Assembly: GCA_964007475.1 (NCBI GenBank)
Contig: OZ023273.1
Location: 111,275,812-111,339,811 of the forward strand
Direction of reading: 5' to 3'
DNA: 64,000 nt
Origin: Hybos culiciformis
Taxonomy: Eukaryota; Arthropoda; Insecta; Diptera; Hybotidae
The notes under the pieces: model-generated
Seen by the model: only the letters and a program-made list of their open reading frames with translations
What the model was told of the DNA's origin: nothing
The model's database searches: none
Program-made: the position numbers and the translations under genes
Part shown: positions 1 through 64,000 of the stretch, in pieces
Position numbering within the stretch: position 1 is the first letter of the stretch
Layout: every line of letters begins with the position of its first letter

Positions 1-683
1 CTCAATACTTCAAAAAATAAAATAAAATATTATTAACCGTAGAACCAAGAAGTACGGCTATAATGAAATAAAAGAAATCACATTACATAATTATATGCTT
101 ATCAGACTATCTACAAGATAAAGCTATACCTTCTATTGAAATTGATAATCTTGTTCAATTAATATTTTCATCCACATTGCACCTTATTTTTATATTTATT
201 TTTGTAGGGGTTTAAATGTCAACTGAAACCGTGATGCAGTCAAAAAATGGTTCTATTAACAAAATTATATTATGCCATTCTATTTTTCATACTAGCTGGA
301 ATGCAGTGAACAACTGTATCATAGAGCATGAAACTTAGTTTTTGACAAAATTCCATTTAAGTAAGAGAACAGATTAGTTTCAAATGAAAAACTACAGAGG
401 AAAATTTCACAACAAGTTATCAAACTAATCGTTAATCAAATATTTTTCCTGTTTTATTTATAAAAAAATATTTATAGAACATAACACATTTTATTTTCAA
501 CTTTGTAATGTATACAAGATTAATTATATAAAAAAAACAAAAATTACAAAATATTCACAGATTTAATTTAACCATTTTTTTTTTGTAAAGAACTATTTTT
601 TTATTATGCATTTAATTAAATTAGACATAAAAGATATAAAATAAATGTTCAATCAAATAAATTTTATTAACACTAAAATATAT
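1..683. other. AT-rich intergenic stretch, nothing supported
   Basis: No open frame of useful length, no terminal inverted repeat and no RNA gene signal seen. The stretch is AT-rich with short poly-A and poly-T runs. Confidence 0.5.
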
Positions 684-940
684 CGTCTGCTGAGAAATGA
701 AACAACGTATGACATTTATACGTCATTATTTGACAATAGCACCATTCGATTCCTCGTACTCGATTTTATAAGTACAACTACTTTGCAATATTCTTAATGT
801 TGATTAAAATGTGTTTTTTAGATGAAAATTGTACGCTACTTGATATTTTTTCATACGTTTTTTTTAATTTTCAAATCTTTAAATTCAAATTACTCGAAAC
901 TATACTTTTCATTATACGTTGTTTCATTTCTGAGCAGGCG
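684..940 (+). repeat. MITE copy 1 (257 bp), left arm
   Basis: Starts CGTCTGCTGAGAAATG and ends with the complementary TTTCTGAGCAGGCG. It has the same length and nearly the same sequence as the copy at 13930-14186. It is flanked by ATAT on both sides (680-683, 941-944). Confidence 0.8.
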
Positions 941-1152
941 ATATTATGTTCATGTTATACATATGTGTATATTAGAATCAAAAGTATGTCTTCGCTATCG
1001 TAGGTAATTTTGAGAAAAATAGGAAAAACTTAACTTGACTTATAAATTTATTTGCAATTGAAGAACCTATTAATTTGAAAGCTATTCAACTACAAAATTT
1101 GGAAAATAAAAAAAAATATTTGGATATTAGCTTCTTTTGCAAAACACATAAT

Positions 1153-1404
1153 CGTCTGCTCAGAAATGAAACAACGTATAATGAAAAGTATAGTTTCGAG
1201 AAATTTGAATTTAAAGAATTGAAAATTAAAAAAAACCTATGAAAAAACATCAAGTAGCGTACAATTTTCATCTAAAAAACACATTTTAATCAACATTAAG
1301 AATATTGCAACTTTACTTATAAAATCGAGTACGAGGAATCGAATGGTGCTATTGTCAAATAAAGACGTATAAATGTCATACGTTGTTTCATTTCTCAGAA
1401 GACG
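1153..1404 (-). repeat. MITE copy 2 (252 bp), right arm
   Basis: Inverted copy of the element at 684-940, with the same terminal repeats. Its inner flank (TAAT) does not match its outer flank (ATAT). That fits membership in a compound unit better than a separate insertion. Confidence 0.75.
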
Positions 1405-4400
1405 ATATGTTTTAAATCTAATTACGATTTTGAATTCGACTTTTGGTAAGAATTATGAACTTTTACAATTTCCTGTTAAGTTCAGTACTAGATAGTGGAA
1501 TTATCTGCAAAATAGCTCACTAATCTCATTTTTGTTTTATTTTATGGCGAAGACATACTTTTGATTTTAACATACACAATGTTAATGTAAATCATTTAAA
1601 ATCTTTAATAAAAATCAGAAAAAAACTTATTAAAAAAAAAATTAATTAATTCAGTGTAGTAAAAAATTGAATGTTAAGAGAGAAAAACAATATTAAAAAC
1701 AGATACACAAGTCGTTATATGGAAAAATAGTGTATATTCTTAGAAAAATATTCTGTGTTCATAAGAAATAATGGACGAAAAATTATCTATGTAAAATTTA
1801 GTACTTAGATTTTCTAGATTCCTTATTTCTTGATGGGAATCTGAGCGCAATCATAAATTATTAACTAAGTATAGTATTAAAATATCTTTTTTGTGAAAAT
1901 AAGCTTGAAACCAAGTATTATCAACATAACATTATCAAAACAAAATGAACTTTAAATTCATCATCAGCATGATTATTGAATTCAAAAACTGATCTTATTG
2001 TTGTGTTATTTTTAAACTTGAATCACAAAATTTTCATTTGTTGTATAGATTAAGAAAACTAAACAGGGTAACACATAGTGTAAAATAAAATAAGTTAATC
2101 CTAATTCCAATTTGGTTATTATGGTTCGGTACCATAGATATTTTATACTTCTAAAATATATTCTCCCCCATTTAATGAACGTACTTATTATATGCAATGG
2201 AAACTTGTTAAAAACAAACGTTAATTTTCTCAAGTTTCTATAGTGTTTCTCAAAGTCACATAATGCCAACAAAGAACATTAAATGCTAATGATTATCTGA
2301 ATATACTGAAAATAATGAATTGTTGAAATTTTACTATTATTCATTATAAAATTCTATTAAAAGTATTAAGTACAATATAATATTAATCATCTGACTATAT
2401 TATAGAGCTAATAATTTTAAGTTTAAAGAGAAGTGCGGTAGTTTTAAAATAAAATTAGTTGTATTAAGAATATTGTATCTTAAAACTTGTAAATTATTTT
2501 TAACTTAAATTTTTCTGGTTTACAAATTTCTTCTTTGCCGAGATGACAAAACAGAGTTTTAAGCATCCAATATATATAATATAGTAAATATAGTATCTAA
2601 ATATCTTAAAACTTTTTAGCTATTAAGTTTAACGAGAAATTCAGGAATATGCTAAGCTTTACAATTTTGTTCTTTTAAATCTTTGAGTTTCATTTTGGAC
2701 GAAGATCTAAAGATACGTCTGAATAATTTTTAAATGGCAATAACAATTTTTTAGATAGAAAAAACAGCAAAAATGGTAAAAATTTTAAACTGAAAACATA
2801 ATATGAAAAATTCAAATATAAAAATATATTCATTAGTTTCTGCTTCTAATATAAGGAAAATAATAAAATCTTAATCTCTAAATTTTGTTGCAGAAAAGTG
2901 AAGAAAAAATAAGAATTAAATTAATTTTCGTAAAAAAAAAACATATTTTCCTATTTTATATATAAAATATTTTCATTTATGTTTTTGAATTGTGTACAAT
3001 TTTTGAGGAATAATATAAACAAAGCATAGTGAAATAAAAATATGAAATATTAAAAAATTGTTTATTATGCTTCTGGCAATGAGTTTTAATTTAAAAAAAA
3101 AACGCAAAAGATAAAGTTTTTTTTAAATCATAAGAAATTTTTTTTTTTTCATAATTTTCCCTCGTTTTTTTTTATTTTATTATAATCTTCATTTTCTTTT
3201 CTAACGAAAACTTATAAAAGTGTAAATAAAATGAAAAAAAAAAAAATGTTTTTTCCCTTTTGCGGAAAAATCATTAAAACTTCTTAACTTTTATAATAGT
3301 ATAGAAAAGAAATAATTTTTTTTTATTTCCTTTTTTTTTTTTTTCATTTCATTTTATAATATAAATTTCAACTCTACTTGACATTATTTAGACACTTAAA
3401 TTCATAAACATAAGGAAAATCTAATTAAAAAAAAAAAATAAAAAATTTAAATAACTTTAAGATTATTTTTTGTTAAATAGAAAAATTCTACTTATTCGTA
3501 CTGAAATTCATAAACAAAAATAAAATGTATAAAGTTAACCTAGCTGCATTAACTTAAGGAAATAAAATGTGGCACGATTTGGATGTTAATGGGTGAACAT
3601 TTTTGGTGAATAAGTAAAACAGTATCTTATTTTGAAGAACCCATAAAATTTGTTTAATTAAGGCTATTTGAGCAGTAAACCTTGTTTAAAAATAAAATTA
3701 ACATTATTTATGTAAATTCTATTTAATATCTTTGTGTACGCTTCCGAGATATTTTAATATGAAAAAAAAATAATCACAGTTTACTCCGAAACAGTATAGT
3801 ATAAAATCGATTATAAAGGTTTCTTCTTCTTATTACGGTTTATTTTTTATTTAACATTCCTACTGTAGTTTTATTGGTAATTAAATAGTGTCTTTTTTAC
3901 AATTAGATCTTATTTTAAATCCTTTTCTCATTTAAACTTTAAACTTTTCGTTATATTTAAATTTATATTGATGAGTAATTAATTGAAAATGTTGTTCAAA
4001 AAAAATATATTTTAAATTAATAATTAATAGTTTCGTATACAAATTAACTTCTTTTTAATAAGAAACATGAGAATACATATATTTCATTGCATAACCTAAT
4101 CAAATTAAATTCAAATCATTTTGCTAATTAATGTGATACGCTGTTAATGTATTATATTTTAAATAGCATAGTAATTAATCTCTACACATTATACTCTCAT
4201 ACTTACACATTATACGTTATGTGAACATTATTTATAATTCACCAATAAAAAAAAAAATTTATTTCCAAATGATTTATTTTTCCATATGTTTTTAAATGAA
4301 TTTTTGCCAATTTTAATGTAATTATGGTTTCCTTATTTCATTTATATTAACGTGGCATTAAATAATATTAAATCTGAATTTGAAAAATAACTAATTTTTA

Positions 4401-6013
4401 AATATTTGGAAACATATGTAATTAAGCTTTTGGTATTATTATTAGTATATGCTCTTAAATATGGAATAAAAATGATGATTAGTTAGAAAATAATAGTTAT
4501 TTACTATAAAAAAATTGTGATTGAAAATCAATGTGTACATCTATTCTATTTACAACTCGTTGTTTTATAGAAATATATATTTGTATAGAAAGTGATCCCT
4601 GATGGATAATTGGGCATAATTATCAAAATTTAAGTATGACATATCGATCTCAATATTAAAATCAGATTTATTATTCAGATATGTTCAAATCTACAATATA
4701 GATCTAATAAAAATTTTGGGTCTGTTAATTTATTTGCTCAAGAATATGGACGATTTAAAATTTATAATCAACCTTTAGGTTTTCCAATTTATACTTTAAG
4801 ATATATCAAAAGTTTTTAGACAAAATCCTTGACCTTTATAAGTTTTCTTATTTTAAAATTTCAAAAAAATACTACATTGATATTTTTGTTTTTTTTTTTC
4901 TGTTATTTGTTTCTATTATTACATATTTTTTATATAACATTTGAACATATGTCGAAGTTTTGAACATAACGTTAAATATATGTATTCCTACAAAAACATA
5001 AGGACTAAAAATAAAAATCTATTGAAAATTGGAAAAATAAATTTCAACACTGTAGGTTTATAGAGTAAAAAAAAAAATTGACATTATTTTCCCATCAACT
5101 TAATAAATTGTTAAATTTTCGTAGTTTTTCTTTTAAAGGCGAATCCTATACTTATAATATAACAAGAAATGTAACGTTTTTTTTGTGTATTTGTAACAAC
5201 AGTATTATACTTATAATTAGGAAAAGATAAAAATGATAATTTCATTCAATGACAGTCCATTAGTTATGGTTGTCTAGATATAAATTTATGTTTTTTTTTT
5301 TTTTTTACTTTCAGATTAAATATTAACAGAAAATCATTCATTTTTATTTTATTCTATTTAGAACAAATTTTTCTGATCTCTAAGGGTGTAATTCATTAAT
5401 TTCGATTATGCTTCGATTGAAAATAAAAAAAAATAAATAAATAAATGGATATATTTTATGCTTTTATTATTCCCTTTTTTTATTCAATGAACTTGCCAAA
5501 AAAAAATTAAATAAAAATACAACATAAATTTTGTTAAATAAAAAAAAAAACAAAATTATTTTTCCCATAACAAAAGGAAAACATAATTGAATTAACATGC
5601 CCTAAATCTGATTATTAAAATATACCTTAAAAAATTTTACGTTTTTTTTTATGATCAAATTTCTCATTAATGTGCAATTAAATTTTTATTAAAGAATGGT
5701 TGGACCATTTGTCGAAAAAAAATATTTATAAATTAAAAAACATTAAATTTGTTGTAAAAGTACTATACATATGATTAAAACAAACTTATTATAAATATCA
5801 TATGAAAATAAATTATAGTAATGACATTCCTTGGGATAAAGTGAAAATCAAATTATTTTGAAATCTATGATTAGGATATTAAAAAGAGTTTGTCTACATA
5901 ACAAATAATTCAAGAGGTGGTGTAATCCAGTAAGAAGTGGTTGTATTTTGTGATTGCCAATTATTATGGGGGTTCTATTTGGATAAATTTGCCAAGGAGT
6001 AAACTTAATTGAC
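1405..6013. other. AT-rich intergenic stretch, nothing supported
   Basis: About 4.6 kb with no convincing exon or element. Dense A and T homopolymer runs occur around 2930-3450 and 5280-5560. A minus-strand frame at 2012-2272 has AT-driven composition and no motif I recognise. No terminal repeats were found. Confidence 0.45.
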
Positions 6014-6015
6014 TA

Positions 6016-6370
6016 TAGTCTTCGCCCGAACATAACGTCTGGGCATTCTGTGTGAGTAGTACGCCTACTGAGCGTTTTAATCGAACACAAAGCCTAAGCG
6101 TTGTGTTGCGGAAATTTTGTTGTTTCTTTTTCCGAATAATTTCAGTTTATACTTAAGTGAAAGTTGGTTTTTGTTTAATAATTTCAGAATAAAATTTTTT
6201 ATATTAATAGAATTGAATTTCAGAATAAAAATTTTCATGTTTAAATAAAGTGCCTTATATGTTTAATTTTACAAGGCGTTCTATTCGAAAAAAAACTCAT
6301 TATTTTCAAAACCAAGAAGAAAAAACCTTCCTGTATATAGTGCATAGGTGTTATGATCGGGCGAAGACTG
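6016..6370. mobile_element. TA-flanked MITE, Tc1/mariner-like
   Basis: The 355-bp block has imperfect terminal inverted repeats: the left end reads TAGTCTTCGCCCGAACATAA and the right end, reversed, CAGTCTTCGCCCGATCATAA. TA dinucleotides flank both ends (6014-6015 and 6371-6372). The CAGT-type terminus and TA duplication are typical of the Tc1/mariner group. No transposase frame is present, so it is a non-autonomous copy. The ends are much richer in G+C than the surrounding DNA. Confidence 0.75.
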
Positions 6371-6372
6371 TA

Positions 6373-9300
6373 GACAACACACAATTAACACAATAATAAT
6401 GAGCTCTTTCCGTGTTTTTATTTTCTAAAGACAACTTCCTTATATGAAAGTTTTTAACAAAAACAATAAAATTATATTTTCGCTAACATTATTTATTTTT
6501 TTTCAACAACATCTTTAAAATATCTAGCGCTAATAAATGAGAGTTACCTCATAATTGATATTTTGCATTTTGCAAAAAACTATATAAGCTTAAAAAGGAA
6601 AAGTAAAAATCCTGAAACCTTAAAATTTTCCATACATCATTAATTTAGGAAAGAAAAAGTTTTGTTCTATTTTATTTTGCAAAATATTTTAACATTATAC
6701 TAATTAAGATCTCTTTCCTTGTAAAATATGTAGTTAATTAACTCATTTTGTTGTTATTCATTTTTTGTATTTTTTTTTGTTATGTTGTTCAAACTTATTA
6801 CACTTGATGTACGCGTATGAAAAAAGGGAAGTTGATTAAGTGGGTATAAAATTTTCCTGTTTATATCCTTGAACTTTTTTTTATTTTTTATTTTTTATTT
6901 TAACAACAAAGAAGTGATGTAAATTTGTTTAAAATTTAATTTAATCGCTTTAATAAAAATAATAAACAAAAAAAAATTAATTATCAAATGTTATAAAAAA
7001 TAAGTATTTATATAAACTTTAAGCAGTTAAGTAAAAGTTTTAAACAAAAGTAGAAATTTGAAATGATTTAATTTGTTACAAAAATTTTTTATTATTAAAA
7101 ATTATAATAAAAAAAAAATTAAAAAATTAAATATGGAAAATAAGAAATTCAAAGTTTTTTAATTATTGTATAAAAAGAGTTAAATTTGAAAACAGAAGTT
7201 TCTTAAACAAAAATTATAATTGAAAATATGGAAACAACAACTTTAGAGACAAACTTTGATGAAATTGTGGCTAAAAAAAGATCTAAACATAACATTTCTT
7301 ATTAACTTTGTAATAAATTATGTGATTTTTTGTTTTACAGGGACGAGCGTGAAATTTTGATCTAATTTTTTGAAATTTTCGAAGCTTGGCGGTTCTAAAT
7401 CGTAATATGGAACCGACCAGATATTAAGACTTCGATTTACTTAAATCACATTTGATCGTTTAGCAATTATTCGCAGAAAGTTAAAATGATTTTTAAAATT
7501 TCCATAACTTAGAAAATTTTAATTTTTAGATTTGAAACAGTCAAGAACAAATTCATTTTCAGATAATTAAGATTACAAACTAGTCTGTGATAGAAAAATC
7601 TTAATGTAATGTATAAATAAAAATAAATCGTCCTTTTTCTTCATTTTACTTAAAAGGAAAAAAAAAGTTTAAAGTTACTTTTAAAAAGAAAATAAATTAG
7701 AAATTTTGAAACTTTTGCATTTTTTTTTTTTTTTTTTGGTTTTTTACCATTGAGGATAAATATCCTTTTTTTTTGCACGTCCTTTTTCTTTCAAAATATT
7801 CGTAAATTGAAAAAAATGCAAAATTAAATAAAAAACAGCACTAAGTTAAATCCTTGATAGCACACGTGCTGCATGAAAATATTTATGTCCTTTTTTTTGT
7901 GTATTTTTGTTTTCAAAAAGTTAAAAAAAAATTATATTCAATAACTATAAAAAATATTTGATTCGGTGCCGCTGTTTTATTCTCGACAAAATACCGAATT
8001 GAACTATTTTTTTATTTTTCCTTCTTTTTTTTTTGTCAATTTTGTTTTGATCATTTATATTTCCAAAATATACAAGAAAAATAGAGAGATACTTCTGTAA
8101 AGAAAAATTATTTGAAAATTGAAAAGGAAAATAACTATTTCGAAACAGCTGTAATGCTATTTATTTTGCAGACTCTGCATTTTTGTGCAATTTTCAAGTT
8201 ATTTACATCGAAGAAACAGGAAATTAGGAAAAAAAAATTTTCATTTCAATTTTCGCTTTAAAGTTCAAAATGTTTATAAATAATAATACTGAAGATGATG
8301 AGGATATACATCATTGTGTTATGTGGTTATTTGGGTTGAAAAAAAAAAAAAACAACTCATAAATTATATGGGATGTTATCTTGAATACGATAGAGAGTTT
8401 TGGTTTATTTGGCAATGACGCCAGATAAAACACTGAAATAGAAAATTGGTGGCGAAAAGTTTTTTTAACTAGAATTATTTTTATACGTAGAATTTTTTTT
8501 AATATTTTATTATTTTTTATAAAAAATGTGTAGACAAATTAATGGATTCATATATAAAACTGAAAGTTCGCATTGTTTCATTTGAAAAACTATATTGAAT
8601 AACATAATCCTTAATATTAATACTATATTGTCTATATGTCTATAACATTTATATGAAAAACTTTTTATATTATGAAAACCACAATTGTATCTAAAAAGTT
8701 CTTTCTATACAAATTGCAAAAATTTTATTCCTATATTTATATTCAATAATATTTAAAAAAAGAAATCTCAAAAAGTATATATAATAATGACATAATATAA
8801 TAATAATAGAGCTTATATTATATAAAGTCTCTTTGGAATAAAAATAAATAATATTTTACTTAAAATTTTATATGGATCACTAAATCATAACTTTTTTATA
8901 TAGTATACATATACGTTATCACATTAAGTATATCTTTTTTTTTTTTTGTTTGACTAATTTTTATTCTTATTCTTATTCTTATATACATGGGGTAATAATT
9001 CAAACACCTGAAAGAATTTGATCCTTTCATGGGAAAAGTTAATAAATTGTGAGAAACGATAACTTTTATAAGGTGTGCAAAGGACATTGATTAATGATTT
9101 CCATTTAAAATACATATAATGTATATTTGTTTTAAATTTATTTACATAATTTTCTTTCATTTCCTTAAGAGTTATATTTTATATATATGAAAATTGTATT
9201 TTTAGTTTTTTTTTTTCAAATGAAATATAAAATATACAGAAAAAAGAAGTTATTTCAAATTATCTATATTTTATGACCAGTTGATAAAAAGCTAAGAAAA

Positions 9301-11986
9301 GGTTTTTGTACGAAAGTAATGAAATTAATAAGTAAAAAATAGTAATAAATTCATTAAAATTATAAATGACAGCTATATACTCTGGAAGTTCATGCATGAT
9401 AAATTTAAATTCACTTTATGATGCTTAATCGTTCATCATTTTCATTACACTCACTTCGAGATAATTTAAAACTAGAAATTATTTTTTTTATTAGTGCTCT
9501 GATTTCCAAAAGATGTGACTTTTTTAGCACATTTAGCTAATAACGTTCGGTTTCCCAGCAGTCTTAAGTCCTACAAAAATCCTTTTACACATTAAGAAGC
9601 AATTTACTATATGGTTGTTCAGAAAAAATACAAGATATAAAATAAATTTAAAATATTCCTTCGTATCATTTCCAAAGTCATGCCACATTTGTTCTAAATC
9701 TCTCACATATACATGTTCTTGACTTAAATTTCTATAGAATATTGTGATTTTGTTTAACATAAAATCATAAAAATAATATTTACATGAGTATATATATATA
9801 TCTATGTTTGTAACAAGTTACAAAAATTTTCATATTTAAAATTCATTATTTAAGATTTCACTTTTATTTCTACTCTCTTTGCCTTGCTTTGACGTTGTTT
9901 GTTTGTTTGGAAAAACAATTTTATACTTTCAGAATATCCTTTTAAAAAAATTTTAAACCTTACAAAAAAAATCTCAATAACATAAAAATAAAATCTTATG
10001 TTTTTTATGTGCTTTTTTATGTTCCTTAGGCATTGCTTATTCATTCTCTTTGGGTATTGTTTAGTTTATTTGAAAATTTTCCAAATTTTATGACCACATA
10101 AAGCCATAAAAATAAAAATAAACTAACTTGATCAAACCTGAATAAAAATGAGAAAGGAGGATTTTTTAAAATTGAAACTTCTGAAAATTAAATACATATC
10201 TGTGTATGTAGATACATATAAAATAAAAAACAAAAAAACAAAAATTTCAATTTATAAACAATGGGAGAATAAATTTTAATTAGTTTTGCTTTTAAAAAAT
10301 ATGTATTTTGTATATACATGAATAGGTACTGTGTAGTTTCTTTCAAATTATTTCATTTAAATTTTAAGAGTTAATATGCCAGTATTTTTACCTGTTGTTA
10401 AAAATAGTTTAAACTTTTATGTTTAAGCCTTAACGATTTCAAAACTACGGAAAATCTTCGAAATGCTTTAATTAATTTATTATCAGCTGAACTTAATCTT
10501 ATGTATATGTATAATAAGGCTTACATTTTTTTGGGCAAAATTTGCAAGTCAATAATAATCGTGCTAAGGCGATAAATTGCCGATTTCATCCAAAACACAT
10601 TCTTTTTAAACTAAACACTCTTAAAAGAACTATTGACAACGATGTAATATGATTAATGTTATCGTAAAATCAAAGAATAATTATATAATACCTACATTTA
10701 AAATCATGAAATATTTCAATTTAAATAATTTAAATTTACGGACCAATAAGAAATCAAACTTTTTTCGTTCATATCACACGAAATTTACAAAAGAGGATAA
10801 AACATTTTAAATTTATTTAATTTTTTAAAAAATAACCAAACATGTATTCGATAGTAAGTAATGTTAATATATTCGATAGAATTTATTGCTGACAGAAAGA
10901 GAAAATTAAATTTTAAAGAGGCTAAAAAGCATTATTCATTTAAAATAAAAATCATTGTTCCTGAATAGTTTCTCTTTTTTTTTGGAAGTTTAAAGTTTTC
11001 CAATATTTAATATTGCGGCAAATTTTTCTTTCTATTTGTACACTATGTATAACAACAAGAAAAAAAAAGTTTTATGATGAAAATCACGTGCCCACGGTAT
11101 TAAAGTAAGTGATTTTTTTTTGTCTTGGACAAAAAAATTCAATTCACCAATAGTTCTTTTTTCAATAAGGGACACAAGAAAATAAGGAATATATGTTCTT
11201 ATTATGGGATAAACATTAAAAAATTTTAAAAATCAATTTTGTTAGAAAATTTTAAGGAAAATTCTTTTTCCTGAACTTTAACCATTTTTCTTAAACAGTT
11301 TTTTGTAAAAAAATTAAAAGAGAAAAGATAAATAGTTGAAATAGTTGTCAAAACCAAAGTCATTATTACTTCATTTAATTTTTTTTAATTTCCTGAAAAG
11401 AAATTATTTTATTTGATATGGGAACAGATTATCTTCTAATGAAAAAGTAATTAATCGGAATGATAAATGATATCTTTCTTCATAAAAAAAAAGAATTTGA
11501 TTTTTCTTTTTCAATAAATTGACAGAAATATAAAGTGAGCTCGCATAATTGATTAATTTCGATTGTAGGTACACATTTAGATTGATTTAAAACCCTTCAC
11601 CCAATTTCATTATTTTAGTGTTATCCATTGTAAAAGACATGAGAATGCAACAAAAATAAATCGTTACAGAAAAGTGATAAAATGAAAAATAAAAATATTA
11701 AGAAAAAAGTTTCGAATAAATAATTAATGTCTCTGGGACTTCAAATATTAATTAATAATAATAATGAAAAATAACTATATATAGTTATTGTGCACTGAGA
11801 AATTTCCTTGAGTCAAGATATTTATTTGAATTCAAGGATAAAGTTTATTTACAATTAATTTTTAAAATTAAACTTTATTTAGGTATTTATAGTTTATAGA
11901 TAAAAAAAATTATAATTATTTAATTCCCACTGAAATAAAGTGGACAACGAATGAATTTATGGAATTTAATTCATTTTATACTTTTA
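6373..11986. other. AT-rich intergenic stretch with weak coding-like patches only
   Basis: About 5.6 kb with no firm gene. Minor items: a long T run near 7720-7738; a (TTATTC)n tract near 8959-8982; and a minus-strand open frame at 9533-9760 that reads somewhat like protein in its middle but has no family motif. A 24-bp string around 9075-9098 (GCAAAGGACATTGATTAATG...) recurs near 31657-31680. Confidence 0.4.
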
Positions 11987-12189
11987 GTAGCTGTACCCGC
12001 ACACACGTTGTTGTGGAACACACGTTTTAAGTGAAATTTTTGTTGTCAGATTTATGAACAATTATAGGAGCTAGTTATTTTATAAATTTGGGAAACTATC
12101 TAAGAAGAATTAATATTTATGATTTCTACTTATTCAACACTTAAATTGTACGTAATCGAATGATATCCTTACCTTAAACAGGTTTCCAA

Positions 12190-13430
12190 ACCATTTCCTC
12201 TTTTTATGAATCAAATTTGAATGAAATCGGAAGAACTTTTGCAGTTCTCCCCGGGAGGGATTTCTGGGTAGGGTGCGATTCAAATTTTAAAATATCCTAT
12301 AACGACCCCGAGACAAAGAAACGGTGTAAATTTCGAAACGATCGGTTGAGTGGTTTGATTTTTAATATTTTGTAGTTATTAGTAATAAAGAAATTGATTT
12401 CTATATATTCGAAGAGACCCCCTAAAAAAAGTGTTTTTTAATCATTTTTATGTACCAAATTTAAATGAAATCGGACAAAATTTTGAAGTCCTCCCCTAGG
12501 GTAGGAGATCAATAATTTTTTGTTACGAAATTTATGTGTAATCATTTCCTCTTTTTACGTACCAAATTTGAATGAAATAGGACGAACTTTTGAAGTCCGC
12601 CCCCGGGGAGGTCGCTGGGTAGGAGGTCAACAAATTTTTTGTTACGAAATTGTTTGTAATTATTTCCTCTTCTTATGTACCAAATTTGAATGAAATCGGA
12701 CGAACTTTTGAAGTCCGCCCCCAGGGGAGGTCTCTGGGTAGGAGGTCTCTGGATAAAAGGTCGCTGGGTAGGAGGTCCCTGGGTAGGAGGTCAACAAATT
12801 TTTTGTTACGAAATTTGTGTAATCAGTTCTTCTTTTTACTTACCAAATTTGAATGAAATCGGACGAACTTTTAAAGTCCGCCTCCAGGGGAGGTCTCTGG
12901 GTAGGAGGTTCCTGAATAGGAAGTCGCTGGGTAGGAGGCCAACAAAATGTTGGTACGAAATTTGTGTGTAATCAGTTCCTCTTTTTACATACCAAATTTG
13001 AATGAAATCGGACGAACTTTTGAAGTCCGTCCTCAGAGGCGGTCTCTGGGTAGGAGGTCCCTGGGTAGGAGGTCAACAAATTTTTTGTTATGGAATTTGT
13101 GTATAATCAGTTCCTCTTTTTACATACCAAATTTGAATGAAATCGGACGAACTATCTAAGAAGAATTAATATTTATCATTTCATTTTGAAGTCCGCCCCC
13201 AGGGGAGGTCTCTGGGTAGGAGGTCAACAAATTTTTAGTTACGAAATTTGTGTGTAATCAGTTCCTCTTTTTACATACCAAATTTGAATGAAATCGGACG
13301 AACTTTTAAAATCCGACCCGAGGAGAGATCCCTGGGTAGGAGGTCGCTGGGTAGGAGGTTAACAAATATTTTGTTACGGAATTTGTTTGTAATCACTTCC
13401 TCTTTTTACGTACCAAATTTGAATGAAGGA
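12190..13430 (-). repeat. Helitron-internal minisatellite, unit about 120-150 bp
   Basis: Repeated blocks contain CTCTTTTTAC, CCAAATTTGAATGAAATCGG, GAACTTTTGAAGTCCGCC and one to four copies of GGGTAGGAGGT. The short GGTAGGAGGTC subrepeat varies in number from unit to unit, which changes unit length. Open frames across the array (GRSLGRR-like peptides) come from the repeat itself and are not genes. Confidence 0.8.
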
Positions 13431-13929
13431 GGTCCCTGGGTAGGAGGCCAATCAAATTTTGAAATAGTCTATAACGACCCCCGACCTGACACAAATACAT
13501 GGTGTAAGTTTGAAAACGATCGGTTGAGCGGTTTAGGAGCCTATTCGGAACATACAAACATACAAAGAGACACCTCCGCCCGGCATAGGTTTCTGGGTAG
13601 GTTGCCATTCAAATTTTTAAATGTACTATAAAGACCCCGTCACAAAAATACGCCGTAAATTTCGAAACGATCAGTTGAGTGGTTTAGTTTTTAATATTTT
13701 GTAGTTATTCGTAATAAAGAATTTCATTTCTATATATTCGAAGGGCCCCCTAATAAAAGGAGGCCAAATTTGTGTGTTTAATCATTTTTAAATACCAAAT
13801 TTGTGTGTTTAATCATTTTTAAATACCAAATTTTAAAGAAATCGGTCAAACTTTTGAAGCCCTCCCTAGTGGAAGAATGCTGGGTAGGAGGTCAACAAAT
13901 TTTTTGCTACGAAATTTGTGTGATTATTT

Positions 13930-14186
13930 CGTCTGCTGAGAAATGAAACAACGTATGATATTTATACGTCGTTATTAGATAATAGCACCATTCGATTCCT
14001 CGTACTCGATTTTATAAGTACAACTACTTTGCAATATTCTTAATGTTGATTAAAATGTGTTTTTTAGATGAAAATTTTATGTTACTTGATATTTTTCCAT
14101 ACGTTTTTTTTAATTTTCCAATCTTTAAACTCAAATTACTCGAAACTATACTTTTCATTATACGTTGTTTCATTTCTGAGCAGACG
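13930..14186 (+). mobile_element. Nested MITE copy 3 (257 bp) with ATTT target duplication
   Basis: Full copy of the element at 684-940, exactly the same length, with terminal repeats CGTCTGCTGAG...CTGAGCAGACG. ATTT precedes (13926-13929) and follows (14187-14190). Removing the element and one ATTT restores the repeat unit of the surrounding Helitron array (GATTATTTCCTCTTTTTAC). This proves insertion after the array formed and fixes the target duplication at 4 bp. Confidence 0.9.
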
Positions 14187-14413
14187 ATTTCCTCTTTTTA
14201 CATACCAAATTTGAATGAAATCGGTCGAACTTTTGAAGTCCGCCCTCAGGGGACTGGGTAGGAGGTCAACAAATTTTTTCTTACGAAATTTATGTGTAAT
14301 CAGTTCCTCTTTTTACATACCAAATTTGAATGAAATCCGGCGAAATTTTGAAGTCCGCCTCTAGTGAAGGTCCCAATAAAAGAGATCACAATTTATATTT
14401 TTAATATTTTCAG

Positions 14414-14551
14414 TGAGATCAGAAGCAGCAACCGACCTTGACGACATAAAGCAACCAAAATATGAGATGTGCTTTTTGGTGCCCAGGCTATTGTGCTAAA
14501 CGAGGGAAAAGATTTTGGCTTTGCACAGGAGCTCTATGTGTTTGTTTTTAA
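14414..14551 (+). pseudogene. Terminal exon of a defensin-like (CSalpha-beta) peptide, frame-disrupted
   Basis: What is seen: a strong splice acceptor (TTTTAATATTTTCAG) ends at 14413, and sequence with clearly higher G+C follows. The frame from 14450 to the TAA at 14549-14551 holds six cysteines spaced C-x3-C-x3-C-x9-C-x4-C-x1-C and stops one residue after the last cysteine. That is the CxxxC plus CxC signature of the CSalpha-beta fold (insect defensins, termicin-like peptides, some venom peptides). The loop between the third and fourth cysteines is basic (KRGKR). The frame entering from the acceptor with phase 1, the phase used by the gene at 17147-17721, is a short acidic stretch (EAATDLDDIK). 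It lies one base out of register with the cysteine core. Either the copy is broken by a one-base indel near 14464-14468, or a weaker acceptor closer to the core is used. No exon 1 is found; a Helitron fills the DNA just upstream. Antimicrobial function is inferred from the fold only. Confidence 0.55.
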
Positions 14552-14582
14552 AAATGCTAAAAAATTATAAAACAAAAATGTT

Positions 14583-14588
14583 AATAAA
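14583..14588 (+). promoter_or_regulatory. Polyadenylation signal AATAAA for the 14414 exon
   Basis: Canonical AATAAA 32 bases after the TAA of the cysteine-rich frame. This is a suitable distance for a short 3' UTR and supports 14414-14551 as a terminal exon. Confidence 0.45.
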
Positions 14589-14648
14589 TGCACTGATAAA
14601 ATGGCGCCTAATTTACGTATTTTATAATCTGAACTTTACAGACAAATT

Positions 14649-14810
14649 TGATATCTTTTTTTTTTTTTTTTTTTTTTTAAAAACAACACAAACACTTAGT
14701 TCAAGTGAGACAAATTGAAAAATTGACACAAATTCCAGTCCGAGGTGGGAATCGAACCCACAACCGAACACGCCGTAGGATAAGGGCAATACCACTACAC
14801 CATGACAGCC
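14649..14810 (-). mobile_element. tRNA-derived SINE with poly-A tail
   Basis: Read on the minus strand, it opens GGCTGTCATGGTGTAGTGG, which contains a Pol III A-box-like TGGTGTAGTGG. The B box GGTTCGATTCC follows about 35 bases later. A short unique body comes next, and the element ends in a run of about 22 A. GACAAATT flanks both sides (14641-14648 and 14811-14818) as a target duplication. The tRNA-like part lacks a pairable acceptor stem, so it is a SINE head and not a tRNA gene. The insertion lies just past the AATAAA of the CSalpha-beta exon. Confidence 0.8.
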
Positions 14811-14970
14811 GACAAATTCACACAAACCACATACTCTGATCGTCTACAATACCTTTTGCTTGTACTAACTGTTGACGTCTTTCTTCTCGAGAAAAAGAAA
14901 ATTTGAAACTCTTTTTTTTTTAATTTTTTTTGTAAAACCTCGATTTTATTTATATCAACTTTAGGTACAA

Positions 14971-15189
14971 CCATAGATTAAGAATACAGAAAGATGGGAA
15001 GCATCATACAACATTATTTTTGGTATTTTTAAGTCAATGTGTTAGTAAAACAAAATAAAATACGTGATAATTATCAATGTATGAAAAGAATTTTATTTAG
15101 TTTTACTAACACCTTCACAATAAAATACCAAAAAAGACTGAAAAAATTTTGTATGAAGCTTCCAATCTTTCTGTATTCTTAATCTATGG
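14971..15189. mobile_element. Short palindromic MITE with TACAA duplication
   Basis: A 219-bp inverted repeat: CCATAGATTAAGAATACAG at the left, its complement at the right, with arms pairing imperfectly over most of their length (including GTGTTAGTAAAAC against GTTTTACTAACAC). TACAA precedes (14966-14970) and follows (15190-15194). A 5-bp duplication would suit a Transib-like element, but the family is unproven. No coding capacity. Confidence 0.65.
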
Positions 15190-15284
15190 TACAACATAAT
15201 TAATTATACTTTTAAATAAAGTTAATAATAAAAGTCCATATCTTATTTTTGAAGTGATCCAATGCTAACATTACATTTTATATT

Positions 15285-16281
15285 CATTGGCGGATCCAGG
15301 AAGAGTATGATAATATTTTTATTCCAAAATATCAGGCAGGTGAACGACTATTATGTCAATTTTTTCAATTTTAAACTATTATTTGTTGCAAATTTAAATT
15401 TTTATACCACCAAATTGTTCATAGTACAGTACAATAGATTAATGTCCATTCTAATTGTTCTTCATCTTTTGTATTCAATAAGCCAGTTCAACTGTCTAGA
15501 ACTATTTGAAATTCTGAAAAATTTGAAATTATGAAACTGTGCTGGCTTTTTCCAAAAAATATCATCACGTTAAAAGATTTTAATGAAATTTTAGAGACGC
15601 GTCAATGTCGCAGCTTATAAGTTTCCCAATCAACAATATCATTGAAACTTGAACTATAGCAAAATAAATGGGAAAACAGTAACGTCACTTTGCCGGAGGA
15701 TATCTTATTTTTTAGTGACAGTAGCTTGTTGCAAAGATATTTATCCCAATATTTACAGGCTGCTACAAATTTTTGTACTGTTCCAGTTAGTGTTGCTTCT
15801 TGTGAAAGAAGTCTCTCCGGATTAAAGCGATTAAAAACTTGTCTAAGAAATAAGAATTACCAAATGAACTTGGAGCCACGTGAAATAATTGAGAGATGTG
15901 CGAAGAAAAGCAAATGAAAAATTGATTTAATTTTGAAGTAGTTTTTAACTACAGGTTTAACGTAACTTACGTGAGTAACTTATGTAATTTGAAAATTCAA
16001 AACTAATTTTTTTCTAGGTTCAAGATAGCTGTTGGTGTTATCTTAAAAAAATTAAATTATGAAAAATTAATGTTAGTTTTTTAATTTAAATATTTTTTTT
16101 GTAATACATATTAATAAATTAAAAATAATTGAATTCATTTTTGAAAATAGATATGTTTAATCTAAATAATTATAACATAAAACTAATGTTTTTATTATTA
16201 TTAATTTTTTTTTTTAAATTTAAACAAACATTTTTTTCAAATCGCCTCCCCCCCCGCAAATTCTTGCCGTATCCGCTACTA
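15285..16281 (+). mobile_element. Degraded hAT element
   Basis: Left end CATTGGCGGATCCAGGAAGA and right end, reversed, TAGTAGCGGATACGGCAAGA form imperfect terminal repeats resembling the CAGTGGCGGAT terminus common in insect hAT elements. The 8-bp flanks (TTTATATT and ATTTTATT) match at 6 of 8 positions. A recognisable hAT C-terminal dimerisation segment lies at 15690-15917. Most of the transposase is missing, so this copy is defective. Confidence 0.65.
15690..15917 (+). pseudogene. hAT transposase C-terminal (dimerisation) fragment
   Basis: The 75-codon frame contains the hATC signature: LLQRYLSQYLQAATNF, then VPVSVASCERSLSGLKRLKT, then CLRNKN. These correspond to the conserved segment with the invariant SxxSER(S/F)S...LKLIKT...LR pattern used in transposase dimerisation. 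It resembles transposases related to zinc-finger MYM-type 1-like proteins. The upstream catalytic RNase-H-like core with its DDE residues is absent: 15262-15534 is open but carries no motif I recognise, and stops lie between. It ends in a stop about 360 bases before the right terminus, as expected for the 3' end of a transposase gene. Dead fragment. Confidence 0.75.
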
Positions 16282-16485
16282 ATTTTATTCCACATTTAAT
16301 CATAGTTTATTTTTTTATGTTTTTATGTTTTTATTAATGGTGTTAAAATAATATAGATAGATGAATATAATATAAATTATTAAAATCTATAAAATAATGT
16401 GGGCAAGCTCTAAGTCTAAATACATCATGTTTAGGAAAAAGTTTTAAGACATTTGTTTATTTCAAGACCGACGGGTGTCGGTTCT

Positions 16486-17000
16486 CAGTAAAAAAAATTG
16501 GGCTTTTTTTACGATTGTTTTTACTCAGAAACAAGTGTAAGCTCGATTTACACATTTTAAGGTAGTTTTTCATTTTAATTTACAATTTTTTCATCTTTTT
16601 TTAATAATTATTCATCTTTTTTTAGAATAAAACTGGTTTTACTAAAATAAGAGAATAAATTTATATCATTATGAATACATTATAATTTTTTTTTTTGTTA
16701 ATTTTAAACTTAAAATGGGTTAAATGAATGTCTAATTCATTTTGCACAATTTAGATTAATTTTTAATTTTAAAAATGTTATTTTTCACTGCTTTAATCTA
16801 TTTTTGGTAACTTTAAATTAATAAATGGTTAAGTTTTTATATAATTCTAGTAACGAATTCACTATTAGGAATCAAATGTACATTTCATTTATTACTTTTT
16901 AGACTTTTTAAAATAACTTATTATTTTAAAATATTTAAAAAGTTCCCACGTCACCGCCGGCTATACTTTTGAAGAGTAAAAACGGCCTTTTTTTTTACTG
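16486..17000 (-). mobile_element. MITE of the ACGGTAAAAA family, copy 1
   Basis: Terminal repeats CAGTAAAAAAAATTGGG at the left and, reversed, CAGTAAAAAAAAAGGCC at the right. The interior shares a GC-rich subterminal segment (CCGGCG...ACGTGGGA) with the inverted copy at 41328-41803. Length is 515 bp with no coding capacity and no clear target duplication. It ends about 150 bases downstream of the stop codon of the peptide gene at 17147-17721. Confidence 0.65.
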
Positions 17001-17146
17001 CGTTGTTATCAAAAAAAAATGTACGAAGCTTGGCTACACTGCTAGTTAGTTAAAAAAATCAAAAGCCTTGTTTCAAATTATGTAAAAATTATATTTTTCA
17101 AATAGCTTTTACAAAAGATGAATATATGAACTATTTATAATTCATT

Positions 17147-17721
17147 TTAAGAGCATAAACAGCTTTCTCCTGAACATTCGCTATAATGATACCCAAGGAT
17201 ATGATAACACATATCAGCACATTTCTTTTCATCGCATATTTCGCCGGTTGAAATTGCTTAAAGTAAAGAAAATTTTATTTGTTTTTAGAATTCATAAAAG
17301 AATAATTAAATTGATTTTTGAATAAAACTTGTAATTAACATATAATTAATAAATTGCATCAAATTTAACAAAAAAAATTAATGTAAGAATAATTTCACAA
17401 TCACAAAGATTTGTTGAACCTTCAGAAGCTATTAAATAGGAAATGTTGTAATCAATTGATAATAAATATAAAATCAAAAATCACCACATTGCTGTTTGAT
17501 TGTTCTATTTCCATCCTGTATTATTTTCGTATTATAAAATATTGTAAAAAAATATTCTTTTTCCACAACAGGTTTAGAATAATTCCAAACTTTATTCACT
17601 CCAAATTCAATGTTTTTTTATTAATTTAAGAAAAGTTTTAAATACCTCGTGGTAGTGTTGATGCAAATGATGCAGCTAATAGTGCAGCAAACATAAATGT
17701 AATAATTGCCAAGAATTTCAT
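17147..17721 (-). CDS. Secreted six-cysteine CSalpha-beta (defensin-like) peptide, two exons
   Basis: Exon 1 is 17721-17646 and exon 2 is 17256-17147, with a 389-bp intron. The donor is CGAG|GTATTT and the acceptor TTTTCTTTACTTTAAG|CA. Both sides are phase 1, so the reading frame joins exactly. The product is 61 residues. Residues 1 to about 20 are a signal peptide (MKFLAIITFMFAALLAA, small residues at the likely cleavage site). The mature part has six cysteines spaced C-x4-C-x3-C-x10-C-x4-C-x1-C, the CxxxC and CxC pairs that define the CSalpha-beta fold, and it ends one residue after the last cysteine. The short first loop (four residues) is closer to termicin-like or short-chain CSalpha-beta peptides than to classical insect defensins. 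The mature region is acidic to neutral and rich in His and Tyr, unlike a strongly cationic antimicrobial. Role is inferred from the fold: host defence is most likely, while a venom or salivary effector is possible. Without splicing, exon 1 stops after two more codons. A MITE lies just downstream. Confidence 0.8.
17257..17645 (-). other. Intron of the CSalpha-beta peptide gene
   Basis: GT at 17645-17644 and AG at 17258-17257 on the minus strand, with a pyrimidine-rich tract before the acceptor. It is strongly AT-rich, in contrast with the two exons. It separates the signal-peptide exon from the cysteine-rich exon, an arrangement common for secreted CSalpha-beta peptides. Confidence 0.7.
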
Positions 17722-17864
17722 TTTTTCTTTATATATTGAATTTTAATTTTTAAAGAAAATATTAAGTTATTTATCTAGATTTTTTTAATTGAATGATAAA
17801 AAAATTAGAAAATTTCTGTATTTTATAGGAAAAAATTTTTAAAACGAAGTTCCTTATCGCCCGG

Positions 17865-17872
17865 TATAAATA
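17865..17872 (-). promoter_or_regulatory. Possible TATA box and GATA site of the peptide gene
   Basis: TATTTATA on the minus strand lies about 150 bases before the ATG. It is followed by GCGATAAGG, which contains a GATAAG site of the kind bound by GATA factors in insect immune and gut promoters. Predicted from sequence only; a 5' UTR of about 110-120 bases would follow. No convincing kappa-B site was seen. Confidence 0.3.
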
Positions 17873-17873
17873 C

Positions 17874-18397
17874 TTGGTACTTAGAATAAAAAATCGACAC
17901 GACTAATTTTTTTAGAAATTAATGACAAAAATACATTTGTTTTGTTGTATTTTTTTTTGAATTTTATTAAAAGTAAATAAAAAATTACATTAAAAAAAAT
18001 TATTAATCAAAAACAAATTAAGATTCAGTACAAGTTGAGGATAGTAATGATGAAGTCATGTTAACTAGCAGTTTAATATTTTTATTCTTATGTTCTTATG
18101 GATTGTATAATCAGAATTTTTCGTTACATAATCACTATGTAAACGTAATAAATAATATACATCATAAAGGAGCTTCGTTCCAATCGGGTGTCCTACGACA
18201 GCTCTTGTATTTTTTTTGTATTGAGTATCTATTGTTTTGAAAATGTTCTCTATTATAAAAAATGTAGATTATGAATTAATTAAATTTAAACGCGTTTTAA
18301 AAAATTGCGTTATCTATTAACACGGTCCAAAATTTCAGTTTTTTTTTTAACTTAAAAGTTTCTATATAGTTCCACACCAATATAAGTTTAAGTTTTA
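17874..18397. other. AT-rich stretch upstream of the peptide gene
   Basis: No firm gene. A plus-strand frame around 18020-18240 is open and includes a hydrophobic run after an ATG at 18058. A GC-richer piece at 18170-18208 has GAGCT at one end and AGCTC at the other. Neither could be assigned. Confidence 0.35.
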
Positions 18398-18969
18398 TGC
18401 TAGAGATAGAGTCGACGTAATTCACGCGCGTGTACGCACGTAAAAAATCAAATTGTATGAAAATGTATGAGACCGGCTATACCCAACGACGTAAAACGTA
18501 GCTTACGTGCGTAAAAGTTGAAATATTTCAACTTTCCCAGTATTTTACGCCGTACATTGTGGAAATCATTTGTTTATAATTGTGTTGTTTATTTTGTTGT
18601 AATTAAAAAAAAAAAATAGTGTTGTTTATTTTGTTGTTTTTAGAAAAAAAAAATTTTACAAACAAATAATTATTTAATAAAATAAAAAAGTTCATAAATA
18701 TAATTATATTCAAAAATAAAAATTAAATAATTATTTATTGCAAATTTACTAAAATTTTTTATGTTTTATTAAGTTATAAATAAATTAAAAAGCATTATAA
18801 AAATATTACAAACAGAATCCATTTTATTTTTCTAATTTAATTTTTCTCTTTTTCTCTTTTGTTTTTCGCATGTGAACGGCGTTGAGCATAACAGGTAAAA
18901 AAAACAGTTTTTTTTTATTTTTTTTACGCGCGCATACGCGCGTGAATTACGTCGACTCTATCTCTAGCA
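18398..18969. mobile_element. TTA-flanked MITE with 34-bp perfect terminal repeats
   Basis: The 572-bp element begins TGCTAGAGATAGAGTCGACG and ends in the exact complement; 34 bases are identical at both ends (18398-18431 and 18936-18969). TTA flanks both sides (18395-18397, 18970-18972). A TTA/TWA duplication is characteristic of PIF/Harbinger elements. The subterminal regions contain several ACGCGCG and ACGTAA motifs, unusually GC-rich for this DNA. A GTGTTGTTTATTTTGTTGT segment is tandemly duplicated near 18582-18640. No transposase. Confidence 0.85.
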
Positions 18970-19144
18970 TTAAACTTTTTAGTCTATAATAAATAATTTA
19001 AACAAAAAAGAATAAATTTTAAACTGAAGATGTTTAACATAATGTGTTAAACGAAATAGTTTAAATTTTAAACTGAAGATTAAAAAATTAAAAAATTAAT
19101 TTAATTTTTTTTTTTTTTTTTTTCTTTTTTTTTTCTCTTAACCC

Positions 19145-19210
19145 TTTCTTCGGGATTCGAACCTCGTTCTTTAGCATTTCATTTTACCACTCTACCTCTC
19201 GGCTACAGTA
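19145..19210 (-). mobile_element. tRNA-like SINE head, second SINE family, copy 1
   Basis: On the minus strand TAGCCGAGAGGTAGAGTGG (A-box-like) and GAGGTTCGAATCCCG (B box) are about 30 bases apart. This matches copies at 20149-20222 and 24912-24980, including the flanking ATAATTTATATTTTCTATTT segment on the upstream side. A long A-rich tail follows (the T run at 19108-19137 on the plus strand). Confidence 0.65.
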
Positions 19211-19266
19211 TTAAAATTATAAACGTGTACAAAATAGAAAATATAAATTATGTGTATAAATTATGT

Positions 19267-19545
19267 GTAAACTAAAACAGTTAAGTTTTAAACTAAAAAT
19301 GTTTAGAAACCGGAGCTAAATTTTAATTTAAAACTTTAAAGTTTTAAAATATAAATTTTGATGTTTTAGATCAAAATGTAAACTAAAATAGTTAAGTTTT
19401 AAAGTAAAAATGTTTAGAAACCGGAGCTAAATTTTGATTTAAAACTTTAAAGTTTTAAAATTTAAACTTTGATGTTTTAAATCAAAATGTAAACTAAAAT
19501 AGTTTAGTTTTTAACTAAAAAAGTATAGAAATTTGAATTAAACTT
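19267..19545 (+). repeat. Tandem repeat, 111-bp unit, about 2.5 copies
   Basis: Units start at 19267, 19378 and 19489 (GTAAACTAAAAYAGTT), an exact period of 111. The first two units differ at only a few positions and share TTTAGAAACCGGAGCTAAAT. The third is partial and diverged. Motifs of the AGTTTAAA/TTTAAACT type recur from about 18972 to 19610, so the array may be part of a larger, unrecognised element. Confidence 0.75.
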
Positions 19546-19734
19546 TAGCAAGTTTTAAATACTGAATTTTTTGTTTAAAATATTCTTTTAAACCATGTTT
19601 TTATGAATTAAGTTTAAAAAAAAAACTGAAAATTTCGACCGTGTACATAAAATAATTAATATTTTTTTTAAGTTGTACACCTGTTTTGTAAAACTTCAAA
19701 ACAAATAATAATTTAAGTTTTTTTCTACACACAG

Positions 19735-20010
19735 AGAAATTTATAATGAAAGCGATTAAAATTGCAATGAAATTCATTAATTTTGTAATTCGTTTTCGGT
19801 TAATTAAACAGTGTTGTGAAACTGTAATGAATTTCATTGCATGTAATTAAAAGAAATCATTACACTACAATGAATTTTATTTCATTGCAATGAAACAATT
19901 TTTTGAGTATCATTACACTGTAATGAAATTCATCACATAGCTTTAAAGAATTTCATCATACTGTAGTGAAATTCATTACACTGTAATGAAATTCATTATA
20001 TAACCGTAGA
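19735..20010. repeat. Palindromic ATTTCATTACA-type repeat cluster
   Basis: Many copies of TGTAATGAAATTCATTACA-like palindromes and half sites in both orientations (TAATGAAATTCAT, ATTTCATTGCA). A related piece appears at 20435-20460 beyond the SINE pair, so 19735-20460 could be one element with repeated termini. Confidence 0.5.
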
Positions 20011-20148
20011 TATTATAAAAAAAAATCTTACACTAATCTACATAAGAAAATAATATTTAATTTTTTTTATTTAGTTTTAATATTTTTATTTATTTATTAG
20101 ACATTTTTTTTTTATAGATTTTATTAAATTCTAAATTTTATTTCTTAT

Positions 20149-20222
20149 GCCTTCTTCGGGATTCGAACATGTGTCCTTAGCATTGCAATCCGCCAACACT
20201 ACCACTCAGCTACGGTATTGAA
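20149..20222 (-). mobile_element. tRNA-like SINE head, second family, copy 2
   Basis: Minus strand: CGTAGCTGAGTGGTAGTG (A box) and CATGTTCGAATCCCGAAG (B box). It faces a partial plus-strand copy at 20267-20303, so the two could fold together as an inverted repeat across about 45 bases. Confidence 0.65.
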
Positions 20223-20266
20223 ATTTAAAAAATATGTTAAATATAAAATATAAATTAAGTATACAC

Positions 20267-20303
20267 AATGCCAAGGACGTAGGTTCGAATCCCGAAGAGA
20301 ACC
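20267..20303 (+). mobile_element. SINE fragment (B-box half), second family
   Basis: CAATGCCAAGGACGTAGG followed by TTCGAATCCCGAAG in the opposite orientation to the neighbouring copy. Only the B-box half is present. Confidence 0.55.
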
Positions 20304-20478
20304 TATTTTTTTCATAACAATTATTTATTTATTTGTTTTAAACCTTTTTGTTTCATTTTCAAAAGTTAGAATTTAATTTCTTCTTAACTTTAATTTTAAT
20401 AAAATTCATTACAAATTTGTAGTGAAAATAATTTCTTATATGTAATGAAAAATTTCGATGTGACATTTATATAATATG

Positions 20479-21415
20479 GCCGTCAACCCGTGCTCAGCTA
20501 CGGACTCCGAATGATTTATTTTTCTAAGTGAAATTTTTGTTGTCACGTCGATAAACAATTTAGGAGCTAGTTATTTTAAAAATTTTCTAAGGGGAATCAA
20601 GATTTATCATTTCTACTTATTCAACACTTAAATTCTATGAAATCGAATGATATCCTTCCCTTAAACAGGTTTCTAAATCTAACCAAATTTGTGTTTTTAA
20701 TCATTTCCTCTTTTATATACCAAATTTGAATGAAATAGGCCAACTTTTAAAGTCCGCCCCCAGAGGTTTTTGTTACAAAATACATATGTTTCATCGTTTT
20801 CTCTTTTTATGTACGAAATTTGATTGAAATTGGAGAAACTTTTGAAGGCCGCCCTCAAGGGTTGTCGCTGGATAGGAGGCCAATAATTTTTTTGTTACGA
20901 AATTTATGTGTTTAATCGTTTCCTCTTTTTATGTACCAAATTTGAATAAAAATCGGACAAACTTTTGAACTTCTCCCGTAGGGGAGGTCGCTGGGTAGAA
21001 AGTAAATAAATTTCTTATTACGAAATTTCTGTGTGTAATCATTTTCTCTTTTTACGCACCAAATTTGAATAAAATCGAACGAACTTTTCAAGTCCGCCAC
21101 CCAAGGGAGGTCCCTAGGTAGATGGTCCTGGGTAGGAGTTAACAAATTGTTTGTTACGAAATTTGTGTGTAATCAGTTCCTCTTTACATACCAAATTTGA
21201 ATGAAATCAGACGAACTTTTAAAGTCCGCCCCGGGGGAGGTCCCTGGGTAGGAGGCCAATCAAATTTTAAAATAGCCTATAAATAACGACCCGCGACCTG
21301 ACACGAAGACAAAGGTGTAAGTTTGAAAACGATCGGTTGAGCGGTTTAGGAGCCTATTCGGAAAATACAAACAGACAAACATACAACTTCGGTTTTATAT
21401 ATAAAGATAGATAGA
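20479..21415 (-). mobile_element. Helitron copy B, non-autonomous
   Basis: The 5' terminus is intact on the minus strand: TCTATCTATCTTTATATATA preceded by A (21416 is T on the plus strand), matching the Helitron at 33680. About five internal minisatellite units (CCAAATTTGAAT, GTCCGCC, CTGGGTAGGAGG) follow, then the conserved 3'-proximal segment (TTTAGGAGCTAGTTATTTT, TTCTACTTATTCAACAC). The 3' end at about 20479 is diverged (CCCGTGCTCAGCTACGG) and its CTAG is not clear. No Rep/helicase. Confidence 0.75.
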
Positions 21416-21666
21416 TTATAAGTCAGAGTGTTAAAAATCAATTTGAAAATAGAATTCTCTAAAACATATAAAAAGATGTCGAATTGAGTTTTATTTGTTA
21501 TAAGAGGTGTGAAAGCATCTTAATCGAAATGTTGAAAACAAGCTTCATATTTGATTTCTGAAGCACATACTTTTTATTACATTTTTATATTACAACATAT
21601 ATTTTCGACTCTAATTTTATTTTAATGTTTAATCCTGTAGTTTACATGAGATTAATATGATAACTC
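21416..21666. other. AT-rich spacer, nothing supported
   Basis: Short spacer between the Helitron and the LINE tail; no features seen. Confidence 0.4.
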
Positions 21667-21960
21667 TTTTTTTTTTTTTTTTTTTTTTTATGAAAGTTAC
21701 CAAATCACTAAGTGGGATACCTTTTATACTATAAGAAGTATGAATTTGGTAATGAGAACAGGAAGTTTAGACGGGATTAAAACGTGGGACAGTTAGTAGG
21801 TAATCATTTATACACTCTTCTTAAAGCGGCTCAAGTCGTAAATCAAGCGTCCGCCAGCTGTCGGGAACAATTTTGATGGGAGAGCATTCCACATTCTGGA
21901 GGTGCGAATTGACTGCGAATTGAGTACTATAATATGATTAGAAGCAACCAAAACCAATTC
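21667..21960 (-). mobile_element. LINE 3' fragment with poly-A tail
   Basis: On the minus strand, coding sequence from about 21955 to the TAA at 21810-21808 reads ...SIRTSRMWNALPSKLFPT... then DLSRFKKSV and stop. This is the conserved C-terminal segment of reverse-transcriptase ORFs in several non-LTR families (R-W-N-x-L-P ... F-K-x-x-V). About 120 bases of 3' UTR and a 23-base A tail (the T run at 21667-21689) follow. It is heavily 5'-truncated. The C-terminus and tail type differ from the LINE at 44272-46516, so this is another family. Confidence 0.7.
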
Positions 21961-22695
21961 AAAAACTTTTTAGCTGTCATCACAAAATTAAAAAAGAAAG
22001 TACGTATTTATTTCTTTCCGTCGTTGCGCGGTTTTTTGTATTTATAGAGTACTGTGGAAAATTGAATTTGGGATAATATTTTAAAAAAAATCAGATGAAA
22101 ATATTTATTTTGTCTTATAATCTTAATGTTCGCCAATTTTTTTTTTTTTATTTTGCTCTCAAAAAAAATAAAAAATAAAATAAAAAAAGAATTCATTCAC
22201 CCGGTCAAAAACGGGATTAAATGAATACGTTTAAATATTTATCCGTACAAATTTCATTAAAAATAAAAAAGTTAAATTTAATTGATGCTTAAACATAAAA
22301 ATCTAAGAACATGAAAGTAATTTATAACTTTTGAAATCAGAAATATAATTGTCACATCTAAGTAAAACTCTATGTTTTACAATATTTCAATTTCTAAACA
22401 GTTAGAATATTTATTTTCATATATATTACTGTACAATAAAGTTGTATTAAGTGTTTATTATCGACACTGTCGTTGTAACTCTATCGAAGGTATCAGTCAC
22501 AGATCATCAGTCATTCAGATTAATCAAGACAATCTTGACATAATTGTTATTGAGATGCAATAATATCAACCCACTTATTAATTTAATTAAACAAAATAAC
22601 TCAAATAAGTTTACAAAATGGAAAAAAAAGTCAACTCTTCATTGCAGCTACCATCAGTTGTAACAATTAGTTATTAATAATTAGAGTTTCCTTTT
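21961..22695. other. AT-rich stretch with one weak coding-like patch
   Basis: A patch of higher G+C at about 22459-22563 is open in two plus-strand frames (one ends VIQINQDNLDIIVIEMQ-stop). Without splice signals or a known family I cannot call it an exon. Confidence 0.3.
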
Positions 22696-23350
22696 CAGGG
22701 CACTTTTAAATTTCCCGGGAAACGGGAGATATAAATTTATTTTTTCGGGAAATTCCGGGATCCTGAGAAATCTGAAAAATTTTAAAGAAAAGTAAAAACA
22801 ATAACATTAAATATATTTGTTTAAAATAATAAAAAAATCACATCTTAATTGTAGTCTTATGTACGAAATATCGCAAATATTTAAAGCATTGCGTAAAAAA
22901 CAGTCAATGACTTTTCTTTTGTTGAAAATATTGATGCTATATTGAAAATACTCGTTCACTCTCAGTTGAAGTTGTTATACTGTTAAGTAATTTTTGTAAA
23001 TTTTCAGTTCCTTCGTCGATTATTTCAAATATTTTAATTTTTTTTTTCAAACTAATTGGAATTTCAGTGATACACTTATTCACTTCAATTTGCAAGTTTC
23101 TTTTTTACTTTAATTTTTTCCGAATTAAAATCCTATACTGAATAAAATTAAAAACGTATGTAATTTTATGTTTGAAAATAATTTCTTTAGATAAAATGTT
23201 AATTGATAAAACAATGAAATATATTTTTTAATGAAAATCATAATTTGCATTCGAACTAAAAATTAAATTGAATTTTCCGGGAAATGAAGAAAAATCTCTG
23301 GCATTGAAAATTAATATATTTCCCGGAAACTCTTTCAACAATATACCAGT
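22696..23350 (-). mobile_element. Degraded hAT element, second type
   Basis: The left edge begins CAGGGCACTTTTAAATTTCC, a CAGGG-type hAT terminus followed by the CCCGGGAAA/TTCCGGGA repeats typical of its family. Similar FPGK-coding TTTCCCGG segments recur at 23270-23325 near the other side. A decayed transposase C-terminus lies between. The right end, about 23350, and the target duplication are not resolved. Confidence 0.5.
22938..23030 (-). pseudogene. hAT transposase dimerisation fragment
   Basis: Minus-strand translation gives EIIDEGTENLQKLLNSI followed by TTSTESERVFS and a stop. TSxxSERVFS is the hallmark of the hAT C-terminal dimerisation region. Downstream frames are broken and the catalytic core is not recognisable. 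It lies inside the CAGGG-ended element and in the orientation expected for it. Confidence 0.6.
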
Positions 23351-24590
23351 TACCAAACCAATTATACCAAAGGTTAATCTTATTGATGTTAGACAAAGTT
23401 GAAAACTTTGAGGTTGCTCAATTAAAAAGGTTTCCTTTTTTAAATATATACATACATATTTACATCTCAATTTCTATAGTTTTTAACTATAATTCATATC
23501 CTAAAAAATTATTTATATTTTTTTTTACTTTTTATTTTAAGTTTTTAACTGATAAAAAAAAATCATTTTATGGTGGAAAAATCTTGTTTTTCAGAACTAA
23601 AAAATTTTATTTCATGTGAATAAATATTATTTTTGATTATGTACATAACAGAAAAATTTCAATCAAAAATATAATTTCATTTCGTAAAACGGACTGTATT
23701 AAAAACAAAATAAAAGGACTATACATGTTTTTTTTAAATGTCTGTTCACTTGCTACTTAAATGTTAATATATGTAGAACTTCATTTCAAACATGTATATA
23801 CTAAAGCTAGAGCATTAAAGCCAATAGATTCAGCCAGCATATAACATATAACTTTTAAATACGAATTTCGATTATATTTGACGGGGAAACTAGGGCAGAA
23901 CTATATGCGAAACTGTCAAAATTCCCAGATAATTTTTATTTTTTAAAAAAACATTTTTAACAAATTAAAATGGAAAGTACATCATTTATTTCATCAAATT
24001 TTCTTTCATTTTCATCATAACAGAAAGACGTAACAAACATGCTTGAAAATTAATAAAAATTGATTAATATTTGCACCTTTTTTAGTTCTATAAAAGAAAA
24101 ATAATGTTTCCAATTACTACTCACGAAATATATTTAATTTTTGTGAAGATTAAAATTTTAAACTTTTAAATTTTCCCGATATTCTGGCAAAAAAAATTTA
24201 TATAAAAAGCAATTAAATACTGATGAAAATTTATTATTTCCAAGAAAACTTTATTTTACAAGCATTATCAAAGAATTTTATTTTGAAGATTTTGGCTTTC
24301 ACGAAAGAAGAAATAAAAAAAAAATTAAAAAAATTTAAAAGTTTTTGACAAAAACAGAAGAAAAATAAATTAGAAACAACACAAAAATACTATTTTCGCT
24401 TCTTTGATTTTTAAAAGTATGACAAAGAGGTATTAAGTTTCAAAAGTATTCGATTGAAAGCATTAAAAACTTTTGATATAAAAAAAGGTACTCATACATT
24501 TAGCTAGAGGAGAAACATTTTTAATTGTTTAACGGTTTAATTTAACTTATCGAATGCGGAATTACATGTGGATGAACATTAAAGCTTACA
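23351..24590. other. AT-rich intergenic stretch, nothing supported
   Basis: Homopolymer-rich DNA with no element termini or exons that I can support. Confidence 0.45.
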
Positions 24591-25388
24591 CACTCAAAGA
24601 ATTCTGTCTGTTTTTTGAACAAAAATATTTGTTACTTTTACAGATAAATCTTTTCGAAAGGGGCCAATAGGGCTGTCTGTTGATTGCATCTGTAACTTTT
24701 GTCTGTAGAAATAAATTTTCAAAATAATAGAAAAAAAAATTTTATTTATTTTTTTTTATTTTTATTAATATTTTTATTTCTATTTATTTTTTATTTTTAT
24801 TTATTTATTTTTTTTATTTTTTATTTTTTAATTTTTTTTTTTTTTAATTTTTTTAATTTTTTTTATTTTTTTTAATTTTATTTTTTTAATAATTTCGATT
24901 TTAAAATTTTAAGCCTTGTTCGGGATTCGAACCTCGACCTACAGCATTGCAATCAAACACTCTACCACTCAGCTATAGTCTTAAAATTATGGATGTGTGC
25001 AAAATAGAAAATATAAATTATGTATACTGGTCGCTTTATAAACAAATAAAAACCTTGCATCGTAAATAAAAATACAAAAATAGTTTCAAAACCTTACATC
25101 GTTGTAACGCAAAATCTATTTTTCGATTTTCAACAAAATTATTTGTAAAACGTACTAACTAATTTTTTGATTTTGTTAATTATCAGTCAAACAGTGTAAA
25201 GGTTAATTCAACAGATGTTTACAACAAACCATGTAATTCTACAGAGCCTTCTTTGTATTTATTTTAACTAAACATTATGTTGGAGTAGGCATTTTTACAT
25301 TTAAATTTGTTAGTTGCAACAGATACAGACAAAAGAACCATCAACAGACAAAAATCTTTTGAGAATTACGGACATAATTTTTTGGGTG
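24591..25388. mobile_element. Inverted-repeat element carrying a nested SINE
   Basis: Imperfect terminal repeats: left CACTCAAAGAATTCTGTCTG, right reversed CACCCAAAAAATTATGTCCG. Subterminal GTCTGTTGAT and TTTTGTCTGTA motifs occur on both sides in rearranged order. A long T-rich run and a tRNA-like SINE head (24912-24980) lie inside. Target duplication is unclear and the family is unknown. Confidence 0.45.
24725..24980 (-). mobile_element. tRNA-derived SINE, second family, copy 3, with long A-rich tail
   Basis: On the minus strand TATAGCTGAGTGGTAGAGTG (A box) and CGAGGTTCGAATCCCGAAC (B box) span 24980-24912. About 170 bases of A-rich tail follow (the T/A-rich tract at 24735-24900 on the plus strand). 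The upstream flank shares CATAATTTATATTTTCTATT with the other copies. Confidence 0.65.
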
Positions 25389-25873
25389 CATATGGTAGTT
25401 TCATATAGGCAACTACTTTAAGAACATTTCTTTTATATATTATTAAATAATTACTAACTGTTTTGCAAATTATTGAGTAATTTCGAATCCAATTTTTGTG
25501 AATTCTTAATTAGCAATAAGCTTTTTATATTCAACAAATTTGTGTATAATCCCATAAATTTTATAAAATATCCTCTTTTGACCTTTAATTATTATATTTC
25601 TAATGAATATACAAGTCTTGATATAAAAAGAAAAAACATTATCAAATTTCTTGTTATATTTCCAATTTTTTTTTCGGCCTATCTCTGAAAGGTGTTATGT
25701 AAAGTTGTTGAACTAAACAATGGACTTCTTTTTTTTTTTTAATATAAAACGATATTTATTTTATCTTCTTTAGATACTCATAATCAAATATGATAAATTA
25801 ATCCATTTGTAGAAGCATCAGATATAATAATTAGATTATCTTCTACGTACAAAATCCTAAAAATAAACTATAC
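25389..25873. other. AT-rich spacer, nothing supported
   Basis: No supported feature between the two elements. Confidence 0.4.
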
Positions 25874-25877
25874 TTAA

Positions 25878-26605
25878 GGGGTTATATCCACTTGCGAGGC
25901 AGAAAAAACGCGTTTTTTTGTGAATTTTTTCCAAAGAGGCATTTTATTTTATACATTAATGGAAAAAATGTACTTAAACAGAATTTAATGTACTTTAACA
26001 ATCAGCGGTTTATTTAAAAAAATATTGGATCCCCTAGCTCCTGTAGATGATCTGCGGAGAGACCTCCAAAAAAAAGTGCTTGGCGGTGTACAAGATATCT
26101 TTGGTCCAAATTATCTGAAAACCAAAAACCAAAAATATTTAGTTTTGTAATAAATAAATACAGGTAATGATCGAAGGTCTAGTCAAAATTTTGATTTTTG
26201 ACAAAATGGCGGCCGTTCAAAAAAAAAATTCAGTTTTTCATGAAAATTTTTCACTTCAAAGTGGCTTAAAAAATCGAAATTATTGTCCAAAACCTTATTC
26301 CTTCGATCATTACCTGAAAAATATATCTGAGTAAGTCGTGTGAAAATTTCAAACCGATCGGTTTAGCGGTTTCGGAGAAATTTTGTACACCGACTCTGAA
26401 AACACGGTTTTGAGATAAACGCGTTTAAAGTTTCGGGAACTACTTTCGAACGCTCGGAGACGATCTTACTAATACGCTCATATCTCCGAAACTAATTGTC
26501 GGATCGATTTGAAATTTTCAGAGAATATTCTTGAATATATGTACATTCAAAAAATGAAAAAAAAAAAAAATCGATTTTTTGAAAATCACAAGTGGATATA
26601 ACCCC
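25878..26605. mobile_element. TTAA-flanked MITE (piggyBac/Kolobok-type target)
   Basis: The 728-bp element has TTAA on both sides (25874-25877 and 26606-26609) and perfect terminal repeats GGGGTTATATCCACTTG...CAAGTGGATATAACCCC. TTAA targets are used by piggyBac and Kolobok transposons. The GG start suits Kolobok better, but this is an inference. The interior is GC-richer than its surroundings, with phrases such as AATTTCAAACCGATCGGTTT and TCTCCGAAACTAATTGTCGG. No open frame of note. Confidence 0.85.
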
Positions 26606-28424
26606 TTAAGTGTGTAGCACTTTTATATAAAAATTAAATTATTAATTCAGATAACTTTGTGCATTTGTGTTATTCAAAATTTCCAAAAGTGTTATAATTT
26701 ATAATAATATTATTTTAAATTTTTAATTTGGTTGCGTATATTTTTAAGCATACAATTTGGTGTTCAAATTTTCTCGTAATTTCACGAAAATTATTATTAA
26801 AAGATCGGCAATAACGTTAAATTTTGAATGAACTTAAATGTTAGAATTTTTTTTTTTGAAGAGTGGTTTTTTTTTAGGGAAGAGAAAATGTTTTGGTTTT
26901 GGTACATAAGAGTGATAACAAATAGTTTTCCGGATAATGAAAACGGAAATTTATTTCTAATCTAATCCGAGGAGTCGAAATAAAAATCCAACAAAATGGT
27001 TCCAAATTTTTTCGGCTTAATGTCGTAGATAAATTTATAATTTATAACTTGATAGAAAAAAAAAACTAAATGAAAATTTTGAAAATTATTAAGAATAAAA
27101 ATAAAAAAAATAATAAGTTAGAAAAAAAAACTTTATCTTTTCTTTTTCCAATTATTTATTTCATTAAAAATGTTTGATGAGATGCTTGAAAGATAATAAA
27201 TTATATTTTTTAATTATTATAATGAAGGTAGAGTACCTAATCATTATCCTTGGAATTAATTTTTGAATACATTTTTGATGTTGTTTCTTTAAATATTCCG
27301 CTTATAAGAAAATTAAAAATAAAAAAAAGAAAATATCAAGGAAAATATCTGAAAGCAAATTAGATTTAAATTTTATAATATCGGACCATAATATTCTTGA
27401 GAGTATTTTTTTTATCAATTATTGTTGCTCGAAAGATTCCTTGGGCTTATGGTTATGGTTATTTTTTGTTGAGTGTCAAATATATTTTTCAAAAAATGCT
27501 GCGAGTTTCTATTTTTATAATTTGAAATAAATAGTAGGAATCTGAATTAGTAGGATCTAGAATTTTTTGTACACATACCACATTAATAACATTAAAACCA
27601 CGAAATAATTCATAATTTTTAATAAAAATTAAAATGCTGCAGCATATTTTTGTTCTCGTTTTTTTTTTGCATATTCTATATATTTACTTCATTTGGATTA
27701 TGGCAAATAATCAGGATCAGGAAAATGCACGTGATTTACAAATATGAGATAGAAGAAAAACTTTTCATTTTTTTTTTTTTTTTAATAAAAATCGCATTGT
27801 TTTCCCTTGTAATGCATAAAAATTTTTGTTTTTCTTATATATATTTTTTTTACAAGGTTTTTAGATGAAAATCGTGCAACTGATTTTAAATGCAAAGAAG
27901 TGTTTTTCTGTCTTCATTAATCTGCATCTGCATAATGGCAAAAACATTTTATGTTAAAAAAAAAAAATAAATAAATAAATTTTTATATTTTTCTTTTTGA
28001 CATTTTTATGCATATGGAAAATAATTGTGCCTTAAAGCTTTTAACGTACACAGATATGCATATGATTGTCATTTTGTTAGTTTAATTTTGCTTGACTTGA
28101 CTTCAAATATGAAAAACAATGAAATTCCATTAAAAAATCAATAAAATGCATATTTTAATTTATATGGACTTTATGTACAATATATATGACATATATATAA
28201 CTTTTAAAATGAATTATAATGAAAATTTATTTTGAAATACGTGTTGTACGTAGAGTAACTACTCATGCATATAAAATAATATTGTGATCAAGTTAAGACA
28301 AAAAGGATATTTTGACATGTATTGTTTATAAAAAAAAAACAAAAAACAAATAGGTATTAAAACTTAAAAAAAAAAAAATTCTGATAAATTTTTGCACCAC
28401 ATAAACCATAAACCATATAAACCA

Positions 28425-28559
28425 TCAACCAAATAATTTACACAACACAAACACAAAATGAATATTGTGATTGAGATTTTGGAATTGTAATGCCTTGAGC
28501 ACAGTCACTACTTCAAAGCAATTTTGCAATGAATGTTTCGGAAACCTATTCAAAATTAA
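28425..28559 (-). other. Possible terminal exon, unassigned
   Basis: A strong acceptor on the minus strand (pyrimidine run, then ACCTTTGCAG) is followed by a phase-0 open frame of 44 residues ending in TGA (LILNRFPKHSLQNCF..., ending LCKLFG). Composition is GC-richer than its flanks. I do not recognise the family, and no upstream exon is visible. The complementary strand also has an open frame followed by a GT donor, so even the strand is uncertain. Confidence 0.2.
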
Positions 28560-29423
28560 CTGCAAAGGTAAAAAAAATTTTTTTTTTGACATAAAAATGC
28601 CGCAAAAAAAAATGTCGGTGCAAAATAAGAAGAATATCGACACTTAAACATATCTTAAAAGCTTTTCATCGTGTAGTCTGTTAATTAAAAACAATTCATA
28701 ATAATCCTTAAATTACAATTTTATCAACGATCGCCATGGCGCCAATCTGAAATTATAATTAATACTCTAATATAATGCCAATAACTTACATATTTTATAT
28801 ATAGTTTTATAAAATTGTAATAAAATCGTGAAAGATTTTATTCTAATTATATTTTTTAATAAATTTACGTGAAAAAAAAATGATTGCATTCTTTAAAACT
28901 TTGTTGTTTTTACTTGATAATTTAATAAATCTTAAAGTTGAGGTGTGCTCAAATTATCTTCATTTAATTTAATTTAATAACATTTAATTTATAATATGCT
29001 GTACATTTATGAACAAATTTTAATATGATACGAAGGATTTTGTATACTCAATAAAAACTTTTTAGCTGAATAATATTTAAGAAGAAAATTCTACTTGAGT
29101 ATATGAATCGAATAGAGTTTCAATTAATTTTTTTTTATTCAATAATGATAAGAGCAATTTATTGGAAAACTTTCACAAAACTATAACTACTTGACACGAA
29201 AATTTATTTTCAAAATTCAATTGGTTCTTAAGCCTGTATATATACATTAAAGTTTAAAAATATATCGTTAAGAAAATTTATATATTGAGTAATATTTTAT
29301 TAGTTATTTTTTTGATAAAAATAAAAATCCTAATTAAAAAAAATTGATTTTATGTTAAATTATAATAATTTAATGATTCCAATATAAATTGAATAAATTA
29401 AATTTTAAACAAAGAAGTTAATA

Positions 29424-29513
29424 TTAATTTGGTAAAAAATGTTGTGCTACTTTAAGCTGAGGATGAACTTCCGTTTCGTTAGGTATTCCAGCAGGACAAT
29501 TACTCAAAATACA
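29424..29513 (-). other. Possible terminal exon, unassigned
   Basis: The acceptor AAATTTTGTTTACAG on the minus strand is followed directly by a phase-0 frame of 29 residues (CILSNCPAGIPNETEV, then HPQLKVAQHFLPN, stop). Codon use and G+C are clearly more gene-like than the flanks. The C-x4-C and the hydrophilic tail look like the end of a secreted protein, but I cannot place it. Upstream exons would lie above 29520 and were not identified. Confidence 0.35.
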
Positions 29514-30670
29514 CTGTAAACAAAATTTAACAGTGTTTTAAATCAAAACAAGGCTTAAACATGTTAAATTGTTATTCTTAAATCAATTTTTTTATTTTTA
29601 TGTATGTATATTTAAACAAAGTATGTATATATTTAAACAAAGTACATAAATATCATAATTATTTATATACATAATTACATAAATATATTTATACCACAAA
29701 AAAAAAATGTTCTCATAACATTTTGTTTTTATCACCTTACTACCATAATCTGAAAATTCTAGGTATAGTTTTACTCCTCTTTACTTCTTTTTGTGTATAA
29801 TTTTCCGAGAAAAAATACTGTTTTTATTTCCATTTATAGAATCTTTTCATAACTTGCTATCTTATGCAAACAAAATGAAAATTGCATGGCCAATTTTTTT
29901 TTTTTTTATTTTTTATATGAAGATTTCAATTTCAAAATGTTAATAATGGATTTTCTTTTACAAAAATGAATTTAAAAGTTGAAACAGAATATTTTACTTG
30001 TGGCATTTGACCCTCACATCCCACAAAAATGATTCTATTTCAATTAAGATTGTGGTTTTTATTAGAACATTAAGATAAAAAGGAAAAACCAAATTGAATA
30101 TGATTATTGCTGAATTTTCAATTTGAAAAACACATTAAAAATGCTCTTTAGAGTCAAATCAAGAAGAATAAAATGAAAATTAACAAGTTTTTTAGAAAAT
30201 GTTGAAAAAAATTAGTATTTTTTTTCTTCAATTTAAAAAAAGAAAACATAAAATTCTTTTGGTCTAATATTGCTTTTAGAAAAAATTTAGTTTTTGTTTT
30301 AAAATCAATGATTTGTTCGCCTCAAGTGATCTTATGCTATGGATATATTATATAATATACCTATAGTTTTAAATTGAATATACCAAAATTTAAAAATAAT
30401 ATGTTTTTAGTTATAAATATTTCTATGAGTATATTGATGCGAGGAAACTTTTGTATAATTTTATTTGCTTGCTAGTTATAATTATTTTCGTATGAAAGAC
30501 CTATAGTATTATGGATACAGGATATAATATACATATAGTTCATAAATGACACTCGAAGGCAAAACATTATTATCAGTAAAAGTAGTAAAACAATGAAGTT
30601 CGTATAAAATGGTAATAAAGTAATTGTAACGCCAATAATAGTAGAATATTAAATATATTATGTGAAAATA

Positions 30671-31203
30671 TCTATCTAACATATAAAAATGAAAAATAAA
30701 ATTTTGAAATTTTGAAGTTACGTAGAATTGGTACCCGAGATGATTATACAGTACTACAAATTTTTGATCCGAAACCCGGACGGGGGGCTTCCTTAGAAGC
30801 AGGTTTTGAAATTTAGGTATACATATTCCAATAAAATATAGTAGCGTTGGACCCGAAAAGCCTATTTAAAAAACTCCCAACCATTGTTCCAGGGCTCAAT
30901 TGCGGGGCTATACAACAAAATTCGAAATTTTGGAGTTAAATAGCATTGGGACCCGAGATGGTTATAGGGTACTAGAAATTTTGACCCGAGGCCCCGACGG
31001 GGGGCCTATCTTAAAAGCCGGTTGTGCAATTTAGATATATTCCGATAAGCCTATTTAAAAAACCCGAGGTTTTGCGTTTCCGCGGAAGGGTCTATGTAAC
31101 AAATTTTGAAATTCCGTTTTTTTAGTGCACAAAATCTGGATTAAAGTGTTTTGATATTAATATAAGTTCAGTACTACCGCGCGAAGCCGGGTATTTCGAC
31201 TAG
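30671..31203 (+). mobile_element. Helitron D, complete-looking, non-autonomous
   Basis: Starts TCTATCTAACATATAAAAAT preceded by A. It ends with the short hairpin-prone CCGCGCGAAGCCGGGTATTT and then CTAG, followed by T. This is the Helitron pattern: 5' TC, 3' CTAG, insertion between A and T, no target duplication. The interior contains two diverged copies of a roughly 190-bp unit (GAAGTTACGTAGAATTGGTA.. and GGAGTTAAATAGCATTGGGA.., each followed by ACCCGAGATGGTTATA and a GACGGGGGGC motif). No Rep/helicase. It shares the TCTATCTA start with the other Helitrons here but has a different interior. Confidence 0.8.
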
Positions 31204-33679
31204 TACTTTAATAAATTAATGACTTTTTAATATGAAAATGTAACTATGTATATAAATATAATTATTTTTTATATAAAACATCACATACACAAACATTTCC
31301 GGTTTAAGGATTGGGACTTATTTTTTTTTGTTTCGAAGTCAAGTTTTTTATTTTTGCCAAAATGAGAATCTGTTTTTAGTATTTGACTTGTATTTTCATA
31401 TTAAATTCAAATATTATAACTTTTTAATACTGACACTTTTAAATGTCAGAGAAATTAAGAAAGCGCCAAATCACCAGCTTCTACCTTATATCACGACATA
31501 CCTAATGTTATGTGTTTAAGATTGTCAAAAATTTTGAAAGCTTTTCAAATAATTTGATCCTTTTCAATGAAAAATATATATTTAGGAGTTAAATTTTATA
31601 CTTTAAAATGAATTTAAAATTATTTATACAGACGTACATATATTTTCAACCGGGCAAAGGACATTGATTAATGATTTATATTTTCAAAATAAATTATCTT
31701 AATTTATTTAAAATGTTATTTTGTATTTTTGAAACAAAAAATTAAAGGGTTTATTTGACAACCTATAGAAAAATGTGTAAATAATATAAAATACATGGAT
31801 TTCAAGACTTTAAGTAGATTAACATTTCTACTGAAACTATAATAAGTAAGTTAAGTACTAGAAATTTAACTTAAATTAAAAAAAAAATTATTTTAGTTTC
31901 TTATGGTTTAAAAGAACATTAATTTTCGAAACTTCAATTAAATGAAAAAAGAAAATATATTTTTTAAATTAACATTTCAAAAATAAAAAATATTTTACCA
32001 AACATAACATTTTTTACTTAAATTAATAAAAAAAAATAGAAAGGTAAAGTTCTTTCAGGTAATTTTCAAATTATCAGATTATTCTCCATAAAATTCAAAA
32101 CAATATACTACTATACATACATAAATCTACAATACATATATTTTTTTTGTCTGAAATGTGCAAAATAACTAATAATTTTCCCTTTTTTGTTAGAATTTTT
32201 CATTCAAATGGAAAATTTATGTTTTTCATTTATATGTGGCTTTTCTAGAATTTAATTATACCATTCATTTTTCGCATTTGTGGGTTTTTATATAAATGTG
32301 CTTGCATTATCCATAACTATTTCTATCCTGATAAGCAAAACTGAAATTTTAATTTGTTTTATCGCAAGATCTTTTTGTGATTAATTCTTCAAAAAAAAAA
32401 AACCTGGATTTATGGATTATACAATAAAACTTTGTAAATTATAAATTTTAATCAGTCTGTGGATCTGTGATATGTTTGATGTCATTATTTTTTTCTATTA
32501 TTTGAAAAATACATATTAATTGATAATCCATATTATTGTCGTTGACTATCTAAGTTCCCAAAATAGAAAATTGACATCAACGAAACTGGAATTCTGATTC
32601 TTGGTAAACATAACAATTCTCGTCACTGTAAGGTTCATTCCGTTGTTTGAGAGTTTAAATTGAATGTAACGATTAGATTTTAAATTTCTGTTAGACATTT
32701 TACTGAAGAGAGTATACTGTGAAAAAATCAATTTATGATTGAGATCTGATTTACAACACAGATTCCTATTATCATAATGAAAATTACAAGAATATATATT
32801 TGAGTTTCAATTACCTACACCCTTGAATTTTGGTAATACCATATAATTTATTTCATTCAAATTAAAAATGAAAGTGAAGGAAATAAATTATTTTAGTGAG
32901 AGAAAAAATTCGACAGTTTTTGAAAATAATTAATTACACTTTTATTTTATTTTTTTAATAAATGAAATTAAGTAAGATTTATTACAAATTTTTTTTTAAT
33001 GGATCACGCTTTTAACGAATTTCTTCAACAAAAATAAATTATAAAAGAAAACTGTGGAAATTTAAATTTTTCCTCTGAAGCATATAATCAAAAGTTCAAA
33101 GTAAATATTTGTAAATAATATTTTTGCTCACAAAAAAAAATTTTTTTTTCGGTTTTCTATAAAATATAGATGGAAGGTACTGTACACAGTAAATTACAAT
33201 TGTGTAATATGCTTTAACAGCTGACATTAGAAGAAAATTTGTATTTGAAGAAAATGTTGAATGAAAAAATATTAATATTTATTCTAAATAGATCAAAATG
33301 GAAAGAATGTCATAAATATGAAAAAAAAAAAAAAAAATTAGCTTAGCAACATATTAAAAACAATCAATTAATTAAAAACTTTGGTTTTAAAAGGCTCATT
33401 CAATCTTTTTTACAATTTTTTGGAGAAGAGTTATTTTTAAAAGCTCTATTTTATTAATTAATTTGAATTACAGAGTAGCTAAATATATTACTCATGTTAA
33501 TGGTTGAAATAAACAAAATACTGCGTTTTTAATTTTTTGCTTGTCAAATATGAATTCGTGAATTAAAAGTGCTTTTGATTAAGTATACAAATTTATTGTA
33601 AACCTAATTTTAATGATTTTCTTTTTCATCTTCTTGGCTAAAATAACATAAATACACATTATATATTCACAAGTAGTTA
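31204..33679. other. AT-rich intergenic stretch, one weak exon candidate
   Basis: No firm gene. A minus-strand open frame at 32546-32731 is listed separately. The rest is AT-rich. Confidence 0.4.
32546..32731 (-). other. Coding-like minus-strand frame, unassigned
   Basis: 61 codons with balanced codon use and a local rise in G+C (SNRNLKSNRYIQFKL, then TVTRIVMFTKNQNSS, ending FWELR). A possible acceptor (GATTTTTTCACAG) lies just upstream of the frame. I recognise no family and no partner exon. Confidence 0.25.
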
Positions 33680-35402
33680 TCTATCTATCTTCTATATATA
33701 TAAAACCGAAGTTGTATGTTTGTTTGTATGTTTGTCTGTTTGTATGTTTGTCTGTTTGTCTGTTCCGAATAGGCTCCTAAACCGCTCAACCGATCGTTTT
33801 CAAACTTACACCATGTCTTTGTGTCAGGTCGGGGGTCGTTATAGGCTATTTTAAAATTTGATTGACCTCCTACCCAGGGACCTCCCCCGGGGGCGGACTT
33901 CAAAAGTTCGTCCGATTTCATTCAAATTTGGTACGTAAAAAGAGGAAGTGATTACAAACAATTTCCGTAACAAAATATTTGTTGACTTCCTACCCAGCGA
34001 CCTCCTACCCAGGGATCTCCCCTCGGGGCGGATTTTAAAAGTTCGTCCGATGACATTCAAATTTGGTATGTTTAAAGAGGAACTGATTACACACAAATTT
34101 CGTAACTAAAAAATTGTTGACCTCCTACCCAGAGACCTCCCCTGGGGGCGGACTTCAAAAGTTCGTTCGATTTCATTCATGTAAACAGAGGAACTGATTA
34201 CACACAAATTTTGTAACAAAAAATTTGTTGACCTCTACCCAGCGACCTCCTATTCAAGGACCTCCTACCCAGAGACCCCCCCTGGGGGCGGACTTTAAAA
34301 GTTCTTCCGATTTCATTCAAATTTGGTAATTAAAAAGAAGAACTAATTACACAAATTACGTAACAAAAAATTTGTTGACCTCAAAAGTTCGTCCGATTTC
34401 ATTCAAATTTGGTATGTAAAAAGAGGAACTGATTACATACAAATTTCGTAACAAAAAATTTGTTGACTTCCTACCCAGGGACCTCCTACCCAAAGACCCC
34501 CCTGGGGCGGACTTTAAAAGTTTGTCCGATTTCATTTAAATTTGGTATGTAAAATTACACACAAATTTCGTAACAAAAAATTTGTTGACATCCTACACAG
34601 GGAACTCCCCTCGGGGCGGACTTTGAAAGTTCGTTTGATTTCATTCAAATTTGGTATGTAAGAAGAGGAAATAATTACACACAATTTCGGAACAAAAAAT
34701 TTGTTGACCTCCTACTCAGCGACCTCCCCCGGGGGCGGACTTCAAAAATTCGTCCGATTTCATTCAAATTTGACACGTAAAAAGACGAAATGATTACACA
34801 TAAATTCGTAACAAAAAATTTATTGATCTCCTCCTCTAGGGGAGGACTTCAAAATTTTATCCGATTTCATTTAAATTTGGTACATAAAAATGATTAAACA
34901 CACGAATTTCGTAACAAAAATTTAGCCCCATCTTTTTAGGGGGTCTCTTCGAATATATAGAAATCAATTTCTTTATTACTAATAACTACAGAATATTAAA
35001 AACTAAACAACTCAACCGATTGTTTCGAAATTTACACCGTCTCTTTATCTCGTTATAAGCTCGTTATAAGCTATTTTAAAATTTGAATGGCACCCTACTC
35101 AGAAATATCTCCCGGGGAGGACTGCAAAAGTTCTTCCCATTTCATTCAAATTTCATTCATAAAAAGAGGAAATGGATAAAAACACAAATTTGGTTTGGTT
35201 TGGAAACCTGTTTAAGGGAAGGATATCATTCGATTACATAGAATTTAAGTGTTGAATAAGTAGAAATGATAAATATTAATTCTTCTTAGATATTTTCCCA
35301 AATTTATAAAATAACTAGCTCCTATAATTGTTCATAAATCTGACAACAAAAATTTCACTTAAAACGTGTGTTCCACGACAACGTGTGTGCGGGTACAGCT
35401 AG
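33680..35402 (+). mobile_element. Helitron C, complete-looking, with internal minisatellite
   Basis: 5' end TCTATCTATCTTCTATATAT after A (33679); 3' end GCGGGTACAGCTAG before T (35403), exactly as expected for Helitrons. After the 5' end come a TGTTTGTATGTTTGTCTG tract, a conserved block (CGAATAGGCTCCTAAACCGC, CAACCGATCGTTTTCAAAC), about ten minisatellite units in the inverse orientation to the copy at 12 kb, then the conserved 3' block (GAATAAGTAGAAATGATAAA, AGCTCCTA). No Rep/helicase, so non-autonomous. This copy defines both termini for the family. Confidence 0.85.
33880..34920 (+). repeat. Minisatellite array inside Helitron C
   Basis: About ten units of roughly 90-150 bp, each with CGGACTT(C/T)AAAAGTTCGTCC, CATTCAAATTTGGTA, TTCGTAACAAAAAATTTGTT and variable numbers of GACCTCCTACCCAG. 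Units vary mainly by gain or loss of the CTCCTACCCAG subrepeat. Open frames through it are repeat artefacts. Confidence 0.8.
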
Positions 35403-36371
35403 TATAATATTAACGAAAACTACTTCATTATATAAATTAGCCTTCAAAAAAAACATTTAAATAACAAAAAAAAAAAAGGATACAGGTAGAATAATTTGAA
35501 ATTTCCTGCTGTTTATTTAATGTAATTTAATGTAAACGAATAATATATATGTACAATCACAATGTATTATATATATATAATACTGTTTTATTAATTCTAT
35601 AGAGAAATCTAATTACACAGAAGAGTCCGAAGGTAATCTACATAAATAATGTTAATGTAATTATAAAAATTAAGTTTTCATATAAGTTAAATTAAATTGT
35701 TAAATATATTTTATATATATAGTATAATATTACGTATATATATATTAAAATATCAATTAGTTTTATGAATTTAGCAAGTAAATATTGGAATATATAATAA
35801 ATTAGAGAATGTAATGAAATGATCGATTTACACTTAAAATAAAATTTAATTCAATTTTATTTATTAGAGTATATTAATAATTCTTTAAAGTGAATATTAC
35901 TTTTGTATTAAATTTATTCCTAAAATTAATGATGACATTATTGAAATTCTTAGATAACTAGATACTAGATATAAACATTGTATCATAGAAGTTGCAATAA
36001 AAATTTAAGATTTCCAACATTTATTATCAATAACATCTTTATAAATTAAAATCAAAAATGTTAGAATTATAATTTAATTAAAAAACAACATGCATGACCA
36101 ACCAAAACATAATAAATTCATATAATCGACCACAAATGTTAATAGGATATTTTTATTAGCTTAGTAATAAATTAAACTCCGGCAAAATTGCGAATTTCTA
36201 AAAAACATAAAATTTGCACAAATAAGATATTTAATTGTTTTAATGTGCATACTACAACATCATGAACCCTTAGTTCAAGTGGATGATGGGAATCGAAGAA
36301 ATCCCTTATGGAAGATTGTAAATTATTTTAAAGTGTACTTAAAGAAAATATTAATATTATTTTTAATTATT
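35403..36371. other. AT-rich spacer with a possible SINE relic
   Basis: No gene. At 36267-36296 CTTAGTTCAAGTGGATGATG followed by GGAATCGAA resembles the body and B-box region of the SINE at 14649-14810 with an internal deletion. The match is short. Confidence 0.3.
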
Positions 36372-36380
36372 ATAGAAATG

Positions 36381-37049
36381 GGGGGATGGAAATAAGGTCG
36401 CGGGAAATAAGGCCGCGACGTTTTTTGTTGCGGTCTTATTTCATTTTGAAAAATGAAATAAGGCCGCGAAGATTTTTTCGCGGCCTTATTTCGTTTTTCA
36501 AAATGAAATAAGGCCGCGAAAAAAATCCTCGCGGTCTTATTTCATTTTGAAAAATGAAATAAGACCGCAAAAAATTCCTCGCGGCCTTATTTCGTTTTGA
36601 AAAATGAAATAAGACCGCGACAAAAAAAAAACAATTATTCGGAGGGCTAATTTCATTTTTATAAATGAAATAAGGCCGCGTAATCCCACTGACCAACCGC
36701 CCGCCGGCCGCCCTGCTGCCCCCTGCCCTGTGTGCTCACCTCACAAGATTACGCGGCCTTATTTCGTTTTTCAAAATGAAATAAGGCAGCGAAAAAATCC
36801 TCGCGGCCTTATTTCATTTTTCAAAATGAAATTAGCCCTCCGATTAATTTTTTTTTTGTCGCGGACTTATTTCATTTTTCAAAACGAAATAAGGCCGCGA
36901 GGAATTTTATGCGGTCTTATTTCATTTTTCAAAATGAAATAAGACCGCGAGGATTTTTTCGCGGCCTTATTTCATTTTTCAAAATGAAATAAGACCGCAA
37001 CAAAAAATCTATCGCGGCCTTATTTCCCGCGGCCTTATTTCACTGCGGC
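36381..37049. mobile_element. Foldback element of nested GC-rich palindromes, 9-bp target duplication
   Basis: The 669-bp block has two arms, each made of about five or six hairpin units in which GCGGCCTTATTTCATTTT runs into its complement and then GAAATAAGGCCGCG, joined by short A/T linkers. The arms are also inverted repeats of one another about a centre near 36715. The centre is a roughly 60-bp C-rich loop (ACCGCCCGCCGGCCGCCCTG). ATAGAAATG flanks both sides exactly (36372-36380 and 37050-37058). Foldback and Mutator-like elements make 9-bp duplications, so transposition is well supported. Its G+C is far above the window. Open frames here (repeated RPYFIFQNEIRPR) are palindrome artefacts. 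Confidence 0.85.
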
Positions 37050-37058
37050 ATAGAAATG

Positions 37059-40000
37059 CTTTGATTTTGTATGTGCTATATTATTATGCTATATTATATT
37101 ATTGTGCTATATTATATTATATTATTTTGTATGTGCTATTAAGATTAATTTTATATACGTATCGTATATGTTTGTTCAATAATTTTTCAATTGGTACTTG
37201 AAATTAACAAAAATATATCAATTTCATTTTTCCATAATATTATTTTTGAATCCAGCATAAACCTTACTAAAACAACTATATAACTGATAGTATTTTAAAT
37301 TATATACAAAAATAATATTTATTTTAGATTCCTCTAGTGAGATTTTATCAAAATGTAACATAGAAAATCATTTTGAAAGATAAATTTATTCTTAATATAC
37401 TGTCTGGTTCACAAACAAGGAATGAATTTAAAATTTTTACATTTTTTTAACGACTTTCAAGATATGTTTCGAACGAGAAACATGTTTCATTTTATTTTCA
37501 AAGCCTTGTTATTGTCGTGTATACGCATAGAGGGTGACTATTGTGTGAACTTAGGGTTGAATCATAAGTGGAGATAGCATTTTATGTTCTATTCTGGCTA
37601 AAGATGGAATAATAAATTCATTCAGAATTATTACCAATAATTTGTTTCTAGTTCAGATTTATTTAAAAAAGTTTACGTAAGAAAACTTTTTACTTAATTT
37701 AATAAACTTGAAGTTTAATTTTTTTAGCATGTGAAATGAATGGCAATTATTAATCGTATATATGTATATAAAACAATTGCATATGATATTAATAATTAAT
37801 CGCATATAACATTATTATAATTATATGACAATGCCGCATAAATCTTAATCAATCAAGAAATGTTTGTCATTTTCTCGATTCAAATAGACTAACAAAGTTT
37901 AGTGATTTTTTTTAACAGCAAATACTAATATCATTATTTACGTGAATATTATTTAATATATTTCTCGAAAGATATTTTTTGAAATAAAAAACCTTTTGAT
38001 ATAAAATATATCCAACAGATATTGCACATAAAAAGTATATACATACACATATTATGGGTAATATATGTATGATATACGAAAATAATTTTTTTTATTTGAT
38101 TTTACCTAATAAAGTGAAACGATTGAGTCCAGGATTGTGGAATTAAAAACATTTCCTTTAATTCAATAAAAAAAATTTAGCCAGACAAAAAAAGGAAAAA
38201 AAAAATAAATAAAATAACGAAAATGGAAACTCGGTCAACCATACATAATATTGCAGTGTACCCATAGATTATACATATATAAATTTATTTCATTAGCATT
38301 GAGAAAATATGTATTAATGTATGTTCTAGGTATACTAGAAAAACAAAAGGACCAAAGAATTAATAAAAATAATTCAGTTTAAAAATTGAAATAACCAAAA
38401 CCAAAAATAAACTTGAAATGAGAGAAAAAGAACAGAACAAAAAAAAAAAATAAATAAAAATATAACTATTTCAAATGACAATATAATATGAACCTGCAAA
38501 AATATTCTTCTTTTTGATCAAATCTATCGTTTCTGAGTAAAATGTTTGAATCGAAATATTCGAAATGATCTAAATGTTTACTACAAATGGATAATAGGAA
38601 ATGATGAAGTCGATTTCTATTTAACAAGAAATTCGTTTCTTTAATAATTTCTCAACAAAAATTTTATATAAAGCAATCGTTAACATAAAACAAGCCATTA
38701 ATATTTAGTTTTTCTTAAATTCTTTCTAAATGGTCACGAACATTTTTCGAAATTGCTAAATCATTTTTAGAATTTTTAATAAATAAATGTATCTTTGTTT
38801 TTATATATTTGTAAGAATAATCTTAAGCTTTTTGGGTCAAAATCCTTTTAATAAAAATTTTTAACGAAAGAATGAGTTGAATCCTTAATTATATATTTTA
38901 TTACTTATATTTATACAAGAAATGTTTATATATAATAAAATTAATTATATTAGAGAATAACTCTATAAAGCATTGCTGCGCATAAAGAAATATATCACCG
39001 AAATTTATATATTTGTTAAGGTTGTTAGGGTAGGTTAGATTAGACCGGCAACTGCTCGGCCACACGAGATACTATGCTTACAGGAATATTATATTATACG
39101 AAGGTTTGAGTTATTGGAACAGTAAATATAGCTTGGTTTTTTAGTACTCTAGAACACATACAATTTGAAAGCTATAATAACTAAATTCTTTTCATATAAA
39201 TTTTTTATACATATATGATAATTAATTTACATAATTCTCAAAAAGAATAAAAGTTGTCTTATGGACAAGAAAATTATTTTACATAAAACATAACTAATAC
39301 TTTTCTTATGCAGACTTTTAAAAAGAAAAATTTTCCAAAATTTTTTTTTATGTTAATAAAATCATAAAAAGGAATTTTTATCATCTTCTGTTTTTGAACT
39401 TTATTTTTAAATTGCCTTGGGTGTTATGAAAATTAACTGGAAAATTTATTCATTTTTATGTTCAACATAAAGTCATAAAAGTGGATAAACCCTGTATTGG
39501 TCGTGCTGAAATAATCCTCACACAAAAAGGACTATATCTCTGATTAAGAAAGAAAGTTTTTTTTGATTTATTTTATTATATATAAGAAAGTAAGTAACTA
39601 GTCTTATGCGACCAATTTTTTCTTTATCATTTTTTTTTTTTACGAAATATTCTTAGAAAAAAATGCAATTTAAGAAAATTTTTTATTACAATTTTCCAGG
39701 CAAAAAAAAAATGTATTTGGTACAAGTGCAAAATATCTTGAACAAAAAAAAATTTGTTTATGTGGGTTTTCAAGTTAAAAAAAAAAAAATTAGTAATAAT
39801 TCAAGATAATTTGAAGTTTGTCCTAAATGAAACTTTGAAAAACACGTATTCAAAGTTTTCATTTGATGTCGCAAACCTTTAATTTAGTTTCAAATTTCTA
39901 AAATATTTTGAGATTTTTTATATGCATCCAAACCGATAATGAAAATGGGCTTAGCTAGTTCCAAACATGAACTTTTTATTAAAATCAAATGCTTGATTCT

Positions 40001-41327
40001 TTTTTTAAATAACAATTTTAGAGATACGATCTGGGAAAAAATTATAATATTAATAAAATGTAATATTTGTAGACAATTTTTATTTTTGGTACTTTTTCTA
40101 GTTTATTTTTTACATAAATTTTAAATAAAAATAATATTCAACCTCATTCTGAAGAAATTATTTACAAAAAAAGAAGAAAAAACTTAAGACCAAAGTGAGA
40201 AATAATAAATGTTTCATCTGGGTTTCATTATGTAGTTTCCATACAGTCATAGTAAACATTATATTTTTATATTATTTCAGCAGTGTTTTCTAAGAGATTT
40301 TGTTGTACGTATATGATTGTAAGAATCCAAATATAGAAGTTATGGAATTAAAGAAAAGAATATTTAAAAATTTGATAATAATTGGCTGCAAAAATATTTC
40401 TATATACTATTCTTTATTTTCCAATAAAATCTATTGTCATTTGTTTTAGTAAAGTGTTTATATGAAATGCTACATCAGTTTGTAAAGAAATACCATGATG
40501 ATGAGTAAGCCGAGGAATTCATGTATATTTTGGAAATTTTTTTTTTTGGAAACAATTTAAAGTATTAGCTAAGATTATTATACTTTAACCCCAAGACTCG
40601 ACTAATAATTTCCAATATTTTAAGATTGAGTTTTATTTTACAAACACTAAATATAAGAAAAGGGATTATATATTTTTCAATGTGCAATGAAAATTTTTTT
40701 AAATTTTTAGAATTTAATTTTATTTTACAAGTTTGTAAAGCACTGTTAAAATATTTAATAAAACTAGGTTATAAAATAAAAGAAACGTGTTAAAATAAAT
40801 ATAAAAAAAATATATAAATGTATATTTATTTTTTTATCTGTTAATATGTATACCACTACTGTTCAGTGTAGTATTGTAAAGTGAATTAAAATTAATAAGT
40901 CCACAATGCTTGGGATCAATTTAAGGATAAGGACAAATAAATTTATATTGCACACATAATACCTACGTTCAATATTTACTTTATATTTATATTACAAAAA
41001 AAACCTTAATAATAAAATTAAATGTACATATATACAGGAAGAATTATTATTTTTATCGCAAGCAAAGTATATGACATTAGTATCATAAAATTTGTGACAA
41101 GTAATTAAGTGAGAAAAATTTATGGAATTGTCGATTGAATGTAAGTAGTTATGAGATTTTAATAATAATTCTGTTAGTTTTCAATAAAGGTTTCACAAAT
41201 TTTTTTACAATAAAAAATGTTTTTGAGAATATTATATATATTTTTAGAACAATTTTCAATTTTAAAAAAACAGACGCTTCATTTGAAAATAAATTCCTAT
41301 TTTAATTAATTAAGTAAATCTAATTAC
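37059..41327. other. AT-rich intergenic stretch, nothing supported
   Basis: About 4.3 kb. A GGTTGTTAGGGTAGGTTAG tract at 39017-39035 followed by GACCGGCAACTGCTCGGCC is GC-richer and may be a repeat fragment, but I cannot place it. No exons or element termini seen. Confidence 0.4.
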
Positions 41328-41803
41328 ACGGTAAAAAAAAAAAAGGTCTTTTTTACTATTTAAGGTGCAGCCGGCGAGTACGTGGGAGTTTTTTAAAATT
41401 ATTAAAATTAAAGTTAATTTAAAATAGTGTAAAAAGCAAACGAAAAAAATGCACGTTTGACAATATAGTTCTTAATTATTACTTCAATTTATACAAAATT
41501 GTGCAATTATTTATTAAGAGTTACCAAAAATAGAATAGAACAGGAAAATGGAATGTGTGAAATGTGTTTTACGCTTTTTCAGTTTAAAATTAGATAAAAA
41601 AATTAGTAAAATATATTAATAATGTTGTAATTATTTCCTTATTTTGGTAAAATAATTTTTAATCTAAATGAAAATTATTAATTACTAAAAAAAGAAAAAA
41701 ACGTTATAATTATAAATTAAAAACAACACAAAAATATGTAAAACGAGTTTACACTTTTTTCGGTGTAGAAAAAAGAGTAAAAAACGCCCAATTTTTTTTA
41801 CCG
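41328..41803 (+). mobile_element. MITE of the ACGGTAAAAA family, copy 2
   Basis: Terminal repeats ACGGTAAAAAAAAAAAAGG and, reversed from the right, ACGGTAAAAAAAATTGGG. The subterminal CAGCCGGCGAGTACGTGGGA matches the element at 16486-17000 in inverted orientation. 476 bp, non-coding, target duplication not clear. Confidence 0.7.
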
Positions 41804-44258
41804 TATACGTCAAAACTATTTTTCGTTCCATTACGCAAAAAATTTAGAATAAAATCAATGATCTCAAAATAATAACATTTTCTTTAACCAAAATGAAAAA
41901 AAACAAATAAAATTATAACATTTTAGTTAGTTATCCTAATTTTATTTACTCAGTGAAACTAATTTCCTTTTGAATTTATTATCCTTTAGATAGAAAAAAA
42001 AATTTACTTGTAACAATACAAAGTCGATAAAAAAAATTCTCATCACAATATTTTATGTATAATAATATGAGAATTTATTTTTGTTTTTTATTATTCGAAA
42101 ATATCTTAAAGGATATAAATTTTTCCTTTACAAAGAAAATGATTACTTATACGTATCTGTATATGAAAATCCGGTAACTTTTATTTTTTTGTAAAATTCT
42201 CATTTATTTTTTAAATGTAAAATGCATAAATTGGATGTTGAATTTTACAAAGCATAAAAGAAATTCAATTTCCGGTCTTATTATATCTAAGCTTGAAATT
42301 TCATCAGTAGTTTTGTATTATACATATAAAAAATACTTTGCTGAAAGCCATCATATTCATTATTTCATTTTGTATGGCCAAGGTGAATTATTTATTGTTG
42401 TTTTACTGTTGCCATATGAAGAAAGGGAGTTATTACAACGATAAATCGTACGTATACTTTCGGAACTTCAACTAAAAATTAAAATAATTATTCAAGTACA
42501 CTTGCTCAATGTTTTAATCCGCAGCGAGACAATCCTGTTAAATCTATCTAATAATTACCTAAAATTGTCTAGACATTATAATTATAACTAGAAAGTAAGT
42601 TCGAGCTTTCTTAATTACTTAATTATAAAATAAGAATTTTTTCACACTTTTATGAATCATTAAATACCTCTGTGAGAAAATTTAATAATTTTTTTAATTA
42701 ATATATTTGAACAAGCTTTATTCGCGTGTATAATTTTGAATTAATTTGATGTATAATTTTTGTTAGTACACCTAATTTTACATTTATATAATTTACATTT
42801 ACATAAAAAGGGATGTACCTACATATTTTATTATAGAAAAAAAATTACTGACTACATTGTTATTATACGATTTTCTTTATAAGCTTTCCATTATTTTTTT
42901 TTATTTTTATTATTTAACTTCAGAATTATTTATGGTCATTACGACAATAAATTTTGTCCTTCAGAAAAACCATTTTTTATTTAAAAAAAAATATATATTA
43001 GTGCTCTAATGTGATTAACTTATTTATTTGGCAAAAAAAAAAAAAAAACACCAAGATTTATATAAAAGATTACCAATGTGAAAAAAAGGAAATTAAACGT
43101 ATGCCGGAATTTAAACACTGAAGAGAAAAATTATCGTAGAAATTGAAATTCGGTCAGTTAGAAACCCAATGCGATCCGTTTTTGAAAAATACTAGTAGTT
43201 AAGTCTTAACGGAACTGCAGTCTCCTCTCAGCCGACTTTTACTATTTCAAATGTTTATGATAAATCAACATAAACAGAAGTTATTATAATGGTGTTTACA
43301 ACATAAAATAACCTTTTCAAAGAGCGGATAATTTAATTGTAGAATTTAGATAGATTCTGGTTCTTTCGTCTTTATAAAAACAACATAAATTTAAAGTATT
43401 AATATCCTTTTTTCAATAAAATGTTCAAAAAAAAAACGAAAATAGTTTCCTTGAAAATGAGAAAAACCAATAAGAAATGAAAAATTATTGCACTTTTTCT
43501 GTTATAAAGAATTTAATTTTTCTTTATTTTGTATGGACAAAAATTATAATAAAATTATTTACTATATCCATAAACAATTTTCTTCTTTCATTAAAAATTA
43601 AATTCTTAGGAAATATTCTTTTAGAAATAACTTCAAAAATTATTAAAAATATTAATCATCAAATTGTTTGAATTTTTTTTATGATATAATTTATGCTTAT
43701 GTTTATAATACAGATTCTGGAGAAGACTTTTATTAAGTTGATTTATTGACTTTTGTTAAACACTGGCTTATTGTTGGGAAATTTTGAATCACTATAGTAT
43801 ATGTACGGTAAATGGTTGCAATGAACTACATCATAAAATTCTACTGGATGTAGTTCCCGACAAAAAAAAATTATAATTTTTATTTTTCTTCATAATTTTT
43901 ATAATTAAGAATTCGTAGGAATTGTTTGAAATAATAATTTTTTTCAAAACCCATTATTCCATGAGCATTAGATAAATAAATTCTTAATATATAACATAAT
44001 GCACAATGATATAATTACTTATATACAAGTTTAATTAAATTATTTAAACAATAATATGTACATATTAATTAAAATGGTCCCAATTTTAAACAAAAAACCA
44101 ATTGAAATTATATTTGTTAAAATAATATTCAAACATTATAGTTTTAATATTTTGACTATAATTAAAACCACCACCGAAATTAAAATTTTTGTACTTTTTT
44201 AATTTATGTTTTTCGATTAAAAAAATTGATAAATTTAATTATATTATTTTTCGATTAC
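41804..44258. other. AT-rich intergenic stretch, nothing supported
   Basis: A GC-richer patch at 43150-43250 (GCGATCCGTT, GAACTGCAGTCTCCTCTCAG) has no open frame or terminal repeat that I can interpret. Otherwise featureless. Confidence 0.4.
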
Positions 44259-44269
44259 TATTAATTTAC

Positions 44270-44271
<2 letters not shown>

Positions 44272-44303
<32 letters not shown>

Positions 44304-46516
44304 TTTATTCAGTTCATAATAAAAATTTTGACAAATTATAAAAGTAATAAATCTTAAACATACTTAAGAGCTTGGTAAAAATAAATAAACCGTCAGCTCC
44401 GTTGGCAATCCATACTTAAAATAAATCATTATCAATAGTTATCAAAAAAGAATTTACATATTTGTTAATAGTTACCAAAAAAGAATTTACATATTTAACC
44501 AAATAAAGATAAAAATAATAGTAAAAGAAGCAACCTAACAGTTTTATTTAAGCAAATTCTGATATAAGAAGATCTCGATATCTTTTAGCAGTTTTTATGT
44601 AATTTGCCAAACTTAACCAGTCCTCACCATTTAAAATTTCTATAACCTCACTAAAAGACAAATTGCTTTTGCCAAAAAACATTATTCTATACTGTTTGAA
44701 AATAGGACAAACACCCATAAAATGGAAGCAATCTTCTTTTTGCTTTAAATTACATATGGTACAAAATTGATTAAAGCTACCATTATGAGGGGACCCATTC
44801 AAACCAAAAACTTCACATCTCATTTTAAAAATCAATGAGATCTTATAGCAATCAAAGTCGTCTCTAAAGTAGTTGTTGCTACTTAAATTGTAGCAGAGTT
44901 GAGAATAAATAATCCTGCCACTAGACTCATTAGCCTCCACTGTTAGCAAAAATCTCAAGTTTTCATCTGTTTTTCTAATGATGTTATACAAAGATTCCTT
45001 AAGACTTACCATGTCAGACGTATAGTCCACAAAAACCACACCACTATCTCTAGCAAGAGTTTTCCAATCCTTTATACACCAATCCTTATTTCTCATTTCG
45101 TATTCTAAAAGTTTTTTAGGAAGTCTGTTATCATGATCACACAAAATCTTTAGAAAGTAATCCGCTTGTAATTTAAGAGTATAAATGAATAGAGGGGGCA
45201 AACCAGTTTCCAAACATAAGGTATAATTGGGAGTATTTAACGGAAAGTTGAACATTTTTTTTAGAAAATTTCTTTGGAATTTCTCTACCTCTTTATATTG
45301 TTTACTTCCCCAAACCTGAGCAGCGTAACATAAACTTGAACGTGCTACCGCTTCGTATACTTTAAACTTAATCGACTGAGAAACATTTTTATTTTTGAAA
45401 ATATTTTTCCAATTAGCATTTAAAGCTTTTTGACTAGATTTAGCTTTATCTGTCAAATGTATGTTAAAATTACCCATTTTATTAAGCCTAACGCCCAAAT
45501 ATACATATTCTGAAACTTCCTCGAGAACGGCGGTATCAAATTTCCATCTTATTAACTGCTGATTTTGTCCATTAAAGATCATAACTTTAGTTTTTTCACA
45601 ATTAATTACTAAGCCCCATTTTGCGCAGTAGTCAGACAGTCTATTTATCATTAGTTGCAGTGTTTCAGGGGTCTCGGCCAATAGCACTATATCATCAGCG
45701 TATAATAAGATATTAACAATTGTCGACGCTATTCTTATACCTCCCGGTATCTCGAAAACTATGTCATTTATGAACAGCGCGAACAGTAGAGCACTCAGTA
45801 CACATCCTTGCTTAACTCCAGAGTTCGTAAAAAACCAGTCCGAATACCCTTTACTACCCCATACACAAGCCTGCGTATCTTTATATAGTTCTTTCAACAC
45901 TGCTAGTACTTTTGACGATACGCCTAACAGGGATAGTTTATAGAAAAGTGCATTTCTGTTAACAGAGTCAAAAGCAGCTCTAAAATCTACAAAACAGGCA
46001 TAAACCTTCTTTTTCCTATTTTGGAAAGCTTTAACAATTGATGTGAGAGAAAATAAATGATCGTTAGTGCCATATTTTTTTCTAAATCCTGCTTGAAACT
46101 CAGTCAAAATATCATTTCTCTTCACCCATAATTCAAGTCGATTTAGTATAATTCCACAAAAAATCTTCGCAATAACATCCGTAAAAGAAATACCCCTATA
46201 ATTCGCAACCACATCTATGGACCCTTTTTTATGTATCGGAAAAATAACTGACCTCCTGAAGGAGTTCGGAATATCACCAGTTGAAAAAATTCTATTATAT
46301 AACTGAGTCAAACAACAAATAAATTTATCTGAGGAACTTTTAAAGAATTCATACGGCACCCCATCGATTCCCGGGGCCTTACCATTTTTTGCAGCTTTTA
46401 AAATACTACTTACTTCGGCTTCACTAATGCTAGCATCAAGATTTTCATCAAGTACAAGAGGTTCTGCATAGTAGTACGAGATAGAGACATTCTCCAGATA
46501 TAATAGTTTCTGAAAA
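44272..46516 (-). mobile_element. 5'-truncated LINE with 13-bp target duplication
   Basis: TATTAATTTACTA flanks both ends exactly (44259-44271 and 46517-46529). On the minus strand the element starts inside the reverse-transcriptase gene, keeps the full 3' part, a 3' UTR of about 250 bases and a terminal (TTA)n microsatellite tail (44272-44302). Truncation at the 5' end plus a 13-bp duplication is the product of target-primed reverse transcription. The intact frame and exact duplication suggest a fairly recent insertion. A microsatellite tail rather than poly-A separates it from the LINE fragment at 21.7 kb. Within the 3' UTR the segment TATGTAAATTCTTTTTTGRTAACTATT is repeated twice in tandem. 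Confidence 0.9.
44548..46515 (-). CDS. Non-LTR retrotransposon reverse transcriptase, 5'-partial
   Basis: Open for 655 codons from the truncation point to the TAA, with no stops or shifts. The order of motifs is that of a LINE reverse transcriptase: NGKAPGIDGVPYEFF near residue 40-55, PIHKK...YRGIS around 93-109, FVDFRAAFDSVNR around 175-187, GVKQGCVLSALLFALF around 233-248, and the catalytic YADD around 272-275, followed by the thumb segment (KTKVMIF). Near the C-terminus is a Cys/His cluster, CTICNLKQKEDCFHFMGVC, as in CR1/jockey-like and related clades. No RNase H domain is seen. The N-terminal endonuclease and any ORF1 are lost by 5' truncation, so it cannot move alone. The clade is not settled from motifs. 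Start codon unknown; GTG at 46359 is simply the first start-like codon. Confidence 0.9.
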   Translation of the reverse strand, partial: FQKLLYLENVSISYYYAEPLVLDENLDASISEAEVSSILKAAKNGKAPGIDGVPYEFFKSSSDKFICCLTQLYNRIFSTGDIPNSFRRSVIFPIHKKGSIDVVANYRGISFTDVIAKIFCGIILNRLELWVKRNDILTEFQAGFRKKYGTNDHLFSLTSIVKAFQNRKKKVYACFVDFRAAFDSVNRNALFYKLSLLGVSSKVLAVLKELYKDTQACVWGSKGYSDWFFTNSGVKQGCVLSALLFALFINDIVFEIPGGIRIASTIVNILLYADDIVLLAETPETLQLMINRLSDYCAKWGLVINCEKTKVMIFNGQNQQLIRWKFDTAVLEEVSEYVYLGVRLNKMGNFNIHLTDKAKSSQKALNANWKNIFKNKNVSQSIKFKVYEAVARSSLCYAAQVWGSKQYKEVEKFQRNFLKKMFNFPLNTPNYTLCLETGLPPLFIYTLKLQADYFLKILCDHDNRLPKKLLEYEMRNKDWCIKDWKTLARDSGVVFVDYTSDMVSLKESLYNIIRKTDENLRFLLTVEANESSGRIIYSQLCYNLSSNNYFRDDFDCYKISLIFKMRCEVFGLNGSPHNGSFNQFCTICNLKQKEDCFHFMGVCPIFKQYRIMFFGKSNLSFSEVIEILNGEDWLSLANYIKTAKRYRDLLISEFA

Positions 46517-46529
46517 TATTAATTTACTA

Positions 46530-49500
46530 CAAAAAGATACATTTTATTATCGAAAAAGAATTTCATTAAATATTTTAATGTAGGTATAATATTATTGTGC
46601 TTTTCTGGGTAATTTCTTTGTTCACAAAGTAATAAATTAAAATGTTTTAAAATTAAATTTTTTTTTTATTAATGTTTTTATATTATTTTAAATTCATTCC
46701 GATGGATATGCAATTGACATTTTTAATTATATATAAAAATGTATATTCGACTATATTTATAAGTTCGTCAATTTCAATTTTTCTTTATTTTCAACTTGGA
46801 TTTGAATTTAAATGTTTTTTTGCAAATTATTTTTATTGAATACTAATTAATACTAATTAATACACAAAATTAAAATCCTTGTTAAAAAAACTCAGAATTT
46901 TAAAGAAATGAAAAAGAAGTTGACAACGATTATTTTTATTCTAACTTTTTTAAAAAATTATTTTATAAATACAATCCAAATGAAAATTATAATGGTAATA
47001 ATTTATAATTGTTGTTTAATTAATTTTATACATACCTATATTATAGGCAAATAATTCTATAAAATGCTAATGAAAATGAATTTTAATAGACTGGAATCTG
47101 AATGGATGGTCAACTAGAAGGAAATATGATTTCATTTCAACTTCTTTTAATTACTTTAGAGTTTTTACTATTAAAGAAAAGTTTTGATTTCAGTAGCAGA
47201 AATTATATGTAATTATTTGAAATGTAATAAAGATTTATAAAAATATAATTTTCCATGCCTTTTAAAAATAAATGCTGAACGGAATATGTAAATTTTATGT
47301 GCACTTAGAAAAGTAGAAGCTATTAAAACAATGCAATGTAAATCATTAAACAAGTTATCTATAAAATAAAATTATATTAATTCATTAAATTTTAATTATT
47401 ATAGTTCAATGTTTAATGTACATATATAAATATTTAAGGTTCAATGATATGATTTTACTAATTTGAATTTATAATTTTCATGTTTATCTCGAAACTAAAT
47501 TTAATTGTATTCTTGGAATTAAATTAGAGTGAACAGAAAATTTTATTAGGATATAAAATTTCATGCAATGAGTTTTCTAATGTTGAAGAAATTGTTTCAG
47601 TTGTCGACTTAAAAAGTTTTGCTGAATAGAATCGAATAATATTGGCTAGAAACATAAAAAATTAAAGAAAAATTTTTTGCCTCTTAGTCGACCGGAATAC
47701 CACTATAATACCAACACACGGTAAAACTTTATTTCATTTTATGAGAACTTAATAAACCTAAACATTAGTTATTTATTAATTTTCTTCGAATCACCCAATT
47801 TTTTTCTATGCTATACAATTAATTAGTAAATATTTTTTTACGTAAAAAACCCTCACTAAATTCATTATAAAATAAAATCCTGTTTTTACTATAAATGTGC
47901 TTTTATTTAAATTTTTAACACAACAAAAAAGGTTATAAAACCGCATTATCCTCTTTTTGTATTGCAGAAACAATAGAAAACTATTTACAAAATATATCGT
48001 ATTACTAATATCAGAATTTGTACAACGAAGACCTGTTGTTGAATTCAATATGTAATTAGTTTTCACGAATGGATTATTTTAATTAAAATTTATTGAAAAA
48101 AAATTGTATCCAAAAAAAAAAAAGTTTTACCTTTAGGAGAGTTATTTTTATTTAGGTATTGTAAAAAAATACAAAAAAAATGGTCAAAGGACAAAATATA
48201 TGTAAAATATTATTATTATAGTCGAATATTAGAATTGAATATATGTAAGAGATAACCCTTTATAACGAACACGACATATATATGATTAATAACCATTATA
48301 TGATATAGATAAGGGTAATAAAAATACTACTGTATAACGACGGCTTTATGTCATTTTATCAGAGCTTAGGCGTTCCAGCATAATGTATAATCAATGAATT
48401 ATTGTTATGTGTGTGTGTGGAAAATATTTACTACATTAAAGTCAAGGGATACCATTGAAAAATGAGAGGTTTTAAGAATTTCATCACTAGCAGTGAATAG
48501 AGGATATCTACTGTTGAGAATGTTAAGATCATAATAATTTATTTTAAAATTAATTTCTTTTTTCAGGAAAATTCGAATTTTTTTTTTATTTGAAAATTAT
48601 GTATAAATATAAATATTATATGTACAATCTGTAAGTTTTGATTCATTATTCACGATATTTTTATTTTAAAATTGTTTTATGAATAAAAATTACATGTATA
48701 AATATTTGCTTACTCTTCTGTATAATATTTACAATAACAGAACACCCTGATATATTATGTTTAATAAATAATGCAATAATGCAATAAAATATGTTCAAAA
48801 AATTTTCAATAATGTCAGTTGCAATAAACATTTTTCAAATAACAATTTTCTTCATAACATATTTTATATGATAAATTTTCCCTGCGATATGTTTTCATTG
48901 TAAAATTACAAAATATATATTTGCAATGTACTTTGAAAAATTTCACTATTTTATTTACATAAAAGAAAGCTGTACAAAAAAAAATTACTCATGTTTAAAA
49001 CTTGATTTTAATATTTAGTATATATTCAACTTTTTCATATTATTTTATAGAAACATTGTCATCTATAATTATATTCTGATTGGTGTTTCAAAATAGGTTC
49101 ACCATTATTTTTTCCATAATAATAATCCTATTTCGATTAAGAAAAAATTAAGTTGTTGAGTATTACGATAAATTATTAAAATAAAAAAAAAAGGTCAAAG
49201 ATACAATTTTTTTCAACGAACTATCGTGAAATTTTACCTAAATAAGTTGTAAAACTTGTATGAATGCAGGGAAATACCTTCTTCAAACACACAATTCAAA
49301 CTGTGGCATAAATTGTCTGTTTGTACAAATAAATACAAATTGTTTGTACAATATTCTTTGTTGTGGAAATTACTTTACAGTGCATGGGCCCCATTAGAGT
49401 TATATTTTAAAAATAAAAGTGTTCCTTTTTATTTTATTCATCCAAATTCTTAGAAAAACACTCCAATATCAAAAACACCTCACTATATACTGACAAATAA

Positions 49501-50352
49501 TGTTTGTGATATTTCTTAATTTAAGATATTTGCCGTAAAACAATTTTAAATGGGTTAAAAAGGTTTTTCGGAAAAATATAACATCCCTTTTATGTTAAAA
49601 ACCAGATTGTGTATCTGAGTATCTGAGAGTATATTAAATATATTAAGCAAAAATAGAAAATTCAAAGTTCTCAAATCTAAAGATGAAACTAAAAATATAT
49701 TGAATGATTATATAATATTATTCACCTAGTACTTGGTGATATTTTAAATTGAATAAAAATTTAACAAAATTAATATTTTTCACTAAATTTTACTAGTTTT
49801 GGATTTAAAAAATTATCATTTTCATACAAAAATAAAATAAAATAGCCGTAGTTCAGGCGTAATTAAATAATTAATCAAAAGCAGTTACTTTGGAGATAGC
49901 GAAAAAAAATAAGAAAATTAATTATTTTATAGAAATATATCCGGTAGCAATCTATATAATAAGGGATAATAAGGGATAATTTATTTTTATTTTGAATTAA
50001 AATAAAAACAATTTTTTCTTAAAGTCGCGATTAATCAATTAATGTTGTTTTTCATTCTATGATGTAAAATAAAAAAATTGTTGGAAAATACTTTTTATTA
50101 TTTGAAAACGTAATTTTCAAATTGTAATACCTGTAAACTAATATTTTAGAAGTGATTTTTTTTGTAATTCTTTTTGTGCTTGCCTACGAAAGCCCATCCA
50201 TAGCAATAAATAATATTAAAATAAAAAATAATGATCTGAAAAACATAGTTCGTAATGTGTATTTTTTTTTATTTTTGTAAAAAGTTATGTTGCGTCTTAT
50301 GGACTTAAATTTTTTTTTTTTGGTCCACTCCATTTTATTTCAACTTCTTTCT
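46530..50352. other. AT-rich intergenic stretch, nothing supported
   Basis: About 3.8 kb. A plus-strand frame at 49256-49453 (65 codons) has a few cysteines and tryptophans but no motif, no splice context and no partner. Nothing else stands out. Confidence 0.4.
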
Positions 50353-50359
50353 GTTAGAC

Positions 50360-50675
50360 CAAGAAGCATGTATATAAAGAGGAATCAGTCCCATACAAAA
50401 AAAAGAATCAAAATAGTGAAACAAAAAATCCATATCACAACCCCATGAGCTTTTTTTTTTTCTTTTTTGAGAATTCCACTCTCACAAAAGCTTTTAAAAC
50501 TTCAAAAACAACAACAGTTCTATACAATTTTTAAAGTTTTAAAAGCTTTTGTGAGAGTGGAATTCTCAAAAAAGAAAAAAAAAAGCTCATGGGGTTGTGA
50601 TATGGATTTTTTGTTTCACTGTTTTGATTCTTTTTTTTGTATGGGACTGATTCCTCTTTATATACATGCTTCTTG
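50360..50675. mobile_element. Near-perfect long hairpin (foldback), flanked by GTTAGAC
   Basis: Arms 50360-50501 and 50535-50675 are reverse complements over about 141 bases with one substitution (AAAATAGTG against AAAACAGTG) and one T-run length difference, around a 33-base loop. The 7-bp GTTAGAC flanks both sides directly (50353-50359 and 50676-50682), like a target-site duplication. Termini are CAAGAAGCATG...CATGCTTCTTG. No protein is encoded; open frames through it come from the palindrome. If transcribed, the RNA would fold into a long duplex suited to Dicer. Confidence 0.8.
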
Positions 50676-50682
50676 GTTAGAC

Positions 50683-51631
50683 GTAGATAAATTCCGGTTT
50701 AGAAATTATTTTTTAATGCCCATGAATTATCTAATAGCTTTCCTTTAGGATTTTGGGAGAAACAGTAGTGAAAAACCTGACTATTATTCCACTTTAAAAA
50801 TTCGTTTACTAAAAATGTATTCTAAATAAAAAAGTTTGGTTAGAAGGTCGGTGAGTAAAATCACAAAGTTGTAGGGCTTGTAGTTGTATGTTTGTTATTT
50901 TGAAAATATTATATGTTTAATTACATCAAAATGAAAGTTTCTATATTCGTAGTTAAGTATCTAACTCTCGAAATATTTTAATTGATTCAAAATTAAAGTT
51001 TCCATTCGATGTTGATTTAAGCGCTCTATATATGATACATTTTATTCAAAATATGTTTTAATATATAAATTTTACTTCATACTTTTATACAAAATTTTAA
51101 TATTAAATTTTTAGAATTTAATATGTTTCTGAAAATCAGGTGGGTATTTTATCCCTTTAATTATATTTTTATCGTATTGCAAAAATATATTTGGCGCAAT
51201 GGTGCGCATTTATAAATAAATATAAATTACATTTTTAATGATGCAATGTTTTTTTTTTATCCCAAAAGAGTTGTAAGTTTTTTTTTCTAATGCAGAATCT
51301 GCTGCAATCTAATATATACAGTCATGTAGTTGGAATTAAAATTTTAAATAATTTCATTTTAAATTCATCTTCTAAATTAAAATTTTTATTTAATTCTTTT
51401 CATTTAACAAATTTTTTAGTGGTTCAGCAATTTTTTTGAACTACTGCACGTAATAGTATTATCTCTAAAATGGTAAATGCATTCGGCCATAAAGTGTCAA
51501 TGTTTGACCTGTTTATATACAGAGCAAAGTTAAGAACGTTATGATATAAATTTATCGTTGTCAAAATCTTCAATTTAACACCTATTTTTTAAATAACGTA
51601 TCCTATAATATGAATTATGTATAAAGTTTTC

Positions 51632-51674
<43 letters not shown>

Positions 51675-54600
51675 ATGTAATATAATTTTTCATATTTTTA
51701 TGTATAAGCTTTACCTCGGGAGACTAATAATTTTATTATTATAAGGATTGAACATAATATTTTTTTTGATAGGGGTAGCAATAGAAATAGTATATATATA
51801 TATGTAGGTACATAAATATTTTTGGGTCAAAATTATTTATGGACTAAAACTTAAATAAAGAGAGCAACAATGACTTGAATAATAATTAAGGATTTTTTTA
51901 TCCTTAATTAAAAAAGAAAAAAAGAAAAAGCTTTTAAAAAGTTTTAGAGTAATATTTCTTTTTCCAAATACTGTCCTTTTGGGGAATCTTATAAATAAGT
52001 TAATTGAACTTCTTAAAGAAAAAAGAAACAAAAAATAAAGAAATACGATGTTGAAAATTAATAATCTAGGGCTATTTGTACAACATTTGGGATTCCACAA
52101 AAATATCAATAATTAAAATAATATTTGTTTTGCTGACTGAAAAAAAAAATTATAACTCAATTATAAAGTATTTAAAACATTTTTACTTTAAAATTAGTAA
52201 AATTAATGTCATCCAGTACGAGCGAAAACAACAAGAATAATAAGATATAAAGTACTTATGAAGCTGGTATTCAATTTTTATATATGAATTTTTAATTTAA
52301 ATTAGAAAGAAATCTGATACAAAAAGTGAGCCGAAGTATAATTCAAATTGTGAAGCCTCAAACTCTTTCTATTTATTACACAGAGAAAAACAAGCTTTTA
52401 TTTCTTAATATCGGTAAGAATAAAGATATGTACAAATATAAAGCCTGAACTTCAATTTAGCGAATATAAAAAGATTAAAAATCATAATCATGATCATGGG
52501 TGAAAATCAGAATAAATTATTCTCCCAATAGACAGTGAAGATGACGCATTGATTAGAGTAAAAATGTCAGATTCGAATAAATTATTCGAATATTTTATTT
52601 TTATTATTCGCTTAAATAATAATAATGAAAAACAAATAAAATGTATGTTTTAATTTATACTTAAAATAAATTACATTTATCTCAAATATATGTGTATGTC
52701 CCTTTGTATAAAATAATGAAATTGACAAATTTTTTTTATTAAATTAATTGAAATAATATTTTTTTTTAATATTTGCATTTTACAACAACTTTGTTGATAA
52801 ACTTCAATGTATCAAATTAAGTAAATGTGAATGGAAAAATTATAAAACAAAATAATTTTTTTTATTTTTTTCAACATTATGTAAATTAAAAATTTATCTT
52901 TACATAAATATTTAATAAATTTAATGTTCGGATTGCAAAAGCAATTAATATGATAATATTATGCTATTTTGCATCAAGTGTTGAATATTCTTGAACTCTT
53001 TTAGATTTTTGAAAATATCACAGTACTTAACTGTACATTGTTAATATTTTATTTAGATAGATTTATGTCTTTAAAACCAATTTAACCCGAAGAAAAAAGC
53101 AAAAGAAAAAGTTTATAAGTCCTACTAAATTGACTTAAATGCTATTATAATTTAGTAAGGAAAATAAAACCCAAAAAAGTTATTATTTTTTTTACTGGTG
53201 GGGGTTGAAATGTTCGAATCGATTGGTTATGAATAGTAATAAATATCAATTAAAACGGATATATCATTAAAAAATAATATAAATTTTTAATAAGCTTTTT
53301 GTCCCAAAAAAAAAAAAAAGTTTATTATTTTTCTTTTTATTAATGTCGGATAAGGAAAAAATTGCTCCTTCAATAATAATTTTTTTTCCCTTATAGCAAT
53401 AAATTTATGAAATTCCGGTCCCTTAAAAGTTTTATTTCATGGATTGAATTCCATTATTTTTTTTTACGCAATTTGCTTTTTGTAACGAGAACCAGAGATT
53501 AAAAGTAGAAAAATAAAAAAAAAATAAAAAAGGAGTGGACAATAAAAAAGAAAATTATAATAAATGTATATAAAAGTTATTTTAAAGTTTTTTTTGTTTG
53601 TTTATATATACGTGTTGGTTGTTTAAGGTTTGGTTTTCTTTCGAATATTTGACAGTGTTTTTATTTAAGTTTTTATTTAGAGCACAAATTTAAATTTTTT
53701 AAAAGATATATTATAATAAGTAAGTAATTTTTATTTAGTAACTTGATATACACATATTATATGTTATACATTTTTGAGCTTATTAATTAAGAAGGTTTAG
53801 ATACATTAATGGTCTTTACAACTATATTAGAATTTGACTAATTACTTAGGCTTAAGAGGCAAAACATTTTGGTTTAGGGGGGAAATTTAATTTATTACAA
53901 AACCCCATTTCATTTCACTAAAACTAACTAAAAACTTTACCTAAAAATAAAGATTTTTAAAGATATTTCTTAAATATGTACAGATCAGTTTATTATTTCA
54001 TTCTCGACCAATGGAATCTTTACATTTTCAGGAATATTTAAACTTATGTATTTAGTCAAGACAGATAATATTTTTAAGATTTCATTAATCAAATTTCTAA
54101 GTTCTTCATTCGAACATATACTCGTAGAAGGATATTATATATAACACATAATATTATTGTATATGTAATTGTTGCTCCCGCTAATATTTTTAAAATATTT
54201 AAAGTTAAGTTATGATGAATGATTAAAGAAAAAATATTTTTTATATTACAATTATTCTAATTTATAAATTATTTTGTGATTTGCTTCAAAATTGTTTACT
54301 TTAAATATTAAACAATAATTTAATTATTTATTTATTTAATTACAGAATTTAAGTATTTACAAAGTTACGATTACATCTACACAACATAAATACCCAAGTG
54401 TATTTAATTTAAAAATTTTTAATTAATTATTTTAATTGTAAACAAAAAGTTAATAAATTTAAATAACATAAATATATGTATGTATATGCCTAAGGATAAA
54501 TAACTTTGGGAAACATTAGAATTTTTTTTGTAAAAATGTATTTCAAACAAATGTTTATTTACATATAAATGCTTAGCATATACAGGGAGGCTGAAGAAAT

Positions 54601-55557
54601 TACAAATTGCTTTCCCCATTTAGAGGAATCGTTTGTGAAAAAAAAAAATTATGTTAAAATTGGTAAGAAGCATTATTTTCTTTGGAATTTTACAACAACG
54701 CAGAACGGCCCGCAGAATTTAATTTCATTTGACAGATCATGTAGAAATAATGAAAGTTTTCTGAAGATGAGATAAATATAAAAGTTTTTTCAATATATGT
54801 ATAATAATAACAAGCAGTTTCTAATTTGTTGAATGCCACTATAACTACATTAAAATATTTAACTTTGGAAAAATAAGAATTTTTTTCTCTTTTAATTTTG
54901 TATAAGTTTTGATTTGTTTTATAATACAAAATGTTGCTTATTTCCTTTTATTCATTAAATTTTCATTGCAACTCATTTTCCCTATATTTTATTTATGGTT
55001 GTTTGTATTTCCTTTTTTAATCCTTTTTTGTGGTATCAGATTCTTTAAAAAATTTTGTTTTCCTTCTATGTACAAAATAAAGGAAGTGGTTCTTTATATA
55101 GTATAGTGAATAATACAATTAGTTAGATATTTAGTTTAATATTTTTCTTTTTTTTAAGAAATCTCAGAACATTGAGGTTGTTAATATTTTTGTTTTTTTT
55201 AATGTGGTAAAATTTTTATCAAAAATACTTATAGTTATTAAATATTATAAAATTTGTGTAATTTGGTTTTGAAAAGAAACTATAATGTGCAAAAATATTT
55301 AGGAAAATTTGATGTTTGTACGACAATATGACTATAGGTTTGGATATCTAAATTTGTATATACTAATTTCGTTTCTGAAACAAGCTTATTTTAAAATAAG
55401 CTAATTCTTTGAATTCTGGTTATAATTTGTGGATAATGAAAGAAAAAATTACAATATAATTTTATTTAAAGATGGAATTATAAACAGACTAATTAAAGTT
55501 CCATATATAATAATTAAAGTTCCATATATAATATATGAAGCATATGTGAAACATATA
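50683..55557. other. AT-rich intergenic stretch, simple repeats only
   Basis: Contains a (TA)n tract at 51635-51671 and a small hairpin near 51883-51909 (AATTAAGGATTTTTTTATCC). A plus-strand frame at 54569-54775 reads somewhat protein-like but lacks motifs. Just before the next element, AATTAAAGTTCCATATATAA is duplicated in tandem (55492-55533). Confidence 0.4.
51635..51671. repeat. (TA)n microsatellite
   Basis: About 18 uninterrupted AT dinucleotides. Confidence 0.9.
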
Positions 55558-55559
55558 TA

Positions 55560-56486
55560 TGGGTAGTTCCACGGAAACTGACCGATTCGATGTTACCACA
55601 CTTTTTTGGGCAAACTGTAAAAATATTAAAAATTCCAATCTTGAAAATACTTTATATGAATTATTACCGTTTAGGACAAATAAAAAAATATGTAAATATT
55701 TACTGTTATTTGGCATTGCCGTGGCTGTTACTAAGTAATTTTTTCGTATTGAAAACTAAAATTCATTATTTTAATGTTAAATAAATAATTCACAAATTTT
55801 ATTATTAAAAAAATAATATATGAATGGCTCTCTAAAATTTAAAAAAAGTTGACAAAGTTCGGTTCTAATTGGTTTTTTTTATTATTTTATTAGTGTTACC
55901 GTGTCAGTAAGAGTTTCAAACCTTTTGTGAATTACATGAAAAAAAAAAAATGAATACAATTAATAGATTTTAAAATCACGATTTCAGTTGGCTAAATAAA
56001 TACATTTTTTCTTGATATTATTAGTTGTGATATTTAAATCGAGTAAAATAAACCCGTAGTGAACAGTTATTTCAAAATTTTCTTTAATTCACACCTATTT
56101 TGTAATTACCGTGGTAAGTGTTTTTTTAATTGAAATATTAAAAAAAATGTTTTAATCAATTTTATTTAGATTTCTCTGTTTTTTTCTTTTAACTTTATTG
56201 ATTAAGAATTTTAAATATTTCGAAATTTTTCTAATAAATTAAGGAAAAATAGCTTTTTTGTCATTATCGTAGTGTCATTCCCGTGGTTCGTTTGCTTACA
56301 CGGGAATGACTTTTCGGCACAAATTCTTTGAAAAATCGAAAAATTCGAAAAATGCAGTGTTCTCTTTGAGAATAAGTTCAAAATTAACTGAAGAATCGAA
56401 CAAATACTGATTTAAGTTTCAAAAATATTTTTTTTTTTTTTTACATTTTTTATTTAGTTTTCCGCCTGTTTCCGTGGAACTACCCA
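55560..56486. mobile_element. TA-flanked MITE with repeated CCGTGG motifs
   Basis: The 927-bp element has terminal repeats TGGGTAGTTCCACGGAAAC at the left and its exact complement at the right, with TA on both sides (55558-55559, 56487-56488). A CCGTGG/CCACGG-like core recurs through the interior: near 55571, 55719, 55898, 56108, 56281, 56299 and 56472, striking in DNA this AT-rich. An internal hairpin GTCATTCCCGTG...CACGGGAATGAC lies at 56273-56309. No transposase frame. TA target suggests the Tc1/mariner/pogo group. Confidence 0.8.
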
Positions 56487-56488
56487 TA

Positions 56489-57860
56489 AACAATTTAATT
56501 ATTATCATTAATTTGAAATCATTCATTAAAGTGAAAAATTACATTATAGTCCTAAAAGTGGTGCTGAGAGTAATATTAGACATTAATAAAATCATTAAAT
56601 GCTTGGGGTTTTTTTTATTTATTCATCAATTAAAATTTTTCCCTTAAATGTTGTAATTCATAAATATTTAATTAAATTTAATTCATAAACCGAAGCTGAA
56701 CACTTATCCCTGACTGCAAAATAAATCAATTACAAATAATTTCTAAGAATTTAATAATAAATTAATGAAATATTTATTCACTGGGGATATATTAAATTAA
56801 ATATATGTATTTTAATTTATGTATTATATGTATATTATATTGATATAAAATTTACTTTCATATAATTGTATCTGATATGATTCAGATTTACACTATTTCT
56901 TAATAAAACAAAAATATTTTATTATAATTTATAATTATTTATTATAATTTATCATAATTTCAGATAATCTGGTACGTTCGAATACTTGTTCTATTAGGTG
57001 TATAGTCATTAAATCTATTATGATAAATTTTGTTCAAATTTTAAACGAATTCAGTATAATGAGCCATATTTTTTTTTAATGTAATTCAATTAGTCAATGT
57101 GTAAGTGTAGTCTATAAATCTAAGCTTATAATAAGGATTTTAGAATAATATTAAATTCTTTCTTTGTACTAATAAAATGTTTCTAGAAGTTTATAAGATG
57201 AGTTAATTTAACTTTTTTTTGTAATGACAAACTAATTTTTATTTCTACTTTCAGTCTAACAATAATTATTTAAACATTTTTATATTTATAAAGCCTTATT
57301 TATTGCCACTAAGCTACTAAAAATTATAAGAATTTTTAATTACAACTAACAATGCACTAAGTTACCCTTTATTTAATTTTTCCATTAAGAAAAGAAAACT
57401 ATAAATGAATTTTTTCAATAACATGATTTCGATTATTTTGGTTTTTGTTACCCTCGATGTTATACATTTCAATAATACACTGTCATTTCACATACATACT
57501 TTCTTGTTTCAACGGTCTGTAATAAACTAAATTTTATTTCATTTGAACATTGTAATCCTTTTATGGTTTTATATTCAACCTTGCGCAATTATTATCAGCA
57601 GAATTCTGCAAATTATTTTTCATAAGAAAATAAATTTCGAAAATGATTCCACTTCATAAATACTTATGTTAAATAAGTATGGACTTGAATTCTCATTTTA
57701 GTCGGCAAATGCATGTGAACATAAAATGCTAATAACAACCAGGTATGTTTTTGAAATAACGAATATTTGATACTTTTGATTCGTTAGTTTCAATAAATGT
57801 TTTAAATAGTTTATTTCATAATTTACATTATTTTAATGATAATCGCTAAGTTTCTTATTA
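56489..57860. other. AT-rich intergenic stretch, nothing supported
   Basis: No exon, element terminus or RNA gene recognised. Confidence 0.45.
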
Positions 57861-57868
57861 CAGTATAG

Positions 57869-58559
57869 CAGAGGTGTCAATAGCGTCGATCGCGATCTAC
57901 CGGTCGATCGTGTAATGATTTTAGGTCGATCGCCAATAAATATTCATATTTCAGATATTTATTTCCTTTCAAATTACAATTTTCAATTTCAAGAATCAAA
58001 AAAAATTTATCTAATTTTCCAATCATGTTGGCGCAATTAAAATGTTCTGCTTCTACTAATTATGATGAAAATAAATATATCAAAGAAATTAAGAACGTTA
58101 TTGAAGGATTCGGTAACCGTTTCGAAGATTTTAAAAAACTTGATAATGTGGTTTTATTTATGAGTTTTCCATTTGATAGCAATATAAAAGCAAAAAAAAA
58201 CCTTTCAACTATTTTTGATATGGATAATATTACACTTGAACCAGAAATTATAACTTTACAAAACGATATTTATATTAAAGCAAGAGCTTCCGAAAATAAA
58301 TTCTGGAAATATTTAGCAGAAGATTAATATCCGAGTGTAAAAAAATTTACTGAAAATTTATACGCCTGTTTTAGTTCGACATATTTGTGCGAATGAGCAT
58401 TTTCACAAATGAAAATAATAAAGTCGAAATACCGAATTAAAACAGACGAACACAATAAATATTGCCTTCTCCTCTTACTCGTACTTTTAGAAAAAGTAGA
58501 TCGCAGATAATTTTTACTGCGCGAAGTAGATCTTATAGAAAAATTAGTTGACACCCCTG
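57869..58559 (+). mobile_element. hAT element, internally deleted, 8-bp target duplication
   Basis: CAGTATAG flanks both sides exactly (57861-57868 and 58560-58567), the 8-bp duplication expected of hAT. Terminal repeats are CAGAGGTGTCAA at the left and, reversed, CAGGGGTGTCAA at the right, followed by GATCGCGATCTACCGGTCGA-type subterminal repeats. It encodes only the C-terminal part of a transposase with stops. 691 bp, defective. Confidence 0.85.
58025..58510 (+). pseudogene. hAT transposase C-terminal remnant (ZBED/GTF2I-repeat-like type)
   Basis: The open part 58025-58327 (100 codons) contains an MSFPFDSNIK stretch and LEPEIITLQNDIYIKAR, matching the segment that precedes the dimerisation domain in transposases related to ZBED and GTF2IRD2-like proteins (NPF...ELIxLQxD...K). 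After the stop at 58325-58327 the same reading continues as FSSTYLCE and FSQMKIIKSKYRIKTDEH, the hATC motif STYLCExxFSxMKxxKSKYR, interrupted by a second stop between STYLCE and AFSQM. The catalytic DDE core and BED finger are absent. Dead copy. Confidence 0.75.
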
Positions 58560-58567
58560 CAGTATAG

Positions 58568-61500
58568 TGTTTCGAGAATTATTAAATTCTACGTATTAAA
58601 TTCTACGTATTGAATCATACCCCAATTGGTGCCAAAAATTGTATGTTGATCTAACCCCAAATCAAAAAAGGATTATACAATAATATCTATAGATACTTTG
58701 GTTTAATCTGCAACATTCACTTAACATATGACAATTATTTTGATCAAGTAGGAATTTTCAGCATTATCAAAACATTATAATAATTAAAATATATGCTTTT
58801 GTTTGTTTGCTGACTTCGGAACAAAAATTCTTGAATGCCTAAAATAATAATATCTCTGTTATTGTAACAATATGTACTAATTGATAAGTTTTCTCCAGAT
58901 TCTTGTAAAACCTTATGTGAGAAATACATGAACTTACGCTGTAATAATTAAATATTGAAATATTCATTCAATGTTTCAAGCAATTTATTTATATGTACAT
59001 ACATAATATTCTTATTTATAAATTTCTTATTAATAAATTTTGTATATGCATATTGTAAGTGCAAGTATACTTTTGAACGTATATATTTCATATGAAATTT
59101 CAAATAAAATATATTTTATATAACTTGCATATAGTTAAAATATAATTAAGGCGATAAGGGTTATAATAATAAAGTAATTATTAAAGAGTTCGTTTTTTTA
59201 ATGAATATATAAATTTTTTTTTTTAATGATGAAATTCAGATTACAAAATATGTACGAGTACCTACATAAAAATAAATAGGAAATCAGTTAAATAGATCAG
59301 AATTCTTTAATATTAATTTCTTTTTTTAACAGAAAAATTGATAAAAGCGCATCTTATTCAACTGCATCAAGATATCTTTAACAGATTTTATATTTGAGAG
59401 AACAAAATATTTGATATCTGGATTAGTTTCTCGCCGAGTATAGATGTAGAATTGCTATAATTATTAAAATAAATCCTTACTGAGGTGTAAATAAAGTTAT
59501 TACGAAGGGTTAACTAGTTCAGTTTTAGTTTTTTACTACAGATTTCATAATAAGTTGAGCGCTATACTTTTATTTTTGCTTTCCAGATAAAGACCATAAA
59601 ATTTCTAGATTTTTATGTTATATAATAATGTTAAATTTAAATAATAAAATAGATGGAAATATAAAATATATATATAAGATAATTTTATGAGTATAGAATA
59701 ATCTAACAAAATAATAAAAATGTCATAAATAATCTTTTGTTTATTAAAAAAATGATTAGTTATAAAAGTTAAATTGGTATAAAAAATTTAAAATAAAGCC
59801 AACTTAATAGAGAAAATTAAAGTGGTTCCCGTAAAGTAAACATTGTTGCTCGAAGAAAACCTTGATTAAAACAATAACTCCTAAAAAAAAAGTTAACTCT
59901 AGAATGCTGAAAAATTACTTAAAACATATAACAATCAAATACTTCACTATACATATTATTAAAATAAAAAGGAAGAAATTACAAAATTTACATACATTTC
60001 TGGAAATAAAATTTTCATATAAATAAAATTCTGACAATATTCCTATCAAAATAAAAAAATAAAAATTGAAACAGATAAGAAAGAAAGAAAAAAAAAGTTA
60101 TAAGAGTCCATCAATTTCAGTTGGCTTCATCGTTATTTTTCTCTGCTCACAAAATAAATATTTGAAAAAAAAAAAATAAAATAAAATTATTTTATTATTT
60201 CAATTACCAATTGAACTGAAAAACCAATTTATCAATTTCATTAATATTCCATTGAGAATGAGAAGTGGGATAATAACATTTTTTTTTTTATATAATTTTA
60301 TTTAAATTGAATAAAAAATATGTATATATATAATATATATATTTATATATATTATTTTTATAGATACTTTGCCAAAATAACAATTTTTATATACGAAAGA
60401 AATTGAATTCAATATACGAAATTATATGTGTATTATGTTAATCAATTAATAAATTTTTAATATCCATAGAGACATATAATATATAAAATAGAAGGACGAC
60501 CAATCATAATATTTTATATACGTATATCTTGGAAAATTACAGGATAAAAGGGATTTATAACTAATTGAGTAACAGAGAAATAAATTGAAATCAATATAGA
60601 GAATTTTAATTTGGATAAATTTTTTAATTTAATATGATTAAGTACTTCATATATGTCGGAATGAAGCTTATTGAACAATTGATTTATTTTTTAACATCCC
60701 TGGATTCTTTTTTTAGATTCGTGCCCTATATAAACTTATTATAAAGAAATACACGAGTACAAATGTTTTAAAAAGACCTTTTATTGAAATTTCTTCGAAT
60801 AGAAGAAAACTTAGAATAGAATGATCATTCATTCTTGAACAGAAGCTTATAAGTATAGCTTTCGGCAAATTGATGTATGTATCATGTGAAGGATGTTGAC
60901 TCTTATGATTTGTAATATTCTAAAATTAAATTTAGATCATCTATCTAAGATATACATTCTCACTAGATCTCCCTAGATAGTTTCTTATTCGTATATATTC
61001 ACATTGATCAACAAATATCAAGGCCTAATCAGTTTGTAGTATGTATTATTATTAGCTATGCTTTGACACTAGTTTAACTTTGCTGGATCTTTTTTAATAA
61101 AATCCTCTTTTAACCTTTTTTTTTTAACATGAAATTTTTTTTAAATTTTATTAATATTATTCCTCCTGGTTTTTTGTTTTTTTTTTTAATTTTATTAAAA
61201 TCTCTTCTATACATATAGGGCAAATTATATAAATGTTGAAATTATACATTAATCTTTTGCCGTTGAATAAAATCAAAAAAAAAAATAATAAAAAAAAATA
61301 GAAAAGTTGGTACCTAGCTGGAAGAAAATTTTTCACTAGTAAAATATAATTTAGTTTATTTTTTCTTTGCTAATTTGAATAAATCCACAATTTACTTGAA
61401 AGGAATATTGTGACCTTTTAAGTGCTTTTAAGAGTAAGAAAAAAGTAAAAATATTTTGAAAGTTTTAACAGTTTTGATCCTTAAGGCATTTTTTATGCAA

Positions 61501-62343
61501 AAATGAAGCGGTTCCACCCTCACCATTATAAAAAAAATATGAAAAATTTTGTAAGTTATCATAATTTAAAAAAAAAACAAAAAACTTATGTTTGAGAAAT
61601 TATTGTGGCTATATAGTTCTATGATGTTCATTATTATTTGAACCGTCGAAAATGTTGTTTGTGAAAACACATTTTAGTGTCATGTTATTTATTTTAGAAA
61701 ACTTGTAAGACCCAAAAAACTTTTCTATTGACGATTTTGTACGTTCAGAGTAAGCCTAAAAACAAATTTTGAAAATTTTTTTAATAGCCCTAAATAGATT
61801 TAAATAAAATGAAACAAATCGGGTGTTTTGAAAAGTTTAGTTTTATTAGGTAGCATACTCTTATTTCCAAAATTTTTACGATTTAAATACTTAAGTTGTT
61901 GAATTGCACGTATTCTCCTCGCTTACCAATGTTGACCATTGTACCCAATATACCAAGGAATCCAAGAAATCTTCCTTCAGAAAATCCTAATTAGTTAAGC
62001 TTATTTTTCAATTTTGACCACTTTCATATGAAAAATGTGTGAATTTCCAACAATTTTCATTTGAAATTTCCATGGAGATCCATTTGGATTTCCTAGTGAA
62101 ATTGTCAATTGGGATATAAAGAATCGAAAAATAAATTGGCTCAATATGACATCAAAAGATTTGTTTGTTTGATTTGAGGGTTGATTCGAGGTTTGATTCG
62201 AGAGATGATTTCATTCGATTCTATTCTCATATAAATTTACACAAGTTGACTTTTTTTTATGATTTTAATTCGTTAAACTTTCCTTGAATGGCTATGCAAA
62301 TAATACAGTTCAAAAATTTTCAACTATGATAAATTTGGGATTG
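58568..62343. other. AT-rich intergenic stretch, weak exon candidate near its end
   Basis: A 14-bp direct repeat (ATTAAATTCTACGT, twice) lies at 58578-58606. A coding-like minus-strand patch at 61870-61986 is discussed in the findings. Otherwise AT-rich with homopolymers. Confidence 0.4.
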
Positions 62344-62346
62344 TTA

Positions 62347-62816
62347 TGCCATGGACAAACTGCACTCGAAAAACATGTTCTTGAGCACAAAAACATGTTA
62401 TTAAAATCGACCGAACAGACTACCTTAATGTGTTTCACAAAACAGATAAACATCTGTTTTTTTTTCTCGAGTTTCAAAACAAAAGTAAACAATACAATAT
62501 ACCTACAAATTCAATTCAAATTCAAAATAAAAAACAATAACAAACTTTTTTTTCATTTGTTTACAAATAAATACGACATAAAATTGTCAAAGTCAACGTC
62601 AAAAATGATACCCCAGTGAACATTAATGGCTCCACATATTGCCTCACGAAATATTTGTAAAAATTACTCAACCCATCCTTTAATAACAACATGTTTTCGT
62701 AAGAACATGTTCTTGTTCTTGTTTTTATTAATTACTATGGGAAAACTACTTTAAAAACATAAAATTAACATGTTCTTGATCAAGAACATGTTAATCGTGT
62801 CAGTTTGTCCAAGGCA
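62347..62816. mobile_element. TTA-flanked MITE with ACATGTTCTTG repeats
   Basis: 470 bp with terminal repeats TGCCATGGACAAACTG and, reversed from the right, TGCCTTGGACAAACTG; TTA flanks both sides (62344-62346, 62817-62819), suggesting a PIF/Harbinger-type element. The motif AACATGTTCTTG or its complement occurs at least five times near the ends, including a perfect AACATGTTCTTGATCAAG palindrome near 62769-62792. No transposase; the open frame at 62284-62619 crosses the left boundary and has no motif. Confidence 0.8.
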
Positions 62817-62819
62817 TTA

Positions 62820-64000
62820 GGAGTGCGTAAATGACGGTTGACTGTCAAGCCAGTATTATAAAGTTGTTAGTTTATAAAATCAGCTTTTGAAGTGAAACTT
62901 CTTTAGAGGCTTTGTGATTGAGAGTGAAAAAAATATAAGTGTCAAAAACAGAACAATTATTGTCAAAAAATAAAACAAAATTCAAACGATTATTGTCAAA
63001 ATTCAAACGATTATTGTCAAAAAAAAAGGCAAAAAAAAAAGAAAAAAGAAAAAATTTATGTGTCAGCTGATGATAAAACCGACAGCCGCTAGCAACTTAA
63101 TGAAGCTTATCAGCGCAATAACCTACTCTATATTAGCTCAGAATTAAAGTCGAAAATACTATTTTTTTTTTTCGATTGAAGGGAAATATAATTTATTTTA
63201 AATTATTGAATAACAAATATTTCATTTATTAATTATTAGTGCTAATTTTCAAAAAGTTTTTGGAATACAAATATGTATTCTGAATAAAAATGTTCCAATG
63301 CACCTATTTTGTAGATAATTTATTTATGATATTAATTTTTCTTAGTGTAATTTGTAGTTTGTTGGTGTAATTTATTTTTGACATTAAATTACACTAATAA
63401 AATGCAGGAGGAATATTTTTTTACAATTCCTTTTCAGAAGAAGTACTAATAAACATGAAATTTTTCAGGCATATTTGCAAAAGTTATTTTAGGTTAAACT
63501 TTTCGGGCAACAAAAAGAAAACATGATTTAAGCCACGCTGCTGTTTTTTCATACATTATTGTCGCTAATAGCCGGAATTGTGTTTACAGCTTAAAATATA
63601 GTAGAAATCATCTGCAATCAGTGTTGCCATAAATCTAGCCATTTTGAAATAATTTTATGCCAGTAAACTTTTTGAGCTTAAAAAGTATTTTAGAATTTTT
63701 AAATGCTTTTATCTCTAATATGGTGTTCGCATTAGGAGAATATTTGTGGAATATGCTGTTTTCCGGAATATTTCAGGAAAATGAACTGGATTTTTCATAT
63801 AAAAATATATTCCGGAATATGTATATTCCACTTTCATATTCTAGTTTGTCAGAGTTAAAATTCTATATTTATAGTTACTTTCACTCACTTTTTGAAATTT
63901 TGTTATAGTTGGCAACAATTTTTTTTGTCAAATTCGAGTCAAAATAAAAAAAAAAAAAACAAAATAAAATTGATAAAAAGTGAGATAAAAAGTCAAAATT
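62820..64000. other. AT-rich edge of the window, minor repeats
   Basis: ATTCAAACGATTATTGTCAA is repeated around 62981-63020. A GC-richer patch at 63058-63147 holds a 29-codon frame (MCQLMIKPTAASNLM...). GTGTTGCCA at 63620-63628 and TGGCAACA at 63911-63918 could be the ends of a small inverted-repeat element, but only about eight bases match. Nothing firm. Confidence 0.35.

Follow-up and report, generated by a model that had tools for sequence, protein, structure and literature searches.

The systems closest to the locus described here are small cysteine-stabilised peptides of insects and scorpions, and what is said of them below refers to the cited passages of the respective papers. The nasonins of Nasonia vitripennis form a multigene family of fourteen and are described as six-cysteine peptides with a short n-loop and no propeptide; in nasonin-1 and nasonin-2 a phase-1 intron follows the signal peptide, and nasonin-1 acts against two Gram-negative bacteria (PMC2853521). 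Es-termicin, a termicin-like peptide, is made as a precursor of 60 residues with a signal of 25 residues (PMC4730610), and SpliDef is an anionic insect defensin with antibacterial activity (PMC3234185). Scorpion defensin genes consist of two exons with a phase-1 intron ahead of the mature-peptide exon (PMC6435467). The first loop of insect defensins is given as 4-16 residues in one paper (PMC5116183) and as 5-16 residues in another (PMC3234185). A KCXN motif combined with a short n-loop has been tied to channel toxicity (PMC5116183), and a defensin-derived Drosophila peptide neutralises bacterial toxins rather than killing (PMC11116330).

Here we describe gene A, which lies in a 64-kb window (the whole stretch of DNA analysed, C1:111275812-111339811) of the 342-Mb, 509-contig genome of the fly Hybos culiciformis. 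In our main reading, to which we assign a probability of roughly 0.6, A is a real and intact two-exon gene whose product would be a secreted, short-loop, acidic CSαβ (defensin-like) peptide serving as an extracellular defence effector. With the nasonins, A shares a short n-loop, a phase-1 intron after the signal and the lack of a clear propeptide (a five-residue STLPR propeptide is possible), a likeness drawn from description; Nasonia, however, belongs to another insect order. As in Es-termicin, the first half of the framework reads C-x4-C-x3-C and its end C-x4-C-x1-C, judging from the printed Es-termicin sequence, which differs from A in having 12 rather than 10 residues before the fourth cysteine and four residues after CxC (PMC4730610). 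SpliDef resembles A in its six cysteines, in being secreted (predicted in A) and in the negative charge of its mature peptide (-5.1, as compared to about -4.1 in A), yet it has a separate propeptide and a mature region of 150 bp, whereas about 35 of the 61 residues of A are mature (PMC3234185). The four-residue first loop of A fits the wider of the two published ranges (PMC5116183) and misses the narrower one by a single residue (PMC3234185). Present in A, too, is the phase-1 intron before the mature-peptide exon, given as a trait of invertebrate defensins (PMC6435467). Taken singly, the framework, the length of the first loop, the gene structure and the acidity of A all have precedent, be it in termicin, the nasonins or SpliDef. 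The sequence-only reading had proposed a separate subfamily, and this idea is favoured by the paralogue and the gene cluster described below; the x4 loop and the acidic character, on which it had based this idea, are both on record in print.

Joining of the two exons (Table 1) yields a precursor of 61 amino acids, MKFLAIITFMFAALLAASFASTLPRAISTGEICDEKKCADMCYHILGYHYSECSGESCLCS, with 25 whole codons in exon 1, 36 in exon 2 and a mature part of about 35 residues. The two-exon model with its GT-AG intron, phase 1 on both sides and continuous 61-residue frame had been put forward from the letters of the window, and all its coordinates were verified in the sequence; the claimed cysteine spacing, C-x4-C-x3-C-x10-C-x4-C-x1-C, was found as stated on re-reading. 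That the frame ends right after the last cysteine is nearly correct, as one serine stands before the stop codon, and it applies to A only, given that the paralogue A2 extends four residues further. The acceptor is the sole AG upstream of the first cysteine, counting back to the stop at which the exon-2 frame opens. The exon-1 frame offers two GTs, one at offset 29 and one at offset 76, the latter alone being in phase. The GC content amounts to 0.355 and 0.364 in the exons as compared to 0.195 in the intron, and is distributed over the three codon positions as 24/62, 29/62 and 14/62. With a charge of -4.1 and a pI of 4.6 the mature peptide is not cationic, as insect defensins usually, though not universally, are. 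Its hairpin, SECSG, contains neither a lysine nor the glycine of the GXC motif, the fourth cysteine being part of SEC. Four TATA-like motifs occur within 800 upstream bases while 4.2 are expected, so that a function of the TATA-like site listed in Table 1 is unsupported, and a promoter search detected no κB-like site upstream of gene A.

Table 1. Positions of gene A, its relatives and other features (window coordinates unless a contig is named)
Feature	Position	Strand	Description
Gene A, exon 1	17646..17721	-	Signal-like peptide MKFLAIITFMFAALLAASFA followed by STLPR (cleavage point placed by eye); donor CGAG/GTATTT
Gene A, intron	17257..17645	-	GT-AG, phase 1, 389 nt; acceptor CTTTAAG/CA
Gene A, exon 2	17147..17256	-	Predicted mature CSαβ peptide ISTGEICDEKKCADMCYHILGYHYSECSGESCLCS and stop; terminates TCT TAA
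TATA-like site	17822..17827	-	Begins 106 bases 5' of the gene A start codon
Main block shared between C1 and C3 (35.628 Mb)	17002..18322		89% identical including gaps
Smaller blocks shared between C1 and C3	14377-14657, 14816-14958, 16282-16483, 19672-19727		Inverted order
Truncated copy of B1	14377..14657	+	Intron end and exon 2; homology to B1 stops at 14377, within the intron
A2, paralogue of A	C3:35628167-35628777 (stop included)	+	72 residues
Cdeg	C3:35636407-35636684	+	Open two-exon model, one framework cysteine lost
Degenerate array	12148-14366	+	Units of about 110 bases, GC above surroundings; contains an element (13929-14187) that has inverted ends of 31 bases
hAT fragment	15756-15857	+	Weak match to the transposase dimerisation region (PF05699), 15 bits, below the cut-off of 21.4
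Non-LTR retrotransposon	44548-46518	-	Reverse-transcriptase frame, 656 residues, RVT_1 E 8.6e-36
Open frame	57884-58327	+	147 codons, no Pfam match

Patterns of this kind are rare in simulated DNA. Of 1500 order-3 Markov windows, two contained some six-cysteine CSαβ pattern and none had the exact spacing of gene A; a smaller control of 100 windows contained neither. The actual window holds two six-cysteine CSαβ patterns, namely gene A and a plus-strand match at 14468-14545. Over the 64 kb, both strands included, two candidate signal exons are followed by a phase-1 donor, one of them being exon 1 of gene A, under criteria that were fixed after this exon had been seen.

A paralogue, A2, is located on C3, another chromosome-scale contig. 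Its donor and acceptor occupy the same places as in A, in the same phase, and its six cysteines show the same spacing; relative to A its exon 1 is longer by an in-frame insertion of 21 bases and its C-terminus by four residues. Exon-by-exon searches of the 342-Mb genome, run at E up to 0.001 for A and at E up to 10 for A2, found no A-type genes besides these two. A2 belongs to a 16-kb cluster (C3:35.624-35.640 Mb) of seven two-exon genes, B2 (-), A2 (+), B1 (-), C1 (+), Cdeg (+), C2 (-) and C4 (+), and a decayed trace is situated nearby at C3:35641366. In all eight models (the seven cluster genes and A) a phase-1 intron separates a signal-like exon from a cysteine-rich second exon; for the cluster models the first listed acceptor was taken, and the donors listed were those of phase 1 only for B1 and B2 and of all phases for the C genes. 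Common to B1, B2 and genes C1, C2 and C4 is the spacing C-x3-C-x3-C-x9-C-x4-C-x1-C. Cdeg may be decaying or may have an altered disulphide pattern. The fourth cysteine stands in WLC in B1 and in WAC or YVC in the C types, and with SEC in A the GXC of the γ-core is absent from all. B1 and B2 are cationic, with charges of 3.9 and 2.9, respectively. In the 130 kb of C3 that were read the six-cysteine pattern occurs seven times, six times in cluster genes and once, at C3:35609611, in a low-complexity cysteine run that was dropped; it does not occur in the 10-kb stretch to the left of the window on contig C1. With B1 as query (E up to 1) the genome yielded nine matches, all within the C3 cluster or the window. 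When profiles were compared, the probability stayed below 10% for A versus classical defensins, for B/C versus classical defensins and for A versus B/C, so that kinship inside the cluster has to be argued from gene structure, framework and location.

By sequence comparison, locus A is probably a copy from this small gene family on C3, and the segment that carries it would have reached contig C1 as a piece of the C3 cluster (blocks in Table 1). In the window, homology ends at 14377 and no exon 1 was found for the accompanying B copy, whose frame is disrupted before the cysteines are reached. This copy at 14.4 kb is a pseudogene; with intact counterparts on C3, its frame broken and no exon 1 found, it was not accepted as a second intact gene beside A. 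Nor does a hydrophobic frame at 14069 qualify as an exon 1 for B, because it sits in the inverted-repeat element of the degenerate array. After copying, the B copy would have died and the A copy would have stayed open. Between A and the B remnant lies the weak hAT fragment. Named relatives of the non-LTR reverse-transcriptase frame among the best 120 of 1556 matches come from Eupeodes corollae (three), Musca autumnalis and Haematobia irritans (one each), all of them flies.

Genome comparison also added two points to what had been read from the window, the origin of A as a duplicate of part of the C3 cluster and an exon 2 that outpaces its intron. A and A2 are identical at 540 of 580 upstream positions, 72 of 76 in exon 1, 369 of 388 in the intron (95%), 90 of 110 in exon 2 (82%) and 90 of 100 downstream. 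The 35 codons compared in exon 2 contain 16 replacement and three silent changes (dN 0.223, dS 0.149; intron distance 0.051), none of which affects any of the six cysteines. The 20 differences per 110 positions in exon 2 exceed both the 19 per 388 in the intron (Fisher p 2.7e-5) and the 69 per 1068 in the pooled non-coding DNA (p 8.3e-5). In the alignment of 1301 columns, exon 2 is the 110-column stretch richest in differences; the 973 equally long stretches that do not touch it have at most 13, and only 2 of 20000 permutations reached 20. Divergence is raised in the 3' flank near 17006-17094 as well (8-9 differences per 55 columns). B1 and B2 differ by two replacement changes and one silent change in exon 2 and at 24 of 307 intron positions, and dN is smaller than dS in the three C-type pairs (0.117/0.354 in one; about 0.2 versus silent distances near saturation in the others). 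These B and C values look as expected under constraint. In A, by contrast, the mature part apparently diverged more quickly than the surrounding non-coding DNA, and A is probably under diversifying selection.

The best single-sequence structure model of A (mean pLDDT 79, pTM 0.45) consists of a helix (residues 9-20) and two strands (26-28 and 31-33). Such a prediction had been suggested as a check, and the helix with its two-stranded hairpin is compatible with the CSαβ fold. The framework C...CxxxC...C...CxC is present in A and kept in A2. Sequence and model together give good support to the membership of A in the CSαβ superfamily, and we consider it very likely that the peptide adopts this fold. 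The signal-like exon and CSαβ framework of the sequence-only reading hence gain support from the intact paralogue, the cluster of like-built genes and the predicted helix plus hairpin. Among the first 50 Foldseek matches the top 37 are, by title, scorpion toxins, plant defensins and other small cystine-dense peptides, with TM values up to 0.74. The four best PDB sequence matches of A are all weak: three belong to scorpion potassium-channel toxins (E 0.3-0.95), and the fourth is unrelated (E 1.5). Toxin_2 (PF00451) was the one Pfam match listed for A at E up to 10, a search in which the HMMER filters drop most weak matches; its 13.6 bits are below the cut-off of 25.1. Pfam also includes a termicin model. 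A thus resembles scorpion α-KTx toxins in its best structural and weak sequence matches, but differs from them by its acidity, by a hairpin without lysine, by ECSG in place of KCXN and by a score under the Toxin_2 cut-off.

Other searches added little. For A2 Pfam gave SLR1-BP (E 0.02) and Toxin_2 (E 0.14), both below cut-off, and for B1 no match; NCBIfam gave none for A and the B piece. No homologue was detected when about 5.8 billion proteins were searched with A and with A plus the B piece, which is weak evidence of absence because the method requires shared five-residue words. None of 170 pattern matches in viral contigs was confirmed. In the PDB, the A/A2 profile found nothing up to E 1, and the B/C profile found four weak matches, the best of which (E 0.035) is unrelated. 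B1 weakly matched sapecin, lucifensin and MarkTX-7 (E 0.7-2.3). Matches of the B piece and B1 to snake three-finger toxins (best E 0.028 and 0.026, respectively), which have a different fold, were dropped as chance. Insect defensins and termicin are absent from the VIA-align list for A, which is uninformative either way, and five peptide strings of A and B had no text match in the literature.

The genome also encodes other defensins. Defensin_2 (PF01097) had 16 matches, 13 of them over the cut-off, on C2 and C3; classical and two-domain types are represented. None of the 13 lies in the A2 cluster, and none of the 16 falls on A or the C3:35.62 cluster. Without a profile match, without GXC and with its acidity, A is not supported as a member of this Pfam family. 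It shares CxxxC and CxC as well as the two-exon, phase-1 layout with the PF01097 defensins of the genome (six of seven loci tried allow such a model, picked by eye). These, however, have longer first loops and GGxC at the fourth cysteine in all six classical sequences aligned, a glycine that is missing from the A, B and C types. Classical loci (L027-L033) lie at C2:80.358-80.360, C2:9.14-9.17 and C2:12.19 Mb. In two of them, L027 and L028, signal, RQKR-ending propeptide and mature part form one open frame; L029-L033 are five more, and a two-exon phase-1 model can be drawn for two of three tried within L027-L033. Two CSαβ domains in one exon were seen in three frames of L038 (C3:33.306-33.316 Mb) and one of L037 (C3:36.1645-36.1744 Mb), for example CDLVGG...CICK followed by CNSFGDGG...CICND, and in L034 near C3:2.493 Mb a single complete domain precedes a partial one. 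A literature search for two-domain defensins gave no insect precedent and listed just one paper, on birds. Repeated units have been described in nasonin-2 and nasonin-6 (PMC2853521).

How firmly can A be regarded as a working gene? Its exons are short, as might be expected of chance open frames in AT-rich DNA, yet the Markov and signal-exon controls, the paralogue A2 and the C3 cluster all argue against this origin, whose probability we regard as negligible; A is almost certainly a real gene. Having arrived on contig C1 next to a B copy that is truncated and frame-broken, and lacking the four C-terminal residues of A2, it might still be a non-functional duplicate that is open by luck and has drifted since. 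We hold this to be quite improbable because drift alone cannot make exon 2 about four times more divergent than its own intron, and because the frame, the six cysteines and both splice sites are kept, the sole indel in exon 1 being in frame. Possible, if still on the unlikely side, is that the excess in exon 2 reflects gene conversion or a mutation hotspot instead of selection in an otherwise ordinary gene, which would be compatible with a role in defence. Several exon-2 changes are adjacent, the comparison is limited to two A-type copies with few silent changes, and the downstream flank is more divergent, too. No donor sequence, however, was found in the genome with A or A2 as query, and the rise begins near the border of exon 2 whereas the whole intron differs by 5%.

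A genuine secreted CSαβ peptide need not be an immune one, and A could instead act as a glandular product, be it salivary, venom-like or seminal, or as a signalling ligand built on the same scaffold. The scorpion potassium-channel toxins among the weak PDB matches, the scorpion-toxin titles of most top structural matches, the acidity of A and the lack of an upstream κB-like site would fit this. So would its rapid replacement change, as toxins and reproductive proteins typically show fast replacement change. We nevertheless consider a gland product or ligand unlikely. The PF00451 score of A stays below its cut-off (13.6 versus 25.1), the cluster neighbours B1 and B2 are cationic, and the same intron layout is seen in defensins of this genome that match PF01097; moreover, the hairpin reads SECSG and not KCXN (PMC5116183).

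We therefore return to A as a defence peptide, best read as a lineage-specific, short-loop, acidic defensin-like effector; its role in immunity is somewhat more probable than not. Gene A would be transcribed and its product secreted, with the signal removed after SFA, or with STLPR taken off as well by processing. Three disulphides would then form in the usual arrangement (1-4, 2-5 and 3-6), and the peptide would be released as an extracellular effector. Given its charge of about -4 and a hairpin devoid of both lysine and the GXC glycine, plain electrostatic membrane disruption and a KCXN-type block of potassium channels are unlikely modes of action. Binding to a specific microbial or parasite target, through a surface that changes quickly while the disulphide scaffold stays constant, would be the most likely one.

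Little adaptive divergence has been ascribed to the antimicrobial peptides of arthropods (PMC4874389). If our reading is true, a pair of duplicates in which the mature exon diverges faster than the intron while all cysteines are kept would be a clean exception to that pattern. It is tempting to speculate, though we give this wider scenario rather low odds, that A, B and C represent a lineage-specific family of insect peptides with the defensin fold, and that its acidic branch (A, A2) left membrane killing and turned, in the course of an arms race, into an effector that binds targets or neutralises toxins, with its cysteines frozen, its replacement sites changing at about four times the rate of its own intron (about three times that of pooled non-coding DNA) and one copy seeded to another chromosome. 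As the A, B and C genes have short exons and did not appear among the PF01097 matches of the genome, the immune repertoires of insects may be undercounted.
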